Shown in pieces: positions 1-64,000 of a stretch of DNA of 64,000 nucleotides. How positions within the stretch are numbered: position 1 is the first letter of the stretch; each line of letters opens with the position of its first letter. The position numbers and the translations under genes are program-made. The stretch is from Ferrimicrobium sp. (lineage in GTDB: Bacteria; Actinomycetota; Acidimicrobiia; Acidimicrobiales; Acidimicrobiaceae): NCBI GenBank assembly GCA_022690815.1, contig JALCZJ010000006.1, forward strand, positions 1 through 64,000, given 5' to 3'. The notes under the pieces were generated by a model. That model had not been told where the DNA came from. It saw only the letters and a list, made by a program, of their open reading frames with translations, and did not search any database.

Positions 1-402
1 ATCGAGCAGCGAAGGTGGGTTATCCGGGTGAAAACTCAGATAGGCCAAGCTCACTGATTCGACCATCGCATTGTGGACCCAGGACAGCAGGTAAGGGTCG
101 TTGGCCGAAAACGGTGAGCCAGTTTCTGGCACGGCACCATGGACTGGCTCGTGTAGCGTGCGGACTGCGTTGATGGCCGCCTTGACCTCATCGAGTGGAG
201 CGTAAGTGACGGTGTCGATGAAGTCGATCGTTTCATTGAGTCGTCGATCGGGGTGGTCCCCAAAGCGAGAAAACTGGCGAACTCCAGCGAGTGCGCCCGG
301 CTCTAACGCTTGTACCGCCAGCGCGCGGAGCCCGCCGATCAGACCTGAAAAATCGCTGTGCAACCGCCATACTGCGGAGTCTGGGCCAAAGAGAGAATCC
401 AT
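1..402 (-). CDS. DUF2236 / MpaB-type oxygenase, C-terminus cut by window edge
   Basis: Reading the minus strand from the ATG at 402 gives an open frame that leaves the window at position 1, so only the first 134 residues are visible. They contain the block typical of the DUF2236 (oxygenase MpaB/latex-clearing) family: GGLRALAVQAL followed by PGALAGV, then a 'SRFGDHPDRRL' stretch, 'FIDTVTYAPLDEV', and the later 'SANDPYLLSWVHNAMVES'. Members are haem-dependent oxygenases or uncharacterised proteins. The family usually has His in the LHP position; here it reads LEP, so a metal/haem ligand may differ. A TAACGT element lies 6 nt upstream, with no Shine-Dalgarno sequence, which suggests a leaderless message. 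The gene is divergent from the lipoprotein at 449. The family call is fairly secure; substrate and function are unknown. Confidence 0.75.
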   Translation of the reverse strand, partial: MDSLFGPDSAVWRLHSDFSGLIGGLRALAVQALEPGALAGVRQFSRFGDHPDRRLNETIDFIDTVTYAPLDEVKAAINAVRTLHEPVHGAVPETGSPFSANDPYLLSWVHNAMVESVSLAYLSFHPDNPPSLLD

Positions 403-408
403 GCCTCT

Positions 409-441
409 ACGTTATCAAAGCTGGGCTCTTACCGATAGCCT
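409..441. promoter_or_regulatory. Back-to-back leaderless promoters
   Basis: A minus-strand TAACGT (414-409) sits 6 nt before the DUF2236 ATG, and a plus-strand TAGCCT (436-441) sits 7 nt before the lipoprotein ATG at 449. Both spacings place the expected transcription start at or next to the start codon. The two upstream promoter regions must overlap, so the genes may be co-controlled. This is inferred from position and similarity to the other TANNNT sites in the window. Confidence 0.5.
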
Positions 442-448
442 GGGTCAC

Positions 449-877
449 ATGGTGCGCTCTGGTTGGGTCAAACCCCCGTATCGGGTCAAAAGAGTGCCGT
501 TATGGTTAGGACTCCTCATTTCACTGGTGGCGACGGGCGGCCTCCTGTCCTCTTGTGGGGCCAGCGCTACATCGGATGCAACCCAAGCCTGTGTTCTCGT
601 CCATCGGTCGATTCGACTCTACGATGCATCCAAGGCAACGACTGGAGCTAAGGCGCGTGCAGATCTTGCCCGTGCCGAATTGCTGCTTTCGGAGGCGGTG
701 TCGCCAGCCAACCTGGCTGCTGCGACGAGCACCAACTGGCAGGCGCTCGCCGGCACGCTTGCAGAGTCCCAACAATTACCTGAGTCACGTCTGGTGCCCT
801 CCCTTCAGGCACAGTGCTCATCAGCCGCGACCAGCCAAGGGGAATATGTCGTGCCCTTCAAGTCCTCAGGGCAGTGA
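449..877 (+). CDS. Putative lipoprotein, unknown function
   Basis: A 142-residue protein with a basic N-terminus, a hydrophobic stretch (WLGLLISLVATGG) and a lipobox ending LLSSC, so it is probably exported and lipid-anchored. The mature part is Ala/Ser-rich and appears helical, with two further Cys residues (in 'QACVLVH' and 'QAQCSS') that could form a disulfide. I do not recognise a family. The frame is open from 206, and an ATG at 401 is possible, but the ATG at 449 is preferred because TAGCCT lies 7 nt before it and the signal peptide then has normal length. It is followed, after a short gap, by the acylase gene on the same strand. Confidence 0.65.
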   Translation: MVRSGWVKPPYRVKRVPLWLGLLISLVATGGLLSSCGASATSDATQACVLVHRSIRLYDASKATTGAKARADLARAELLLSEAVSPANLAAATSTNWQALAGTLAESQQLPESRLVPSLQAQCSSAATSQGEYVVPFKSSGQ

Positions 878-934
878 CTTTTCAAGCTAGCTCTTCTTTG
901 CTATGCTCGGGCGAGTCTTTGGTCAGGGGGAATT

Positions 935-3400
935 GTGAAGTGGCGTGGTCTTGTGGGATTGATCCTCGCTGTTGTCGGGCTCGTCGTACTCGTATTCGTC
1001 CAGGTCGAAGGTGTGGCGACCGTCCCGCCGCTTGGCGCGACCCTTGACCCGGCAACCGGCGCGCTCAACGTCGGTGCCAGGGCTGCCCTTCCGACCTCGT
1101 CTTCCATTCATGTCGCTGGTCTGCCGGGAGCAGTGACCATCTCGTACTCTGCTCAGGGCATCCCGGACATTCGCGCCGCAAGCCAGCGCGCATTGTGGTT
1201 CGCGATGGGCTACCTCGAGGCGAGGAATCGACTATTTGAGATGGATCTGATCCGGCGTGAGGCGTCTGGCCAGCTTTCAGCGGTCCTTGGGCCTAACTAC
1301 CTGACCTCCGACGTCTTTGAGCTACGTCTTGGACTGTTGAGAACAGCCAGAGCTAACTACGCTGCCTTACCCTCGACAGACCGCACGATCTTGCAGGTCT
1401 TTTCCGACGGTGTCAACGCGGCGCGAGCCTACGATATCAGCCACCACCAGCTACCGGTCGAGTTCCGACTTCTCGATTACACGCCGGCGCCGTGGACACC
1501 GGTTGATTCGATGTTGGTGCAGGGCTATCTGACGCAAACGCTCGACTATTCGCAGAATCCAGTGGATTATTCGATCCTTGTGGGGCATTTGGGCTACCAG
1601 CGGACAATGGACCTTTTCCCGGTGATAGCGAAGAACCCACAGTCGCCGTATGATCCGGGACCGTATCGCGCAACTCATGACATCCCAGTTGACCCGCCGA
1701 CCACTGTGAGTCCAACCCTACTCGCCTCACTGCAGTCGATCATCCGGACCAGTGCCAAGCTTCTTCCTGGAGAGATCCATTCGTTTTCAAACTCGAACAA
1801 TTGGGCAGTCGCCGGATCCCGGTCCTCGACTCACAACGCCATCGTCGCTGGTGATCCGCATCTCAACCAGACACTTCCTGCCGTCTGGTACTGGGTCAAT
1901 GCCCATGCGCCTGGTATCAGCTTTGCTGGGGTGACGGTACCGGGGTTACCGATCATTTTGATCGGGAGGAATCACTCTATCGCGTGGAGCGAGACCGATG
2001 TGCAGAACCAATCGACCTTCTTTTACCAGGAGACCACGAGCAAATCACACCCCGGGGACTATTTGCTGCATGGGGCCTGGGTGCCGTTTGGCCATCATAG
2101 CTATATCGTCAAGGTCAAGGGCGAGCCGTCACGTCATCTGGTGGTTGACACGACCGTCAACGGTCCGATCATCTCGATTCACGGTGTCAAGGTGGCGGTT
2201 GATTGGCTCGGGGCGCAGGTGTCAAAGGATTTTGCCTCTCTCATGGGTGTTCTACATGCTTCGAATTGGTCGCAGTTCAAGGCAGCACTCGCTGAGTGGA
2301 GAGCCCCGTCACAGAACTTTGTGTTCGGTGATCGCCATGGCAACATTGGGATGATTTCGGCTGGTTACTACCCAATTCTCAGTGCTCGTGATCCGTGGCT
2401 GGTCATGAACGGCGATGATGGAGATCGGATCGTCGGATCGATCCCCTACAGTGCGATCCCCCAGAGCTATGACCCAAAGTCCGGCTTTGTCTTCAGTGCG
2501 AATCAGCGACCTGTCACTGCCAACTACCCGTATTACATCGGGACCTCGTTTAACTTTTTTGCTAACGGCTATCGAGCCGATGAGATCCATGCAGTGCTGT
2601 CCAAGAAGGGCAAGATCAGTCCTGGCGATGTTGCCCACCTCCAGAACTCGGTGACCGATTATCTGGCGACCCAGCTCGTGCCCTGGCTCGTGCGACAGTT
2701 CCGCGATGTCCACGAACCCCCCTCGGTCGCTTTGGCCGTGCAGACCCTGAGTCGCTGGAATGGTTCTATGGGGGCGTCCTCGACGGCAGCAACCATCTGG
2801 TGGACTTTCCTTGGCGACGAGATTCACGACACGTTTGGCCCGTGGTTTTCTAGATATCGGGTTCCCGAGCCGGCGGGGAGCTCGCTGGTGGTCAACCAGC
2901 TCAACGCGCCGTTGGTGGAGGATCTCCAATACATGGATCTGTCGCAACCATCGAGTCCATTCTTCACCCCACCTGGGGATAGACACTCGGTGACGGCGTC
3001 GACGGTAGCACGAGAGGCACTTGGGCAGGCGGTCACGACACTTGCCCGAAAGTTTGGCGTCAATCAAAGCAACTGGCACTGGGACCGACTGCATTTTCGT
3101 GAGTTCCCTTCGCTGAGCGGCGTGGCAGGGCTGTCGTATGGGCCGCGGGGATCTTCGGGGGATGCTTGGACCGTTGATGCAGCGGACGGCGATCTACTCT
3201 CCGAGGCTGGGCCCAGCTGGCGCATGATTGTTGCGTTCGGAGATCGGGGGTACGCGATCTACCCGGGAGGCCAGTCTGAGAACCCGCTTTCCCCGTGGTA
3301 CGAGAACCAGATTGCCGACTGGTTTGATGGTCACTATCTTCCGTTCGGGCTCGGTACACAGCCGAGCATTGCCACTTGGATACTGGAGCCATCGTCATGA
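935..3400 (+). CDS. Penicillin acylase family protein (peptidase S45, Ntn hydrolase)
   Basis: An 821-residue protein matching the penicillin/acyl-homoserine-lactone/cephalosporin acylase family, which hydrolyse amide bonds of acylated substrates. A single N-terminal hydrophobic segment (LVGLILAVVGLVVLVFV) points to export or membrane anchoring. The short first chain contains the ARNRLFEMDLIRREASGQL block. The autoprocessing site reads SNSNNWAVAG, with Ser287 the expected N-terminal nucleophile of the beta chain; GDPHL follows, as in the family. Length fits the usual 750-850. The start is GTG at 935, 4 nt after a strong CAGGGGG ribosome site, with a TATGCT -10-like box at 902-907. It overlaps the next gene by ATGA. 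Natural substrate unknown: a quorum-sensing lactone, an antibiotic or a peptide are all possible. Confidence 0.9.
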   Translation: MKWRGLVGLILAVVGLVVLVFVQVEGVATVPPLGATLDPATGALNVGARAALPTSSSIHVAGLPGAVTISYSAQGIPDIRAASQRALWFAMGYLEARNRLFEMDLIRREASGQLSAVLGPNYLTSDVFELRLGLLRTARANYAALPSTDRTILQVFSDGVNAARAYDISHHQLPVEFRLLDYTPAPWTPVDSMLVQGYLTQTLDYSQNPVDYSILVGHLGYQRTMDLFPVIAKNPQSPYDPGPYRATHDIPVDPPTTVSPTLLASLQSIIRTSAKLLPGEIHSFSNSNNWAVAGSRSSTHNAIVAGDPHLNQTLPAVWYWVNAHAPGISFAGVTVPGLPIILIGRNHSIAWSETDVQNQSTFFYQETTSKSHPGDYLLHGAWVPFGHHSYIVKVKGEPSRHLVVDTTVNGPIISIHGVKVAVDWLGAQVSKDFASLMGVLHASNWSQFKAALAEWRAPSQNFVFGDRHGNIGMISAGYYPILSARDPWLVMNGDDGDRIVGSIPYSAIPQSYDPKSGFVFSANQRPVTANYPYYIGTSFNFFANGYRADEIHAVLSKKGKISPGDVAHLQNSVTDYLATQLVPWLVRQFRDVHEPPSVALAVQTLSRWNGSMGASSTAATIWWTFLGDEIHDTFGPWFSRYRVPEPAGSSLVVNQLNAPLVEDLQYMDLSQPSSPFFTPPGDRHSVTASTVAREALGQAVTTLARKFGVNQSNWHWDRLHFREFPSLSGVAGLSYGPRGSSGDAWTVDAADGDLLSEAGPSWRMIVAFGDRGYAIYPGGQSENPLSPWYENQIADWFDGHYLPFGLGTQPSIATWILEPSS

Positions 3401-3765
3401 TCCGATCACCATGGGCCGTTATCCTTATCATCGCTGGTGCGCTCATCGCCTATCTTGCCAACGTCATCGGATTGTGGTGGGCCGGTTATCTGATCGGGGT
3501 GGTGTTGGCGATCTGGTTGCGACCGAGCCTTGCTGGTGTCGCGGTGCTCCTTGGCTGGGCCGCTGGTTTCGTACAAGGTGCCGTTGGTGCCCATCTCTCT
3601 GGGTCGGTTCGTGTCGTTGCCCTCTTGGCGGGACTGCCGGCTGGTCTTGGGTTCCTGTTGGTAGTGATCGCTCTGGTTCTCGCCTTCCTGGAAGGTTGGC
3701 TTCCAGCTCTTCTCGTCCGCCGGCTGCTTACGCTCAGGTCGCGGTCAAGGCCGGTCAGCTCCTAA
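3397..3765 (+). CDS. Small integral membrane protein, unknown
   Basis: A 122-residue protein, almost wholly hydrophobic, with about four predicted membrane helices (around residues 5-22, 25-45, 48-65 and 75-105) and a basic C-terminal tail (RRLLTLRSRSRP). The ATG at 3397 overlaps the acylase stop codon as ATGA, so translation is likely coupled to the acylase and the two products may act together at the membrane. No family recognised; it could be a small permease-like or DUF456-like protein, but I cannot support more. Confidence 0.65.
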   Translation: MIRSPWAVILIIAGALIAYLANVIGLWWAGYLIGVVLAIWLRPSLAGVAVLLGWAAGFVQGAVGAHLSGSVRVVALLAGLPAGLGFLLVVIALVLAFLEGWLPALLVRRLLTLRSRSRPVSS

Positions 3766-4164
3766 CTGGGTTATGGAATTCTAGTACTCAAGGTTCGCTC
3801 GATGGTGGCCAAGCGGTCTCGTTGGTGTGCAACGAAAGGCGTCGCGACTGGCATTGTCGAGAAGTAGCCTTAGGGGTTCATGGCTGGTGGCTCACATCAC
3901 GTGTTAAAGACTCGCCTTGTCGTTTTGGTGGCTGGCTCGTTCCCGCTGCCCACGCAGCTTCGAAGGGTCACCGTCACAGGGTGTGGGTAGAGCATCGATA
4001 ACGTCGTTGTGGGAGAGATCGAATGTGTGTTTCCCGACACCGCAGGGTGGATCACCCGTTTCGTGCGGAATGGCCCATCAACCTTTGGGAAATGGTTCGG
4101 TTTAGCGCATGCGGTGGACGACCGACAAGGTGGGCAAGTTATGGGTAAGGGTATTCAGTAACGG
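3766..4164. other. Gene-free stretch before nucleosidase pseudogene
   Basis: No convincing reading frame on either strand. A plus-strand run near 3900-3990 (VLKTRLVVLVAGSFPLP in one frame) looks protein-like but ends in a stop and has no clear start; it may be a further relic of the decayed gene that follows. Confidence 0.4.
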
Positions 4165-4960
4165 TTGTGGGAGTTGGTTCTTGGTGCGTCCAGCACCCCC
4201 AACGGCATTCCCGTGGTTGAGGTGCGATCCGGCGAGAAAGAGTATGCAGCCGAAATAGCAACAACGATCATGGATTCGCATCTTGCTCTTCGAGCGGCAC
4301 TCCTCACTGGTATCGCTGGTTCCAGAAATTCTGCGGTCAATGTCGGGGACGTAGTACTGGGAGCGTACGTGCTCGATAGGTTGTCGATTCACTTCAATGA
4401 TCGGGGTTTTCTCTCCCCATACACCGGCGTGGAGATGTAGATTACCTCCTAATCGAACCTGTCGGGCACACTCGTTGGCGGCCCTGGGCAACGTAGCCCA
4501 ACTTCGCGAGATGCGAAGAGCTTTGGGTTAGGTCCGTCATCGGTGTCGAAGAGCTACGTCTACCTTGAGGACCTCGCCACCTCTGCTCAGCTGATGCGCG
4601 ATGCAGTTGATGAAGGATCGAATTTGGGTTCCATCCCACTTGCCGCGGCGACGGGGGAGAAGAGGCTCCACGGGGTGCTTCGCAACCGCGTCTTAGTTGG
4701 AGTGATCGGCAGCGCCAATCAGTGGACCGAGCTTTTGGCCGATCAAGAGATCCAGAATGCACTAGACAAGACCGATGCCGGCGGGAACGAGGGCATGGGG
4801 TTTGCCTGCACGAACGCACGATTTGGGGTCCCGTGGCTGATCGTTCGAGGCATCTCGGATGGCCCGTGGTATCCATCCGCTTACGGTCCACTGGTCGCGC
4901 CGCGACGGTTGCTATCGGGTTGATCAAGAACCTTCTTACTCGAATCTCCCCAAAATCAGC
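4165..4960 (+). pseudogene. Decayed nucleoside phosphorylase/MTA-SAH nucleosidase-like gene
   Basis: One plus frame encodes blocks of the PNP/UDP nucleosidase superfamily: 'VVEVRSGEKEYAAEIA', 'LTGIAGS' and 'VGDVVLGAYVLD' in the N-terminal half, and 'GMGFACTNARFGVPW' with 'LIVRGISD' in the C-terminal half. Two in-frame stops (TAG at 4438-4440, TAA just after) interrupt the middle, and a frameshift near 4895 moves the last conserved part (TVAIGLIKNL) into the next frame. There is no good start or ribosome site. The active enzyme would cleave the glycosidic bond of methylthioadenosine, S-adenosylhomocysteine or a related nucleoside. Clearly non-functional as written, unless sequencing errors explain three separate lesions. 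Confidence 0.7.
4494..4530. repeat. Hairpin within the nucleosidase pseudogene
   Basis: TAGCCCAA + CTTCGC, a GAGAT loop, then GCGAAG, a 4-nt bulge and TTGGGTTA: a two-part stem of about 14 pairs in the degenerate middle of the pseudogene. It could be a remnant of a small inserted element or chance; no flanking duplication was identified. Confidence 0.4.
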
Positions 4961-5498
4961 CTCGTTGTCGTTGCTGTCTCCCGAGAGCAACGCCGTCAGG
5001 GTAGGCTACATCGTCGCGACGAAGGTGCAGCTGAGTTCTGTTGGAACCCCAGAGGCACTGACCTATGTCAGTCGATCTGGTGCGACAATTAGCAAGCCTT
5101 GGCCGTTTGCGAGCGAGTATGCGTCGGGTGCCGGTACGGCACAATCTGGATGACGAGCTTCCCTATTGTGGATCGAACCAAGTGTTCCAGGTCCGTGATT
5201 CTGCGATGGTGGGCCGGGCATCGTCAGGTGGACAGCCCCCGGGGTAGGCTGAGCGGCCTGGCAGCTACGTCGTCGCAGCCGTAAGCGGTAGGGCACTTGA
5301 TCGGACAGGGTTTGCCGGGGTATTGGGTTGGTCCTTGCAGAGTGTGTGACGTGTGCCATTGCGGTTCCTCGTGAGGCCAGGGATTGTGAACGCTTTGTGT
5401 AGGTCCAGCGATCAACTAGACAGTATTGCACGGGTATGTTATGGTATTCGGTAACGGCCGACTATGGTTGGCTGTTCGGTAACGTACAAGGGGGATAT
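4961..5498. other. Gene-free stretch and permease leader
   Basis: No gene recognised. Near the 3' end TATGTT and TATGGT hexamers could serve as -10 boxes for the permease, and TTCGGTAACG occurs twice, about 26 nt apart, between 5447 and 5485. The AAGGGGG ribosome site at 5488-5494 precedes the permease start. Confidence 0.4.
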
Positions 5499-7121
5499 GT
5501 GCAAACTGATCAACAAAAGACAGGACGTCTGCGGCGGGAGATGTCCTACCTGGATCTGAGTTTTGCAGGACTCGGTGCCATCATTGGATCTGGGTGGCTG
5601 TTTGCAGTGCTCTATGCGGCACAGACAGCCGGACCTGCAGCAATTATTTCATGGGTTATTGGTGGTGTCGCCTGCCTCTTTATAGCGCTCGTCTATGCGG
5701 AGCTCTCAGGGTTCCTCCCTGAGGCTGGTGGTGCCACTCGTTATCCGCAATACTCACATGGGCCACTGGTGGGCTTCATCGTGAGTTGGGCGGCCTTCAT
5801 CGCGTATGCTTCGGTCCCGGCCATCGAGGCTGAGGCGGTAGTCCAGTACGCGTCGCACTACATTAAGGGCTTTGGCAAGACGGTGAACGGGAGTTTCGAT
5901 GCTCATCAACCCGTCGCCTTCATTGTGGAAGCGGCGCTCTTGGTGGTGTTCTTTCTGTTGAATGTCTATGGCGTCAAGCTCTACGCGAAGGTCAATAGCT
6001 TCGTCACGTTCTTGAAATTCTTAACCCCGACGTTGACGATTCTGGTGGTCCTCTTCGTCGCCAAAGACTGGTCGAACTACTCGGCGCCCGCTACCCACGG
6101 CTTTGCGCCCTATGGTACGGCCGGGGTGCTCGTTGCAGTGTCGACCGCCGGCATCGTCTTCTCCTTCCTGGGCTTTCGCCAGGCCGTGGAGATGGCAGCA
6201 GAAGCCAAGAATCCCCAACGGGATGCGCCTCGTGCGATCCTGACGGCATTGCTGGCCGGTATGGCGGTATACGTGCTGCTCCAGGTCGTGTTTATCGCGG
6301 CGGTTCCAAAGGGTGATCTCACTCATGGTTGGGCAGCGCTAAGCCTGAGTTCGCCATTTGCACAGGTCGCGTCCGCGATCGGCCTCGGGTGGCTTGCTAC
6401 CATTCTCTATGCTGATGCCGTTCTCTCTCCGTCGGGGACTGGGTTGGTTTACTTCGCCTCGACTCCGCGTGTGATTCTTGGGAGTGCGCGCAACGGTTAC
6501 CTCGGCCGTTCCTGGAAGAAGATTTCAGACAAGACCGGAATCCCGCTCATTCCTACGATTGCAACGTTGATCGCGTCAGCCATCTTTCTGTTGCCGTTCC
6601 CGACCTGGCAGGATCTGGTGGGGGTCATCTCTTCTGCGACGGTTTTTACTTACATTATGGGGCCGGTGTCGTTGGCGGTATTCCGGCGTCATCACGGATC
6701 CGCACCTCGGCCGTATCGTCTGGGTGGAGCGAGCATCATCTCTCCGATCGCCTACGTGATGGGAGCGCTCATCATTTATTGGAGCGGCTGGGAGACGGTC
6801 TGGAAGCTCACCGTTGGCTATGCGATCGGCATTATTATTTACTTGATTGTGTCGGCTGCCCGCCATGATCTGGCCAAGATCGATCTCAAAGCCTGGAAGC
6901 AAGGGATCTGGCTCGTCGCCTTCATCGTGGTTTCGCTTCTTGAGACCTACTTTGGGTCGGCGCGCTTTGGCGGTCAGTACAATAAGCTTCATGGCCTCAT
7001 CCACTACCCTTGGGATCTGGTGGTTGTGATTGTGCTCGCAATCGGGTTCTACTATTGGGGTGTCGCCTCCGGTAGTGGAAGCAAACAAACTGACGAGGCA
7101 ATCGAACGGGCACAGCAATAA
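5499..7121 (+). CDS. APC-superfamily amino acid permease
   Basis: A 540-residue polytopic membrane protein with about 12 or more helices. The first helix carries the APC-family glycine motif (GLGAIIGSGWLF), followed by 'AAQTAGPAAIISWVIGG' and the conserved 'AELSGFLPEAGGATRY'. The cytosolic loop 'FSFLGFRQAVEMAAEAKNP' is typical of amino acid/polyamine transporters of the AspT/YeeF-like branch. The GTG start at 5499 is chosen because AAGGGGG lies 4 nt upstream; an in-frame ATG at 5436 lacks a ribosome site. The C-terminus is short and charged. Probably imports an amino acid or amine by proton symport; specificity cannot be read from sequence. It stands alone with hairpins downstream. Confidence 0.88.
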   Translation: MQTDQQKTGRLRREMSYLDLSFAGLGAIIGSGWLFAVLYAAQTAGPAAIISWVIGGVACLFIALVYAELSGFLPEAGGATRYPQYSHGPLVGFIVSWAAFIAYASVPAIEAEAVVQYASHYIKGFGKTVNGSFDAHQPVAFIVEAALLVVFFLLNVYGVKLYAKVNSFVTFLKFLTPTLTILVVLFVAKDWSNYSAPATHGFAPYGTAGVLVAVSTAGIVFSFLGFRQAVEMAAEAKNPQRDAPRAILTALLAGMAVYVLLQVVFIAAVPKGDLTHGWAALSLSSPFAQVASAIGLGWLATILYADAVLSPSGTGLVYFASTPRVILGSARNGYLGRSWKKISDKTGIPLIPTIATLIASAIFLLPFPTWQDLVGVISSATVFTYIMGPVSLAVFRRHHGSAPRPYRLGGASIISPIAYVMGALIIYWSGWETVWKLTVGYAIGIIIYLIVSAARHDLAKIDLKAWKQGIWLVAFIVVSLLETYFGSARFGGQYNKLHGLIHYPWDLVVVIVLAIGFYYWGVASGSGSKQTDEAIERAQQ

Positions 7122-7248
7122 TTGTGTAACGTTGGTGGCATCGTGGCGAGTCCCGATGACGGTAGCTCGCTGGTGCCACTGACTTCACCATCTTGGGAGA
7201 GTTCATCGTATTGGGCTTAACGGCTTCAGGAGTATAGCGTTTTGTTGT

Positions 7249-7315
7249 GGGGCTTGATCGGAATCGGTCAAGCCCCATACTCGTGTACTATGCCACCAAG
7301 TGTCACTTGTGGTGG
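7249..7315. terminator. Two hairpins downstream of the permease
   Basis: A perfect 9-bp stem GGGGCTTGA/TCAAGCCCC (7249-7257 with 7268-7276, 10-nt loop) is followed by an imperfect palindrome CCACC-AAGTG/CACTT-GT-GGTGG (7293-7315). There is no U-tract. They could end the permease transcript or be operator/processing structures. Confidence 0.35.
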
Positions 7316-8033
7316 ATGATTGCTATGCCGGCCTCTTGATCGTGTGAGGAATGGAGCTCGTCTGATGGGATCTTGGACACCGGAATCCTGGCTGTTGGCA
7401 GTACCTCGGGGTCGCCGTAGTTACACCATGGTTACCGTTGATATCTGCGATGTTCGGGATGGTGACGATGGCGGTTGATCGGCAAGCCCGGTCGCGACGA
7501 TAAGGTGCCAGTGCCATCTCGTTCCAGGTTTTGCCCAATGTGTGGCGCTTTGGGCGACCGTGCACCGGGAAGAGACGGGTAGTACGACCGCTCCTGCCTC
7601 GTATATGCATGTCATTGTGCCGAGGGACGGACTACACCCCCTCTCCTGGGTGCACAGCGGCGTGTGTCGTAGCTCGCCTGTGTACTGTGACGCTGCGCTG
7701 GTATTGGGTCGAGGCGTGGGCTCGTCCGCCTCTGGATCAAAGCATGGACGGGCCGCACCGTTCGGTTGTGCGGGGCGTCGGTTTTCTTTGTACTTCGGAT
7801 TGCTGATTTCGGAGGATGGTGCTGTTAGCTTGCTCGTCCGGCCAAGGAGAGATATCAGGTGTATAGCGGGTAGAATCTGAGCTTGCTATCGAGGGCTGAT
7901 AGTGCCGCGACCTGGCAAGGCAAGAGTGGCCGGCCTGGGACTGGCCGGTACTGGCGATAGGTATCGGGCGCCAGATTGCGGATTGTCCGGTGAACGAACT
8001 GATGATAACTATGAATGTGGCGGAGTGATGTCG
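7316..8033. other. Region without recognisable gene upstream of prfC
   Basis: Several short overlapping frames exist on both strands, but none has coherent codon use, a ribosome site or a recognisable motif. A stretch near 7530 reads RFCPMCGALGD in one frame, a zinc-ribbon-like fragment, but it is not sustained. I see no supportable gene. Confidence 0.4.
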
Positions 8034-9635
8034 ATGGATGAGGCAGACAGGCAGGAGATTCTGACTGAGGCCGCACGGCGACGGACCTTTGCGATCATTA
8101 GCCACCCTGATGCTGGTAAGACCACCCTCACGGAGAAGTTCTTGCTCTATGCGGGCGTCATCGCTGAGGCTGGTACCGTCAAGGCCAGGGTGGGGCGGCG
8201 TGACACCCGGTCCGACTGGATGGCGATGGAGCAGGAGCGTGGGATTTCGGTCACCTCCACCGCCCTGCAGTTCGAATATCGGGATAGCTTGATCAACCTG
8301 CTCGATACCCCCGGACACCGGGACTTCTCGGAGGACACCTATCGGGTGTTGACCGCAGTTGATGCCGTGGTGATGGTGCTCGATGTCGCTAAGGGTATCG
8401 AGGCGCAGACACTCAAGCTGTTTGAGGTCTGTCGATCGCTAGGACTTCCGATGCTGACCTTCCTCAACAAGTTTGACCGCCCTGGGAGATCACCGCTCGA
8501 ATTGCTTGATGAGATCGAAGATCAGATTGGAGTTCGGCCGACGCCAATGACATGGCCGGTAGGCATACCAGGTGAGTTTCGAGGAGTCATCGATCGCGCA
8601 ACCGGGACGTTCACGCGCTTTGAGCGAAGCGTGCGTGGGAGAACGGTCGCGACCGAGACCCTCATCGATGCCGAAACCGCTGCGCTCGAAGAAGGTCCAG
8701 ATTGGGTTGGTGCCCTTGAGGAGTGCGCGCTCCTTGATGCGGTGGGAGCCACACACGATCAGCCGAGTTTTCTGAAGGGCAAGACGAGTCCCCTTTTTGT
8801 GGGCTCGGCGATGAACAATTTTGGGGTTCGTGCCTTGCTCGACGCAGTGGTCGATCTCGTGCCCTCCCCAAGTCCTCGCAGGTCAGTCGGCAACGAATTG
8901 CGCCCCCTTGACGCCCCGTTGGCAGGCTTTGTCTTCAAGATCCAGGCCAACATGGATCCTTCGCATCGCGATCACGTCGCGTTCGTGCGGATCTGCTCTG
9001 GCAAGTTTGAACGGGGTGTGACGCTGACGCACGCTGGGACTGGCCGCACCTTCTCGACCAAGTACGCGAGCGCGCTTTTTGGGGCGGATCGTTCAACGAT
9101 TGAGACCGCCTTCCCTGGCGATGTCATCGGGTTGGTCAATGCCGGCGAGGTGCGTATCGGTGATGCGCTGTATGCGAGTAGCCCAGTCGTCTTCCCTTCG
9201 TTTCCACAGTTCGCTCCCGAGATCTTTCGGCGCGTCCGTGTCAAGGATCCGGGGCGGGCAAAACAGTTTCGCAAAGGTCTCGACCAACTCGAACGCGAAG
9301 GGGTGCTGCAAGTGCTCCATGAGTTGGATGGGGACCCCCTTCCCGTTCTGGCAGCCGTTGGCGAAATGCAGTTTGAGGTGTTTCACTATCGGATGGAACA
9401 CGAGTTTGGCGCCATTGTCGAGTTTCTCTCTACCCCGTATCGAGTGGCTCGAATGGTAAGCCCAGACGGAGTTGCTGAGATGGGGAGAATCCCTGGCGTG
9501 CGCGTCTTACGCCGGGGTGACGGCACGCTCCTGGCACTCTTTGAAAGTGCTGTACGCCTCCAGACCGTTGAGCGTGATCATCCAGATGTCGACTTTGGGG
9601 CGCTCCTCGGATCTGGTTTCCGCTCCTTCAGCTAG
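8034..9635 (+). CDS. prfC: Peptide chain release factor 3
   Basis: A translational GTPase that recycles RF1/RF2 from the ribosome after termination. The N-terminal G domain shows SHPDAGKTTL (P-loop), the switch region DWMAMEQERGISVT, DTPGHRDF and NKFDRPG, all in the RF3-specific form. Domain II and the C-terminal RF3 domain follow (VGEMQFEVFHYRMEHEFG). The frame is open from 7902, but the ATG at 8034 lies 8 nt after GGAG and gives 533 residues, matching the usual 529-535; ATG 8028 is the alternative. RF3 is patchily distributed in actinomycetes. A large hairpin lies just downstream. Monocistronic as far as can be seen. Confidence 0.93.
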   Translation: MDEADRQEILTEAARRRTFAIISHPDAGKTTLTEKFLLYAGVIAEAGTVKARVGRRDTRSDWMAMEQERGISVTSTALQFEYRDSLINLLDTPGHRDFSEDTYRVLTAVDAVVMVLDVAKGIEAQTLKLFEVCRSLGLPMLTFLNKFDRPGRSPLELLDEIEDQIGVRPTPMTWPVGIPGEFRGVIDRATGTFTRFERSVRGRTVATETLIDAETAALEEGPDWVGALEECALLDAVGATHDQPSFLKGKTSPLFVGSAMNNFGVRALLDAVVDLVPSPSPRRSVGNELRPLDAPLAGFVFKIQANMDPSHRDHVAFVRICSGKFERGVTLTHAGTGRTFSTKYASALFGADRSTIETAFPGDVIGLVNAGEVRIGDALYASSPVVFPSFPQFAPEIFRRVRVKDPGRAKQFRKGLDQLEREGVLQVLHELDGDPLPVLAAVGEMQFEVFHYRMEHEFGAIVEFLSTPYRVARMVSPDGVAEMGRIPGVRVLRRGDGTLLALFESAVRLQTVERDHPDVDFGALLGSGFRSFS

Positions 9636-9642
9636 ACCGAAA

Positions 9643-9679
9643 ACCGGGTTGTGAGAGATCTTGTTGCTGGGAACCCGGT
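9643..9679 (+). terminator. Hairpin after prfC
   Basis: ACCGGGTT (9643-9650) pairs perfectly with AACCCGGT (9672-9679) around a 21-nt loop, 8 nt after the prfC stop. No T-run follows, so termination activity is uncertain. Confidence 0.35.
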
Positions 9680-9808
9680 CGTAATATCAGGGCCGGTTTC
9701 GTGGTGTGAGCTTGTTGGCGATCTCCGATTGATTGTTACAGGGTCGTTGCTAAGCGTTAGGGTTCGATGATTTGCGTTGATGATGGCGCAATGGAAGTTG
9801 GGAAAATA

Positions 9809-10606
9809 ATGACAATCTTGGGTGACTTAGATGGGAAGGTGGCGCTCGTCACCGGTGCAGGATCGGCAACCGGGATAGGAGCTGCGACGGCCTTGGCCCT
9901 TGGTGAGCTTGGTGCACGGGTCATGATCACCTCGACGACTGAACGCATTCACGATCGAGTGGCGACCCTGCGTGATCGGGGTGTCGAGGCGGCTGGATTT
10001 GTGTCTGACCTGACGGATGCAGATGCGATCGATCTATTGCGCCAGGCGTGTTTGTCGACCTATGGGCCGGTCGATGTCGTGGTCAACAATGCTGGGATGA
10101 CCTCGGTTGCTCAGGGATCAGACACCGTGGCAGAGGTCGAGTCACTGACGTTGACCGAGTGGCACCTTGGTCTTGAACGCAATCTCGACACCGCCTTTCT
10201 TGTGTCGCAGGCTGTTGTGGGGAGGATGAAAGCACGTGGTTGGGGCCGTATCATCATGGTTGCCTCGACCACTGGCCCGGTCAATTCCATGCCCGGGCAT
10301 GCGATCTATGCGACGGCGAAGGCCGCGATGCTAGGGCTCACCCGATCAATGGCGCTCGAAGCCGCGCCCTATGGGGTGACCGTGAACGCCGTAGGACCTG
10401 GTTGGATCGCCACTGGCTCTGCCAGTGAAGATGAGATCGGCTTCGGTCGGGCCGCACCGCTCGGTCGCTCGGGCTTCCCAGAGGAGGTGGCGTCGGTCAT
10501 CGCGGCCCTTTGTCTTCCGGGGCTGTCCTATCTCACCGGTCAGCTTGTCGTCGTCGACGGAGGCAATTCCATTGTGGAGGCTCGGATCACCGGAACGAGG
10601 GCCTAA
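9809..10606 (+). CDS. SDR family NAD(P)-dependent oxidoreductase
   Basis: A 265-residue classical short-chain dehydrogenase/reductase. Rossmann glycine motif TGAGSATGIG near residue 16, NNAG in the middle, a catalytic Ser in 'IIMVASTTGPV', and YATAK as the YxxxK pair. The C-terminal 'GQLVVVDGG' is typical of 3-oxoacyl-ACP reductase (FabG)-like enzymes. Substrate cannot be assigned. The frame is open from 9767 with ATGs at 9767, 9791 and 9809; the last is chosen because a purine-rich GGAAGTTGGGA precedes it and the usual N-terminus of the fold begins right after. An AT-rich palindrome lies in the following intergenic region. Confidence 0.85.
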   Translation: MTILGDLDGKVALVTGAGSATGIGAATALALGELGARVMITSTTERIHDRVATLRDRGVEAAGFVSDLTDADAIDLLRQACLSTYGPVDVVVNNAGMTSVAQGSDTVAEVESLTLTEWHLGLERNLDTAFLVSQAVVGRMKARGWGRIIMVASTTGPVNSMPGHAIYATAKAAMLGLTRSMALEAAPYGVTVNAVGPGWIATGSASEDEIGFGRAAPLGRSGFPEEVASVIAALCLPGLSYLTGQLVVVDGGNSIVEARITGTRA

Positions 10607-10723
10607 CTCCAAGACGCTTGGGACGGGACAGGTTTGGCACAGCGAGGTTCCACATCGTTACCGTTTAGGCGCTCGATTGAACGGTAGTTGGGAACTTATG
10701 CCACAATGCATTTGCCGAAAGAC

Positions 10724-10750
10724 ATTTTATTTGCTAATAGCAAATAAAAT
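10724..10750. promoter_or_regulatory. AT-rich perfect palindrome, possible operator
   Basis: ATTTTATTTGC, a TAATA spacer and GCAAATAAAAT form an 11-bp perfect inverted repeat. It stands out as very AT-rich in a G+C-rich intergenic region, 84 nt before the lipoprotein/drug-exporter pair. The form fits a binding site for a MarR/TetR-like regulator better than a terminator. No such regulator gene is adjacent. Confidence 0.45.
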
Positions 10751-10833
10751 ATTGGTTAGGAACTAGCCTTTGGTTGAGGCGCACAGATGAGGGGTGATGC
10801 CGTGAGCCTCAGGGGTTGATGAGAGGGTGACAA

Positions 10834-11310
10834 ATGGGTCGACGGAAAGTGGCGTTCGTGGGTGTCTCGCTCATGGTGGCGAGTGCGGTCATGGCAGCGT
10901 GTGGCTCGACGGCGAGCGGAACGATCGAATCTAACGCGAAACCACTCTCATCAAAGACACAGATCCAACGGGCGTTCGTGACCTTCTTTGATGGCACGGC
11001 GCCAGCCAGGACGAAGATCAAACTGCTCCAAAATGGGAGCGAGTTTGCGACGGTGATCGACGCGCAGGCACAATCAAGTATTGCTAAGGGCACTTCAGCA
11101 AAGGTGTCGAGGGTGACCATCATCTCGCCCTCGACAGCTCGCGTCGTGTACACCATTTACCTCGGTGGGCAACCAGCCCTCAAAGATCAAAGCGGTGAGG
11201 CGGTGAAGCTTGGCGGTGCCTGGAAGGTGGGGGATGCCAGCTTCTGCGGTCTGATCTCACTCGAGGGAACGAAGGTGCCGGCGTGCGCGGCATTTGAGAA
11301 GAATTCGTAG
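10834..11310 (+). CDS. Lipoprotein resembling the MTB12 low-molecular-weight antigen domain
   Basis: A 158-residue secreted lipoprotein: signal segment with lipobox VMAAC, then a compact domain of the NTF2-like/MTB12 type ('IQRAFVTFFDGTAPARTKI', 'KLLQNG', a strand-rich middle and 'LGGAWKVGDASFCGLI'). Two Cys near the C-terminus (FCGL, PACA) could form a disulfide as in the mycobacterial proteins. Start ATG with GAGAGGG 7 nt upstream. The stop is 3 nt from the start of the MFS transporter, so the two are probably one transcript, perhaps a surface protein with its exporter. The family assignment is from memory of motif shape and is moderate. Confidence 0.65.
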   Translation: MGRRKVAFVGVSLMVASAVMAACGSTASGTIESNAKPLSSKTQIQRAFVTFFDGTAPARTKIKLLQNGSEFATVIDAQAQSSIAKGTSAKVSRVTIISPSTARVVYTIYLGGQPALKDQSGEAVKLGGAWKVGDASFCGLISLEGTKVPACAAFEKNS

Positions 11311-11313
11311 GCG

Positions 11314-12837
11314 ATGGAGCGTTCACAGCAGCGGTGGGCCCTCGCTGTTCTAAGCGGGGTTCTGTTTCTCACGTTCCTTGACACCACGATCGTCGCCGTA
11401 GCACTCGCCCCGATTCAAAGCCATCTTCACGCGGGTGTCGATGAGCTGCAATGGGTTATCGGTGGCTACGCGGTCGCATTCGCCGCATTGATGCTGGTCT
11501 TTGGGGCCATCGGTGATCGCTATGGTCGGCGTAAGATGATGTTGGCGGGGCTCATGCTCTTTGTGGCCGGTTCCATCGTGGCTGCATTGGCGCCCTCGCC
11601 GCTTGTTTTGATCATCGCTCGAGTGATCATGGGCATCGGGGCAGCTGCTTCGGAGCCAGGTACCCTGTCGATGCTGCGACACCTCTATCCCGAGGAGACG
11701 TCTCGAGCTAAGGCGCTCGGCACGTGGGCGGCGGTGGCCAGCTTTGCCCTCGCGATCGGGCCGGTGCTTGGAGGAATCTTGGTTGGTCTCGATGGTTGGC
11801 CAACCATTTTTTGGTTTAACGCCGTTGCTGGTGCAATCGCTGTCGGCTTCGCGTTTCGCGTGCTGCCAGAGAGCTTGGACCGTGACGTTGGGGCTATCGA
11901 CAAGCTTGGGTCCATCGTCGGTCCCGTCGCACTGGCGGTCTTGGTCGTTGGGATCGTTGAGGGTGAATTGAGGGGATACGGAGCACCGATCATCATCGCC
12001 TGCTTCGTCGTGGCCTTCGTCGGTGCCCTCGGCTTTGCCTGGACCGAGCATCGGGCTCGTAACCCGCTCTTTCGACTTGGGTTTTTGCGTAATATTCCCT
12101 TTAGCGGGGCACTGGTGTTGGCGTTTAGCGTCTACTTCGCTATCTTCGCCATTTTCTTTTTCGTCGCTCTCTACCTCGAGGTGGTCAAGGGCGATAGCGC
12201 GTACCTGATCGCTGGCGTGTTTGCGGCCATGATGGTGACGATGATCCTGGCTTCACTGGCATCAGGGCGTTGGTTGCGAGGCACTAACGTGCGCGTGTTC
12301 ACGGGGCTTGGCGCGTTCTTGGCGGCCATCGGCATCGCCCTCTCCGACTACGCACTCTCGGGCCCGACCCACCCGCTGTTGTTGGCGATTACCCTGGCTA
12401 TCGCTGGCATAGGTTTTGGCTTCGTGGTGGTTCCGGTCACGAGCATCGCCCTCTCCACCGTGCCCCCAGAACATTCCGGGATGGCCGCGGCTGCTACGAA
12501 TACCATGCGGGCGCTTGGGATCACGATGAGTGTGGCAATCTTGGGCAGCTTTCTTAATGGTGAGCTGACCGGAGGGCTTTCAGCGAAGCTCGCCCGGCTA
12601 GGCGTACCGCCGGTCTTTCGTCAAGTGGTGATTAACGCAGTAGAGACGGGCGGGGTCGCAGGGCACACGGGTGGTGCCGCTAACACCTATGGGCCGATTG
12701 TCGATCGGGTCATCAACGCTGCCTATAGCTCGTTTCATGCGGGTTTGACAGAGTCGCTCGTCGTCGCCACTGCACTCATGGTGCTCGGCGGTGTCATATC
12801 GTTGGTAACGCGCTCGAGGCATACCCAAGCGCCGTGA
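11314..12837 (+). CDS. MFS transporter, DHA2 (EmrB/QacA-type) drug exporter
   Basis: A 507-residue protein with about 14 membrane helices, the number of the DHA2 branch of drug:H+ antiporters. Motif A reads GDRYGRRKMM, motif C (antiporter signature) is in 'ALAIGPVLGGILVG', and the first helix contains FLDTTIVAVALAPIQ, characteristic of EmrB/QacA. The last loop and C-terminal helix (SLVVATALMVLGGVISL) end with a short basic tail. Start ATG 3 nt after the lipoprotein stop, its ribosome site inside the preceding gene. Likely exports a toxic compound or lipid-like metabolite; substrate unknown. Confidence 0.9.
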   Translation: MERSQQRWALAVLSGVLFLTFLDTTIVAVALAPIQSHLHAGVDELQWVIGGYAVAFAALMLVFGAIGDRYGRRKMMLAGLMLFVAGSIVAALAPSPLVLIIARVIMGIGAAASEPGTLSMLRHLYPEETSRAKALGTWAAVASFALAIGPVLGGILVGLDGWPTIFWFNAVAGAIAVGFAFRVLPESLDRDVGAIDKLGSIVGPVALAVLVVGIVEGELRGYGAPIIIACFVVAFVGALGFAWTEHRARNPLFRLGFLRNIPFSGALVLAFSVYFAIFAIFFFVALYLEVVKGDSAYLIAGVFAAMMVTMILASLASGRWLRGTNVRVFTGLGAFLAAIGIALSDYALSGPTHPLLLAITLAIAGIGFGFVVVPVTSIALSTVPPEHSGMAAAATNTMRALGITMSVAILGSFLNGELTGGLSAKLARLGVPPVFRQVVINAVETGGVAGHTGGAANTYGPIVDRVINAAYSSFHAGLTESLVVATALMVLGGVISLVTRSRHTQAP

Positions 12838-13167
12838 TGGGACCGATGCTGTCTCGCTGTCACTGACGGAGTGAACCAAGAGGTGCTAGGTCTGCGGCGT
12901 TGGTCCGAACGTATGGCTTGAAAGCGTTGTCGAGTTCTTCGATCCTTGTCTGGGGGGCCATTGGTGGGACAACACCCTTTGGCGCCCGTGGGTGCGTTGT
13001 TGACACACGGTAAGCGGGGCTCCTTGTGGGAGTCGAGTGACCGATAGGCTGGGTATTTGACCGTTGCTCGGTCAGTGTCTTGTGACGGCACCATAACGAG
13101 TGCTCGACGGGATGAGGCCTGAGTGGTGGTGGATGAGGAACGATCGTAGATGACAAGGTGGTGATCA
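12838..13167. other. Intergenic region, nothing recognised
   Basis: About 330 nt between the transporter and the thioesterase. Frames on the minus strand continue shadows of the flanking genes. A weak stem TTGACC/GGTCAG lies near 13060-13080. AAGGTGG at 13155-13161 is the ribosome site for the next gene. Confidence 0.35.
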
Positions 13168-13635
13168 TTGGGTGAAGTGAACTGTTTTGCCTGCGGGGCG
13201 AAAAACCCCATCGGACTGCACCTGACGTTCGTGACGGGCGAAGGGGTGACTGTCAACATCGATGACGCATCCGAGACTGGTGATGGCATCGTGCGAGCGA
13301 GTTACCAGGTCGAGGAGCGCTTCGTTGGGTGGGATGACGTTTTGCACGGTGGTGTCACGGCGACGATCTTGGATGAAGCGGCGAGCTATGTGCCCTACTC
13401 TATGGGGTTTGTCACGGTGACGGCTCGGCTTGAGGTGCGCTATGTGCTTCCTATTCGGGTTGGTGAGTTGCTCTCGATCGAGGGCCATTTTGTTGAACGC
13501 CGCCGCAACGTGGTCAAGGCAGATTCCAGTATTCGCGATGAGCAGGGGACGTTGCGCGCCAGCGCACAGGCCAAGCTAATGATTCTTGGCCAGCGCGGGG
13601 TTGGTGCCGTCGGTGCGAGTGACTTTCTTGCCTAG
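13168..13635 (+). CDS. PaaI-like hotdog-fold thioesterase
   Basis: A 155-residue 4HBT-superfamily protein. It starts with the CFACGAKNPIGLHL motif seen in PaaI/YiiD-like thioesterases, then 'WDDVLHGGVTATILDEAASY', where HGG and the Asp/Glu in the following helix are the usual active-site positions, and 'TARLEVRYVLPI'. Expected to hydrolyse acyl-CoA or a related thioester. Start taken as TTG 13168 with AAGGTGG 6 nt upstream; GTG 13177 is an alternative and both directly precede the first conserved residues. Its stop lies only 5 nt from the end of the decayed IS630 copy, so it is the last intact gene before the degraded block. Confidence 0.85.
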   Translation: MGEVNCFACGAKNPIGLHLTFVTGEGVTVNIDDASETGDGIVRASYQVEERFVGWDDVLHGGVTATILDEAASYVPYSMGFVTVTARLEVRYVLPIRVGELLSIEGHFVERRRNVVKADSSIRDEQGTLRASAQAKLMILGQRGVGAVGASDFLA

Positions 13636-13640
13636 CGTTC

Positions 13641-14660
13641 CTAGTCGGAACTCATAGGACCCGGATATCTTCGCATAGAAGGGAAGATATCGTCGGTACT
13701 CGTGGTCAAGATAAAAGGCTTTGGCCTCGTATTGGCGGCCTTTGCCCACTGGGTCATTCCTTCATTGAATTCGGTCACACTGTGATGAACACTGCGCTAT
13801 AGGTACTTGGTGGTAAGGGCTGGGAACCATCTCTCTACCTGGGACATCGGCAGATGAATACGTCGGCGTGAAGTGGAACTGAAATCTCGGGTGGGCCAGT
13901 AACCACCTACGGACTGATTCGGTCGTATGGGCCCCGTTGTTGTCAAGGACAGCATGAACGCCTAGCTCCTGGGTACGTTCTTGTCGATGAACTCTAAGAA
14001 TTGCAATGAACTCCATCGCCCTATGGGTAACCGCCATCTAGGTGATGACCTTTGGCGGTCACGACGTCGAGAGCGCACACAGGGATTACTGATGTCACCC
14101 GCGCTTATCCTCGCATCTTCGACGCAGCAAAACCCTTACACCATCGCAACGTATGGGTTTGGTGCGCTCATGCGCGCGTATTTGGGTCTTCTCGTCAACG
14201 CGAGAGGTTAATGGTTGTCTCAGGAGGGTTCAAGTAAATCTCAGCAACGTCTTGGACCTTTTCGCATGAGCTTAGGGAACATAAGATGGGCATGGATCTC
14301 TCAACCAAGTAAAGTTCTTGACCGAACGGCCGCCATATTCCCCCTACCGTCCAGAGAGACGCCAGCCACGGCTGCCATGGTATTGGTGGACCAATGGGTT
14401 GAGGCATCCGGTGGGTAAGTCGTGGTAGTGAGTTCGACGATCTCGCCGATCTTGTCATCCCTGTGGGTTCGCCGAGTCCCAGATCGTGGTGCATCGGCGA
14501 GTGTCACTGCCCTATAGAGGGCGAATTTCTTGATTCACTTGTGTACCGCGAAGGTGGAGATAGCCAGCTCCTCGGCGATAGCTTGAAGTTTGACGCCTTC
14601 GTTGGCCATGAGGGCGATCTTTGCTCGCATAACTTGAGCTGCTGGGGTAGCGCGCACCTA
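13641..14660 (-). pseudogene. Decayed IS630-type transposase, copy 1
   Basis: On the minus strand, fragments in all three frames line up in order with an IS630/Tc1-mariner family transposase: helix-turn-helix start 'AQVMRAKIALMANEGVKLQ', 'LADAPRSGTRR', 'HWSTNTMAAVAGVS', 'KVQDVAEIYLNPPE', 'DEKTQIRAHERTKP', the DDE block 'HAVLDNNGAHTTES' with 'HPRFQFHFTPTYSS', and a C-terminus ending 'TDDIFPSMRRY'. Several frameshifts and in-frame stops (for example TGA in place of a Trp codon after 'FAVHK') show it is dead. Terminal inverted repeats and target duplication were not identified. It lies in opposite orientation to a second copy at 15655-16171. Confidence 0.82.
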
Positions 14661-14774
14661 TGAAGGGATCCACAACTCCCAGAAAGCCGAGACCCATCGC
14701 CTAACGGTGAAGGATCACTCACCAGCCATCAAGCTCGCCAACACCAAACTCACTACCCCGATCTTCACCTCAGT

Positions 14775-15236
14775 CCCTTAGAACCCAACCGTTCGCAACG
14801 AGGTTGCCACCATCTCCATCTCGGTCCCTATCTTGGCTGAGAGTCCAACCATTGGAGCACTCACCATCTCCCCCCAGATGTCTATCACGTCAGTTGGCAT
14901 GAACACACCCCAACCGTCCCGAGAAGTCCCGGTGTCACACTCCTTGCAGGCCATGTGAACTGGGTTGGTCAAGGTGGAGGAGCACGCGGTGAGATCGGCC
15001 AACTCGTCCCTGGCGATCAAGTGATGCTCAACTGGGGTGAACACGAGACCACCTGGCAGATCATAACCTGACCTTCCCTTTCTCCCAATGCCGTGGCTCA
15101 CCCACAGCCTTTCACCAACCAGGGTCTCCTAAGCTTGGCTCTCGTCACCTGTGGTGGCCCCTCCTCCGAGGTCCTCGGCGTAGGAGGTTCTTATGCCGAT
15201 ACCGTCAGTTTTGAAGCAGCACCGGTGACGGGGTAG
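14775..15236 (+). pseudogene. Decayed class E/F-like sortase
   Basis: Fragments in different plus frames match a sortase: an N-terminal strand 'PTIGALTISPQMSITSVGMN' near 14840-14910; then 'PGVTLLAGHVNWVGQGGGA' with 'IGQLVPGDQVMLNWG' from 14928, containing the catalytic His in GHVNW, ending at a stop near 15069; and a third piece 'LALVTCGGPSSEVLGV' with the catalytic Cys codon at 15150-15152, ending at TAG 15234. The active enzyme would cleave a sorting signal and attach proteins to the cell surface. At least two frameshifts make it a pseudogene. It sits between two IS630 remnants. Confidence 0.7.
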
Positions 15237-15654
15237 GGTCGGTGCGGCGTGAGTGCGATGACGTCAGACGCGACGGGCTTCAACAGCGCAAAGTTTGTCG
15301 CCGGACAGCAGTGAGTTGCGCCTGACGCCAACGTGCTGACGAGTTTGGTGGTTAGACATGCGTAGCTGGCATCTGTTAGTTGAGTTACAGAGGCTGGTGC
15401 GGAACGCAAGGACTATACACGACACCCTTTGCAATAGATTTCTCATGAGGTGCCGTAGCTGGTGGCGCATATGAGGGAATACCGTCGCGAACAGCAACTT
15501 GCGGCGACCGACTGAGGTATGTGCATCACAGTGGCTCGCGAATTCCTCCCTGAGGGCAGGTAGTGACGTTGCTCCTGGCAGAGTAGCCCTGGCAACATTT
15601 GCTGTTCAGTTATGGTTCAGAATTTGGATCATAGAGGGCGAGACTCGCTAAATG
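15237..15654. other. Degenerate spacer inside the IS630/sortase block
   Basis: No gene recognised. It would be the place for the N-terminal half of the second transposase copy, but I could not match it; that part seems deleted or decayed beyond recognition. More A+T-rich than the flanking chromosome by eye. Confidence 0.4.
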
Positions 15655-16171
15655 AGGCTTCGAATCACGCACTTGGAGGTATGTGTTCGCGGTATAACCA
15701 AAATGGGATCTCCAGTCACGGTGTGAACCCTCGATGTCGCCTGGAGCAAGGTCATCACTCAGATGACGGTTGCCCATAGGGTCATAGCGTTCAATTCAGT
15801 TGCTAAAGCTCATCGACGAGAAAGTACCCAAAAAGCTGCAGAGTTCACATTGTCCTTAATAACTACGCAGCCCATAAGACGAAGTCGATGAGAGTAAGGT
15901 GATTGGCACATCCGAGATTAATCTTCCACTTCAAGCCAACCTCCCTAGGTCTCAGTTTCAGGTGAAGTGTTGGTTCCATGCCCTTGTCACGAAATACTTA
16001 CGGCGGCGTATCTACTGCAGCGTGAGCGGACTTAACCAAGGGATTATCGAGTGAGCTAAGGCAGATAACAAGAATCCCGAGCGTCGCATCGTAACTAAGA
16101 GCAGCGACGAGATCTTCGCTTTCATACCGAGATATCTGGGCCCTATTGTTTCTGAGCAAACTCATGTGTAG
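15655..16171 (+). pseudogene. Decayed IS630-type transposase, copy 2 (C-terminal part)
   Basis: Plus-strand fragments follow the C-terminal half of an IS630 transposase: 'VRGITKMG', 'LDVAWSKVITQMTVAHRV', 'LNNYAAHKTKSM' (DDE region), 'HPRLIFHFKPT', 'HALVTKYLRRRIYCSVSGL', 'AKADNKNPERR', and 'KSSDEIFAFIPRYLGP', ending at TAG 16169. Stops and frame changes interrupt it. Around 15740-15880 the DNA aligns visibly with the reverse complement of 13930-14060 of copy 1, so the two are related but diverged elements in inverted orientation. Confidence 0.78.
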
Positions 16172-16259
16172 AGAGACGGGCGGTCTAAGTCGGACAAAGT
16201 GTACCTTTTTGGGCGTGGTTGCTGAACCTGCTCACCTGGTTGACTGACGGTGAATGCCA

Positions 16260-17195
16260 TCAATCGCTTGGTGTCTCGAGTTGACCAACGGGTCCGTGGC
16301 GTCGATCGGACCAGGAAAGTCCCACCACTGAGCCCAACACTAGCACGACGCCAGCGATGAGAGCGATTGATGGTCGAAGGTGAAAGAAGAAGATGGATGC
16401 GATAGCCGCGGTCAGTGGCTCTAGGGTTCCCACGACGTTAGCGATGAGTGGGGCGATGGTGGCGAGAGCGCTCAGATAGAGCAGAAAGGGAACCGCGGTG
16501 CCACCCACGATAACGAAGATGATGAGCCCCAACTCAGGCATGGTGAGGACGGTGGGTGCGTCGAAGACCAGCCAGGGTGCGAGGAAGAAGGACCCGATCA
16601 AGAAGGCGCCGGCCACAACGACTTCTGCGTTGTGCTTGGCGAGTAACTCTTGGGGCAAGAGATTGTAGAACGCGGTAAAGACAGCAGAGGTAATGCCCCA
16701 TGCGAAGCCAGCGATCGGAATCGCAAGGCCAGACGTCGAGCCATCGGTTACCACCAGGAAAACCCCCGCAAGCGCAGCGGCCACCATCATCACCAACAGC
16801 GGTTTCGGGGCGGCAAAGCGTCGTAGCGAGATCCAACCAAGTATCAAGACTGGGCTGGTGAACTGGAGCAGCGTGGCCGAGACGGCGGTGCCGTGGGCAA
16901 TGGCATAAAAGAAGGTCAGTTGCACCCCGTCAAGGGCGACCACGCCAAACACGATGATGGTGATCAACCGTCTACGGTCACTCGTGAAACGCTTGAGTGC
17001 CTCGATGCGACCACGCGGCCCAGCCCAGAGCGCGAGCAAGAGACCGGCTCCCCCAACCCTGATGGCGGCGAGCCAGGTGGGGTGTAGGTGATAGTGATTG
17101 AAAAGTTCTTGGGCGGCGATCCCTGAAAACCCCCAAAGCACGGCCGCGACGACGATGCCAACGATGCCCCGGTTTCGGTTGAGGAGTGGTCCCAC
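16260..17195 (-). CDS. EamA/DMT-family transporter
   Basis: A 311-residue membrane protein with ten hydrophobic segments and an internal duplication, typical of EamA (drug/metabolite) exporters: first repeat begins 'VGIVVAAVLWGFSGIAAQELF', second with 'GFAWGITSAVFTAFYNLL', and each ends in the conserved 'PLTAAIASIFFF'-like helix. Probably exports amino acids or metabolites. The frame is open to 17324, but GTG at 17195 is preferred: TACACT lies 7 nt upstream, the usual leaderless spacing here, and the extra N-terminus would be Arg/Cys-rich and unlike the family. Divergent from the malic enzyme gene. Confidence 0.85.
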   Translation of the reverse strand: MGPLLNRNRGIVGIVVAAVLWGFSGIAAQELFNHYHLHPTWLAAIRVGGAGLLLALWAGPRGRIEALKRFTSDRRRLITIIVFGVVALDGVQLTFFYAIAHGTAVSATLLQFTSPVLILGWISLRRFAAPKPLLVMMVAAALAGVFLVVTDGSTSGLAIPIAGFAWGITSAVFTAFYNLLPQELLAKHNAEVVVAGAFLIGSFFLAPWLVFDAPTVLTMPELGLIIFVIVGGTAVPFLLYLSALATIAPLIANVVGTLEPLTAAIASIFFFHLRPSIALIAGVVLVLGSVVGLSWSDRRHGPVGQLETPSD

Positions 17196-17202
17196 GATGG
17201 TG

Positions 17203-17208
17203 AGTGTA
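17203..17208 (-). promoter_or_regulatory. Leaderless -10 element for the EamA gene
   Basis: Minus-strand TACACT, 7 nt before the GTG at 17195; no Shine-Dalgarno sequence between. One of the TANNNT series in this window. Confidence 0.5.
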
Positions 17209-17396
17209 GAGCTCGTGAGCCAGTCTGGTAGCGGATCACACGACACATGCCATAGACGACGTTGGCACATCGGTTTTGTCACCCTATGCGCATAGGCTTT
17301 TGGTCTTGATGCATCGGTTGCCAAGTTGATGCCGACCGGGAATTTGCCCTATCCTTGAGGCAGCGCCAGGGTGAGATGTGATGACGGAAGGGTGTG

Positions 17397-18782
17397 ATGG
17401 TGGGTAGTCCAAGTGCTTCATTTTCGGTGACATTGCGGGTTGAGATTGCGAGTTCGCGCCTGATTGGTGCCATTACGACGGTCCTCGCAGATGGTGGAGG
17501 GGCAATCACGGCGCTCGACACTGTCGAGTCACGTGGCGAGCGTCTCGTCGTCGATGTGACCTGTAACGCGGCCGATGAAGAGCATGCCACACGGCTTCGT
17601 GCAAGCGTTGAGGCTATCGACGGGGCGACCGTCCGAGCCATGAGTGATCGCACCTTGCTGTTGCACCTTGGAGGTGTGCTGGCGACGGAGTCGAAGGTGC
17701 CACTCAAGACCAGGGACGATCTCTCGATGGCCTACACGCCTGGTGTAGCGCGGGTCTGCTTAGCAATTGCACGTGACCATAGCGCAGCGAGGAACCTGAC
17801 CATCAAGCGAAACAGTGTTGCCGTGGTCACCGATGGTTCCGCGGTACTTGGCCTTGGAAATCTCGGACCCGAGGCGGCACTGCCGGTCATGGAGGGCAAG
17901 GCGGTGTTGTTCAAGCGATTCGGGGATGTCGATGCCTGGCCGGTTTGCTTGGCCTCCCAGGCTGTCGATGACATCGTCCAGGCTGTCCAGATGATTGCGC
18001 CGGTATTCGGGGGCATCAATCTCGAAGATATCTCGGCGCCTCGATGCTTTGAGGTTGAGCGCCGTCTGCGCAAGCTGCTCGATATCCCGGTATTCCACGA
18101 TGATCAACACGGGACGGCGATCGTCGTTCTTGCAGCCCTGCTCAATGCCTTGCGAGTGGTGAACAAGAGCCTGAGTGAAGCCACGGTGGTGGTACTTGGT
18201 GTTGGCGCCGCCGGCGTCGCCATTGCAAAGCTTCTGATCGACGAGGGTGTCGGCAACCTGATCGCCGTCGATCGCGACGGCATTCTCGACTCTTCGATAA
18301 CCGATCTCGACGAGAGTAGGCTTTGGGTTGCTGAGCATTCGAATCCTACGGGGCTACAGGGCGATCTGCATTTGGCGTTGCAAGGTGCGGATGTGGTCAT
18401 TGGGGTGTCGGGCCCGAACCTGATCACGGAGAATGACCTACGGATGATGGCCCCGGATCCCATCGTCTTTGCACTCGCCAACCCAGACCCAGAGATTGAT
18501 CCATCGGTTGCGCGTAGGATCGCGACGGTGGTGGCGACTGGGCGCAGCGATGAGCCAAATCAGATCAACAATGTCCTGGTCTTCCCGGGATTCTTTCGCG
18601 GGCTGTTGGATGCTGGCGCGACAAAGATCACCGCCAAGATGGAGCTTGCTGCCGCACGAGCACTCTCAGCCATTGTGACCGAGGATGAGCTGTCGCCGGC
18701 CTATATCGTTCCGACGGTCTTTAACCCTGCGGTCGCGCCGACGATCGCTGCAGCAGTCGAGGCGGCCGCAAAGGCCGAGTAG
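17397..18782 (+). CDS. NAD(P)-dependent malic enzyme with N-terminal ACT domain
   Basis: A 461-residue oxaloacetate-decarboxylating malate dehydrogenase (malate to pyruvate and CO2). The first ~85 residues look like an ACT regulatory domain ('LRVEIASSRLIGAITTVLAD'), common in actinomycete malic enzymes. The catalytic part shows 'AYTPGVARVCLAIA' with the conserved Tyr, 'GLGNLGPEAALPVMEGKAVLF', metal ligands in 'NLEDISAPRCFEVE' and 'PVFHDDQHGTA', and the NAD-binding 'VVLGVGAAGVAIAKLL'. ATG 17397 has GGAAGG 5 nt upstream; GTG 17394 and GTG 17400 are near alternatives. TATCCT around 17349 may be the -10 box. Confidence 0.93.
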   Translation: MVGSPSASFSVTLRVEIASSRLIGAITTVLADGGGAITALDTVESRGERLVVDVTCNAADEEHATRLRASVEAIDGATVRAMSDRTLLLHLGGVLATESKVPLKTRDDLSMAYTPGVARVCLAIARDHSAARNLTIKRNSVAVVTDGSAVLGLGNLGPEAALPVMEGKAVLFKRFGDVDAWPVCLASQAVDDIVQAVQMIAPVFGGINLEDISAPRCFEVERRLRKLLDIPVFHDDQHGTAIVVLAALLNALRVVNKSLSEATVVVLGVGAAGVAIAKLLIDEGVGNLIAVDRDGILDSSITDLDESRLWVAEHSNPTGLQGDLHLALQGADVVIGVSGPNLITENDLRMMAPDPIVFALANPDPEIDPSVARRIATVVATGRSDEPNQINNVLVFPGFFRGLLDAGATKITAKMELAAARALSAIVTEDELSPAYIVPTVFNPAVAPTIAAAVEAAAKAE

Positions 18783-18999
18783 CTGGCTCGCTGAAGGTCA
18801 ACAGTGGCGATTCCCAGTAGGCAATGTCCCTGCCTCTGTCGCAGAGTCCGCTAGCGCGACGATTGGGCGGTGTCGCCCGCAACGTATCAAACAGGGCAGT
18901 ATTCAACAGGTCAGTAGCAAAAGCGCAGCATCAAGCAACACAACGTTGACAAAAGAATGGCAACGGTTCAGGGTCGATGAGACAGGGTCATCGGCTGGC

Positions 19000-19752
19000 T
19001 TATGGGCAGCTGTAGCGAGCGACCGCGGCGATGAAGCGCCTGTGCAGATGGATGGTGCCGTTGCGGTAGGTGAACTCCAGCGACTCCATCGCGGCTGGTG
19101 GTTGATCGGGAACGGAATAGTCGATACCGGTGAGCCCCACGACGGTAAATGCCGTGCCGTGGACGAACTGGGGGCCTTGGGTGTAACAGTCGACGGTCGA
19201 GAGCACCGGCCCGGCCGCCGTATAGCTCGACTTCGACGTAGTGCCGGGTGCGCTTGGCACTGCTCGTGCCTGTTGGTCACCGGGTAACAGGTTGGCGAAG
19301 TACAGCGCACTGGTTGGCGAGTCGTGTTGGAAAGGGCTTGGTGGAAGCTTGACCAATGTTTCAAGCAAGCGTGGCTGTACGCTCGTCGAGCCCGCGGGTG
19401 GTTCAAAAGCCCAGATTCCATTGGGAAGAGCCGCTTCGTTGACACCACACGCCGCTGTGAGCAGTGCAATCGGTGTTGAGGGAGTCAGGACATAGCCTAG
19501 GACCGATCCTTTCTCGACAATCTTGCTGCCTTGGGAGACGTGGCAGTGGGGCGAGAGGCTTGGATACCTCACGTTCGACCAGTCGACCTTGGCAAATTCC
19601 TTGGCTGCAATCCGATCGGCGGCCGTGGTTGGGGTCGGTTTGAGCGCAGCGATGGGTCTGGCACTCTCCGGTTGCGCGTTGGCAGAACCACAGCTAGCTA
19701 GCATTGCGGCACTCGCGATGAGGAGGGGAGTTAGGGTTCGTAGTCGAAGCAC
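19000..19752 (-). CDS. Putative lipoprotein, unknown function
   Basis: A 250-residue exported protein: short signal peptide (RLRTLTPLLIASAAM) with lipobox MLASC, then an extracellular domain with four Cys (HCHVSQ, TAACGV, DCYTQ and the terminal YSCP) that probably form disulfides. A segment 'KVDWSNVRYPSL' and the repeated strand pattern suggest a beta-rich domain, but I do not recognise a family. The frame is open to 19965; GTG 19752 is chosen because TAGCCT lies 7 nt upstream and the signal peptide then starts the protein. Divergent from the Xer recombinase; convergent with malic enzyme across about 217 nt of unassigned sequence. Confidence 0.7.
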   Translation of the reverse strand: MLRLRTLTPLLIASAAMLASCGSANAQPESARPIAALKPTPTTAADRIAAKEFAKVDWSNVRYPSLSPHCHVSQGSKIVEKGSVLGYVLTPSTPIALLTAACGVNEAALPNGIWAFEPPAGSTSVQPRLLETLVKLPPSPFQHDSPTSALYFANLLPGDQQARAVPSAPGTTSKSSYTAAGPVLSTVDCYTQGPQFVHGTAFTVVGLTGIDYSVPDQPPAAMESLEFTYRNGTIHLHRRFIAAVARYSCP

Positions 19753-19759
19753 GGTTACC

Positions 19760-19765
19760 AGGCTA
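19760..19765 (-). promoter_or_regulatory. Leaderless -10 element for the lipoprotein
   Basis: TAGCCT on the minus strand, 7 nt before GTG 19752. Confidence 0.5.
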
Positions 19766-19885
19766 ACCCGTCGATCTTGGCGTCTTGGCTGCACATCTTG
19801 GATCGGCGCCAAGGCGTAGTTCAGCTTACCGGCGATACGACCATCGGAGTGCATGGTTGCTGACCGGAGCAGCAGTCGGTGCGAG

Positions 19886-19891
19886 TAGCGT
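19886..19891 (+). promoter_or_regulatory. Leaderless -10 element for xer
   Basis: TAGCGT, 7 nt before GTG 19899. It supports this start over the upstream TTG at 19857. Confidence 0.45.
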
Positions 19892-19898
19892 TGTCGTT

Positions 19899-20759
19899 GT
19901 GGGAGATGGTGACACCTGGAGGTTGGACGACTACGGCTTGTCGATCGCGCATCTCTCGGCGTCAACTATCCATCGATACCGAACGAGTTTGGATTGGTTT
20001 ATCCGTGAGGCGGCGTTGCTCGGCGTCGACAGCCCTGGACAGCTTGACATTCAACGGATTCGGCGTCTGGTCTCGAAAAGACAGGCATCAGGCATCGCCC
20101 GTGCAACTATTCGCACCGATCTGGCCGCCCTCTCGTCGTACCTTCGATTCCGAGATGACCTCAATCTCGCCCACCTGCGCCTAGCTCTGACGAGACCCAA
20201 GAATACGAATGGGCAGCACCTACCACGCACTCTCGATGTTGCCCACGTAGTGGATACTCTTGAGCGGTTGGCAAACGATCCTTGTCTCAGTCGTCTCGAT
20301 TATGCCGTCCTCGAGACACTCTACGACGCTGGGTTGCGCGTGGGTGAGTTGGTACAACTCGACATTGATGACGTGAACTTCGCCGACGGTCGCATCCATG
20401 TTCGACACGGTAAGGGTGACAAGCCGCGGATCGTCCCCGTGGCTGAGCGCTGTTGTGTCGCCTTACAGCAATACCTTGGCACCCGCTCGGATACCTCGCA
20501 AGCCCTGTTCCTGGGAGCTCGTGGCTCGCGCTTGGGGGTGCGAACGGTGTATCGCATCGTAGATCGCTACTTCCCCGGTGCACACCCGCACCTCTTGCGG
20601 CATAGCTACGCAACCCACCTACTTGAGAACGGCGCTGACCTGAGGAGCCTTCAGGAGCTTCTTGGGCACGCTAGACTATCCACAACGGAAATTTATACCC
20701 ATGTGAGTCACGAGCGCTTGGCCCAGGTCTATCGTGAGTTGCACCCGCGTGGGAAGTAG
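19899..20759 (+). CDS. Tyrosine recombinase XerC/XerD-like
   Basis: A 286-residue tyrosine recombinase that would resolve chromosome dimers at dif. N-terminal SAM-like core-binding domain (about residues 5-95: 'HLSASTIHRYRTSLDWFI'), then the catalytic domain with Arg in 'YDAGLRVGELVQLDIDD', Lys in GKGDKPR, 'HPHLLRHSYATHLLENGADL' (His-x-x-Arg), His in 'LGHARLSTTEIYTHV' and the nucleophile Tyr in the same motif. The start is uncertain: GTG 19899 has TAGCGT 7 nt upstream; TTG 19857 has GGAG 7 nt upstream and would give 300 residues. It precedes whiG by a few nucleotides, the usual actinomycete order near rpsB, so it is probably a housekeeping XerC rather than a phage integrase. Confidence 0.9.
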   Translation: MGDGDTWRLDDYGLSIAHLSASTIHRYRTSLDWFIREAALLGVDSPGQLDIQRIRRLVSKRQASGIARATIRTDLAALSSYLRFRDDLNLAHLRLALTRPKNTNGQHLPRTLDVAHVVDTLERLANDPCLSRLDYAVLETLYDAGLRVGELVQLDIDDVNFADGRIHVRHGKGDKPRIVPVAERCCVALQQYLGTRSDTSQALFLGARGSRLGVRTVYRIVDRYFPGAHPHLLRHSYATHLLENGADLRSLQELLGHARLSTTEIYTHVSHERLAQVYRELHPRGK

Positions 20760-20767
20760 GGGTTGTG

Positions 20768-21529
20768 ATGCAGGGTGATGCCGACTTAGACAAGCTGTGG
20801 CATAGCTATAAGGAGACTGGCGATCAGGCATTGCGCGACCGTCTGCTGGTGGCGTATTCTCCTTTGGTGCGTTTTGTGGCATCGAGGGTTGCCATCGGTT
20901 TGCCCAACTCCGTTGATCAAGGGGATCTCGCAAGCTACGGTACCTTTGGTCTGATCGACGCCATCGAAAAGTTCGATCTCGAGCGCAACATCAAGTTCGA
21001 AACCTACGCCATTACCCGTATCAAGGGTGCGATTATCGATGAGTTACGCGCCATTGACTGGGTTCCCCGTTCGGTGCGAGCCAAGGCCAAGGCCGTCGAG
21101 CATGCCTATGCCAAGCTTGAGGGCAAGCTTCACCGGAGTCCAACCGATCATGAGGTCGCAGCTGAACTCGAGATCGATGACGCGGAACTCCAGGCTATTT
21201 TCTCCAAGATCTCCTTTCTCGGAATTGCCGCCCTCGATGAGGTCGTGCTTGGCGGGGAGCGCGGAGAGGGCATGACTCTCGGCGATACGATCGCTGATCG
21301 CAAGGAGAGCGCGAACAGCTCCTTCGAACAGGAAGAGACCCGTCGCATGTTGGTCGACGCGATCAATCGGCTCGGGGATCGCGAGAAGATGGTGTTGACG
21401 CTCTATTATTATGAGGGCTTCACGCTGGCTGAAATTGGCGATATTCTTGGGGTAACCGAGAGCCGGGTATGTCAGATCCACTCCAAGGCGGTGCTCCAGC
21501 TACGCGGCAAGCTTGGCGATGTCGGCTGA
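20768..21529 (+). CDS. whiG: RNA polymerase sigma factor, WhiG/FliA (sigma-28) family
   Basis: A 253-residue sigma-70 group 3 factor. Region 2 contains 'YSPLVRFVASRVAIGLP' and the core-binding/-10 recognition block 'DLASYGTFGLIDAIEKFD' with 'IKFETYAITRIKGAIIDELR'; region 3 follows ('WVPRSVRAKAKAVEHAYAKL'); region 4 ends in the helix-turn-helix 'FTLAEIGDILGVTESRVCQIH'. This is the pattern of WhiG (sporulation) and FliA (motility). ATG 20768 follows GTAGGGG; GTG 20765 is also possible. Position between xer and rpsB matches streptomycete whiG. In this organism it could control motility or development; a chemoreceptor-like gene is present at 56493. Confidence 0.9.
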   Translation: MQGDADLDKLWHSYKETGDQALRDRLLVAYSPLVRFVASRVAIGLPNSVDQGDLASYGTFGLIDAIEKFDLERNIKFETYAITRIKGAIIDELRAIDWVPRSVRAKAKAVEHAYAKLEGKLHRSPTDHEVAAELEIDDAELQAIFSKISFLGIAALDEVVLGGERGEGMTLGDTIADRKESANSSFEQEETRRMLVDAINRLGDREKMVLTLYYYEGFTLAEIGDILGVTESRVCQIHSKAVLQLRGKLGDVG

Positions 21530-21831
21530 GGCGCCAGGCTGCGGTGAGGTTGCCAGTTGGTGACCTTGTGGGTCGAGCTTCGGTGGTGAGGAGTGCTCCC
21601 AGGTCGAGGTGACGTCGTTTTGAAACCGGTATCGTCGTTGTCTTGCACCGAGCGCCGCTGTGGCGCAGGCTCTTGCCACCGTTGTCGTGGGTGTTATCGC
21701 CTCGCATTCAGGGTCTGTTGGGGCTCGTGTTTGTACCAACTGGTCAGTCGATGATCATTTGTTCCTCGGTGGTGGCTGGGTGGTGCGCTCATGCGATTAG
21801 GATTGTCAAGGCTCAATTTTGAGTAAGTAAC
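21530..21831. other. Intergenic region between whiG and the rpsB leader
   Basis: No gene recognised. TTGTCA at 21803-21808 and TAAGTA around 21824 could be a promoter for rpsB-tsf, with a short spacer of 15-16 nt. Confidence 0.35.
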
Positions 21832-21876
21832 GAGAGCGCCCGACCCACGGTCGGCGTATGTCGCGAGGGTGCTCTT
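21832..21876 (+). ncRNA. Structured 5' leader of rpsB
   Basis: GAGAGCGCCC (21832-21841) can pair with GGGTGCTCTT (21867-21876), including two G-U pairs, enclosing an inner GACC-cac-GGTC hairpin. It ends about 22 nt before the rpsB start codon. The position suggests an autoregulatory S2-type leader; no known family was matched. Confidence 0.45.
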
Positions 21877-21898
21877 TAGTTCAACCGATGGGAGGAAC

Positions 21899-22660
21899 AT
21901 GCCTGATAAGCCATTAGTTACCATGTCTCAGCTTCTTGAGGCCGGTGTCCATTTCGGCCATCAAGCCAAGCGCTGGAATCCGAAGATGAAGCCGTTTATC
22001 TTCGACAAGCGCAACGGGATCTATCTTTTAGACCTGCGCCAGACGTTGCAGGGGATCGACGAGTCGTTTCGATTTGTCCGTTCCCTCTCGACACGCGGAG
22101 GCAACGTGCTCTTCGTCGGGACCAAGAAGCAGGCCCAGGATGCCATCGCCCAGTATGCCAAGATGGCGGGTATGCCCTACGTCAGTCATCGCTGGCTTGG
22201 CGGTATGTTGACCAACTTTCCTACGATCGCTTCACGGGTACGCAAACTTCAAGAGTACGAGCAGATGAAGGCTCAGGGTGACTTCGAGGCAATGCCGAAG
22301 AAGGAGGCGCTGCTGTTGCAGCGAGAGCTCACCAAGCTTGACCTCAACCTTGGTGGTATCCGCAACATGACGAGACTGCCCGACGCGTTGTTCGTCATTG
22401 ACACGGTGAAAGAACATCTTGCACTTACCGAGGCGGCCCGTCTCGGAATCCCGGTGATCGCGGTCGTGGATACCAACTGCGATCCTGAACTCGTCGATCA
22501 CATTATGCCTGGTAACGACGATGCGATCAGGTCGTGTGAGCTTTTCACTCGGTTGATGGCCACAGCCATCATCGAGGGTAAGTCAAAAGCTGGGGGTGCC
22601 GAACCGGTTGCGGCCCCCGTTGTGAACCCCTCGCTCGCTGGCGCTGAGCCGGTTGCATAG
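21899..22660 (+). CDS. rpsB: Small ribosomal subunit protein S2
   Basis: A 253-residue S2 protein; it binds the 16S head and is needed for S1 docking. Family blocks: '[20 protein letters not shown]', '[14 protein letters not shown]', '[14 protein letters not shown]', '[13 protein letters not shown]', '[13 protein letters not shown]' and the C-terminal '[13 protein letters not shown]'. ATG 21899 is chosen with GGGAGGAAC directly upstream, though the frame opens at 21869. The C-terminus has a short Ala/Pro-rich tail. Starts the rpsB-tsf-pyrH-frr-cdsA transcription unit. Confidence 0.97.
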
Positions 22661-22717
22661 GACTGGCTTCAACGAACACGTTGGGTGAGCCAAGAAATCA
22701 GAAAGGAAGGCCAAAGA

Positions 22718-23515
22718 GTGGCTGAGATTAAAGCTGCGGACGTACAGGCGCTGCGACGGTTGACAGGTGCCGGGATTCTCGACGCCAAGAAGACCCTCGA
22801 GGAGACCGGTGGAGATGCCGAGCGAGCTGCTCAATTGCTTCGGGAACGAGGAGTAGTGTCAGCGGCGAAGCGGTCTGATCGTGAAAACAGCGAGGGTGCA
22901 GTCGCACTCTCCATGGTCGATAGCCGAGTTGGGGCACTTGTCGAGCTTAAGTGCGAAACCGACTTCGTCGCCAAGTCAACCGACTTTGTTAACACCGTCA
23001 ACGAGATTGCTGGTGCGGTTGCCGAGCGGGGCGAAGCGGTGGTCGATGAGTTCGCCGAGATGATCGCCTCGCTTACCGTTGCCCTCAAGGAAAACATCTC
23101 GCTTGGCCGAGTGGTCCGCCTGGAGGCAGGCGACGGAGAAGAGGTGTCAGGATACCTGCATGTGCAGGCTGATCGTGGTGTCAATGGGGTCCTGGTCCAA
23201 CTCAAGGATGGCTCTAAAGAGCTCGCGCACGATCTGGCACTTCACATCGCGTTTGCCAAACCTACCTACTTGGCGATCGAGGACGTTCCGGCGTCGGTTG
23301 TGGCTCAGGAGCGCGAGACCCTCGAGACCATGACGCGAAACGAGGGCAAGCCAGAGGCGGCGCTCGAAAAGATCGTCGCTGGGCGCCTTGATGGTTTCTA
23401 CAAGTCGATCTGCCTCTTGGAACAGCCGTTCGTCAAAGACGAAAAGCATCGAGTTCGTGAGGTTCTCGGGAAGGCAACGCTCGTCGCATTCGCGCAACTT
23501 GTCGTTGGCGAGTAG
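22718..23515 (+). CDS. tsf: Elongation factor Ts
   Basis: A 265-residue guanine-nucleotide exchange factor for EF-Tu. The N-terminal UBA-like domain reads 'DVQALRRLTGAGILDAKKTL' and is followed by the signature 'VELKCETDFVAKSTDF' that contacts EF-Tu. The C-terminal coiled coil and helical end (GRLDGFYKSICLLEQPF) are complete. GTG 22718 is used, 7 nt after GAAAGGAAGG; the frame extends upstream to 22685 without a ribosome site. It lies 57 nt after rpsB and 4 nt before pyrH, so the three genes are likely cotranscribed. Confidence 0.97.
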   Translation: MAEIKAADVQALRRLTGAGILDAKKTLEETGGDAERAAQLLRERGVVSAAKRSDRENSEGAVALSMVDSRVGALVELKCETDFVAKSTDFVNTVNEIAGAVAERGEAVVDEFAEMIASLTVALKENISLGRVVRLEAGDGEEVSGYLHVQADRGVNGVLVQLKDGSKELAHDLALHIAFAKPTYLAIEDVPASVVAQERETLETMTRNEGKPEAALEKIVAGRLDGFYKSICLLEQPFVKDEKHRVREVLGKATLVAFAQLVVGE

Positions 23516-23519
23516 CCCG

Positions 23520-24251
23520 ATGCCTTCGCCGCGGGTGGCAAGCGATCGGTGCCGAGTTCTCCTGAAGATCTCGGGTGAAGCACTCGGTGACGCATCGAAG
23601 GGTCCCCTCGATGCATCGGTGCTCAACCAGCTCGCCCAAGAGCTTGTAGGTCTTCGTGAGGAGCTTGGCGTCGAGATCGCATTGGTGGTCGGCGGGGGCA
23701 ACATCTGGCGTGGCACCCATGGGGTAGACATGGGAATCGACGCACCCACGTCGGACAATATCGGCATGCTCGCCACGGTCATGAATGCGTTGGCCCTTCA
23801 AAGTGCGATCGAGGCTCTTGGCCAACCTGTCCGTCTCCAAAGTGCGATCAACATGGCTGAGTTAGCGGAGCCCTACATCAGGCGTCGTGCCATTCGCCAT
23901 CTTGAGAAGGGCCGGATCGTGATCTTTGCGGCCGGGACTGGTAATCCGTTTTTCACGACCGATACGGCAGCGGCGCTCCGCGCGGCTGAGATCGGTGCCC
24001 AGATCATGATGAAGGGTACACATTCGGGGGTCAATGGAATCTATTCCGCAGACCCGCGTCTTGACCCGAGCGCTACGAAGTATGATCATGTTGGGTACAT
24101 GGATGTGATCGCCAGAGATTTGAACGTCATGGATATGACTGCCGTCACGTTCTGCAAGGACCATGACATCCGGGTGATTGTCTTTGACGTTACCAGTCCC
24201 GGCAACATCGCCAAGGCATGGCGGGGTGAGATAGGAACGGTGGTGGATTGA
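23520..24251 (+). CDS. pyrH: UMP kinase
   Basis: A 243-residue UMP kinase of the amino-acid-kinase fold, converting UMP to UDP. Motifs: 'RVLLKISGEALGD' (phosphate binding), 'VVGGGNIWRG', 'IGMLATVMNALALQSA', 'AAGTGNPFFTTDTAAALRA' and 'DPRLDPSATKYDHVGYMD'. ATG 23520 lies 4 nt after the tsf stop; the frame runs further upstream inside tsf, which is a shadow. The stop overlaps the frr start as TGATG. Allosteric control by GTP and UTP is known for the family but not readable here. Confidence 0.95.
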   Translation: MPSPRVASDRCRVLLKISGEALGDASKGPLDASVLNQLAQELVGLREELGVEIALVVGGGNIWRGTHGVDMGIDAPTSDNIGMLATVMNALALQSAIEALGQPVRLQSAINMAELAEPYIRRRAIRHLEKGRIVIFAAGTGNPFFTTDTAAALRAAEIGAQIMMKGTHSGVNGIYSADPRLDPSATKYDHVGYMDVIARDLNVMDMTAVTFCKDHDIRVIVFDVTSPGNIAKAWRGEIGTVVD

Positions 24252-24823
24252 TGGCTGAAGAGGTTGATACTGACGCGGTAATTGCCGATACGAAGACGAA
24301 GATGGCCAAGGCGCTTGAGCATACCGAGGAAGAGTTCGCATCGGTTCGAACGGGTCGAGCCAACCCTGCGCTCGTCGAGCACCTCGTAGTTGACTATTAT
24401 GGGGCGCCGACGCCGCTGATGACCATCGCGGGGGTCACGGTCTCCGATGCTCGCACCCTAGTGATCAACCCGTATGACCGTTCGAGTCTGGGCGCTATCG
24501 AGACCGCCATACGCAACTCGGATCTTGGTGTCAACCCCACCAACGATGGTGCCACGATCCGCATTACCCTCCAGCCGCCGACGGAGGAGCGACGCAAGGA
24601 GCTCATCAAGGTTGTGCGTGCGCGTTCAGAGGAGGGCAAGGTGGCGATACGAGCTATCCGGCGCAGCGCCCGTCATCAGTTTGAGGTTTGGCAGAAGCAA
24701 GGATCGTTGACGACCGACGATTTGACTGACCTTGAGAAGGAGCTCGAGCAGTTAACATCGCACTATATCGCTGGGCTTGACAAGGCATTGGAGAGCAAAG
24801 AGCGCGATCTTCTTGAGGTCTAA
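24251..24823 (+). CDS. frr: Ribosome recycling factor
   Basis: A 190-residue factor that splits post-termination ribosomes with EF-G. Characteristic 'FASVRTGRANPALVEHLVVDYYG', 'VINPYDRSSLGAIETAI' and 'LTTDDLTDLEKELEQLTSHY' show the three-helix bundle and its beta-alpha-beta domain. A few residues longer at the N-terminus than the E. coli protein (185). Start ATG overlaps the pyrH stop. Second translation-termination factor in the window besides prfC. Confidence 0.96.
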   Translation: MAEEVDTDAVIADTKTKMAKALEHTEEEFASVRTGRANPALVEHLVVDYYGAPTPLMTIAGVTVSDARTLVINPYDRSSLGAIETAIRNSDLGVNPTNDGATIRITLQPPTEERRKELIKVVRARSEEGKVAIRAIRRSARHQFEVWQKQGSLTTDDLTDLEKELEQLTSHYIAGLDKALESKERDLLEV

Positions 24824-24837
24824 AGGGGGCCGCAACC

Positions 24838-26946
24838 ATGGGTGAAGGCGAGGAGCGCCGCCATTGGGGACCTGAGGCCAACATCGTTGGCGGTTCGCTA
24901 TTTGACGATGCTGGCAGTGGCGACGAGGACGCAACCTTGGTTGGCGCTGAGGCCAAGGATCCAGACAACCTAGCTTCGCCCCAGAGCGGCTCACAAGCTG
25001 GATCCCGTGAAGGCGATGAGGCGATGGGCCTGCTCGGTTCCAACGGGTCTGATCCAAATAGGGCCAACCACAGTCGTGCTGACCACAATACTGTCGATCG
25101 CCGTCCTTTGCGGCACTCTCAGATCGATGATGATGAGACGGTTTCCCTCGGGGATCCGGATGTGACACAGGTGCTAGCGACGCCTGGCGGATTTGCATCG
25201 ATGGACAACGACGTCACGGTCGAGCTTCCAAGCTGGCGCGAGCCGCCAACCGGCGAGATTCCTCGGGTGATCGCGCAGTTGGCGGGTGAGCCCTTGCCAC
25301 CGTTGCACGCAGAGGCTGCGCAGAACTTTGATGCACTCGAAGACGACACCCCCTATTCGCTCAGCCGCGCCCCCATCGTTGGTGGTGAGCCAGCGGATGA
25401 TCGAGAATCAACGGTTCGGCGCCCACGGGACGACAATCGCGAATTTCTCGCCCAAGCCGATGAATTCTTTGTCCCCGTCGAGCGCTTTGAACGGCATGAC
25501 AGCCACGCTGATCTCACAGAAGCGATCCAGATCAACCCTGTGAGCGAGACTCGCCGTAGCCAGGCAGATGAGCGAGGGGCCGAGCGCATTGAACAAGCTC
25601 AGATGGCGCCCACAGATCTCGGGGAGGCGCCCGACGGTGAGCCTGAATCGGCTGTTGCTGAGCGTAGTGCCCGGCGGTCACAACGTGAGCACCAAATCCA
25701 AGAGCGGTTGAACGAGTTGCGTCGAGAGGCTCGCAGAGGCGACCAACCCGTTGGCTCGTTGCAAGACATTCGAGACTCTCCTGATACTAGAGACGGAGAC
25801 CAGGCTATCCTTGCTGGGCTCGAGGATTCTGAACGCAGAGGGGACCCTGAAAAATTCGAACAACAGGACCCTCATCAACAAGGCACGGCACCAGAGGCTA
25901 CGACACCAGAGGCTAATGACGATGAGGCTTCGAAGCGACCAACCCGTCATGACGTCGTATCGTCCAGGCGACGACCATTGCGCCAGCGAGGTGGACGCCA
26001 AAGACTAGGGGCCCCTGAACCACGGAGTCGCCGAAGCGCTATCGAGAGCTCCTCGCCGGCGGTTGATGGCAACACCGAGCAGGCTTCGCAAGAGGCTGGC
26101 GGTAGCGACGTAACACCACCGGCTCGGCCCGGGCGGCAAGTCAAAGCAGTCCGGGTGGTGACCGGCATCATCTTGGCGGTAATCTTTCTCGGTGCTCTTA
26201 AGCTCGGAGTCACCACCACCGTGGTTGTGGTGACAATTGCGGTGGTGACCGCAGCTGGAGAAGGATACAACCTTTTACGCAAGGGTGGCTACCGTCCGGC
26301 GTCGCTGGTCGGATTGCTCGCCGTCATTGGTTTGGTGGTAGGTGCCTATGTGGCTGGTGAAGACGCCATTGTCGTTGTTATGGTGGCATCGATTTTGGTT
26401 TCGCTCGTTTGGTTCATGGTCCAGCGTAAAGGGGAGCTCTTTGTCTCGGGTGTGACGACGACCATGGTGATGGTGGTCTGGGTGGGGCTGTTCGGCTCGT
26501 TCGCAGGCCTGTTGCTACGACCTGCCCTATTCGGATCCGGTGGTCTTGGCCTCCTCGTTGGAACGCTGCTGTGTGCGACGGCTGCCGACGTCTTTGCCTT
26601 CGCCGGTGGTTCACTGTTCGGTAAGCATAAACTCGCTCCGGCGATCTCACCAGGCAAGACGGTGGAGGGTGTTGTGATCGGAGGCGTCGCTGCGCTGGTC
26701 ATTGGGGCTCTCTTCGTGCCACTCATTCACCCCTTTACCCTGACGGCTGGGTTGGCCATCGGTATCGTGGCCGCTCTCATCGCTCCGGTAGGCGATCTTG
26801 CCGAGTCAGCGCTGAAGCGCTCAGTCTCGGCCAAGGACTCCTCACGTTTGCTGCCGGGTCACGGGGGTATGCTCGATCGTATCGACGGCATCCTCATCGT
26901 GTTGCCAGTCGCCTTTTATCTGTTCTTGAGTCTGCACTTAAGGTGA
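24838..26946 (+). CDS. cdsA: Phosphatidate cytidylyltransferase with long disordered N-terminus
   Basis: A 702-residue protein. The C-terminal ~270 residues, from about 432, are a polytopic CDP-diglyceride synthase that makes CDP-diacylglycerol from phosphatidate and CTP. They carry the family signature: 'SALKRSVSAKDSSRLLPGHG' followed by GMLDRID. The first ~430 residues are hydrophilic, Asp/Glu/Arg/Gln-rich and apparently disordered, with short recurring acidic blocks such as 'DDDETVSLGDPD' and 'DNDVTVELPSWREPPTGEIP'. Typical CdsA proteins have about 270-300 residues. ATG 24838 follows AAAGGGGG. The extension is in frame with no internal ribosome site that would clearly make a short form. 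PgsA, which uses its product, is at 51177. Confidence 0.93.
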   Translation: MGEGEERRHWGPEANIVGGSLFDDAGSGDEDATLVGAEAKDPDNLASPQSGSQAGSREGDEAMGLLGSNGSDPNRANHSRADHNTVDRRPLRHSQIDDDETVSLGDPDVTQVLATPGGFASMDNDVTVELPSWREPPTGEIPRVIAQLAGEPLPPLHAEAAQNFDALEDDTPYSLSRAPIVGGEPADDRESTVRRPRDDNREFLAQADEFFVPVERFERHDSHADLTEAIQINPVSETRRSQADERGAERIEQAQMAPTDLGEAPDGEPESAVAERSARRSQREHQIQERLNELRREARRGDQPVGSLQDIRDSPDTRDGDQAILAGLEDSERRGDPEKFEQQDPHQQGTAPEATTPEANDDEASKRPTRHDVVSSRRRPLRQRGGRQRLGAPEPRSRRSAIESSSPAVDGNTEQASQEAGGSDVTPPARPGRQVKAVRVVTGIILAVIFLGALKLGVTTTVVVVTIAVVTAAGEGYNLLRKGGYRPASLVGLLAVIGLVVGAYVAGEDAIVVVMVASILVSLVWFMVQRKGELFVSGVTTTMVMVVWVGLFGSFAGLLLRPALFGSGGLGLLVGTLLCATAADVFAFAGGSLFGKHKLAPAISPGKTVEGVVIGGVAALVIGALFVPLIHPFTLTAGLAIGIVAALIAPVGDLAESALKRSVSAKDSSRLLPGHGGMLDRIDGILIVLPVAFYLFLSLHLR

Positions 26947-26963
26947 TGCATTAGAGGATTGTC

Positions 26964-28118
26964 ATGAAGTCACTCGCCGTTATGGGTTCGACCGGCTCCA
27001 TTGGTCGCCAGACACTTGATCTGGTCCGTGAGGACCCTGGCTCCTTTGAGGTGCTGGCTCTTGGGGCACACTCCAACGTCGAGATGATCGCTGAGCAAGC
27101 GATTGAGTTTCGACCGCGTGTGGTTGGGCTCTATGACGAGGTGGCCGCCAAGGAGCTACGGGCTCTGCTCGGGCCAGAGTTTGAGGTGATCTCCGGTGAG
27201 GAGATGGTTGACTCGGTCTCCATGGCAGACATCGTCATCAACGGTGTGATGGGATTTGCGGGATTGCGCGTTACCCAACGTGCGCTCAGTGCCCACAAAC
27301 GTCTCGGACTTGCCAACAAGGAGTCCCTGATCGGAGCCGGTGATCTCGTGCTGGACCTGCTCGCAGGGGGAGGGGAGCTTATCCCGGTCGACTCCGAGCA
27401 CTCCGCCATCTTCCAGGCTCTTGGACAGACGCGAACCACACCCAAGGATCTCAGTCGCTTGGTGATCACCGCTTCTGGCGGCCCCTTCCGTAAGCTTGGT
27501 GACGTCGACCTCAACAAGGTAGGGGTAGCGGATGCACTCGCGCACCCCACATGGTCCATGGGACCAAAGATCAGTGTTGATTCATCAACGTTGTTCAACA
27601 AGGGTCTTGAGGTCATCGAGGCACATTACCTCTTCGACGTTGGATATGATCAGATCACGGTTGTGGTTCATCCGGAATCTTTTGTCCACTCGATGGTTGA
27701 GTTCACTGATGGATCAACCATTGCCCAACTCTCGATGCCCGATATGAGGCTTCCGATCTCGTTAGCGCTCTATCATCCTCGCCGTTGTCCAACTCCCCAC
27801 GGTGGTGTATCCTGGCCCTGGACAGGGTCATTGAGTTTCGAACAGGTCGACACCGCCCGGTTTCCCGCACTGCGGCTAGCCTATGAGGTGGGTAACACCG
27901 GCGGCGGGGCACCATGTTGGATGAACGCCGCCAACGAGGTGGCTGTCGAGGCGTTCTTGGATGAGCGGGTCAGTTGGGCGAAGATTTATGCGATCGTTGC
28001 CAAGGCGATGGACCGCTACCAGAGCTGTACGCCATCCACCACTGACGAGGTGGTCGAGCTCGACCATCGAGCTCGAATTGTTACTCAAGAAATCGTGGGA
28101 GGATTTGCTAGTGAGTGA
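26964..28118 (+). CDS. dxr: 1-deoxy-D-xylulose 5-phosphate reductoisomerase
   Basis: A 384-residue enzyme of the MEP isoprenoid pathway (DXP to MEP with NADPH). Motifs: 'MGSTGSIGRQTLDLVRE' (NADPH site), 'LANKESLIGAG', metal/substrate block 'LIPVDSEHSAIFQAL', 'ITASGGPF', 'HPTWSMGPKISVDSSTLFNK', 'VVHPESFVHSMVEFTDGS' and 'MNAANEVAVEAFL'. ATG has AGAGGA upstream. Its end overlaps the start of the site-2 protease by 8 nt, and ispG follows, so this is an isoprenoid cluster with rseP inserted, a common bacterial arrangement. Confidence 0.97.
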   Translation: MKSLAVMGSTGSIGRQTLDLVREDPGSFEVLALGAHSNVEMIAEQAIEFRPRVVGLYDEVAAKELRALLGPEFEVISGEEMVDSVSMADIVINGVMGFAGLRVTQRALSAHKRLGLANKESLIGAGDLVLDLLAGGGELIPVDSEHSAIFQALGQTRTTPKDLSRLVITASGGPFRKLGDVDLNKVGVADALAHPTWSMGPKISVDSSTLFNKGLEVIEAHYLFDVGYDQITVVVHPESFVHSMVEFTDGSTIAQLSMPDMRLPISLALYHPRRCPTPHGGVSWPWTGSLSFEQVDTARFPALRLAYEVGNTGGGAPCWMNAANEVAVEAFLDERVSWAKIYAIVAKAMDRYQSCTPSTTDEVVELDHRARIVTQEIVGGFASE

Positions 28119-29433
28119 GACGACCGTGCTCGATGACGCTGACTCCTCGGACGCGCAGGGGCCCAGTCTTGCTGAGGCGCGCTCATTCTCTGGGCGTCGG
28201 CTAATCGAGTTTTTGATCGTGCTGGCGGCGATCATCGCGTTCGCTGCCCACGTCCATGCGCTCGAGACCCTGCTTGTCGTCGTGGCGATTGTGATGATGA
28301 TCGTTTTGCACGAGTTTGGCCACTACATCACCGCGCGACTCTCCGGCATGAAGGTGTCGGAGTTCTTTATCGGCTTTGGCCCTCGCATCTGGTCGTTCCA
28401 TGTTGGAGGGATCGAGTACGGCATCAAAGCCTTCGTGGTGGGAGGTTACGTCAAAATCTTGGGGATGACCAACGTCGAGGAGGTCCCACCGGAGGAGGAG
28501 CCACAGACCTATCGAGAGGCGACCTTCCCACGTCGTCTTTTGGTCAGCGCCGCCGGCTCGCTCATGCACTTTATCATCGCCATCATCTTGCTTTGGGTGC
28601 TCGCCTCGGGCATCGGCGTTGCCGTTGCTGGCAACGGCACCGTAATCGCAGCGGTACCTGTCATTCCTCATGTGGAGTCACCTGCGCTCAAAGCCAACCT
28701 GCCAGTCGGTGCCACCGTAGTCGCAGCGAACGGAGTCAAACACCCGAACGTCACCGCCTTTGGCAAGCTCGTCCAGGCGAGCGCTGGCAAACCAGTGCAC
28801 CTGACCCTGAGCGTTGGACACAAGACTGAGTATCGAACGGTAGTGCCAGTAAGCGCTGCTCGCCTGGCTAGGGCTGACCCTGCGTACAAGGCACTGCATA
28901 ATGAGGGCGTGATCGGGGTTACGGTTGAATCGACGAGCAAGACCGTCACCGATTCGTTCTTCGGTGGGGCCTATCACTCGGTTATCACCTTCGGTTCGGT
29001 GGCTTGGACGTCGGTTACCGGCATTTTGGATCACTTCTCGCCACATGGCATCGCGACCTATGCCCAGGAGGTAGTCCACCCGTCGTCGAATCCGAACTCG
29101 GTGCGCGCTCAGTCGCGGTTCGAGTCCCCGATTGGCATCGTCTACCTGGCCAACGATGCAGTTCGCTCTGGCGCTGCTGACGTGATCTTGCTCTTGTTCT
29201 TGATCAACGTCTTTGTTGGCGTGTTCAACCTCTTCCCGTTCTTGCCACTCGATGGTGGTCACGTCGTCATCGCGATTTACGAGCGAATTCGTTCGAGGAA
29301 GAACCGACGTTACCATGCCGACATCATGAAGATGATGCCGCTGACCTACGCCGTGCTCGCGATCATCTTGGTCATCGGGGTGACTTCGTTGTACCTCGAC
29401 ATCGTTCATCCAATCGCCAACCCGTTCCGCTAG
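28111..29433 (+). CDS. rseP: Site-2 metalloprotease, RseP/RIP type (peptidase M50)
   Basis: A 440-residue intramembrane zinc protease. HExxH is in 'IVLHEFGHYITARLSG' in an early helix; a PDZ domain occupies about residues 170-260 ('GTVIAAVPVIP...SPALKANLPVGATV'); the third zinc ligand is in 'NLFPFLPLDGGHVV'. Such proteases cleave anti-sigma factors or signal peptides within the membrane. GTG 28111 is chosen with GTGGGAGGA 7 nt upstream; the frame continues upstream into dxr as a shadow. It overlaps dxr and is 24 nt from ispG. The N-terminus carries an extra ~30-residue hydrophilic stretch before the first helix. Confidence 0.93.
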   Translation: MSETTVLDDADSSDAQGPSLAEARSFSGRRLIEFLIVLAAIIAFAAHVHALETLLVVVAIVMMIVLHEFGHYITARLSGMKVSEFFIGFGPRIWSFHVGGIEYGIKAFVVGGYVKILGMTNVEEVPPEEEPQTYREATFPRRLLVSAAGSLMHFIIAIILLWVLASGIGVAVAGNGTVIAAVPVIPHVESPALKANLPVGATVVAANGVKHPNVTAFGKLVQASAGKPVHLTLSVGHKTEYRTVVPVSAARLARADPAYKALHNEGVIGVTVESTSKTVTDSFFGGAYHSVITFGSVAWTSVTGILDHFSPHGIATYAQEVVHPSSNPNSVRAQSRFESPIGIVYLANDAVRSGAADVILLLFLINVFVGVFNLFPFLPLDGGHVVIAIYERIRSRKNRRYHADIMKMMPLTYAVLAIILVIGVTSLYLDIVHPIANPFR

Positions 29434-29457
29434 AATGATAAAGGAGAGTGAGTTGCT

Positions 29458-30576
29458 ATGACACGTGAGCAGGTGACGCTGGCAAAGCGTCGGGTTTCGA
29501 GGACTACCCAGGTCGGCAAAGTTACGGTGGGAGGAGATAGCCCCATCTCCGTTCAGTCGATGACCACCACCAAGACCGCAGATGTAGAGGGGACCTTGGT
29601 CCAGATCTACTCGTTGGCAGCGGCTGGCACTGAGATCGTTCGATGCACCTGCAACTCCCAAGACGCAGCCGATGGTCTTCGACAAATTATTCCACGCTCT
29701 CCGGTGCCGATCGTTGCTGACATCCACTTTCACGTCGAGATGGCACTCGCCGCCCTCGAGGCTGGCGTGGCAGCGCTTCGTCTCAACCCTGGCAATCTGC
29801 GCAAGCCGGAGGAGATCAAGCTGGTGGCTCGTGAGGCCGGTGCTCGTGGCGTTCCGATCCGCATCGGTGTGAACGCCGGCTCGCTGCACCCTGACTTTGC
29901 CAAGCAATACGGTGGTATCACCGCCGAGGCTATGGTGGCCTCAGCGCTTCACGAGCTCGACCTGTTTCATGAGGTGGGTTTTGATGATGTCGCCTTCTCG
30001 GTCAAGGCATCGAATGTGGCGCTGATGATCGCCGCCTATCGGCTGCTCGCTGAGAAGGTCGACCACCCGTTGCATCTCGGTGTTACTGAGGCAGGACCCC
30101 TGCCTGGTGGTCTGATCAAGGCGACCGCGGGAATCGCAACCCTGCTCGCGGAGGGCATCGGTGACACCATTCGATACTCGCTGACCGCAGACCCCGTTGA
30201 GGAGGCCAGGGCGGGCCGTCAGCTGCTTGAGTCCCTCGGGTTGCGAGAGCGTAAAGGACTTGACTTCATCGCCTGCCCAAGTTGCGGGCGCGCTGAGATC
30301 GATGTCGTCGCGGTGGCCACCGAAGCACAGCGCGAGCTCGAGAGGCTGGGTTTGCCCCTGCAGGTCGCGGTGATGGGCTGCAACGTGAACGGCCCCGGCG
30401 AGGCTCGTGAGGCTGACATCGGCATCGCGGCCGGTAAGGGCAAGGGTCATCTCTTCATCAAGGGTAAGATCGTGGAGGTTGTCCCAGAGGATCGTATGGT
30501 GGCGGCCCTCGTCGAGGAGGCCCAGGCCATCATGAGTGAAGGTGTTGAGGCACGGCTCAATAAGAAGCGCCGCTAA
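29458..30576 (+). CDS. ispG: 4-hydroxy-3-methylbut-2-enyl-diphosphate synthase
   Basis: A 372-residue [4Fe-4S] enzyme of the MEP pathway (MEcPP to HMBPP). Start 'VTVGGDSPISVQSMTTTKT', TIM-barrel blocks 'PVPIVADIHFH' and 'ALRLNPGN', and C-terminal cluster ligands in 'FIACPSCGRAEID' and 'VAVMGCNVNGPGEA'. AAAGGAGAG lies upstream of the ATG. Together with dxr it covers two non-adjacent MEP steps. Length matches the bacterial (non-plastid) form. Confidence 0.97.
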   Translation: MTREQVTLAKRRVSRTTQVGKVTVGGDSPISVQSMTTTKTADVEGTLVQIYSLAAAGTEIVRCTCNSQDAADGLRQIIPRSPVPIVADIHFHVEMALAALEAGVAALRLNPGNLRKPEEIKLVAREAGARGVPIRIGVNAGSLHPDFAKQYGGITAEAMVASALHELDLFHEVGFDDVAFSVKASNVALMIAAYRLLAEKVDHPLHLGVTEAGPLPGGLIKATAGIATLLAEGIGDTIRYSLTADPVEEARAGRQLLESLGLRERKGLDFIACPSCGRAEIDVVAVATEAQRELERLGLPLQVAVMGCNVNGPGEAREADIGIAAGKGKGHLFIKGKIVEVVPEDRMVAALVEEAQAIMSEGVEARLNKKRR

Positions 30577-30603
30577 GGGTCGTCTCGACGCTAGCCGGCC
30601 TGC

Positions 30604-30609
30604 TAGCCT
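30604..30609 (+). promoter_or_regulatory. Leaderless -10 element for proS
   Basis: TAGCCT, 8 nt before the ATG at 30618, with no ribosome site. A nearby GCTAGC...GCTAGC repeat (30589-30607) is part of the same short intergenic region. Confidence 0.45.
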
Positions 30610-30617
30610 TAAGGCCC

Positions 30618-32336
30618 ATGCGCACATCTGATCTGATTTTTAAGAGTCGACGCGACGTGCCTCAAGACGCCGAGGCTGGGTCGCATAAGCTCCTTTTGAG
30701 GGGTGGCTATATCCGTCGGCTCACGAGCGGAGTCTACAGCTTCCTCCCGCTCGGCTATCAGGTGCTTCGCCGGGTGGAGCGCATCGTCGAAGATGAGCTG
30801 GACCGCGCTGGCGCAAGTGAGGTGCTCCTGCCTGCGTTGCAGCCGGTGGATATCTGGAAGGCAACGGGCCGCATCGATAAGATGGCCGACGTACTCTTTA
30901 GGGTTGAGGGCAAGTCGGGCTCCTTCGTACTCGGGCCGACCCACGAAGAAGCGGTCATCGAAGCCATGAGCCCCGATATCGAGAGTTACCGCGATCTGCC
31001 GCAACGTGTATACCAACTGCAGACCAAGTTCCGTGATGAGCCACGAGCCCGTTTTGGCCTGATGCGAACCCGGGAGTTCATCATGGCCGATGGCTACTCC
31101 TTCGATGTCGATCGCGAGATGATGCGGGTCTCGTACCAGCGCTTCTATGAGGCCTATCTCAAGATCTTTGCCCGTGTCGGCCTCAAGGCCGAGCCGGTCG
31201 AGGCTGATTCCGGATCGATTGGGGGTGACGTCAACCACGAGTTTATGGTGGCATCCCCAATCGGTGAAGACCACTTTGCCCGCTGTGTGAGCTGCGGCTA
31301 TCAGGCGAACGTCGAGGCGGCCAGGGCGGGACAGCGAGTGGCGGTTGAGGTCGCAACCGATCAGGAACCCATCACCTATGAGACGCCTGATGCCCCCGGT
31401 GTTGAGATCGCCATCAAAGCGTTGCAGGCCCAAGGAGCCGAGGTCGAGGAGGCTGGCATGTTGAAGTCGATGCTGCTCGTCGACGAGGCCAATCAACGTG
31501 TGCTGGCCCTCGTGCCAGGGGATCGAACGCTCAACGTTCCTCGCGGTATGCGGCTCGCCGATGATGGCGAGATGGAGGGGTTCGCGAAGGGCTATATCGG
31601 CCCCCAAGGGCAATCAGCCCAGGTCACCATCCTCGCGGATCCGTTGATTCGCACACGAGCGTCCTGGGCGAGTGGGGCGAATCGTGTTGGCTGTCATACC
31701 GTAGGGCTCCGGTTGGGTATTGACTTCACCGTCGACCGTTTCGAGGACCTGGTCGTGGTCGAGGAAGGTGATCCTTGTCCGCGCTGCGGCCACGGACTCG
31801 AACTCGTTCGATCCGTCGAGGTGGGCCATACCTTCCAGCTCGGCTTGACCTACTCCGGCGTGCTAGAGCACGCGCGTTTTCACTCACTTGAAGGCGAGGA
31901 GCTCCCGTACTGGATGGGCTGTTACGGCATCGGCGTTACTAGATTGCCCGCGGTAATCGCCGAACAATACGGCACGCCCCAAGGCGATTCGGTCGTGTGG
32001 CCGGTCGAGGTGGCCCCTTATGTCGTCAGCGTCATTGGCGTTGGGGCAAGCCAGACAAACGACGTGTCCAACGTCGCCACTCGACTCCATAATGAGCTCG
32101 AGGCAGCGGGGATTTCGGTTTTGCTCGAGGATCGGAACGTCTCTGCAGGAGTAGCCTTGCGGGATCTCGAACTGATTGGATCGCCGATCTTTTGCGTCGC
32201 TGGAGCGCGTTCTCTCGCCAACGGAGAGGTAGAGGTGCGTGATCGGATGCACGATACGACGACCTTGGTCAAGGTTGACGAGGTCATGGCCGTTGTCGTC
32301 GCCCTTCGCGATGCACTTGCATCAGAACGTCGGTGA
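30618..32336 (+). CDS. proS: Prolyl-tRNA synthetase, bacterial type with editing domain
   Basis: A 572-residue class II aminoacyl-tRNA synthetase. Motif 1 in 'PLGYQVLRRVERIVEDELDR', motif 2 'KFRDEPRARFGLMRTREFIM', the inserted editing (INS) domain about residues 230-390, motif 3 near 'MGCYGIGVTRLPAVIAEQYG', and the anticodon-binding domain at the C-terminus ('VLLEDRNVSAGVALRDLELIG'). The length and INS domain place it in the bacterial (long) type, which hydrolyses Ala-tRNAPro. Leaderless start as above. It precedes the rimP operon, the normal actinomycete order. Confidence 0.96.
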   Translation: MRTSDLIFKSRRDVPQDAEAGSHKLLLRGGYIRRLTSGVYSFLPLGYQVLRRVERIVEDELDRAGASEVLLPALQPVDIWKATGRIDKMADVLFRVEGKSGSFVLGPTHEEAVIEAMSPDIESYRDLPQRVYQLQTKFRDEPRARFGLMRTREFIMADGYSFDVDREMMRVSYQRFYEAYLKIFARVGLKAEPVEADSGSIGGDVNHEFMVASPIGEDHFARCVSCGYQANVEAARAGQRVAVEVATDQEPITYETPDAPGVEIAIKALQAQGAEVEEAGMLKSMLLVDEANQRVLALVPGDRTLNVPRGMRLADDGEMEGFAKGYIGPQGQSAQVTILADPLIRTRASWASGANRVGCHTVGLRLGIDFTVDRFEDLVVVEEGDPCPRCGHGLELVRSVEVGHTFQLGLTYSGVLEHARFHSLEGEELPYWMGCYGIGVTRLPAVIAEQYGTPQGDSVVWPVEVAPYVVSVIGVGASQTNDVSNVATRLHNELEAAGISVLLEDRNVSAGVALRDLELIGSPIFCVAGARSLANGEVEVRDRMHDTTTLVKVDEVMAVVVALRDALASERR

Positions 32337-32344
32337 TTGCTGGC

Positions 32345-32350
32345 TATACT
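32345..32350 (+). promoter_or_regulatory. -10 box for the rimP-nusA-infB operon
   Basis: TATACT just after the proS stop. No good -35 is visible at the standard distance. It would start a leader of about 90 nt containing the terminator hairpin at 32381-32404. Confidence 0.45.
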
Positions 32351-32380
32351 AGTAACGGAATGTTCGTAGTAGATGGACTG

Positions 32381-32404
32381 CGTGGGCGTGAGCCCACGTT
32401 TTTT
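32381..32404 (+). terminator. Intrinsic terminator/attenuator in the rimP leader
   Basis: CGTGGGC, a GTGA tetraloop and GCCCACG form a perfect 7-bp stem followed at once by six T. It is the best intrinsic terminator in the window. It lies between a -10-like TATACT and rimP, so it could either end proS transcription or act as an attenuator of the operon encoding NusA. Autoregulation of nusA operons through leader terminators is known in bacteria; here it is inference. Confidence 0.75.
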
Positions 32405-32448
32405 ATTCGAACTGAGGGTAATTCGATCGAAAGGTGAGCCGAGGAGCG

Positions 32449-32940
32449 ATGTTGAACAGTCAAGCGCTTACCGACCTCCTCGACCCAGTGGTTGCTCCAA
32501 TGGGCCTACGGGTGCTTTCTGCTAACTGGCGAGCGAAGGTCTTGGATCTGAGGCTTGAACATTTCGATGCTTCTGCCCCCTCTCTCGACGAAATCGCTGA
32601 GGCATCGAAGGCCGTCTCTGGCGCACTCGATAATGAACCGGCTATCGGCGAGGGTGAGTTCACCCTTGAGGTGTCGAGTCCGGGTCTCGAACGCCCGTTG
32701 ATTCGTCTTGCCCATTTCGAGTGGGCGCTTGGGCGCGACGTCCGTTTCCGAGGACCGGATGGGGTGGTCAAGGGCCGTTTACTTCGGGTGCTCGACGATG
32801 TCGAGCCAGCGATTGAAGTGATGGTAGATGCCAAGACGCACACCTATGCCTTGCGTGACGTAAGCGAGGCACAAACAGTATTCGAGTGGGGTTCGACCAA
32901 CTCACAGAAAGATGGAAGGAGGCAAGTCGATGGCGCGTGA
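32449..32940 (+). CDS. rimP: Ribosome maturation factor RimP
   Basis: A 163-residue 30S assembly factor. The N-terminal domain reads 'LTDLLDPVVAPMGLRVLSAN' and the conserved 'GEFTLEVSSPGLERPLIRLAHF' leads into the C-terminal Sm-like barrel. ATG 32449 is preceded by GAGGAG; GTG 32434 and TTG 32452 are alternatives. First gene of rimP-nusA-ylxR-infB-rbfA-truB-ribF. Its end overlaps nusA by 11 nt. Confidence 0.93.
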   Translation: MLNSQALTDLLDPVVAPMGLRVLSANWRAKVLDLRLEHFDASAPSLDEIAEASKAVSGALDNEPAIGEGEFTLEVSSPGLERPLIRLAHFEWALGRDVRFRGPDGVVKGRLLRVLDDVEPAIEVMVDAKTHTYALRDVSEAQTVFEWGSTNSQKDGRRQVDGA

Positions 32941-34108
32941 CAACCAGGATTTTATGGATGCTCTCGAGGTTATTGCACGAGAAAAGGGCCTCACAGTTGA
33001 GACGCTGCTTGAGTCGCTTGCGAATGCGTTGGTGGCCGCTTACAAGCGGATGCCTGGCGCAGCGGATGAGGCTTATGTCGAGATCGACCCAGATAGCGGT
33101 GAGATCAGGGTTTTTGGCCAGGAGCTCGATGAGGATGGCAATGTCGTTCGCGAGTGGGAGGACACCCCGAAGGACTTCGGACGTATCGCGGCGCAGACGG
33201 CCAAACAGGTGATGTTTCAAAAGATTCGTGACGCCGAGCGCGATCTCAAGTACGAAGAGTATGCGGGTCGTGAAGGTGACGTTGTGACCGGTGTCATCTC
33301 GCAGATGGATACGCGTTTCACCCTGTTGGACCTGGGCAAAATTGAGGCGATCATGCCGCACACTGAGTGTCCGCCAAACGAGCGATATTCGATTGGACAG
33401 CGGATCAAGGCCTACATTGTTGAGGTTCGCAAGACGGCGAAGGGGCCACAAATTGTGGTATCTCGGACCCATCCAGGGCTCGTTAAGCGGTTGTTTGAAC
33501 TCGAGGTACCGGAGATCGCCTCCGGAGTCGTCGAGATCAAGGCGATCGCGCGTGAGCCTGGACACCGCTCGAAGGTGGCGGTGTGGTCCAACGATGATGG
33601 TGTCGACCCGGTTGGTGCCTGCGTTGGGTCACGTGGATCCAGGGTGCGCATGGTCACCAATGAACTGATGGGTGAGAAGCTCGACATCGTCCCGTTCTCG
33701 GAGGATCTGGTCGAATATTTAGAGCGTGCCATACAACCGGCCTATGCGCTCGAAGTTCGTATCGACGAGTCGGCTGGGGCAGCGTTGATCGTCGTTGGTG
33801 ACGATCAGCTGAGTCTCGCCATCGGTCGTGAGGGCCAGAATGCTCGGCTTGCCGCGCGCCTCAGCGGGCTACACATCGATGTGCGAGCCGAGAGCGAGGT
33901 CGCAGCCTTGGATCGAGAGGCTGCCTATGCGGACGATGCCGATGAACGTATCGACGCTGATGACGAGCCTGAATCATCGAGTGCCGGGTCATTGGGTGAT
34001 GATGTCACCAATACCGATGCTGCGCTCGCAGCGGATGGTCTGGCACCAGGGGTTGATGTGATTGACGCTGATGCCCGCATCGTTGGTGAGGAGCCGGCGC
34101 AGCAGTGA
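32930..34108 (+). CDS. nusA: Transcription termination/antitermination factor NusA
   Basis: A 392-residue RNA polymerase-binding factor. N-terminal domain ('DALEVIAREKGLTVETLLES'), S1 domain ('GDVVTGVISQMDTRFTLLDL'), then two KH domains ('VGACVGSRGSRVRMVTNEL' and 'LSLAIGREGQNARLAARLSG'). The C-terminal ~65 residues are acidic and apparently disordered, without the AR repeats of E. coli, as in other actinomycetes. ATG 32930 lies within the end of rimP with GGAAGGAGG upstream. Its TGA overlaps the GTG of ylxR. Confidence 0.96.
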   Translation: MARDNQDFMDALEVIAREKGLTVETLLESLANALVAAYKRMPGAADEAYVEIDPDSGEIRVFGQELDEDGNVVREWEDTPKDFGRIAAQTAKQVMFQKIRDAERDLKYEEYAGREGDVVTGVISQMDTRFTLLDLGKIEAIMPHTECPPNERYSIGQRIKAYIVEVRKTAKGPQIVVSRTHPGLVKRLFELEVPEIASGVVEIKAIAREPGHRSKVAVWSNDDGVDPVGACVGSRGSRVRMVTNELMGEKLDIVPFSEDLVEYLERAIQPAYALEVRIDESAGAALIVVGDDQLSLAIGREGQNARLAARLSGLHIDVRAESEVAALDREAAYADDADERIDADDEPESSSAGSLGDDVTNTDAALAADGLAPGVDVIDADARIVGEEPAQQ

Positions 34109-34428
34109 GTTCGGCTCGCCATCGGCGGGTCGTGGTGCGCATGTGTGTTGGCTGTCGCATGCGTCGAGAGACGTCCGCGATGATTCGAGTCGCGCGACGG
34201 GGATGCGATGTCGTCGTCGGTGAGCCAACCGGGCGAGGTGCCTGGATCTGTTTGGACTCACCACGCTGCGTCGAAGAGGCGTTACGTGGTGGGCGTTTGT
34301 CGAAGGCATTGAGGATGCCCATCTCCCCGGCTAGACTGGCTGGGTTGAAGGACTCCTTGCGCCTCCAAGGGCAGGCGCGATATGGGAAGCAAAAGGACTC
34401 AGACGACGTGGGTGTCGGGTCGATATAG
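34105..34428 (+). CDS. ylxR: YlxR family protein (DUF448)
   Basis: A 107-residue basic protein with the YlxR signature 'VRMCVGCRMRRETSAMIRV' and 'GRGAWICLDSPRCVEEALR'. YlxR proteins are small RNA-binding or nucleoid-type factors always found between nusA and infB. Start GTG overlaps the nusA stop. The last ~15 residues run past the usual end of the family and into the infB leader. Confidence 0.9.
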   Translation: MSSARHRRVVVRMCVGCRMRRETSAMIRVARRGCDVVVGEPTGRGAWICLDSPRCVEEALRGGRLSKALRMPISPARLAGLKDSLRLQGQARYGKQKDSDDVGVGSI

Positions 34429-34447
34429 TGGAGGTCAGGTTTCGTCG

Positions 34448-37282
34448 TTGGCTAAGAAGTTACGAGTTTATGAGATTGCGAAGGAGTTAAACCTCTCCAA
34501 CAAGGAGGCACTCGATCTGTGCCTTGCGCTGGGCATTGACGTCAAGTCTCACTCCTCGAGCATCGAGGAGGCGCACGCCGACCGTGTGCGCAGACGGGCA
34601 CAGCGTGAGGGGATTGGTATCTACGGAGCTGGTAGCGGTGATGCCGCTGCCGAGACGCATGAGGTCGTTGCCGCTCCTGAACCTGCACCCAAGGCAACTC
34701 CCAACCGTCCGACCGCGACTGTCAAGACTGATGCCGGTTCTGACCCCGCTATCGCTGCCACGGTTGAGAGCGCTTCGGTCGAGCCCACAACTTTGTCGCA
34801 ACGCGATGTGGACGCGGAACCGACTCGCAAACACGAGGTGGCCGCGAAACACGAGACGGCCCCCAAACACGAAGAGGAGACCAAACGAGATTTGGCTGCC
34901 GTCATCGCCGAGGAGTCGGCAAAGCGTGAAGAGGCGGAGCGCGCTGCGATCGCTAACGCCGGAAAAGTAGCGCGTGAGAGTGCGGAGCAAGTGGCTCCCG
35001 CTCGTGCTAAGTCGGCCCCAGTGTCGCCGTCGGGCCAGCCCATACCTCCTCCCCCTTCGCGTAAGCCACAGCCGTTGACGTCGTTTTCAGGTCGCCCAAT
35101 TCCCCCGCCACCGCGGCCATCGGCGACGCCGGACCCACGTGGTCGTCGTCCTGCTCGTCCTTTAAGAGAGGGTCAACGACCAGGAGCCCCAAGGCCAGGG
35201 CGACCGGATGATCGACCGCCTCGTCCACCAACACCCGGGGATCGTCCACCCAGAAGCGATCAGGTTGGTGCCCGACCTGGTGTCGGTGCTGGACCATCGT
35301 CTGGTGGGTTCCGTGGTGGTCCTCCGGCTCGCGGTGGAGCGCGAGGCGCTCCAACCCGTGGCCCCGGTGGGCCAATGCCCGGACCTCGTGGTCGAGGCCG
35401 AGGCGGACCAAAGTCGAAGAAGCGGGTGTCGCGTAAAGAGTACGAGGAGCTCGAGCCGACGACGGTATCGAGTTACGTTCCTTCGAATGCCCCAGTACCC
35501 GATCATGAGGTCATCATCGAACGAGGATCGACCGCCCAGGAGGTTGGGCCAAAGCTCAATCGGTCTGCTGGCGACCTCATTCGGTTCCTGCTGCTCCAGG
35601 GCGAGATGGTGACGGCGACGCAGTCGTTGTCCGATGAGATGATCGAGTTATACGCCGCTGAGCTTGGAGCCGAGATCCGTCTTGTCGATGCCGGCCAGGA
35701 ACAGGAGGCGATGCTTGCCGCAAGGTACCTTGATGTCGATGACACCGAGGACGAAGATGCGGTCGCTCCACGGCCGCCGGTGGTGACCGTGATGGGACAC
35801 GTCGACCATGGCAAGACCTTGCTGCTCGACCGTATCCGCAATGCTAACGTTGTCGCTGGGGAGGCCGGGGGTATTACCCAGCACATCGGTGCCTACCAGG
35901 TCGAGTTGCCAGGGGGTAGTGTCACCTTCATCGACACCCCGGGCCACGAAGCGTTTACCGCGATGCGTGCTAGGGGTGCCGGAGTCACCGACATCGTGAT
36001 TCTGGTGGTCGCCGCTGACGATGGCGTGATGCCTCAAACCATTGAGGCCATCGATCATGCTAGGGCGGCCAATGTGCCGATCATCGTGGCGCTCAACAAG
36101 ATCGATCGCGCAGATGCTGATCCGAACCGTGTTCTCCAACAGCTCTCCGAGTACAACCTCGTCCCCGAGAAGTGGGGTGGCGATACCATCGTGGTGGAGA
36201 TCTCCGCGCTGCAGAGTCTCGGCATCGACGATCTCCTAGAACAGGTGCTCGTGTTGGCTGAGGTGCTTGAGCTGAAGGCCAACCCAACGGGGCATGCCAA
36301 AGGCACGGTCCTTGAGGGCCACCTCGACGTTGGCCGAGGTCCGGTCGCGACCATCCTAGTGCAGTCGGGGACGCTTCGCATCGGCGATTCGATGGTGGCC
36401 GGACAGGCATGGGGCAAGGCCAAGGCCTTGGTGGACGATCGTGGGGCTAAGGTCGATGTTGCCGGACCATCGGTGCCGGTGCAGGTTTTGGGCTTCTCGG
36501 AGGTACCGAGCGCCGGCGATCTGTTCCGCGTGACCAATGAGATTGCGAGCGCTCGCGAAGTCGCTGAGTCGCGTGAGCAGCGCTTGCGACTTGCGGCGAA
36601 TGCCAATCGTGCTATCGGTAGCTCTGGGCTCAAGCTCGAAGATCTCTTCGAGCAGATCCAAAAGGGTGATGTGCCGATGCTCAACATCATCTTGAAGGCT
36701 GACGTCCAGGGTAGCCTTGAGGCCTTGGCTGATGCGCTTGCGAAGTTGGGGCGCGACGAGGTCGGCCTCGCTATCATCCACAAAGCCGTTGGTGGCGTCA
36801 CCGAGAACGATGTCGCGTTGGCAGCTGCGTCAGATGCGTTGATCATCGGGTTCAACGTCCGGCCCGACCGTCGGGCACGTGAAGCTGCCGAGGCCGCCCA
36901 TGTCGAGGTTCGAACCTATGAGATCATCTATAAGGTGATCGAGGATATCGAGGCTGCCGTCATCGGCATGCTCAAGCCCGAGTTCGAAGAGGTCGTGACC
37001 GGAGAGGCTGAGGTCCGTGAGGTCTTCAGGATTCCGCGCGTGGGTGCGATCGCTGGGTGTTACGTGCGCTCGGGTGTCCTCACCCGCGGGTCGCACGTGC
37101 GCTTCTTGCGCGATGGCGTGATCCTCTGGAAGGGCACCGTCGCATCGCTAAGAAGGTTCAAAGACGATGTACGTGAGGTGAGTGCTGGATTCGAGTGCGG
37201 TGTTGGCCTCTCGGACTTTCAGGATCTCCACGCTGGCGACCTGATCGAGACCTTCGAGTTGCGCGAGCTCGCGAGGGAGTAG
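34448..37282 (+). CDS. infB: Translation initiation factor IF-2
   Basis: A 944-residue GTPase that brings fMet-tRNA to the 30S subunit. The N-terminus is the IF2-N helix-bundle ('[21 protein letters not shown]'). Residues about 65-320 are low-complexity: Ala/Glu-rich, with three KHE repeats near residue 120-140, then Pro/Gly/Arg-rich. The G domain starts with GHVDHGKT at 450-457, followed by '[17 protein letters not shown]' and NKIDRAD; domains II-IV follow to the end. Start is TTG 34448 with GGAGGTCAGG 8 nt upstream; an upstream in-frame ATG at 34382 lies in ylxR. Length is normal for actinomycetes. Confidence 0.95.
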
Positions 37283-37289
37283 GGCGACG

Positions 37290-37646
37290 ATGGCTGCGAG
37301 GGGTTCGCACGGCTACGAACGGGTTGATCGGGTCTCTCGGCTCCTACACGAGGTGATCGCCTGGGAGCTTGAGCGTATCGGCGATATCGATGACCGAGCG
37401 GCGCTCTTGACCATCACCGACGTGCGTGTGCGTCCAGATCTCCGCTCGGCGGTGGTGTTCTTTGCCTCACTTAGTGAAGACGCACGGATCGCCCTTGATG
37501 AACATCGTATCGAACTGCAAGGGGCCATCGGTCGCCAGGTTCGCATGAAGCGCACCCCGCAGCTCCAGTTCGTGGTCGACGACGTCCTTGCTGCTTCGGA
37601 GGAGATCGAGGCGGTCCTCCGGCGCCACGATCAACAGCTTGACTAG
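37290..37646 (+). CDS. rbfA: Ribosome-binding factor A
   Basis: A 118-residue KH-fold factor for 16S rRNA 5' processing and cold adaptation. Motifs: 'YERVDRVSRLLHEVIAWELER', 'LLTITDVRVRPDLRSAVVFF' and 'RTPQLQFVVDDV'. ATG 37290, 7 nt after infB. Its end overlaps the truB start (TTG 37639). Confidence 0.94.
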   Translation: MAARGSHGYERVDRVSRLLHEVIAWELERIGDIDDRAALLTITDVRVRPDLRSAVVFFASLSEDARIALDEHRIELQGAIGRQVRMKRTPQLQFVVDDVLAASEEIEAVLRRHDQQLD

Positions 37647-38556
37647 GAAGTCGTTCGAGCCGGGGGGGCTGTATGCACTCGATAAGCCGTCTGGCATTAC
37701 CTCACAAGCAGCACTTACGGTGGCCAAGCGCACGCTTGGGGTTCGCAAAGCCGGCCATAGCGGAACCTTAGATCCACTGGCCTCAGGGCTTCTCGTCGTC
37801 GGGGTTGGCGCCTGGTCAAGGCTCCTTGCTTTTGTACTTGGGGCCGAAAAGACCTATTACGGGGTTATTCGCTGTGGACTGCGCACCGATACCCTCGACA
37901 TCACCGGTGCCATTCAAAGCTTTCAACCGGTGCCATCGGCCATCGATGTGCACGCGGTCGAAGGTTGTCTCGAACCGTTGCGTGGCACCATCACCCAGCT
38001 CCCGCCCGTTTTTAGTGCGTTGAAGGTGCAGGGTAAAAGAGCCTACGAGCTCGCCCGAGCAGGCGAAGCGGTGACACTTGCAACGCGCCAGGTGACCATC
38101 GGTGCCCTTGATGTGCTCAGCCTGCGACGATCGGGCCCATTTCTCGATGTCGAGGTGCGCATTGAGTGCTCCTCGGGGACCTACATTCGGTCCTTGGCAC
38201 GTGATTTTGGAGAGGCGCTCGGTACCGGCGCGACGCTGGCCTCACTCCGTCGCGAGGCAATCGGCCAAGTGACGCTTGCCTATGCTAGCGATCCGACGGT
38301 GATCGATCGCGAGGATCGGTTGGCGCTCTCGCTCGTTTTTCCTGACGTCGCTCACTACGAGGTCGATGGCGAGGTCCTTGGCGCGGCGCGCAATGGACAT
38401 GCGCTCGAATGCCCCGCCGAGCTTGGGTCACACGAACGGGTTTTCGTCTTAGCTACTGGAGATGAACCTGAATTCCGGCGGCTCGTGGGAATCTATCGTG
38501 TCGTGGCCGATAAGCTAGTGCCGTCACGAGTTGTGCCGACGGAAGGGACGACATGA
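37639..38556 (+). CDS. truB: tRNA pseudouridine(55) synthase TruB
   Basis: A 305-residue enzyme that makes pseudouridine 55 in the T loop of tRNAs. 'LYALDKPSGITSQ', the catalytic Asp in 'AGHSGTLDPLASGLLVVGVG', 'KTYYGVIRCGLRTDTLDITG', 'PVFSALKVQGKRAYELARAG' and 'SSGTYIRSLARDFG' are all present. Start TTG 37639 lies within the last codons of rbfA. The stop overlaps the ribF ATG. Complete, including a short C-terminal domain. Confidence 0.93.
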   Translation: MTRKSFEPGGLYALDKPSGITSQAALTVAKRTLGVRKAGHSGTLDPLASGLLVVGVGAWSRLLAFVLGAEKTYYGVIRCGLRTDTLDITGAIQSFQPVPSAIDVHAVEGCLEPLRGTITQLPPVFSALKVQGKRAYELARAGEAVTLATRQVTIGALDVLSLRRSGPFLDVEVRIECSSGTYIRSLARDFGEALGTGATLASLRREAIGQVTLAYASDPTVIDREDRLALSLVFPDVAHYEVDGEVLGAARNGHALECPAELGSHERVFVLATGDEPEFRRLVGIYRVVADKLVPSRVVPTEGTT

Positions 38557-39524
38557 TCGAGGTAGTGAGTTCAACGTCGCCTGCCTACTCACTCGCTGGT
38601 TCCGTGGTCACCATCGGTTCTTTTGATGGTTTTCACCGTGGCCACCTGCAGCTGATTCAACGGGCGGGCGAAGCGGCTCGTGAACGCGGGCTGCCTCTCG
38701 TCGTTGTCACCTTTGATCGCCATCCCTTGCAGGTGTTGGCTCCCGAGCGTGCGCCTCGCCTGTTGATGGGGCCGATCGCTCGACGTCAGCTGTTGGAGTC
38801 CTTGGGCGTCGACGTGCTGTATCTCCTGCATTTCGATCGCGAGCGCGCTGCCCAAAGTCCAACCGACTTTGTTGAGCAAGTTTTAGTAGTGACCCTTGGG
38901 GCTCAAGTGGTCTTCGTTGGTGAGAACTTTACCTATGGAGCCAAGGGTGCTGGCACGGTTGAGACGTTGGGTCATCATGGTCGCCAGCGTGGATTCTTGG
39001 TCCACGTACAGCCGTTGATCACGGTAGGGGAGGTCGAGGTGACGATGTCGCTTCAGGCGAGCACCCCCATCTCTGCCACGTTGATTCGCACCTTGGTTCG
39101 GGAGGGGCGCATCGAAGAGGCCAACACGCTGCTTGGTCATCCGTTCGGCCTGGAGGGGACCGTGGTGACGGGCGATCAACGGGGACGCACACTCGGTTTT
39201 CCAACCGCCAATGTGTCGGTGCAAGAGGACTATGTCAAGCCACCAGACGCGGTGTATGCCGGCATGGCCATGCTCGACGGACGTCGCTACCCCCTGGCCA
39301 TCTCGTTGGGTACGCGGCCGATGTATTACCCCGAAGGAGGGGTCCGCCTGCTCGAGGTCTTCGTGATCGGCTACGACGGGGATCTCTACCAGCAACGTAT
39401 GGTGGTCTACTTCCTCGCACGCCTTCGTGAGCAGCAGGTCTTTGATTCGGAAGCGATGTTTCGCCAACAGATGGAGCTCGATGTTGACCAGGCGAGAAGA
39501 CTCGGCGAGCGTTGGCCGTCTTAG
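38553..39524 (+). CDS. ribF: Bifunctional riboflavin kinase/FAD synthetase
   Basis: A 323-residue enzyme. The N-terminal FMN adenylyltransferase half has the nucleotidyltransferase motif 'TIGSFDGFHRGHLQLIQRA' and 'VTFDRHPLQVL'; the C-terminal flavokinase half begins 'LEGTVVTGDQRGRTLGFPTA' and continues 'YPLAISLGTRPMYYPEGGVR'. It converts riboflavin to FMN and FAD. ATG overlaps the truB stop as ATGA. Last gene of the rimP operon; rpsO follows from its own promoter. Confidence 0.95.
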   Translation: MIEVVSSTSPAYSLAGSVVTIGSFDGFHRGHLQLIQRAGEAARERGLPLVVVTFDRHPLQVLAPERAPRLLMGPIARRQLLESLGVDVLYLLHFDRERAAQSPTDFVEQVLVVTLGAQVVFVGENFTYGAKGAGTVETLGHHGRQRGFLVHVQPLITVGEVEVTMSLQASTPISATLIRTLVREGRIEEANTLLGHPFGLEGTVVTGDQRGRTLGFPTANVSVQEDYVKPPDAVYAGMAMLDGRRYPLAISLGTRPMYYPEGGVRLLEVFVIGYDGDLYQQRMVVYFLARLREQQVFDSEAMFRQQMELDVDQARRLGERWPS

Positions 39525-39538
39525 CTTCGACCAGCCGC

Positions 39539-39589
39539 TATGATGGTCGCCGTACTCGTAAGTGAAACGTCAATCTGGTGGGTCCAGAT
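39539..39589 (+). promoter_or_regulatory. rpsO promoter and leader hairpin
   Basis: TATGAT (39539-39544) is a good -10 box. About 30 nt later ATCTGG-TGGGT-CCAGAT (39573-39589) forms a perfect 6-bp hairpin upstream of the rpsO ribosome site AGAGGA. S15 autoregulates through its leader in several bacteria; this hairpin is a candidate but unproven. Confidence 0.45.
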
Positions 39590-39610
39590 CTAGAAGAGGA
39601 ATGACTATTT

Positions 39611-39868
39611 ATGTCGACGAAGCAAGAGGTCATTGCGAGCTATCAGACCCGTGAGGGCGATACCGGTTCCCCAGAGGTTCAGGTCGCCATACTCACCGAT
39701 CGGATAGCGCAGCTTACCGAGCACCTGAAGGTGCACAAGGGCGACCACCACTCCCGTCGTGGTTTGATGATGATGATTGGTCGGCGCCGGCGGCTTCTTG
39801 ACTACCTGCGCAACCAAGACGTTGAGCGCTACCGTACGTTAATTGCCCGTCTTGGTTTGCGACGCTAG
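39611..39868 (+). CDS. rpsO: Small ribosomal subunit protein S15
   Basis: An 85-residue S15, missing nothing compared with the usual 88-89. '[19 protein letters not shown]', '[20 protein letters not shown]' and 'RRLLDYL' are diagnostic. AGAGGA precedes the ATG. Followed by pnp, the order found in most bacteria. Confidence 0.97.
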
Positions 39869-39911
39869 TCGCGTTTGCTCACAGAACCAGCAATCGTAAA
39901 TAAGGAGTAAT

Positions 39912-42218
39912 ATGTCGGCAATAAGTGTCGAACGTCAGTTCACGGGTATGGATACCCTTATTCGTTTTGAGACAGGACTTCTCGCCCCCCAGGCGCATGG
40001 AGCCGTCGTTGCACGTCTCGGTGAAACCATGGTTCTCGCCACGGCAACAACCAGCAAGGCACCCAAGGACGGCATCGATTTTTTCCCGCTGACCGTCGAT
40101 GTCGAGGAGCGCATGTATGCCGCGGGTAAGATCCCGGGCTCGTTCTTCCGTCGCGAGGGTCGCGCGAGTGACCAGGCTATTTTGACCTGTCGGTTGATCG
40201 ATCGGCCACTTCGCCCGTGCTTCCCGGATGGCTTTCGTAACGACGTTCATGTGGTCGTGACGATCCTCGGAGCTGATTTGGTCAATCCCCACGATGTGCT
40301 CTCGATCAATGCTGCGTCAGCAGCGTTGATGATGTCAGGCATCCCCTTCGGGGGTCCAGTCGGTGCCGTCCGGATCGCCCTCGGGGCCGATGGTCGGTGG
40401 ATTCCATTCCCGACCTATCAGGAGGGCGATGAGAGCTCGTTTGAGCTCGTAGTCGCTGGCCGGATGACGAGCGATGGCTCGGATGTGGCGGTGATGATGG
40501 TGGAAGCTGGCGGTACTGAGGCAACCTGGAAGACCTACGAGGCCAAGGGCGCGGTCCCGACCGAAGAGGTTGTGGCTGCTGGACTCGTTGAGGCCAAGCG
40601 TTGGATCGCGGAGTCGATCGCCCTCCAGCAAGAGCTCATTGCTCAGGCGACGCCGCGTGAGCCGATGGTCTGGTCACCGGTGCGTGACTATAGCGATGAG
40701 ATCGCCGAGGCGGTCAATCTGAGTGCTCGGGCCAAGCTGGTCGTAGCCAACGCGATTGCCGACAAGACCGAGCGCGCGAGCGCCATCGAGGCCGTCAACA
40801 GCGAGGTCCAAGAGGAGCTAGCTCCACGGTTTGAGGATCAGGCTGGCGCTATTAAGGCGGCACTTCGCTCGCTGCTTAAGCAGGTGGTTCGTGAGCGCAT
40901 CGTCAATGACGGGGTTCGAATCGATGGTCGTGATACCGTGACCATTCGACCGCTCTCGGCCGCGGTTGGGCTGATCCCAACCGCCCATGGCTCCGGGCTC
41001 TTCCAACGAGGAGAGACCCAGGTGCTCAACATTTGCACGTTAGGCATGCCGCGGATGAACCAGCAGCTCGATACCCTTGGGGTCGATGAGTTCAAGCGCT
41101 ACATGCACCATTACAACATGCCACCATTTGCCTCGGGTGAGCCTGGCTTTATGCGTGGCCCCAAGCGTCGTGAGATTGGCCACGGACTCCTGGCAGAACG
41201 GGCCCTGTTGCCGGTTGTCCCGAGCGAAGAGGAGTTCAGTTACGCACTGCGTCTGGTCTCTGAGGTCTTGAGCTCGAACGGCTCGACCTCGATGGCTTCG
41301 GTTTGTGGCTCGACACTCTCGCTGATGGATGCGGGTGTGCCGATCAAGGCCCCCGTCGGTGGTATTGCGATGGGTCTCATCTACGAGGGTGGGAAGTACA
41401 TCACCTTGACCGACATTCTGGGAGCCGAGGACGCCTTTGGCGACATGGACTTTAAGGTGGCGGGAACGCGTGATTTTGTCACCGCGCTCCAGCTTGATAC
41501 CAAGATCGACGGTATTCCGGCCGAGGTTTTGGCCGCGGCGCTCAAGCAGGCGCACACGGCCCGTATGCAGATTATCGATGTGATCGAGCAGACGCTTTCG
41601 GCTCCCCGAGCCGAGGTTGCTGCCACAGCACCACGCATCGTCACCATGCACATCCCGATGGACAAGATCGGCGAGATCATTGGACCCAAGGGCAAGAACA
41701 TCAATGCGATGCAGCTTGAAACCGGGTGTGACATCTCGGTCGACGATGATGGAATTGTCGGCAGGGTAGTCATCGGTTCTCGGGACGGAGCCATGGTCAA
41801 GGAGGTTCAGCGTCGCATCGAGTTGATCCTGAACCCACCTGAGGCCACGCTCGGCGCCGTCTACGAGGGGAAGGTTGTCGGCATCACCAAGTTTGGTGCT
41901 TTTGTCAACATCCTCCCAGGCCGGGACGGACTGGTACACATCTCCAAGCTTGGACGTGGTAGGCGTGTCGATCGCGTTGAGGATGTGTTGGAGCTCAATC
42001 AGGAGGTCCGCGTGAGGGTTGACGAGATTGATCCCTCCGGCAAACTCGCACTCTCGCTTGTTGACGACGAGGCTGCGGCTCCGAATACTAGCGCTCCTGA
42101 GCCACGGGCTGACCGTAAGCCATCGCCTGCGCCGGCGGCGCCTCCAGTGGGTAACCGCGTCTCCTTTGAGGACACCTTTGAGTCTGAGCTTGCTCGTGAG
42201 ATCGGTGATCTGGGTTAG
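39912..42218 (+). CDS. pnp: Polyribonucleotide nucleotidyltransferase (PNPase)
   Basis: A 768-residue phosphorolytic 3'-5' exoribonuclease. Two RNase PH domains ('FLVTVDVEERMYAAGKIPGS'-like block near residue 57-76 and 'GRDTVTIRPLSAAVGLIPTAHG' near 337), a helical linker, then KH ('MDKIGEIIGPKGKNINAMQ') and S1 ('EGKVVGITKFGAFVNILPGR') domains. Catalytic Asp residues lie in 'ILGAEDAFGDMDFKVAG'. AAGGAGTAAT precedes the ATG. The C-terminus adds ~40 Pro/Ala-rich residues. Probably cotranscribed with rpsO. Confidence 0.97.
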   Translation: MSAISVERQFTGMDTLIRFETGLLAPQAHGAVVARLGETMVLATATTSKAPKDGIDFFPLTVDVEERMYAAGKIPGSFFRREGRASDQAILTCRLIDRPLRPCFPDGFRNDVHVVVTILGADLVNPHDVLSINAASAALMMSGIPFGGPVGAVRIALGADGRWIPFPTYQEGDESSFELVVAGRMTSDGSDVAVMMVEAGGTEATWKTYEAKGAVPTEEVVAAGLVEAKRWIAESIALQQELIAQATPREPMVWSPVRDYSDEIAEAVNLSARAKLVVANAIADKTERASAIEAVNSEVQEELAPRFEDQAGAIKAALRSLLKQVVRERIVNDGVRIDGRDTVTIRPLSAAVGLIPTAHGSGLFQRGETQVLNICTLGMPRMNQQLDTLGVDEFKRYMHHYNMPPFASGEPGFMRGPKRREIGHGLLAERALLPVVPSEEEFSYALRLVSEVLSSNGSTSMASVCGSTLSLMDAGVPIKAPVGGIAMGLIYEGGKYITLTDILGAEDAFGDMDFKVAGTRDFVTALQLDTKIDGIPAEVLAAALKQAHTARMQIIDVIEQTLSAPRAEVAATAPRIVTMHIPMDKIGEIIGPKGKNINAMQLETGCDISVDDDGIVGRVVIGSRDGAMVKEVQRRIELILNPPEATLGAVYEGKVVGITKFGAFVNILPGRDGLVHISKLGRGRRVDRVEDVLELNQEVRVRVDEIDPSGKLALSLVDDEAAAPNTSAPEPRADRKPSPAPAAPPVGNRVSFEDTFESELAREIGDLG

Positions 42219-42244
42219 GTGATTCTCCGCTGATTAATAGCTTT

Positions 42245-42272
42245 GGGTGGGACCGTGCCAGCGGATCCACCC
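42245..42272 (+). terminator. Hairpin downstream of pnp
   Basis: GGGTGG (42245-42250) pairs with CCACCC (42267-42272) across a 16-nt loop, 26 nt after the pnp stop. No U-tract; weak. Confidence 0.3.
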
Positions 42273-42770
42273 TTCGTTATTGTTCGACCCTTTACGTTTA
42301 TTGGAGTGCATAGTCGCGAGCGTCGTCTGCCCGAGGGTTAGGGGGATTTCGGTGACGTAGCTGATAGCGGCCATCGCAGTGGTTGTCGCGTGTTGGTTCG
42401 TTGGCTACGAGTTGGCGAACAGGGGTACGATCCGATGTCGAGGCACTTTCGTAACTCGAGGACAACGGACGCGACGCCATCGCGACCGGTGCCAGGGTTC
42501 GCGGCGACATCACGATCGAAGTGAGAAAATCATGTGTTGGACCCATCAAGGCAGTGCTGGGGCAGTTGTCTGTGGGCCGATGTCGACGTCGCTGGTTGCC
42601 GTTGCTTACGTGTTGGGACCAGCAAGTCATCGAGATTGGTCATGACTCGGTCTATGCCAATCGCTACGCATGCACGACTGCGCAACACTAGATGTCGGGC
42701 TTTGGGCAAGCTTTGCCAGCGATCGCAGATGAACAGGGAGTATTGAACGAGGGCGTTACCCCGGACCCGC
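42273..42770. other. Gene-free gap between pnp and dapB
   Basis: About 500 nt without a credible frame on either strand. In many actinomycetes an M16 peptidase lies between pnp and dapB; no trace of one is visible here. A dapB promoter element is at its right end. Confidence 0.4.
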
Positions 42771-42776
42771 TAGCAT
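42771..42776 (+). promoter_or_regulatory. Leaderless -10 element for dapB
   Basis: TAGCAT, 7 nt before the ATG at 42784. The in-frame ATG at 42775 lies inside this element and is therefore unlikely to be the start. Confidence 0.45.
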
Positions 42777-42783
42777 GTCTGAC

Positions 42784-43587
42784 ATGCGAATCGGAGTGCT
42801 TGGGGCAGGCGGTAAGGTCGGCTCGGCGGTGTGTCGGGCGGTCCTCGATGATCCGAGGCTCGAGCTCATTGGGGCCGTTGATCCAAAGCTTGCGGGTATC
42901 GATCTCGGACAGATACTTGGCAAGAGTGCGGTTGGTTTGATCGCCCGTCGAGATGTTGAAGCGCTCATACGTGAGAGTCCGGAAGTGGTGATCGACTTTA
43001 CCGAGGCTCGGGCATCGTATCACAATCTCCTCAAGTTGGCCGAAGCCCATATCCCGGCGGTAGTTGGCACCACCGGATTTAGCGAGGATGAGATCGCCAA
43101 GCTTCGAGTAGCCTTTGACGGTGTTGGTTGTGTGGTAGCGTCTAACTTTTCGATTGGTGCGATCCTGATGATGCGGTGTGCCACGCTGTGTGCTCCGTAT
43201 TTCGACAGCGTCGAGATTGTCGAATCACATCATGATCAAAAGGCTGATGCTCCGTCCGGCACCGCTATCGAGACTGCACGCAGAATTCTTGCGGCCAGAC
43301 GTCAGGTCAGCGCAACGCCGTTCCTTGGGGATCAGACCACCAACGTCAAGCTCGAGGGTGCACGTGGGTCGGTGATCGAAGATGAGGTACGGATCCATTC
43401 GTTGCGCCTGCGTGGAGCTGTTGCGCATCATGAAGTGGTCTTTGGCGCCGTTGGCCAGACGTTGACTATCCGTCATGATTCCCACGATCGAGAGTCATTC
43501 GTGCCAGGTGTCTTGTTGGCGGTGTCCAGGGTGGCCGAGGTCGGCGGTTTGGTGCTTGGTATCGATGGGTTCCTCACTAGCGACTAG
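42784..43587 (+). CDS. dapB: 4-hydroxy-tetrahydrodipicolinate reductase
   Basis: A 267-residue NAD(P)H enzyme of lysine/diaminopimelate synthesis. 'RIGVLGAGGKVGSAVCRAV' is the Rossmann motif; 'PAVVGTTGF', 'ASNFSIGAILMM' and the active-site block 'IVESHHDQKADAPSGTA' follow, with 'HSLRLRGAVAHHEVVFG' near the end. Start chosen from the leaderless -10 position; ATG 42775 would add three residues. Followed by dapA after a hairpin. DapF is part of the fusion at the window end. Confidence 0.95.
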   Translation: MRIGVLGAGGKVGSAVCRAVLDDPRLELIGAVDPKLAGIDLGQILGKSAVGLIARRDVEALIRESPEVVIDFTEARASYHNLLKLAEAHIPAVVGTTGFSEDEIAKLRVAFDGVGCVVASNFSIGAILMMRCATLCAPYFDSVEIVESHHDQKADAPSGTAIETARRILAARRQVSATPFLGDQTTNVKLEGARGSVIEDEVRIHSLRLRGAVAHHEVVFGAVGQTLTIRHDSHDRESFVPGVLLAVSRVAEVGGLVLGIDGFLTSD

Positions 43588-43611
43588 GACACTGAGTACA
43601 GAGCCGTTGAT

Positions 43612-43635
43612 GCGGCCAGAGGTTACATTGGCCGC
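43612..43635 (+). terminator. Hairpin between dapB and dapA
   Basis: GCGGCCA (43612-43618) and TGGCCGC (43629-43635) form a perfect 7-bp stem with a 10-nt loop in the 84-nt gap. No T-run; could be a terminator, attenuator or mRNA-stability element. Confidence 0.4.
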
Positions 43636-43671
43636 AACTATTGCTCATTGAGAGAGGGGAGGTGTCGACCG

Positions 43672-44607
43672 ATGACATCAAGTACTATGATGCCGAAGTT
43701 TGGCGCAGTGGTGACAGCGATGGGAACACCGTTTACGGCTGATGGCCATATCGATGAGAAGGGTGTTGGCGACCTCGCTCGATGGTTGGTGGCTAATGGA
43801 TCGGATGCCTTAGTCGTCACCGGTTCCACTGGGGAATCGGGTACGCTCCTCGATTCGGAGCGGCGACGTATGTGGGAGCTGGTGCGCCACGCTGTTGCGT
43901 GCCCGGTGTTGGCAGGTGCGACCACGAACGACACGGCGCACTCGTTACGGCTGGTCAGGGATGCTATTGAGGTTGGGGCCGATGGGATCCTGGCGGTTAC
44001 GCCGTATTACAATCGGCCACCGCAGGCTGGGCTAGTTGCTCACTTTTCCGCGATCGCTGAGGCGACAGAACTCCCCATCATGCTCTACGATATCCCGGTG
44101 CGCACGGGGCGTCGAATTGAGCTCGAAACGTTCGTCTCTTTGATGGAGAAGCATGACAATATCGTTGCCATCAAAGACGCGTCCGGCGATATCGGGCGTG
44201 CGGGAGTGCTTATCGACACGTTGGGGGGCAGGGCGGATGTCTATTGTGGCGATGACTCGTTGTTGCTCGCCTTCCTCAGCCTCGGAGCTGTTGGTATCGT
44301 TTCGGTAGCCTCACACTGGGCAGGGCTTGGCTTTCGTGCCTTGATCGAGGCGGTACAGGCGGGCGATCTGCCCAAAGCTCGGCGTATCAACCGTGCGCTC
44401 CTGGCCAGCTATGCCTTCGAGAGCTCTGAACAGTTTCCAAACCCGATCCCGACGAAAGCAATGCTCGAGATCCTCGGGGTAGGTGGGCGTCACACGCGGT
44501 TGCCGATGATCGATCCACCAGCGGAACTCCTTGATGAGGCTCGTGCGCTCTATGCTAGGTTGCAGGCCGACCTGGCTGTAGAAGGAATTGGTGTCGCACA
44601 TGCATGA
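43672..44607 (+). CDS. dapA: 4-hydroxy-tetrahydrodipicolinate synthase
   Basis: A 311-residue aldolase condensing pyruvate with aspartate semialdehyde. 'VVTAMGTPFTADGHIDEKG', 'GSTGESGTL', 'ILAVTPYYNRPPQAGLVAHF' with the proton-relay Tyr, 'MLYDIPVRTGRRI' and the Schiff-base Lys in 'NIVAIKDASGDIG'. ATG 43672 lies 9 nt after GGGAGG; the frame opens at 43648. The 3' end overlaps the RNase J start, an order common in actinomycetes. Confidence 0.95.
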   Translation: MTSSTMMPKFGAVVTAMGTPFTADGHIDEKGVGDLARWLVANGSDALVVTGSTGESGTLLDSERRRMWELVRHAVACPVLAGATTNDTAHSLRLVRDAIEVGADGILAVTPYYNRPPQAGLVAHFSAIAEATELPIMLYDIPVRTGRRIELETFVSLMEKHDNIVAIKDASGDIGRAGVLIDTLGGRADVYCGDDSLLLAFLSLGAVGIVSVASHWAGLGFRALIEAVQAGDLPKARRINRALLASYAFESSEQFPNPIPTKAMLEILGVGGRHTRLPMIDPPAELLDEARALYARLQADLAVEGIGVAHA

Positions 44608-46267
44608 CGGGGTTTCAACGCCGAGAGCTGTCTCGGTTCGGTTCCTTGGTGGGTTGGGAGAGATCGGACGGAACTCCCTGGTCATTAGCCAAGGTCGTGA
44701 CGCGGTCGTCATCGACTGTGGCGTGATGTTTCCTAAGGCTGATATGCCCGGCGTCGATGTCGTGTTGCCCGACTATCGCTACCTAGTCGAAGCCGATTTG
44801 GATCTGCATGGTGTTCTCGTGACGCATGGCCACGAGGATCACATTGGTGCGCTTCCGCACCTGCTTCGTGAGGTCCCGATGCCGGTCTATGGATCGGCGG
44901 TCACGATGGCGTTTGCTCGGGCCCGTCTCGAACAGTCCGGTGTCTCCGGCATTAGCTATCGGGAGGTAGGAGACTACCAAACGACGACGGTCGGTCCCTT
45001 TACGGTGGAGTTTATACCGGTCACCCACTCGATCCCAGGAGCAACCGCGGTGGCGGTCTCGACCGACCAGGGTCTGATTCTGCACACCGGCGACTTCAAG
45101 ATCGATCGAACGCCGGTTGACTCGCGGGCCTTCGGCTTGGATCGGATGGCGGCGCTTGGGGCGCAGGGAGTTCGACTGCTGCTGTCTGACTCCACGAATG
45201 CCGATGAGCCTGGAGCTTCAAACTCTGAGAGCTCAGTGGGGGCTACCCTTGGCGAGGTCTTCCAAGAGAATGAGGGTCGACGCCTTACGGTGGTGTGTTT
45301 TGCCTCACATCTGCATCGCATCCAGCAGATCCTCACCACAGCTCGGGCGGCCAATAGGACGGTTTGTCTGATCGGGCGGTCGCTGCAGCGAAACACGAAA
45401 CTCGCATCCCAACTCGGACTCTTTCCCGAAGGCCTTCTCGATGGTGTCATCGACGCCGAGGCGATCGATGATTATGATCCGGCATCGGTGTGTGTGGTTG
45501 CGACGGGCTCGCAAGGGGAGCACTCCTCTGCACTTCATCGTCTGGCCTTTGACAAGGACCCGTGGTTTACGATTGGGGAGCGTGATACCGTCGTGTTCTC
45601 GTCGGACACTATTCCGGGTAACGAGTCGGCAGTCTATCGCGTCATCAACCAGCTTGCACGTCTTGGGGCACGAGCGATCTATCCGTCGGTGCGACGGGTT
45701 CACTCCTCGGGGCATGCTCGCCAAGATGAGCTTTCGTTGCTTCTCACCTTGGTGCGCCCGGAGTTCTTCGTGCCGGTGCATGGCGAGTATCGCCACTTGG
45801 CTGCGCACCATCGGCTGGCGAATGAGTCGGGAGCCTTGCGCGGACAGGCGCTGATCTGCGGTGATGGCGACGAGGTGCTGCTGAGCGGCGGGGGTATCGC
45901 TCGTGGGGTGTCGGGCTCCGGCGACTATCTCTATGTTGATGGGCAGGTCGGGGATATTAACGCCAGTGTGTTGCGGGATCGACGCAGCCTCTCGGCTGAT
46001 GGCATTGTCGTCGCAGCGTTGACCATGTCTGAGGGGCGAAAGCTCGTCGGCGAGCCCGAGATCTTCTCGTTTGGTTGGGTCCATGACGAACGTGAAGAGG
46101 GTCTTTTGCTTGCCATTCGAGACGTCGTGTCTGGCACCATTGGCGGATCAAATGCCGACCAGGGAGTGAGCCACCTGAAGGACCAGTTGAGACGGAGGGT
46201 TGGACGCTATATTCGCGAGCAAACCAAGCGTCGGCCACTGGTGGTTCCGCTCGTCATCGAGGTGTAG
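44591..46267 (+). CDS. rnj: Ribonuclease J
   Basis: A 558-residue metallo-beta-lactamase/beta-CASP nuclease with 5'-3' exo- and endonuclease roles in rRNA processing and mRNA decay. 'RFLGGLGEIGRNS', zinc ligands in 'VLVTHGHEDHIGALPHLL', 'VTHSIPGATAVAV', 'HTGDFKID' and 'LLLSDSTNADEPG', beta-CASP 'IGRSLQRN', and 'VHSSGHARQDEL'. Start uncertain: GTG 44591 is 4 nt after AAGGA; TTG 44588 and ATG 44600 are alternatives, all inside the end of dapA. Together with PNPase it gives the window two core RNA-decay enzymes. Confidence 0.94.
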   Translation: MSHMHDGVSTPRAVSVRFLGGLGEIGRNSLVISQGRDAVVIDCGVMFPKADMPGVDVVLPDYRYLVEADLDLHGVLVTHGHEDHIGALPHLLREVPMPVYGSAVTMAFARARLEQSGVSGISYREVGDYQTTTVGPFTVEFIPVTHSIPGATAVAVSTDQGLILHTGDFKIDRTPVDSRAFGLDRMAALGAQGVRLLLSDSTNADEPGASNSESSVGATLGEVFQENEGRRLTVVCFASHLHRIQQILTTARAANRTVCLIGRSLQRNTKLASQLGLFPEGLLDGVIDAEAIDDYDPASVCVVATGSQGEHSSALHRLAFDKDPWFTIGERDTVVFSSDTIPGNESAVYRVINQLARLGARAIYPSVRRVHSSGHARQDELSLLLTLVRPEFFVPVHGEYRHLAAHHRLANESGALRGQALICGDGDEVLLSGGGIARGVSGSGDYLYVDGQVGDINASVLRDRRSLSADGIVVAALTMSEGRKLVGEPEIFSFGWVHDEREEGLLLAIRDVVSGTIGGSNADQGVSHLKDQLRRRVGRYIREQTKRRPLVVPLVIEV

Positions 46268-48655
46268 ATGGCGACGTCTCGCGCACCTAAGCCGGCACCA
46301 GCTAAGAAAGCTCCTGGGCCAGCCAACAAGTCAGTCCCAGCCAAGAAGGCGTCCCAAGCGGGGAAGACAGGAGCCTCGCAACGACGTGCGGTTCGCTCCG
46401 GCACCCAAGTGCACTGGTCCAGAGAGGCGACTGGTCTTCTTTGGTGCGTCGGTGGCATTCTTCTCGGCATCGTCGCCTACAGTGGCCTCTTTGGCGGACT
46501 TGGGAGGGCCCTGTTCGACCTTGGTCGTGACGTGGTGGGGGTAACCGCCTTCGTGGCCTACGTCGTGGCCGCGTTTGTTGGGGGTGGGGTTGTGGTGAAA
46601 TACACACGATTACCCCGACATGCGCTGGTGATTGCTGGGGTACTTGTCGCCTCCATCGCCTCCATCGACGGTGCCGTCGAGGTTGGTAGCCGATCACATC
46701 TGGTGCTCCCTGGCCCAACGTTCGGCGGGATCGTGGGAAACCTTGTGGGATACGGCGTCACCCGGGTGGCGGGCTCGGTTGGTGGCACCATCGTCTTGGT
46801 CGTGATCGCATTGGTCTGCGTACTCGGGCTCGTGGGTCTTCGACCACGCGAGTCCATGAACTGGTTGGTGCAACGTCTTGGGACGCGGTCTCAATCCGAT
46901 CCAGCGGCGAGAGCGACCCAGCCAGTTGTGACCGTGGATGGCCAAGAGTTGGCGGCGGTTGGTGACGATGCGGTGGTCGGAGCCGTACGCCGCCCCGAAC
47001 CACGGGGACGACGTGGCAAGCGGCGTGGCGATCAAGCTCCCGTTGAAGGGAGCGTCTCGCCCGAGACGGGGTCGAACGCTGCACATGTCGGTGAAGCCGG
47101 ACCCGTCCAAGGTTCACCGGCGGAGCCCGATGTCGGGGGCTCATCGCTCGAGGAGGCGGGGCTCCTCCAGGAGTTGGGGACGCCGACGCAACGATCCAGA
47201 CATGATGATGGTCAATGGAGGCTACCGTCACCTTCGCTCTTAAAGCGGGGGAGTCGAGCCAAGATCGATCGTGCCGACCTTGAGCGACGAGGACGCGTCC
47301 TCGAGACCGCGCTTGGGTCACACGGTGTCTCCGTCAAGGTGGCACATATGACGGTCGGTCCCACGGTGACGCGTTATGAGCTCGAACTCGCAGAGGGCGT
47401 CAAGGTGGCTCGTGTGCTTGCGCTCCAACGAGACATCGCGTATGCGATGGCAGCGACCGACGTGCGTATTCTTGCCCCAATTCCTGGCAAGAGTGCCATC
47501 GGGGTGGAGGTACCGAATCGGGTGCGTGAGGTTGTCACCCTTGGCGATGTGCTCGCAAGTCCTCAGATGGAGCGGGCAACGAAGGTTCTTGATGTGCCGC
47601 TTGGTCGTGATATCTCCGGAACCGCTGCTGTCTTTGACATCGCGGCGATGCCCCACGTGTTGGTGGCGGGTTCGACCGGGTCGGGTAAGTCATCGCTGAT
47701 CAACTCGCTGCTCACCAGCTTGCTGATGAGAAACACGCCCCAAGAGCTACGGCTCATCCTAGTCGATCCCAAGCGCGTTGAACTCTCCCAGTACAACGCC
47801 TTGCCGCATCTGCTGACCAGCGTGGTGGTGGATCCTAAAAAGGCGGCGCACGCGCTCAACTGGGCGGTTGAGGAGATGGAGCGTCGCTATGACATCCTTG
47901 CCCACTGGGGGGTACGAGATATCGTCGGCTATCGTGATCTGTTGGCCCTATCCAATGGCGCGGACGATCCTGACGAGGGTCCACCGGAGGAGTTGCCCTA
48001 CATCTTGGTAGTGATCGATGAGCTCAACGATCTCATGATGGCGGCACCGCGGGACGTTGAGGACTCGATCTGTCGGATTGCACAAAAGGCCCGGGCGGTT
48101 GGAGTCCATCTGGTGATTGCGACGCAACGACCGTCGGTGGATGTGATCACTGGCGTGATCAAGACCAATGTCCCCTCGCGCATCGCGTTCGCCGTGGCCT
48201 CACAAACGGACTCGAGGGTTATTCTCGATCAGTTGGGGGCGGAGAAGCTAATCGGCAAGGGCGACCTCTTGATGGTGACGGCGACCTCGTCACAGCCCAG
48301 ACGCCTGCAGGCACCGTGGGTGTCAGAGCAAGAGGTGGCCGCTATCGTCGGGCATTGGCGGCGCCAAGGGACGCCGAGCTATCTTGAAGAGCTCGACAAG
48401 GTCGAGGATGCTGGTCGGCCAAAGGGTGACTTGGCTACCGAGGTTGACCCGTTGTTCTCGGCCGCGGCACACCTCATCGTCGATACTGGTGCTGGATCAA
48501 CATCGATGTTACAGCGTAGACTCAAGGTCGGCTTCGCTCGGGCCGGGCGTTTGATGGATCTTCTCGAGGATCGCGGTATTGTGGGCCCAGCTGATGGGTC
48601 TAAGCAGCGTCAGGTTCTCGTGACCCCTGAGGAGCTTGAGGAGCTCGACATCTGA
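46268..48655 (+). CDS. ftsK: DNA translocase FtsK/SpoIIIE
   Basis: A 795-residue septal DNA pump. Basic, Lys/Pro/Ala-rich N-terminus, four membrane helices (about residues 55-200), a variable linker, then the motor: Walker A GSTGSGKS at 468-475, Walker B in 'YILVVIDELNDLMM', 'AVGVHLVIATQRPSVDVITG', and the C-terminal gamma winged-helix ('STSMLQRRLKVGFARAGRLMDLLE') that reads KOPS-type sequences and activates Xer recombination. ATG directly follows the rnj stop, its ribosome site GAGGTG lying in rnj. Xer partner candidate at 19899. Confidence 0.95.
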   Translation: MATSRAPKPAPAKKAPGPANKSVPAKKASQAGKTGASQRRAVRSGTQVHWSREATGLLWCVGGILLGIVAYSGLFGGLGRALFDLGRDVVGVTAFVAYVVAAFVGGGVVVKYTRLPRHALVIAGVLVASIASIDGAVEVGSRSHLVLPGPTFGGIVGNLVGYGVTRVAGSVGGTIVLVVIALVCVLGLVGLRPRESMNWLVQRLGTRSQSDPAARATQPVVTVDGQELAAVGDDAVVGAVRRPEPRGRRGKRRGDQAPVEGSVSPETGSNAAHVGEAGPVQGSPAEPDVGGSSLEEAGLLQELGTPTQRSRHDDGQWRLPSPSLLKRGSRAKIDRADLERRGRVLETALGSHGVSVKVAHMTVGPTVTRYELELAEGVKVARVLALQRDIAYAMAATDVRILAPIPGKSAIGVEVPNRVREVVTLGDVLASPQMERATKVLDVPLGRDISGTAAVFDIAAMPHVLVAGSTGSGKSSLINSLLTSLLMRNTPQELRLILVDPKRVELSQYNALPHLLTSVVVDPKKAAHALNWAVEEMERRYDILAHWGVRDIVGYRDLLALSNGADDPDEGPPEELPYILVVIDELNDLMMAAPRDVEDSICRIAQKARAVGVHLVIATQRPSVDVITGVIKTNVPSRIAFAVASQTDSRVILDQLGAEKLIGKGDLLMVTATSSQPRRLQAPWVSEQEVAAIVGHWRRQGTPSYLEELDKVEDAGRPKGDLATEVDPLFSAAAHLIVDTGAGSTSMLQRRLKVGFARAGRLMDLLEDRGIVGPADGSKQRQVLVTPEELEELDI

Positions 48656-48905
48656 GTCGAGCTCGATAGGTCGCCCAGACGTGGCTAACGATGTCAGTGG
48701 CCACTGTAACGATGGTGAGAACGTGATGCGTGCAAAGGTGTCCGTGGTGGGATGCTGCATGCTCAACAGTAGTTAAAAAAGTGTCATTATCATGGCCCTC
48801 GGGATTCATGGAACTTTCACGAAAATGAAGTCCGTGGCGGTTATGATGTGTGGCTTGACAGGTACGGACAAGTCGCGTACTCGGGTGAGAAATTGGAGGA
48901 TGTGC
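48656..48905. promoter_or_regulatory. ftsK-dacA intergenic: palindrome and dacA promoter
   Basis: A 12-bp perfect palindrome CAGTGGCCACTG lies at 48695-48706. An A-rich run (TTAAAAAA) is at about 48774. TATGAT (48842-48847) is a good -10 box, followed about 50 nt later by GGAGGA, the dacA ribosome site. Confidence 0.4.
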
Positions 48906-50174
48906 ATGGCGCGCGGTGATCAGTGGGTATCGACCAAAGGCGGTAGCCGTCGCAGTTACTCAGGAGGCAATTCAACCATGCTTGCTCGGCGCCTTCTGGT
49001 TGGCGTGCTGGTCTTGATTCTCATCCTGGCGTTGGGCTCGGTGGTTCAGTTGGTCCGCGGTGTTCCGAACCCGACCTATACGGCGACACTCGCGTCATCA
49101 TCGACCATACCAGGGACGCCACCGACCATCGCGTGGCCCGCCCACGCTGAGGCGGCCGCTGAGATTATGGGTGTCGGTTCGCTGGGGCAGCATGGCGATC
49201 TCCATGAGACCGAGATCGCGTCGGTGACCAAGATGACGACCGCCCTCTTAACGCTCAAGGCACACCCGCTGTCACTGGGAGAGAGTGGACCCAAGCTGAC
49301 GATGACCGCGAAGGATTACCAGATTTACGTCAATGACAAGAATGCCAATGACTCGGTTGGCGCCATCAAGGAGGGTGAGGTCCTCTCCGAGCAGCAGCTG
49401 CTCGAACTGCTGTTGATTCCGTCGGCTGACAATATCGCAACCGTGCTCGCCAATTGGGATGCCGGTTCAGTCTCTCGCTTTGTCACTGAGATGAACAACT
49501 ACGCCACCAGCCTAGGTCTGCACCATACCCACTACGGGGATCCCAGTGGAGTAACGCCGTCTACACTTTCGATCCCCCGTGATCAGCTCAAGATTGAGGC
49601 CCTATTCATGGCGAACCCGGTGCTGGCCAACATCGCCTCAATGGAGCAGGCTACCCTGCCGGTTGCTGGGACGGTTTACAACGTTAACTACGCCCTTGGT
49701 CATGACAACATCGTGGGAGCCAAGACTGGTTCCATTCTCACCGGCAGCTTTGCCATGGCGACCCAGATCAAGCTGGGTCAGTCGAATCTGTTGGGGCTTG
49801 GCACGATTCTCGATGTAGGTGGCGTTCAGCCATTGATCAACGCGTTGCACGACGGTGAGACGCTGGCCAAGTCGCTCCAGACGATCCCTCGCGAGCTAAC
49901 CGTGCTGCGCAAGGGGCAAGTAGTTGGATATCTCGATGTTCCTGGCTCCAAGGCTGACCCGGTGATTGCAACCGAGACGGTGACCGAGGTCGGTTGGCCT
50001 GGGTTGTCGGAGTCATTCACCCCCACGCTGGCAAAATCCGTTTACGGACTGCGCGCCGGAGCCAAAGTCGGCACCGCGACGCTGACGGTTGGCGAGCAGC
50101 TTAAGATAGTCCCATTGAAGGTCGCCAACGCCGTCGCACACCCATCGATCGTGTGGAGGCTGACACACTTCTAG
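48906..50174 (+). CDS. dacA: D-alanyl-D-alanine carboxypeptidase (S11)
   Basis: A 422-residue penicillin-binding-type peptidase with an N-terminal signal anchor (LLVGVLVLILILALGSVV). It trims pentapeptide stems of peptidoglycan. SxxK is SVTK in 'IASVTKMTTALLTL'; KTG is in 'VGAKTGSILTGSFAM'. The SxN triad position reads SAD in 'LLLIPSADNIATVLA', so the Asn is Asp or shifted by one. ATG 48906 with GGAGGA upstream; the frame opens at 48792. The C-terminal beta domain is present. Stand-alone gene with a hairpin after it. Confidence 0.9.
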   Translation: MARGDQWVSTKGGSRRSYSGGNSTMLARRLLVGVLVLILILALGSVVQLVRGVPNPTYTATLASSSTIPGTPPTIAWPAHAEAAAEIMGVGSLGQHGDLHETEIASVTKMTTALLTLKAHPLSLGESGPKLTMTAKDYQIYVNDKNANDSVGAIKEGEVLSEQQLLELLLIPSADNIATVLANWDAGSVSRFVTEMNNYATSLGLHHTHYGDPSGVTPSTLSIPRDQLKIEALFMANPVLANIASMEQATLPVAGTVYNVNYALGHDNIVGAKTGSILTGSFAMATQIKLGQSNLLGLGTILDVGGVQPLINALHDGETLAKSLQTIPRELTVLRKGQVVGYLDVPGSKADPVIATETVTEVGWPGLSESFTPTLAKSVYGLRAGAKVGTATLTVGEQLKIVPLKVANAVAHPSIVWRLTHF

Positions 50175-50179
50175 GATGA

Positions 50180-50211
50180 GGCCGACAGGTCAAGCCCAAC
50201 TGGGGTCGGCC
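50180..50211 (+). terminator. Hairpin after dacA
   Basis: GGCCGAC (50180-50186) pairs perfectly with GTCGGCC (50205-50211), 18-nt loop, 5 nt after the dacA stop and 43 nt before thrB. No U-tract. Confidence 0.45.
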
Positions 50212-50253
50212 GACCACAAGAACGAGTCAAACCCAAGACAGGAGATGTGAGCG

Positions 50254-51120
50254 ATGGGATTCAAGAGCGTCCGGGTGCCAGGCTCGTCAGCGAATCTAGG
50301 TCCTGGGTTTGACACGCTTGCATTGGCGGTTCCGCTCTTTCTGACGGCACGTGCGTATGCATCCGATAGCTTTCATGTTGAACTACTTGGCGAGGGCGCC
50401 AGCGAGGTGGTTACCGGAAACCATCTGATCTATCAGCTGGTCATGGAGGTGCTCGGTCACGATCGCGTGGGTTTGGTGATCGACTCTGAGATTCCACTAG
50501 CCCGAGGGCTCGGCTCTTCGGCCGCTGTTACCCTGGGGGTGGCGGCAGCTCTGGGACACCCTGACCCACTTGGCGTTGCGTTGGATTTTGAGAGCCATCC
50601 CGAAAACGTCGCTGCCTCCTACTACGGAGGCGGGGTTGCAGCCTTGATTGGGCCCCAGGGCCCCATCATTCGTCGATTAGCCGTCGATCCGCTGCTCAGG
50701 CTCATCGTGATCGTTCCGCCGGATCGGTTGACCACTGAGGCAGCCCGACGGCTGTTACCTCGGACGGTCTCGTTCGATGACGCAGTATTTAATCTCTCGC
50801 ATGCGGTTCTCTTGGCGTCATCGTTGGCCCATGTCGAAGACTTGGCCGCAGTCCTTTTTGAAGATCGGCTGCATCAGGAGGCGCGGTCAGCGGCCTTTCC
50901 AGCCTCCAAGCAGCTGATTGCGATGCTGCTCGAGGCCGGCTGCATCGGGGCCTCGTGGTCCGGTGCTGGCACCATCTGTGTTGGCTTTACCGATGTCGAT
51001 GGTGTTGATCAGGTCTATCATCGCGTGATCGAAGCGATGCAAGCGAGTGGGCTTGGCTTCGCGGTACGGATGCTCGCGGTCGACCTTGAAGGGCTCGTCA
51101 CCATCGGGGGGAATGACTGA
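50254..51120 (+). CDS. thrB: Homoserine kinase
   Basis: A 288-residue GHMP-family kinase of threonine synthesis. 'VRVPGSSANLGPGFDTLALA' is the N-terminal motif, 'IPLARGLGSSAAVTLGVAAAL' the ATP-binding GHMP loop, and 'GASWSGAGTICVGF' the third motif. ACAGGAGATG precedes the ATG. No other threonine gene is adjacent. Confidence 0.93.
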   Translation: MGFKSVRVPGSSANLGPGFDTLALAVPLFLTARAYASDSFHVELLGEGASEVVTGNHLIYQLVMEVLGHDRVGLVIDSEIPLARGLGSSAAVTLGVAAALGHPDPLGVALDFESHPENVAASYYGGGVAALIGPQGPIIRRLAVDPLLRLIVIVPPDRLTTEAARRLLPRTVSFDDAVFNLSHAVLLASSLAHVEDLAAVLFEDRLHQEARSAAFPASKQLIAMLLEAGCIGASWSGAGTICVGFTDVDGVDQVYHRVIEAMQASGLGFAVRMLAVDLEGLVTIGGND

Positions 51121-51162
51121 GAATGCAGTCATCCATGCGCCACCTCGCCCTGTTTTTGGGAG

Positions 51163-51168
51163 TAAACT
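51163..51168 (+). promoter_or_regulatory. Leaderless -10 element for pgsA
   Basis: TAAACT, 8 nt before ATG 51177, no ribosome site. Confidence 0.45.
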
Positions 51169-51176
51169 GGTAGCAG

Positions 51177-51737
51177 ATGTCTACTCCGCAGCGCGTCATT
51201 TATGGTCCTAGCGCCATAGCAACTCCCGCCAATGCCATCACGGTGTTGCGGATTTGTTTTGCGCCGGTGCTGGTGGCGCTCTTGATATCCTCCCCGTCCT
51301 CGATCGTACCGTTCTGGCTCTGGTCGGGACTGGCGATTTCTGACAGCGCTGATGGCTACATCGCGCGCCGTCAAGGGGTTACGCGCTCAGGTGCTTTTCT
51401 TGATCCACTCGCTGACAAGATTCTCGTCTTTGCCGCTTTTGGTGCGCTCTTTGTCATGCATCGCATCAATGGCTTGCCAATTGTCATCATGGGTCTGCGC
51501 GAAATCGTAGTCTCGATCTATCGGACCCAGGTGTTGGCGGCGGGCAAGAGTCTCCCGGCCCGGATTCCTGGCAAGCTCAAGATGCTGGTGCAGATTCTTG
51601 TGATTGGGTTTGCGTTGATCCCCGCGATTGGCCAGCACGATCACACGCTGATCAACATCGGGGCATGGATTGCGGTCACGCTCGCACTGGTGAGTGCGGT
51701 GCAATACTTCTTCGACTCCAAGAGCATCAAGGCGTAG
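51177..51737 (+). CDS. pgsA: CDP-diacylglycerol-glycerol-3-phosphate 3-phosphatidyltransferase
   Basis: A 186-residue membrane enzyme of the CDP-alcohol phosphotransferase family; makes phosphatidylglycerol phosphate from the CdsA product. The D-x2-DG-x2-AR-x8-G-x3-D-x3-D signature is complete: SDSADGYIARR then 'GAFLDPLADK'. About five to six helices. The preceding gene is thrB; cinA follows after 6 nt, the usual actinomycete pair pgsA-cinA. Could instead use another alcohol acceptor, but context favours PgsA. Confidence 0.93.
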   Translation: MSTPQRVIYGPSAIATPANAITVLRICFAPVLVALLISSPSSIVPFWLWSGLAISDSADGYIARRQGVTRSGAFLDPLADKILVFAAFGALFVMHRINGLPIVIMGLREIVVSIYRTQVLAAGKSLPARIPGKLKMLVQILVIGFALIPAIGQHDHTLINIGAWIAVTLALVSAVQYFFDSKSIKA

Positions 51738-51743
51738 CGTCTC

Positions 51744-52997
51744 TTGGAGGTCTCGGTCGTTGCAATCGGTACGGAGTTGCTGCTGGGGCAGATCATCGAT
51801 TCGAACTCTGCACGCATCGGCCAGACACTCGCCGCGAATGGCTTTTCATCACACCTGCAGCTAAAAGTCGGAGATAATCACGAACGGATTGTAGCGGCAC
51901 TTACGTTGGCGCTGGCCGACGCAGATGCCGTCATCACCAGCGGCGGTCTTGGACCGACCCAGGATGATATCACCCGCGAGGCGATTGCCGAGGTCAGTGG
52001 GCGCGAGCTCATCGAGGATCCGGGCGTGCGCGCGGTCATCGAAGGGCTTTTCGCCGCCCGGGGACGCCCGATGTCGGCAAATAACTACCGACAGGCCATG
52101 GTGCCCCAAGGTGCGACCATTATTCCTCAGCGTAAGGGGACAGCTCCTGGGCTGATCGTCCCGGTAGGTGATAAGGTCATCATTGCGTTGCCAGGCGTGC
52201 CGTATGAGCTCGATGACATGATGGCTAACGAGGTGCTCGCAGAGCTTCGTGCTAGGCGTCGCGATACCACGGTGATTCGCTCTCGAGTCTTGCGCACCTG
52301 GGGCTTGGGAGAGTCTACCCTTGCCGAACGGATGGCACCTCGCTTCGATGCACTCGAAGGATCAAATGTAACGATCGCCTTCCTGGCCTCGGGAATCGAG
52401 GGTGTCAAGGTGCGTTTTACCGGTGCTGGAAGTGACGAGGCTGAGGTTATCGGCCTCTTGGATGACGAAGAGCAACGGGCTCGCCAGCTTTTAGGAGATT
52501 ACATCTTCGGGGTTGACGATGAGACGCTGGAGATCGTTGCTGCGCGGCTGCTGACCAAGCACGCATTGACCATCGCCACCGCTGAGTCGCTGACGGCTGG
52601 CATGGTCGCGGCGCAACTGGCACGGGTTCCAGGGGCATCGGCCTGGCTCCAGGGTGGAGTAGTCAGTTATGCTCGTCTTGTGAAGGAGCGAGTGCTGGGT
52701 GTGAACACCCCGCTCGTCGTCTCCGAGGAGGCGGCGTGTTCGATGGCTGACGGGGTTGCTCGGTTGCTCAAGAGCGATGTTGGCCTCGCCACCACTGGTG
52801 TTGCTGGCCCAGATACCCTCGAGGGTCAAGCTGTCGGTACAGTGTGGATCGGTATGAGTTATCGCGGTCACTCGGCCGCTCGTGGGGTTCAGCTTCTCGG
52901 CGATCGTGAGCGAATTCGCACCTATGCAACGGCGACCGCGCTCGATCTCCTGCGGCTCACCCTTGAGGGCTCCTCTCGTGGGTTTGACCGTAAGTAA
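51744..52997 (+). CDS. cinA: CinA family protein (competence/damage-inducible; NMN deamidase)
   Basis: A 417-residue two-domain protein. N-terminal MoaB/MPT-binding-like domain ('VVAIGTELLLGQIIDSNSAR', 'VITSGGLGPTQDDITREA', 'ALPGVPYELDDMM') and C-terminal nicotinamide-nucleotide amidohydrolase (PncC) domain ('ATAESLTAGMVAAQLARVPGA', 'GVAGPDTLEGQAVGTVWIG'). TTG 51744 is the only start that keeps the first conserved strand; no strong ribosome site, so coupling to pgsA is likely. Often next to recA, as here. Confidence 0.92.
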   Translation: MEVSVVAIGTELLLGQIIDSNSARIGQTLAANGFSSHLQLKVGDNHERIVAALTLALADADAVITSGGLGPTQDDITREAIAEVSGRELIEDPGVRAVIEGLFAARGRPMSANNYRQAMVPQGATIIPQRKGTAPGLIVPVGDKVIIALPGVPYELDDMMANEVLAELRARRRDTTVIRSRVLRTWGLGESTLAERMAPRFDALEGSNVTIAFLASGIEGVKVRFTGAGSDEAEVIGLLDDEEQRARQLLGDYIFGVDDETLEIVAARLLTKHALTIATAESLTAGMVAAQLARVPGASAWLQGGVVSYARLVKERVLGVNTPLVVSEEAACSMADGVARLLKSDVGLATTGVAGPDTLEGQAVGTVWIGMSYRGHSAARGVQLLGDRERIRTYATATALDLLRLTLEGSSRGFDRK

Positions 52998-53247
52998 CAC
53001 CATTTCTTTGGACGCGGTTATGGAAAAGTTCCGCTTGACTCCCGATGGTACCGACACCTTCACCTCCCGCGACGCGAGTACAACAGGTACGACAGCCCAG
53101 GGCTCTGTCTCGTTGGGCCACGATCGGCCACGTATTCTCGGAGACGCTTGGATGCGCCAGGGGGTGGTGGCTCACTCAGGTGTGGACGTTGGTGTTTCTG
53201 TATCCACTCCGATAGATCGCACACCCCATGAAGCACACACCCAATGA
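52984..53247 (+). pseudogene. Short frame after cinA, possibly a truncated gene
   Basis: An 87-codon frame from TTG 52984 overlaps the end of cinA. Its N-terminus 'SNTISLDAVMEKFRLTPDGTD' with 'TFTSRDA' resembles the start of TesB-like acyl-CoA thioesterases, but the rest does not continue the family. It is either a small unknown protein or the remnant of a truncated gene. No ribosome site is visible. Low confidence. Confidence 0.25.
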
Positions 53248-53461
53248 GTCATGGGGTGGATCACTGTTGGAGGCTTCCGGCTGGCATCGATTAGATCTGC
53301 GGCGTGAGTCGGTTGGTTGGGTCAACCTTAAAAGGGCCGCCGTCGATGGTCGGTTGTATGGTTCCCTCAGGGGAATGAAGTATTGGTGTTCCTATATACG
53401 ATCAAATGTACTAATTGTCAGAGCGTCGATCTAGTCTATGGTAAGGAGTTTACGAGGAGGA
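53248..53461. promoter_or_regulatory. recA upstream region
   Basis: TTGTCA followed after 16 nt by TATGGT (about 53415-53442) could be the promoter; ACGAGGAGGA is the ribosome site. I looked for an actinomycete LexA box (CGAAC-N4-GTTCG) and did not find a convincing one. Confidence 0.4.
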
Positions 53462-54517
53462 ATGGTGGAACGGGATAAAGCACTAGACATAGCGATCACC
53501 CAAATTGAGAAGCAATTTGGTAAGGGTTCGATCATGCGCATGGGTGAAGCGCCCCAGATGGCCATCGAGTCAGTGTCGACGGGTGCGATGGCGCTTGATC
53601 TTGCACTTGGGGTTGGCGGTCTTCCTCGAGGTCGAGTGGTCGAGGTCTTTGGTCCGGAGAGCTCCGGAAAGTCGACCCTTGCGATGCACGTGGTCGCAGA
53701 GGCGCAGCGTATTGGCGGCAATTGCGCCTACATCGATGCCGAGCACGCCTTGGATCCGGTGTATGCCCAGGCGATTGGGGTCGATATCGATTCGCTGTTG
53801 ATCTCACAACCGGATTATGGAGAGCAGGCGCTTGAGATCTGTGATGTCCTCATTCGCTCTGGTTCGATCGACGTCGTCGTAGTTGACTCGGTGGCAGCAC
53901 TGACACCACGTGCCGAGATCGAGGGTGATATTGGAGACGCGCATGTGGGCCTGCAGGCACGCCTGATGTCCCAGGCGATGCGTCGTTTGACCGCGAACCT
54001 GAATCACACCAATACGCTCGCTATCTTCATCAACCAGCTGCGTGAGAAGATCGGCGTGATGTATGGATCTCCCGAGGTGACGCCTGGTGGGCGAGCACTG
54101 AAGTTCTATGCCTCGGTACGACTCGATATTCGAAAGGTCGAGATCATCAAGGACGGCACCGAGATGGTGGGTTCTCGCACCAGGGTTAAGGTCGTGAAGA
54201 ATAAGTGCGCACCACCGTTTCGGCAGGCTGAGTTCGACATCATGTACGGCCAGGGGATCTCTCGTGAAGGATCGATTCTTGATGTCGGTGTCGAGTTGGG
54301 CCTGATCAAGAAGTCGGGCTCCTGGTACACCTACGAGGGTGAGCAGCTCGGTCAGGGTCGAGAGAATGTCAAGACGTTTTTGGCTGCGAATCCACAGTTG
54401 ATGGCCGAGCTCGATCAGAAGATCCGTGAGAAGGTCAGTGGCACCGTGGTCGATGGCTTGACCCATGGCATGATCCCAGCCGATGACGAAGAGGCATTCT
54501 CCGAGACTTCGAGTTAG
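53462..54517 (+). CDS. recA: Recombinase RecA
   Basis: A 351-residue DNA-dependent ATPase for strand exchange and SOS induction. Walker [10 protein letters not shown], '[20 protein letters not shown]', Walker B in '[20 protein letters not shown]', L1/L2 loops ('[12 protein letters not shown]', '[20 protein letters not shown]'), and the C-terminal domain with an acidic tail (DDEEAFSE). ATG 53462 is 2-3 nt after AGGAGG. recX, often downstream in actinomycetes, is absent. Confidence 0.97.
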
Positions 54518-55022
54518 TACCTCGTGACGCGCCTGACGTCGGTGACACAGCGCTGTTGAGATAGGGCGCCCTTGTGACCGATCGTTTTGGTGATCGAGAT
54601 TGATGCGGTTATGGCGGGTGAGTTAGGCCATGTGCTTAGTGCCAACCGGCATCGAGCGACCAAGGCGACAGCACGTTACGGGCCAACACGGCTGGTACCA
54701 ATGAACGGCGTATCTTTGATGCTCGTGTGGGTGGGGCGCTCCCTTTGTTAGAGAACGCCCCAGGTGCTTTTCGGGCATGAGGGTACTCGTCCGTGTTGAC
54801 CGCGCTGGTTGTAGGTGCGCTCAGGTGGAACCCATCGGCGCCCACCATCCCAATGTCACCATCCAAACGAGCTTCCTTGGGGCGCGTGTCCCAGGACCTG
54901 GTCGCGGCGTGCCCGGCCAACGTGATTTGGAGGGTCTTGGGAACTGCGTGATGGTTTGTCTTGCCGGTAGCATTCGTGGTCGCTCACGCGTCGGACATCC
55001 ACTTCGACCCAGACGGGACCGC
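54518..55022. other. Gap between recA and miaB
   Basis: About 500 nt without a supportable gene; no recX. A hairpin GGGGCG-CTC.../GAG-aa-CGCCCC (54733-54761) may end recA transcription. Confidence 0.4.
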
Positions 55023-55028
55023 TAGACT
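55023..55028 (+). promoter_or_regulatory. Leaderless -10 element for miaB
   Basis: TAGACT, 9 nt before ATG 55038. Confidence 0.4.
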
Positions 55029-55037
55029 CGTCGGGGA

Positions 55038-56444
55038 ATGAAGAGTTTTTATGTGAAGACGTTCGGCTGTCAGATGAACGAGAACGATTCGGAGAGAATC
55101 GCGACGTTGTTGCGGCGCCAGGGCATGGCGGTGGCGCCAACTGAGGATACCGCAGATGTGGTGGTATTCAATACCTGTACGATTCGCGAAAATGCTGATA
55201 ATCGGTTCTTTGGTCAGGTCAACATGCTTCGCGAGCGTCGCTCTCGCGAACCAAACATGCGGATCGTGGTCGCCGGGTGTCTGGCTCAAGGTGAAGGGGC
55301 TGCAATTTTCGATCGGGCTCCGCACGTGGATGTCGTCCTCGGAACGCATGCGCTAGGATCCATCGCTGAACTGCTTGAGCGCACGCGTGACGAGCGTCAT
55401 GTCATCGATGTCGGAGAGGCGAGTGACCCATCCGATCCACTCGCAGACCTTATCGCCGAACCCACCGAAGGACACAAAGCCTGGGTCACCATTCAGACGG
55501 GGTGCGACAACAACTGTGCGTTTTGCATCGTTCCTCAAGTGCGAGGCCCAGAGGTCAGCCGTCCATTTCAAGCGATTGTGGACGAGGTGCGACAACTCGC
55601 TGATCAGGGTGTGAGCGAAGTTACCTTGCTCGGTCAAAATGTCAACTCCTATGGACGCGACCTGACACGGCGGCTACGTCGTGAGGATACAGGCAACCAG
55701 AACGAATCCTTCCTCACCGGACAGGTCTATGTCGCAGATACGATTCGACGGATTCGGCCGCTCTTTAGTGATCTTCTTCGAGCGGTTGGAGATGTTGATG
55801 GTATTCAACGTGTCCGGTTCACCTCGCCTCATCCTAAGGATATGCGACAAGAGACGTTTGTTGCGATGGCAGAGTCGCCGGCGGTGTGTGAGAGTCTGCA
55901 CTTCCCATTGCAGTCGGGTAGCGATCGGGTGCTGGCGTCGATGCATCGCGGATACCGGGCTGAGCGTTTCTTTGAAAAGCTCCAGGAAGCGCGGTCGATC
56001 ATCCCTGATCTCGCGGTGACAACGGATATCATCGTTGGGTTCCCTGGCGAGACTGAGGATGAGTTCGAGGCAACGCTGGAGCTCGTGGCTCGTTGCGAGT
56101 TTGACTCAGCCTTTACCTTTATTTATTCTCCGCGCCCCGGTACCGAAGCTGGCGCTTGGACGGATCGGTTTATCGATCCAGCGGTGATCGCCGATCGATT
56201 CGAGCGTCTCAAACTCGTCACGGAGCGTTCGGCTAGCGTCAAGCACCGCGCCCGTATCGGTAAGGTCGAAGAGATCCTCATCGATGGGCCTTCGAAGCGG
56301 GATGCGAAGGTCGCCTCGGGGCGGACACGGCAGAACAAGCTGGTTCATGTCAAAGGGATCGATCCCGAGGACTCTCGTGGGAGCTACGTGCAGGCCCGCA
56401 TCGTCGACGCTGGTGCCCACTTCCTCCATGGCGAGCTCGTTTAG
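55038..56444 (+). CDS. miaB: tRNA-2-methylthio-N6-dimethylallyladenosine synthase
   Basis: A 468-residue radical-SAM methylthiotransferase acting on i6A37, the product of MiaA. N-terminal MTTase domain with cluster Cys in 'KTFGCQMNENDSERI', 'FNTCTIRENADNR' and 'VVAGCLAQGEG'; radical-SAM CxxxCxxC in 'QTGCDNNCAFCIVPQVRG'; C-terminal TRAM domain. A segment of about 20 residues near 'REDTGNQNESFLTGQ' looks like an insertion relative to the usual family. MiaA, its upstream partner, is fused to DapF at 62175. Confidence 0.95.
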   Translation: MKSFYVKTFGCQMNENDSERIATLLRRQGMAVAPTEDTADVVVFNTCTIRENADNRFFGQVNMLRERRSREPNMRIVVAGCLAQGEGAAIFDRAPHVDVVLGTHALGSIAELLERTRDERHVIDVGEASDPSDPLADLIAEPTEGHKAWVTIQTGCDNNCAFCIVPQVRGPEVSRPFQAIVDEVRQLADQGVSEVTLLGQNVNSYGRDLTRRLRREDTGNQNESFLTGQVYVADTIRRIRPLFSDLLRAVGDVDGIQRVRFTSPHPKDMRQETFVAMAESPAVCESLHFPLQSGSDRVLASMHRGYRAERFFEKLQEARSIIPDLAVTTDIIVGFPGETEDEFEATLELVARCEFDSAFTFIYSPRPGTEAGAWTDRFIDPAVIADRFERLKLVTERSASVKHRARIGKVEEILIDGPSKRDAKVASGRTRQNKLVHVKGIDPEDSRGSYVQARIVDAGAHFLHGELV

Positions 56445-56492
56445 ATACTCAGTGAATTTCGACTTTGACGAGCTCCGTGGGTTGCGAGGGCG

Positions 56493-58073
56493 TTACCAGG
56501 GCGAGAGTAGTGCGTCGATCTCGTCGCGGATGTCGCTGGTCGCCGTTCGTTGTTGGTTACTTTGTGGTCGTCGCATGGCTGCTGCGCGCCGCTGGGAAAT
56601 CTCCTGACGCTCCCGATCGGTCGGGTCGAGCGGGGCATACCCAAGCCGCAGGGCGCCCCAGTGGAGGCCCGCAACGTAGATCGGTGCTGACGCATCCTTC
56701 ATCAGTCGATGTTCTCCGCCCCCCATGTCACGTCGGTAGGTCTGCAAGAGGAATTCATCTCTGCTGCGGGCGGCGTTGATCCCGGTCGGGTCGTTAAAGA
56801 AGCGGTGGTTGCGACAGTGTCCGGTATCCCAGACTGGATCCCCAGATGGTGGATGCGAGTATTTGAGGTTGTGGGTGCACAGGTAACCGTTGCGGTCAAC
56901 AACTGCGGCGAAGACGACGGCATCGGAGAATTCCAGGAAGTCCTCCAACAGGTCTTGAACGGTGTTGTCGACAAAGGAGCTAAACCTTGTGAGGTGTTGT
57001 TGAGGGTTGGTATTCGGGATTTCTTGGTAGTCCTCATCGAAGAGTTCTTCGATATTGATGTCTCCGTTATTTAGAGCATCTTCGAACATCTGCTCCACTT
57101 GGTGGGCTCGCGAAACCACTTCGGCAACGATCGGGGTATCGGCGGTCGCGACGCCAACGTTGGCGCTTTGTTGCACGAGGAGGTTCGTACGTAACATAAG
57201 GTCCTCGAGGCTTTGGGTTGCCGCTGTGAGGTCGTTTTCTGAGTGTTCGACACCTTCGAGCAGAGACACGAGCGAGTTGGAGAACAGATCGACCTTCTCG
57301 TTGATTGTGCGTGAAAACGTCGCGATCGCCTCGACCCGACGGTCGAGTACTGCCCCTTCGCGCTGGGAGCGCTCGAGGGAGCCAGCGACGGTGTCAATGG
57401 CTCCACGGGCGCGCTCGGCTCCACGTCGAGCGCTCTTGGTGGTTCCACCAAGTTCGTTGACCGATTCGATCAAAGGATCAAGGGTGTTGGAGATGGAGGC
57501 CGCGGCATCGATGGCCTGGTCGGCGAGATCTCGAATCGCGTTGGCGATCACGGTGAATCCGGTCGCTCCGGTTCCGGCCCGTGCCGCCTCGATGTGGGCA
57601 TTGAGTGCGAGCACGTGGGTCTGCTGAGCGATGGAGTCGATGTGATGGGCGATGCGCCCGACATCTTCCATCTCTTGTTGAAGGGTCTCGAGCTGGTTGC
57701 TGGTGCTGGCAACCCAGCTGATCATGTAGTTCACCTCAGAAAGTGAAGCCGCCATCTCGTCCCTTGACTGGGCAAGCTCCTGGTTCATCTTCCTGGTTGC
57801 ATCGGCTGCCGTGTCTGCGTCGTCGGAGAGGGATCGATTGCCATCACGCAGGTCACGAGCCCCAACGGTGAGGTCTTTGAACAGCTCTACCTGGGTTCCC
57901 ATGTTGGTCGCGATCGCCTCGACCTTGGTGGCGGCCTCGACGACCAACAGCCCAGTTTGCCCAACACCCTCGACCATCCGCTCGATGTTGATCGCCTGCT
58001 CGTGGGTAATTTCTCTGCCCCCGGATGACGTAGAAGAGGATGCTTGGCGGTGACGCCAGATACGACGAGCCAT
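56493..58073 (-). CDS. Soluble methyl-accepting chemotaxis-like protein with C-terminal sensor
   Basis: A 526-residue protein without membrane segments or signal peptide. Residues about 20-330 are a long helical coiled coil containing the receptor hairpin tip (148-186: 'IAQQTHVLALNAHIEAARAG', then 'FTVIANAIRDLADQ'), which normally contacts CheA/CheW. After 'NPQQHLTRFSSFVD' comes a sensor-like domain with 'VVDRNGYLCTHN', 'LLQTYRRDMGGGEH' and 'APIYVAGLHWGALRLGY', a combination seen in cytoplasmic receptors of proteobacteria. The ATG at 58073 has a clear AGGAGGACAGG upstream. Could govern chemotaxis or another CheA-linked pathway. Horizontal acquisition is possible. Convergent with miaB. Confidence 0.85.
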   Translation of the reverse strand: MARRIWRHRQASSSTSSGGREITHEQAINIERMVEGVGQTGLLVVEAATKVEAIATNMGTQVELFKDLTVGARDLRDGNRSLSDDADTAADATRKMNQELAQSRDEMAASLSEVNYMISWVASTSNQLETLQQEMEDVGRIAHHIDSIAQQTHVLALNAHIEAARAGTGATGFTVIANAIRDLADQAIDAAASISNTLDPLIESVNELGGTTKSARRGAERARGAIDTVAGSLERSQREGAVLDRRVEAIATFSRTINEKVDLFSNSLVSLLEGVEHSENDLTAATQSLEDLMLRTNLLVQQSANVGVATADTPIVAEVVSRAHQVEQMFEDALNNGDINIEELFDEDYQEIPNTNPQQHLTRFSSFVDNTVQDLLEDFLEFSDAVVFAAVVDRNGYLCTHNLKYSHPPSGDPVWDTGHCRNHRFFNDPTGINAARSRDEFLLQTYRRDMGGGEHRLMKDASAPIYVAGLHWGALRLGYAPLDPTDRERQEISQRRAAAMRRPQSNQQRTATSDIRDEIDALLSPW

Positions 58074-58289
58074 CCTGTCCTCCTGATTCGATATCGCTTG
58101 TGATGAGGTTTCGTCATCGGATCGGCGTCGCTTGAGGTTTTCCTCGCCCAGAGCCCGATCAAGGGCACCCTGCCTACATTGCGCAATCGGCCCGACATCG
58201 GCCCTCGACCCCGTGGGTACCGCAGAACCGGCTTTGAAGCTTCTGGCTGGCTACAGAAGCGCTGGCTATCTTGTTTCGCTGCGATCCGC

Positions 58290-58295
58290 TAGCCT
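58290..58295 (+). promoter_or_regulatory. Leaderless -10 element for the pterin dehydratase
   Basis: TAGCCT, 6 nt before ATG 58302. Confidence 0.45.
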
Positions 58296-58301
58296 GGGTG
58301 C

Positions 58302-58571
58302 ATGGAGCAGATTTCACGGGGGTGGCAGCGACAAGGACATCGGCTCGTGCGCGACATTGAGTTCGATGACTACAGCAAAGTCGTGCTTGCCGGAGTCGCC
58401 GTCTCGTTGTTGGCGATGTGGCGCGATCACCATCCACGCCTTGTCGTCGACTACCATCATCTCGGTATAGAGCTTTGGAGCCACGACGTCGATGACGTAA
58501 CCGATCGGGATCGTGATCTGGCGCAATGGATCAATGCGATGCTCCCACCTACCGAGGGGCTACGAAAGTAG
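58302..58571 (+). CDS. 4a-hydroxytetrahydrobiopterin dehydratase (PCD/DCoH) family
   Basis: An 89-residue protein matching pterin-4a-carbinolamine dehydratase: 'LVRDIEFDDYSKVVLAGVAV', the His pair in 'RDHHPRLVVDYHHLGIELWS', and SHD in 'WSHDVDDVTDRDRDLAQWI', which correspond to the three catalytic His of the family. It would recycle a pterin cofactor, or act in molybdopterin-type metabolism; no phenylalanine hydroxylase is nearby. Slightly shorter than the typical 95-105. Leaderless start supported by TAGCCT. Confidence 0.8.
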   Translation: MEQISRGWQRQGHRLVRDIEFDDYSKVVLAGVAVSLLAMWRDHHPRLVVDYHHLGIELWSHDVDDVTDRDRDLAQWINAMLPPTEGLRK

Positions 58572-58753
58572 ACGACCTACTTGACTCGGTTCTTGACGAC
58601 GATAAACCGAGCGGTGCTGATGGGCTCGACTGGCGTTCGGGTCTGTTGACTGTATCGCGATCGTCAGTAGGTCCTTGGAGAGGTGACTTGTCACGGTTGC
58701 GACCTGTTTGGGCGCGACTCGTTATGGCCGCTGTGGCCCGAGCTCAGCTTGGC

Positions 58754-59971
58754 TCAGTGGATGCGAAACTCAAGGTAGGGCGTTTGGGTAAGTAACGCCG
58801 GATCTGGCACCCTCCCGAGGCCGATTGCCGATGGGCGCTCGATTGTCCCATCTGGCTCGAGCCCAAAGGGCTCGGTGACGTCGGTGTCAAAGTAATGATC
58901 GGAGGCTCCAAGGTCGCCAACTCGGTCGAAGGCCGGATGAGACGCAAGTGCAAGGTTGTGCGCACGCCCGATGCCGGTCTCGAGCATGCCGCCGATTCTT
59001 AGGTGAAGCCCCTCACGTTCACAGCACTCGATGATTTTGAGTGACTCAACATAGCCACCGACCCGACTCGGTTTCAGGTTGATGGTCGGCCGCATCCCGA
59101 GGCGCAGTGCCGTGATGACGTCCTCGACCCCGCCGATCGACTCGTCGAGTCCGATCGGCGTGCGCAGCCGTCGAGCAAGGTCTGCGTTTCCGACGAGATC
59201 GCGCTCAAATAGGGGCTGCTCGAGGAGTGCGAAGCCAAGGGCGTCGATGGTGTCGATCGCATCGAGATCGCTAACATCAAAGCTCCCGTTGGCATCGAGG
59301 ACGAGGTTCTCCAAGGCAAGGGTGTGATCATGCACTTGGGTTGGTTGGCCGGAACTGCCTGGGCTGGGGCTCTCTGGGCTGAGGCTCTCGTGACGTGGCC
59401 GAGGTTGTGTGTCAGCAAGGAGCCCAGGGGTCCTAGCGAGTGCAATGAGTGGCTCAAGGGAGGTCGGGGCTATCTTGATCTTGGCGAAGCGGTAGCCTGC
59501 GCGACGCATGGTGCCAAGGTCCTTGGCGAGTTGCGTCGCATCATCGGCGAGCGAGAGCGAGACGCCGGCCGGCACATGGGTGCGCCCTGGAGCTGCTCCG
59601 AGGAGCTGCCAGAGGCTGATCCCCATCGAACGAGCCAATAGATCGAAATAGGCCATCTCAACGCTGGCCCGCGCCATCTGGTTGCCCTTGACCGTTCTCA
59701 GGGCGGCATTAAGCTCACCCGGTGACGCCATGCTCGGCGTGAGGCGCTCGAGCAGGTGATGCTCGATGATCTCTACGCAGGTGGCGACGGTCTCGGGCCA
59801 GTAATTCGGGTCATTCTGGGCGCTGATCTCGGACCAGCCAACCACGCCATCACTATCCTCAAGTCCGAGCAGGTAGGTATCCTTGGTGCGTTGGGTGCTC
59901 TCAGCTGAACGGAACGCAGTCTTGAGGCTCAGGGTGACGCGATGGAGCCGCAGTCTTGCGAGTCGGATCAT
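58754..59971 (-). CDS. Enolase-superfamily enzyme, o-succinylbenzoate synthase/N-acylamino-acid racemase type
   Basis: A 405-residue enolase-superfamily protein of the MenC/NAAAR branch. N-terminal capping domain ('GWSEISAQNDPNYWPETV'), barrel Lys residues K164 and K166 in 'FAKIKIAP', metal ligands D226 (LDANGS), E251 (ALLEQPL) and D276 (GLDESIG), and K300 in 'INLKPSRVGG'. Between 'PLIALAR' and 'LVLDANG' there is an extra stretch of about 40 residues, Pro/Ser-rich with a duplicated SPES/SPGS pattern, probably a surface loop. ATG 59971 overlaps the stop of the aldehyde dehydrogenase as ATGA; the open frame upstream is a shadow. Menaquinone synthesis is the likeliest role, but racemase activity cannot be excluded. 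Confidence 0.85.
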   Translation of the reverse strand: MIRLARLRLHRVTLSLKTAFRSAESTQRTKDTYLLGLEDSDGVVGWSEISAQNDPNYWPETVATCVEIIEHHLLERLTPSMASPGELNAALRTVKGNQMARASVEMAYFDLLARSMGISLWQLLGAAPGRTHVPAGVSLSLADDATQLAKDLGTMRRAGYRFAKIKIAPTSLEPLIALARTPGLLADTQPRPRHESLSPESPSPGSSGQPTQVHDHTLALENLVLDANGSFDVSDLDAIDTIDALGFALLEQPLFERDLVGNADLARRLRTPIGLDESIGGVEDVITALRLGMRPTINLKPSRVGGYVESLKIIECCEREGLHLRIGGMLETGIGRAHNLALASHPAFDRVGDLGASDHYFDTDVTEPFGLEPDGTIERPSAIGLGRVPDPALLTQTPYLEFRIH

Positions 59972-61506
59972 CCGAGGTCGGGATAGCGCTGATACTCGGG
60001 GAAGTTGCCATAGAGTCGAGACTCGCTTGGACCCTCGGTCACGGCCTGGACCAGGTACTCGCCTCCGACAAAGGCGCCCTTCCACGAGGCACCTCGGCCT
60101 CCGAACGGCTCCTCACGGTCTCCCCGGGATTTGACCTGATTGATCCCGACCTTGAAGGCGTTCACCTCCTCGGAGAGGGTCGCGGCAAGCTCGAGATCAT
60201 CGCTCGCGATCGACGAGACGAGTGCACCATTGGATACATTCATCTTGGCCAAGAGTTCGGCCGTGGTGTCGACGATCACGAAGGTGTCAACGGGACCAAA
60301 GGGTTCGGCATGATAGAGCGGTGAGGCGCGCGGTGGGTCCAAGATGGCTACTGGAGCCACGTAGGCGCTGAGGTCTTGACCCTCGATGAATCGGTGTGGA
60401 TCGAGGGTTCCGCGATAGATGGGGATGCCACCTCGACTAATGGCGTCCTCAACGTTGGCCAAGAGCTCGGTGGCCTTGGTCGCGTTGATGACCGGGCCAA
60501 AATCGACGTCCGGGATCGGGTCATCGGGGTTCTCGACCGCCAGTGGGTGACCAACGACTAGCGACGACACAATTGGCAGGTACATGGCGAGAAAGTCATC
60601 GAAGAGCTGGCGCTGAATCACGTAGCGGGGATAAGCGGTGCATCGCTGCTTGGCGTACTCAAATCCCTTTTTGATCATCGGAGCCAGTAGATCCCACTGA
60701 GAGAAGTTCCAGATGCCCCAAGCGTTCAACCCCTCCTGCTCGAGCATGTGTCGCTTGTCGGTTCGCACCAGGTCAGAGGCGATCTTGCCACCGGTATCCC
60801 TTCCTCCAACAAAGGCAAGGGCGCCGATCTCGGGTGATCGAACTAAGACGGAGGACAGCTTGCCGCCAAGGCCGGACACCAAGGTGACCGGTAACCCCTC
60901 CTCGATGGCGAAGGACATGGCGAGGGTGAGCGCCACGACCCCTCCGTCCGTCGGCGCCTTGGCGATAACCGCATTGCCCGAGAGCATCTGCACATAGAGC
61001 GCGTGAGCGAGCACCGACAGCGGATAGTTCCACGAGGCGATGTTTGAGACCGGACCCGGGAGGGGACCGCGACCCTCGAGCATGCGGTCGATCTCAGCCA
61101 GGTACCATTCGACGCCTGAGGTGGTGCGATCCACCGAAACCAGTGCTTGACGATAGGGCTTGCCGATCTCCCACGTCAAAAGCAGCGCCAGCAGCTCGCG
61201 ATGCTCGGCAATCTTCGCGATTGCTCGCTCGGTTCTGGCTTTGCGTTCAGCAAGTGGGATCTTGATCCATTGGAAATGGTCTTCGACGCAGCTATCGAGG
61301 GCCGCAGCTGCCTGATGAGTCTCGAGGAGCAAGGGTCCGTGAATGCGAGAGCCGTCAACCGGTGTCGTGGCCGGGTGAATTGCGCCCTCTTCGCGCCACT
61401 GGCCGCCCCAGTAGTTGGCGACACCAGAGGCCGTAAAGGCTTGAGGGGCAATCGCAGCTGCGCGTGCATAGAGTTCGTTCCAGCTCGTTCCAGGCTTTAC
61501 TTGCAT
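59968..61506 (-). CDS. Aldehyde dehydrogenase family protein
   Basis: A 512-residue NAD(P)-dependent aldehyde dehydrogenase. 'SNIASWNYPLSVLAHAL' matches the cofactor-binding PWNFPL region, 'AFVGGRDTGGKI' the second nucleotide motif, 'MLEQEGLNAWG' contains the general-base Glu256 (usually LELGG), and 'AKQRCTAYPRYV' the nucleophile Cys289. C-terminal 'EPFGGRGASWKGAFVGGEYL' is normal. ATG 61506 is preceded by GGAAGGAA; the longer frame to 61737 is Arg/Cys-rich and includes a DNA tandem repeat, so it is rejected. Coupled to the enolase-superfamily gene. Substrate unknown. Confidence 0.88.
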   Translation of the reverse strand: MQVKPGTSWNELYARAAAIAPQAFTASGVANYWGGQWREEGAIHPATTPVDGSRIHGPLLLETHQAAAALDSCVEDHFQWIKIPLAERKARTERAIAKIAEHRELLALLLTWEIGKPYRQALVSVDRTTSGVEWYLAEIDRMLEGRGPLPGPVSNIASWNYPLSVLAHALYVQMLSGNAVIAKAPTDGGVVALTLAMSFAIEEGLPVTLVSGLGGKLSSVLVRSPEIGALAFVGGRDTGGKIASDLVRTDKRHMLEQEGLNAWGIWNFSQWDLLAPMIKKGFEYAKQRCTAYPRYVIQRQLFDDFLAMYLPIVSSLVVGHPLAVENPDDPIPDVDFGPVINATKATELLANVEDAISRGGIPIYRGTLDPHRFIEGQDLSAYVAPVAILDPPRASPLYHAEPFGPVDTFVIVDTTAELLAKMNVSNGALVSSIASDDLELAATLSEEVNAFKVGINQVKSRGDREEPFGGRGASWKGAFVGGEYLVQAVTEGPSESRLYGNFPEYQRYPDLG

Positions 61507-62160
61507 GGGTTCCTTCCAGGGGAGGCGACCTTGGGAGTTTACGCATCCACGATGCTGGCTGCCACGCGGGCACCGCCATTCACGCGGGCACCGCCATTCA
61601 CGCATCAGGGATAGCAGCGATGGTTGCTCACAACTCACAGGGACGGGTCTTTCTCTTGTTGGCATTCTAGTCGCTAGGCTGGTCACAATAGGGCTGATTA
61701 CTGGTTGGCGAGGTGAGTTTGGTGTTAGCAGGTGCATTCGTGGTTGATGGCGGTTTGTCTACCGAGCCGTTGCGTTCGGAGTTGGGCGGCGGCACTGAAT
61801 TGTGAGGCGGTTTACATGACTGATGCGTGGATGACCAGAGGTCCCCAAGGGGCGTCACCACGAAGGCGACCCTCCTGTAACCAGGTTGAACCAAACGAGA
61901 TGCGAACAAGTCCAGTATGGATAGGTCCAGTACGGATAGGTCCAGTGGAGTTCAAACCGGCCGAGGGTCAACGATTCGGATTGCAACCCGCTGGACTACA
62001 ACTGACCGGGTGGAAAGCGGCTGACCTGCAGCCAAGCCAGACGCTGATGCCTGCCACAAGGTGCACGAGGGACACAGGGTCGATGTGCCCGAACCAGCGA
62101 CACCTGATCCAACGACAGAGTGCAATAGCGATCATGATGGCAGGTGACCCACGCACGCGA
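61507..62160. other. Gene-free region before miaA with short tandem repeats
   Basis: About 650 nt with no supportable gene. An 18-bp unit (CACGCGGGCACCGCCATT) occurs twice in tandem at 61563-61598 with a partial third copy. A 15-nt unit around ATAGGTCCAGTACGG repeats about three times between 61909 and 61954. Frames across these repeats are artefacts. Confidence 0.5.
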
Positions 62161-62174
62161 TAGGCGGGTTAGCT

Positions 62175-64000
62175 TTGGTTGGGCCGACGGCATCGGGCAA
62201 GAGCGAGCTCGCCGAAGTCGTCGCTCGTCGTCATCGTGACCTGGTGCCGATTGCGGTTGACGCCTTGTCAGTCTATGACGGCCTAGAGATCACGACGGCC
62301 ATGCCCAACCGCCGGGTTATTGGCGAGCTTGGTTACCGTTGTGTAGCTCATGTTCCGATCGATCAAGAGTACTCCTTGGGCCAGTTTCTCGCTGACCTCG
62401 AACCCGAGCTTGTCGAGCTCGCTTCTAAGGGCCGCGCGCCGCTCTTCGTTGGCGGGACGGCGCTATGGGTGCGGGCTATCGTCAATGGCTTTCGCCCCCC
62501 GCAAGGTGCCCATGGCCTTCGATCTTGGCTCGAAGCGAGGCTGATCGATGAGGGAGATGACCGTTCGGCCCATCAGCTACTCACCCAGCTTGATCCACTG
62601 GCTAGCAAGGGGATCGACTCTCGAAATCGTCGAAGGTTAGTGCGGGCCCTCGAGGTCGCGCTCGCGAGCGGCGGGACAGAGACGGTGGCTGGTGATCGAC
62701 TCGGCACCGACGCTACGCCGCGCTATCACCAGATTGGTATCCAACGATCTGGTGCAGAGCTTGAGCGACGGATCGAGGCTCGGATCGAGGCGCAACTAGC
62801 CCAAGGTTGGGTTGAAGAGGTCGAGCAGGTGCTTGCGCGCAACCCGTCGCGGACCGCACGGATGGCCATTGGGGTCGCTGAGATCAGCTCCTATCTCGTG
62901 GGGGCCTGCTCGTTCGATGAGGCTATTGCTATCATCAATCGACGCACGAGGCGGCTAGCAAAACGTCAGCTCGCCTGGTTACGTCGAGACGAGCGCATCA
63001 TCTGGGTGTCGAGTATCGACGAAGGGGTTGCGGTGCTCGATCGGTTGATCGACTCCCTTCATGCCGAAGGCGTTGCCCCACTCCAAACGGTGTCGAAGGC
63101 ACCGACAACTGCGCAGGCAACGTTGCAACCAGCTAGAGCCACGCACGCAAAGGAAGAAGCCCAAGACCTCACCGGGAGCGCTGGTGCCGCGATGTTGTCA
63201 TCGGAGGCACCAAACGACGATCGCGCGGCACTGGGGGAGAAAAAGCGGGTGAGTCGTCGCAGAACCAATGAAGGGATAAGAGCTGGCATGGAGCTTGTAA
63301 AGCTGTCAGGAGCAGGAAACGACTTTCTCATCGGAGATGTCCCAACGGGGCCAATGCCCGATGCTGAGACCATCACAGCGCTGTTGAATCGTAGCTATGG
63401 CGTTGGGGCAGACGGTCTGATTCTTGTCGATCTTGATGATCGTGGTCTACCGATCATGCATCTGTTCAACCAGGACGGTAGCCGAGCCGAGATGAGCGGC
63501 AATGGTCTGCGCTGTCTCGGCCATTATCTGGTGCAGTGCCACGCCTTTGGCCCCTCGTTTAATGTCGCTACCGATGCGGGCAAGCGAAGCTACCAGCTTG
63601 TTGAACAAAGTGATTGGGCGTGGACCGGTGAGACCACGATGGGCGACGTCGCGATCGTTGCTGACGAAGCCAACAGCTTTCTCGTTAATGTTGGTAACCC
63701 GCATCGCGTAATTGTGATGGCGACCCTTGCAGAGCTTGAGGCCATCGATATCGCACGTGAGGGTGCCTATCACCAGGAGATGGCGTCGACAACCGGTGGG
63801 ATCAACGTCGAATGGATCGTGCGCAGCGAGGATGGTTGTGTGATGCGGGTATATGAGCGAGGGGTTGGGCCAACTATGGCTTGTGGCACTGGGTCAGTAG
63901 CTTCAGCCAGCGTCGCACGTCATTTGGGATGGATTCATGATTACGCCGTCGTTGAGAACCCTGGCGGCGACCTTGTCGTGCGATTTGCGGCCCCCAGGAG
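62175..64000 (+). CDS. miaA-dapF: MiaA-DapF fusion: tRNA dimethylallyltransferase + diaminopimelate epimerase (3' end outside window)
   Basis: One uninterrupted frame of at least 608 codons, checked codon by codon. Residues 1-296 are MiaA, adding the dimethylallyl group to A37 of tRNAs: P-loop GPTASGKS, 'VDALSVYDGLEITTA', 'PLFVGGTALWVRAIVNGF', 'GIDSRNRRRLVRALEVAL', 'RRTRRLAKRQLAWLRR'. Residues 297-371 are an Ala/Thr/Gln/Glu-rich linker. From Met372 follows DapF: 'KLSGAGNDFL', 'GVGADGLILVD', 'SGNGLRCLGHYL', 'VNVGNPHRVIV', 'ERGVGPTMACGTGSVA'. Start TTG 62175 has AGGCGGG 6 nt upstream and is the only start codon in the frame before the P-loop. The two genes are neighbours but separate in other actinomycetes. 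About 40 residues are missing at the edge. Confidence 0.88.
   Translation, partial: MVGPTASGKSELAEVVARRHRDLVPIAVDALSVYDGLEITTAMPNRRVIGELGYRCVAHVPIDQEYSLGQFLADLEPELVELASKGRAPLFVGGTALWVRAIVNGFRPPQGAHGLRSWLEARLIDEGDDRSAHQLLTQLDPLASKGIDSRNRRRLVRALEVALASGGTETVAGDRLGTDATPRYHQIGIQRSGAELERRIEARIEAQLAQGWVEEVEQVLARNPSRTARMAIGVAEISSYLVGACSFDEAIAIINRRTRRLAKRQLAWLRRDERIIWVSSIDEGVAVLDRLIDSLHAEGVAPLQTVSKAPTTAQATLQPARATHAKEEAQDLTGSAGAAMLSSEAPNDDRAALGEKKRVSRRRTNEGIRAGMELVKLSGAGNDFLIGDVPTGPMPDAETITALLNRSYGVGADGLILVDLDDRGLPIMHLFNQDGSRAEMSGNGLRCLGHYLVQCHAFGPSFNVATDAGKRSYQLVEQSDWAWTGETTMGDVAIVADEANSFLVNVGNPHRVIVMATLAELEAIDIAREGAYHQEMASTTGGINVEWIVRSEDGCVMRVYERGVGPTMACGTGSVASASVARHLGWIHDYAVVENPGGDLVVRFAAPR
63288..64000 (+). 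other. dapF: DapF domain of the fusion, with possible internal start
   Basis: ATG 63288 (MELVKLSGAGNDF) is where a free-standing DapF would start. GAAGGGA lies 11-12 nt upstream, a weak ribosome site, so a separate DapF could also be made. The first catalytic position, Cys in CGNG of most DapF proteins, is Ser441 of the fusion (SGNG, codon 63495-63497); the second catalytic Cys is present as Cys570 (ACGTG, codon 63882-63884). Confidence 0.8.

What the first reader, a model, noticed from the sequence alone, without database searches (positions are those of the whole stretch)
62175..64000. In-frame MiaA-DapF fusion
The frame that encodes a full MiaA runs without a stop through a 75-residue low-complexity linker into a DapF. 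Translation was checked line by line to the window edge. miaA and dapF are adjacent genes in many actinomycetes, so loss of the miaA stop plus linker growth is a plausible origin. I know of no functional link between tRNA A37 prenylation and diaminopimelate epimerisation, so the pairing is unexpected. It may be a true bifunctional protein, a precursor that is cut, or a readthrough with an internal start at 63288.
Basis: partly seen in the sequence, partly recalled or inferred. Interest (0 to 1): 0.85.

Follow-up and report, generated by a model that had tools for sequence, protein, structure and literature searches.

The report
Genus-wide MiaA–DapF fusion, internal start
In the acid-loving iron bacterium Ferrimicrobium, the gene for a tRNA-modifying enzyme (MiaA) and the neighbouring gene for a cell-wall/lysine enzyme (DapF) have merged into one reading frame in every species available, and the second gene's old ribosome-binding site seems to be kept inside it, so the gene probably makes both a fused protein and a separate DapF.

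Summary
One uninterrupted frame from TTG 62175 to a TGA at contig position 64329 (just past the window edge) encodes 718 aa: MiaA, an 80-residue disordered linker, DapF. Both halves pass their curated family cut-offs and are the only miaA and dapF in the genome. It is not an assembly error: it is open in all 7 Ferrimicrobium genomes held, with 57-103-residue linkers and no in-frame stop in 642 linker codons (30 and 26 in the other frames). No other fusion was seen in about 115 related loci inspected or in a sample of 396 actinobacterial genomes; there the genes are separate, usually adjacent.

New here: the native DapF start codon (TTG in five genomes, ATG in two) still has a Shine-Dalgarno-like site before it, the best-ranked of 41-48 in-frame starts in six ORFs and second in the seventh. 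The likeliest reading is a fusion of neighbours at the head of a dap operon, yielding MiaA-DapF plus free DapF by internal initiation, the domains working independently. No published report was found. No expression data exist here, and the miaA start codon is uncertain. DapF carries Ser for its first catalytic Cys, as do nearly all Acidimicrobiales examined.

The parts
62175..64000 (+). Fused miaA-dapF ORF, 718 aa in full; continues past the window to TGA at contig C6 64329-64331
62175..63047 (+). MiaA (tRNA dimethylallyltransferase) domain, residues 1-291; true start codon uncertain
   Evidence: TIGR00174 and PF01715; PDB match 2zm5; start candidates
63048..63287 (+). Low-complexity, predicted disordered linker, 80 residues
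   Evidence: genus alignment; pLDDT below 50 for residues 310-362 and 364-369
63270..63277 (+). Shine-Dalgarno-like site GAAGGGAT before the DapF start (-9.1 kcal/mol, spacing 10)
   Evidence: best-ranked of 46 in-frame start codons of this ORF
63288..63290 (+). Internal ATG at the native DapF start position (7 codons before GAGNDF)
   Evidence: start codon kept at the native position in all seven fused ORFs
63288..64000 (+). DapF (diaminopimelate epimerase) domain; a product started here would be 347 aa, 37.3 kDa
   Evidence: TIGR00652 and PF01678; PDB matches 9mro and 5ha4; mass

Best explanation
A genuine gene fusion fixed in the genus Ferrimicrobium. The neighbouring genes miaA and dapF became one frame after the miaA stop was lost, joined by a fast-evolving disordered linker. 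Initiation at miaA gives a MiaA-DapF protein (about 78 kDa here). The old dapF ribosome-binding site and start codon, now inside the ORF, still initiate a free DapF (about 37 kDa). The two domains most likely work independently: MiaA prenylates A37 of tRNAs, DapF makes meso-diaminopimelate with the products of the downstream dap genes. Internal initiation would let DapF be made in excess of MiaA. Shown by sequence: the conserved frame, constraint on both enzymes, conservation of the internal start signal. Inferred: that both products are made and active, and that coupling of the two activities is not itself the selected function.
For: One open frame in all seven genus genomes. No in-frame stop in 642 linker codons versus 30 and 26 in the other frames. 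dN/dS 0.07-0.20 for MiaA and 0.07-0.10 for DapF, 0.58 and 0.65 for the linker in close pairs. Only copy of each gene, no diaminopimelate dehydrogenase bypass. Start codon with Shine-Dalgarno-like site at the native DapF start: rank 1 of 41-48 in-frame starts in six ORFs, rank 2 of 46 in G005. In five genomes the site is spelled GAG AGG AGA although AGG and AGA are 7% and 4% of Arg codons; synonymous recoding matches it in 0.7-4% of trials. A. ferrooxidans has GGAGGAGG before its separate dapF GTG at the same place. Candidate miaA starts have weaker sites. dap operon context conserved. Two confident domains joined by a disordered linker.
Against: No expression or enzyme data. The synonymous-recoding test is not significant alone in G000 (10%) or G005 (43%). 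Spacing of 10 bases in six genomes is at the long end. Other start sites of this operon have weak Shine-Dalgarno sites, so the genus may not depend on them. The seven genomes are related, so the ranks are not independent. The miaA start codon is unclear in G000 and G001.
Confidence: 0.6

Rival explanations
1. Only the fused protein is made. The internal Shine-Dalgarno-like site is inert, and DapF works solely as part of a dimeric MiaA-DapF.
For: The frame is always open, so every ribosome that starts at miaA makes the fusion. In G001, G003 and G004 the DapF Met is gone and only TTG remains at the native position.
Against: The strongest ribosome-binding site of nearly every one of these ORFs sits exactly at the old DapF start, spelled with rare codons, while the linker around it has been replaced.
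Confidence: 0.2
2. The fusion is a precursor that is cut in the disordered linker into MiaA and DapF.
For: The linker is long and predicted disordered, which would make it easy to cut.
Against: Linker sequence and length are not conserved and no shared cleavage motif is visible. It does not explain the kept internal start site.
Confidence: 0.12
3. The tether itself is functional: it co-regulates or co-localises tRNA A37 prenylation and diaminopimelate synthesis, or gives DapF a role near RNA.
For: Fixed in the whole genus. DapF binds and stimulates the RNA pyrophosphohydrolase RppH in E. coli (PMC4227774), a precedent for DapF acting in RNA metabolism.
Against: The linker is nearly unconstrained, the domains are separate everywhere else seen, and the two reactions share no substrate (established knowledge of the pathways).
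Confidence: 0.07
4. Assembly or sequencing artefact: a miaA stop was lost by error.
For: Several of the assemblies are metagenome bins, one with about 3.5-fold coverage by its contig name.
Against: Seven different genomes at 59-67% identity to the window protein show the same open frame with different linkers.
Confidence: 0.01

Closest known systems
MiaA, tRNA dimethylallyltransferase (TIGR00174 / PF01715; E. coli 2zm5)
   Same: Whole catalytic domain, P-loop GPTASGK, conserved Asp of the VD motif and the VGGT motif align to E. coli MiaA
   Different: Fused to DapF at its C-terminus; N-terminal start unclear in this genome
DapF, diaminopimelate epimerase (TIGR00652 / PF01678; 9mro, 5ha4)
   Same: Whole fold, second catalytic Cys (ACGTG), operon with dapC-like, dapD and dapE genes
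   Different: Preceded by MiaA and a linker, Ser in place of the first catalytic Cys, and a genus-specific disordered insert before the last strand
Overlapping, translationally coupled gene pairs (PMC6728339)
   Same: The probable ancestral state: dapF GTG overlaps the miaA TGA in Acidimicrobium ferrooxidans
   Different: In Ferrimicrobium the stop is gone and both genes share one frame
Genes with internal in-frame initiation (for example Cas11b, PMC11899642)
   Same: A ribosome-binding site inside an ORF can give a C-terminal protein besides the full one (title and abstract)
   Different: Here the short product would be a complete enzyme whose gene was once separate; its expression is not shown

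Membership tests
MiaA (TIGR00174) | Score above the curated cut-off | tested here: met
   176.3 bits against 148.65
MiaA (TIGR00174) | P-loop GPTASGK and the conserved Asp | tested here: met
   aligned to E. coli MiaA 2zm5; invariant in the genus
MiaA (TIGR00174) | Complete N-terminus with a standard start codon | tested here: inconclusive
   TTG 62175 begins inside strand 1 and no ATG/GTG/TTG lies upstream in frame
MiaA (TIGR00174) | Prenyl transfer to tRNA A37 | not testable with these tools
   needs an enzyme assay or tRNA analysis
DapF (TIGR00652) | Score above the curated cut-off and DapF fold | tested here: met
   159.5 bits against 114.65; Foldseek to 9mro, E 4.1e-21
DapF (TIGR00652) | First catalytic Cys (Cys73 in H. 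influenzae numbering) | tested here: not met
   Ser in EMSGNG against EMCGNG of 9mro; Ser in 98 of 103 related DapFs too
DapF (TIGR00652) | Second catalytic Cys in ACGTG | tested here: met
   aligned to 9mro and 5ha4; present in all 103 relatives
DapF (TIGR00652) | Epimerase activity on LL-DAP | not testable with these tools
   needs an enzyme assay; indirect support: low dN/dS, no bypass enzyme, dap operon
Gene with internal in-frame initiation | Start codon with ribosome-binding site inside the ORF, conserved among relatives | tested here: met
Gene with internal in-frame initiation | Short product detected | not testable with these tools
   needs a blot, N-terminal proteomics or ribosome profiling

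The most novel reading that the evidence does not exclude
MiaA-DapF is a bifunctional enzyme in which tethering matters: the ratio of fused to free DapF, set by internal initiation, links tRNA A37 prenylation to diaminopimelate and lysine supply, or gives DapF a role in RNA metabolism.
Probability: 0.09. Interest if true: 0.8.

Novelty: new variant of a known kind. Interest (0 to 1): 0.45.

Why it matters
It is a clean, genus-wide case of two metabolically unrelated neighbouring genes merging while the second apparently keeps its own ribosome-binding site, a route by which operon neighbours can fuse without disturbing expression of the downstream enzyme. It also matters for annotation, since one ORF carries two functions. 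If the tether proves to have a function, it would be an unexpected link between tRNA prenylation and the diaminopimelate pathway. The Ser-for-Cys DapF found alongside bears on how far the two-cysteine mechanism is really required.

Tried and rejected
Artefact: rejected by seven genomes. Fusions elsewhere: long open frames reported by the genome search for other genera (for example G017, G033, G153, G183, G289, G311) were fetched and all have a stop between the genes or after miaA; the reported lengths look like sums over two ORFs. G099 matched across both domains but with a stop between. The first genome-contig scan with the single protein found nothing. A bypass by diaminopimelate dehydrogenase: not found. 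The bifunctional DapF/glutamate racemase model NF038284 matched far below its cut-off. Literature: no paper describing the fusion. A conserved cleavage motif in the linker: none visible. A comparison of MenC inserts failed for two genomes because the wrong frame was extracted and was not repeated.

Full report
Observation. The frame starting at TTG 62175 is open to the window edge. In the parent genome (G000, contig C6) it runs to TGA 64329-64331, giving 718 aa, 77.6 kDa. Curated models place MiaA at residues 1-282 (TIGR00174, 176.3 bits, cut-off 148.65) and DapF from residue 372 (TIGR00652, 159.5 bits, cut-off 114.65); Pfam gives PF01715 and PF01678. The genome search found this one place and no second copy of either domain, and no diaminopimelate dehydrogenase (PF16654) that could bypass DapF; two control genomes known to have it did ring.

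Who has it. Six other genomes of the same genus are held, and all carry the fusion as one open frame of 668-712 codons. A named record of the genus is 'Ferrimicrobium sp. isolate clean1785' (L032); its contig length (9415) equals that of the G006 contig. The proteins are 59-67% identical to the window's. In other genera of the family, order and class the genes are separate ORFs, usually adjacent: none of about 115 further loci examined is fused. A sample of 396 genomes across the phylum returned no other match spanning both domains; this is a sample, not a census. In G012, whose single contig of 2,158,157 bases is, from memory, Acidimicrobium ferrooxidans DSM 10331, the dapF GTG overlaps the miaA TGA.

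The linker. It is 57-103 residues long, of low complexity, and hardly alignable between clades. There is no in-frame stop in 642 codons, against 30 and 26 in the other two frames and about 25 expected by composition, so it is translated. Between close pairs its dN/dS is 0.58 and 0.65 (0.46 and 1.16 in more distant pairs), against 0.07-0.20 for MiaA and 0.07-0.10 for DapF: both enzymes are constrained and the linker is nearly free. AlphaFold2 on a 57-row alignment gives two confident domains, with pLDDT below 50 for residues 310-362 and 364-369; both match solved MiaA and DapF structures. A second unstructured insert (16-89 aa in the genus) sits before the last DapF strand.

Internal start. In all seven fused ORFs a start codon persists where free-standing DapF proteins begin, 7-9 codons before GAGNDF: TTG at -7 in five, ATG at -7 in G000, ATG at -9 in G005. 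Every in-frame ATG/GTG/TTG of each ORF was scored by pairing of the upstream bases with the 16S rRNA tail. The native DapF start ranks first of 41-48 in six ORFs and second of 46 in G005, at -9.1 to -11.6 kcal/mol. In five genomes the site is GAG AGG AGA, although AGG and AGA are 7% and 4% of Arg codons in these genes; synonymous recoding gives a site as strong in 0.7-4% of trials (10% in G000, 43% in G005). The 16S tail used is the common bacterial one, assumed rather than read from this genome. Because the surrounding linker has been almost wholly replaced, a mere relic should have decayed, so I infer that internal initiation is under selection. G012 has GGAGGAGG before its GTG at the same place, so the site is probably the old dapF ribosome-binding site. 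The candidate miaA starts have weaker sites, mostly -3 to -8, which fits a low level of fused protein and more free DapF.

Context and mechanism. Downstream lie hflX (overlapping the end of the fusion), a DapC-like aminotransferase that is below its family cut-off, a dapD and a dapE, in the same order in two other Ferrimicrobium genomes, in G012 and in G010. So dapF heads a dap operon. MiaB is encoded 6 kb upstream (C6 55047-56441), so the MiaA product can be further modified. I propose that the fusion is a tolerated merger of coupled neighbours: MiaA-DapF from the first start, free DapF from the second, each domain active on its own. DapF is a dimer in E. coli (PMC4227774), so fused and free subunits could mix; this is inference.

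Caveats. There are no expression data. The miaA start is uncertain in G000 (TTG 62175 cuts the first strand; GTG 62144 is one base out of frame) and in G001 (no canonical start; a metagenome contig of about 3.5-fold coverage by its name). DapF has Ser for the first catalytic Cys; this is shared by 98 of 103 related, unfused DapFs, so it is unrelated to the fusion. Cys-to-Ser mutants of a related racemase lose most activity (PMC11602996), so DapF activity should be assayed. By sequence family, fold and operon it is DapF; by the canonical Cys pair it is a variant.

Verdict. A real, conserved, apparently unreported fusion of two known enzymes, with good sequence evidence for a retained internal start. 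It is of interest to specialists in gene fusion and translation, with no evidence yet of a functional link between the two activities.

Noticed in passing
window 63288-64000 (EMSGNGLRC) and DapFs of L009-L130: The first catalytic Cys of DapF is Ser in 98 of 103 related DapFs, including nearly all Acidimicrobiales; four from other orders of the class keep Cys, one was not readable. The second Cys is kept in all. A natural Ser/Cys DapF as the apparent only route to meso-DAP would be unexpected.
   Followed up: partly
window 62130-62180: No standard in-frame miaA start upstream of TTG 62175; GTG 62144 is one base out of frame with the conserved N-terminus. G001 also lacks a canonical start.
   Followed up: partly
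L001 3313-3585 (contig C6 63987-64259): Genus-specific low-complexity insert of 16-89 residues in DapF before its last beta strand, predicted disordered.
   Followed up: partly
window 58754-60085, minus strand: The menC-like gene also carries an insert of about 35 low-complexity residues compared with two related genera, hinting that such inserts are common in this genome.
   Followed up: no
contig C6 55047-61737: menC and an aldehyde dehydrogenase-like gene on the minus strand lie between miaB and miaA; the aldehyde dehydrogenase was found beside miaA in G002 and G003 but not in the stretches read of G010 and G012.
   Followed up: no
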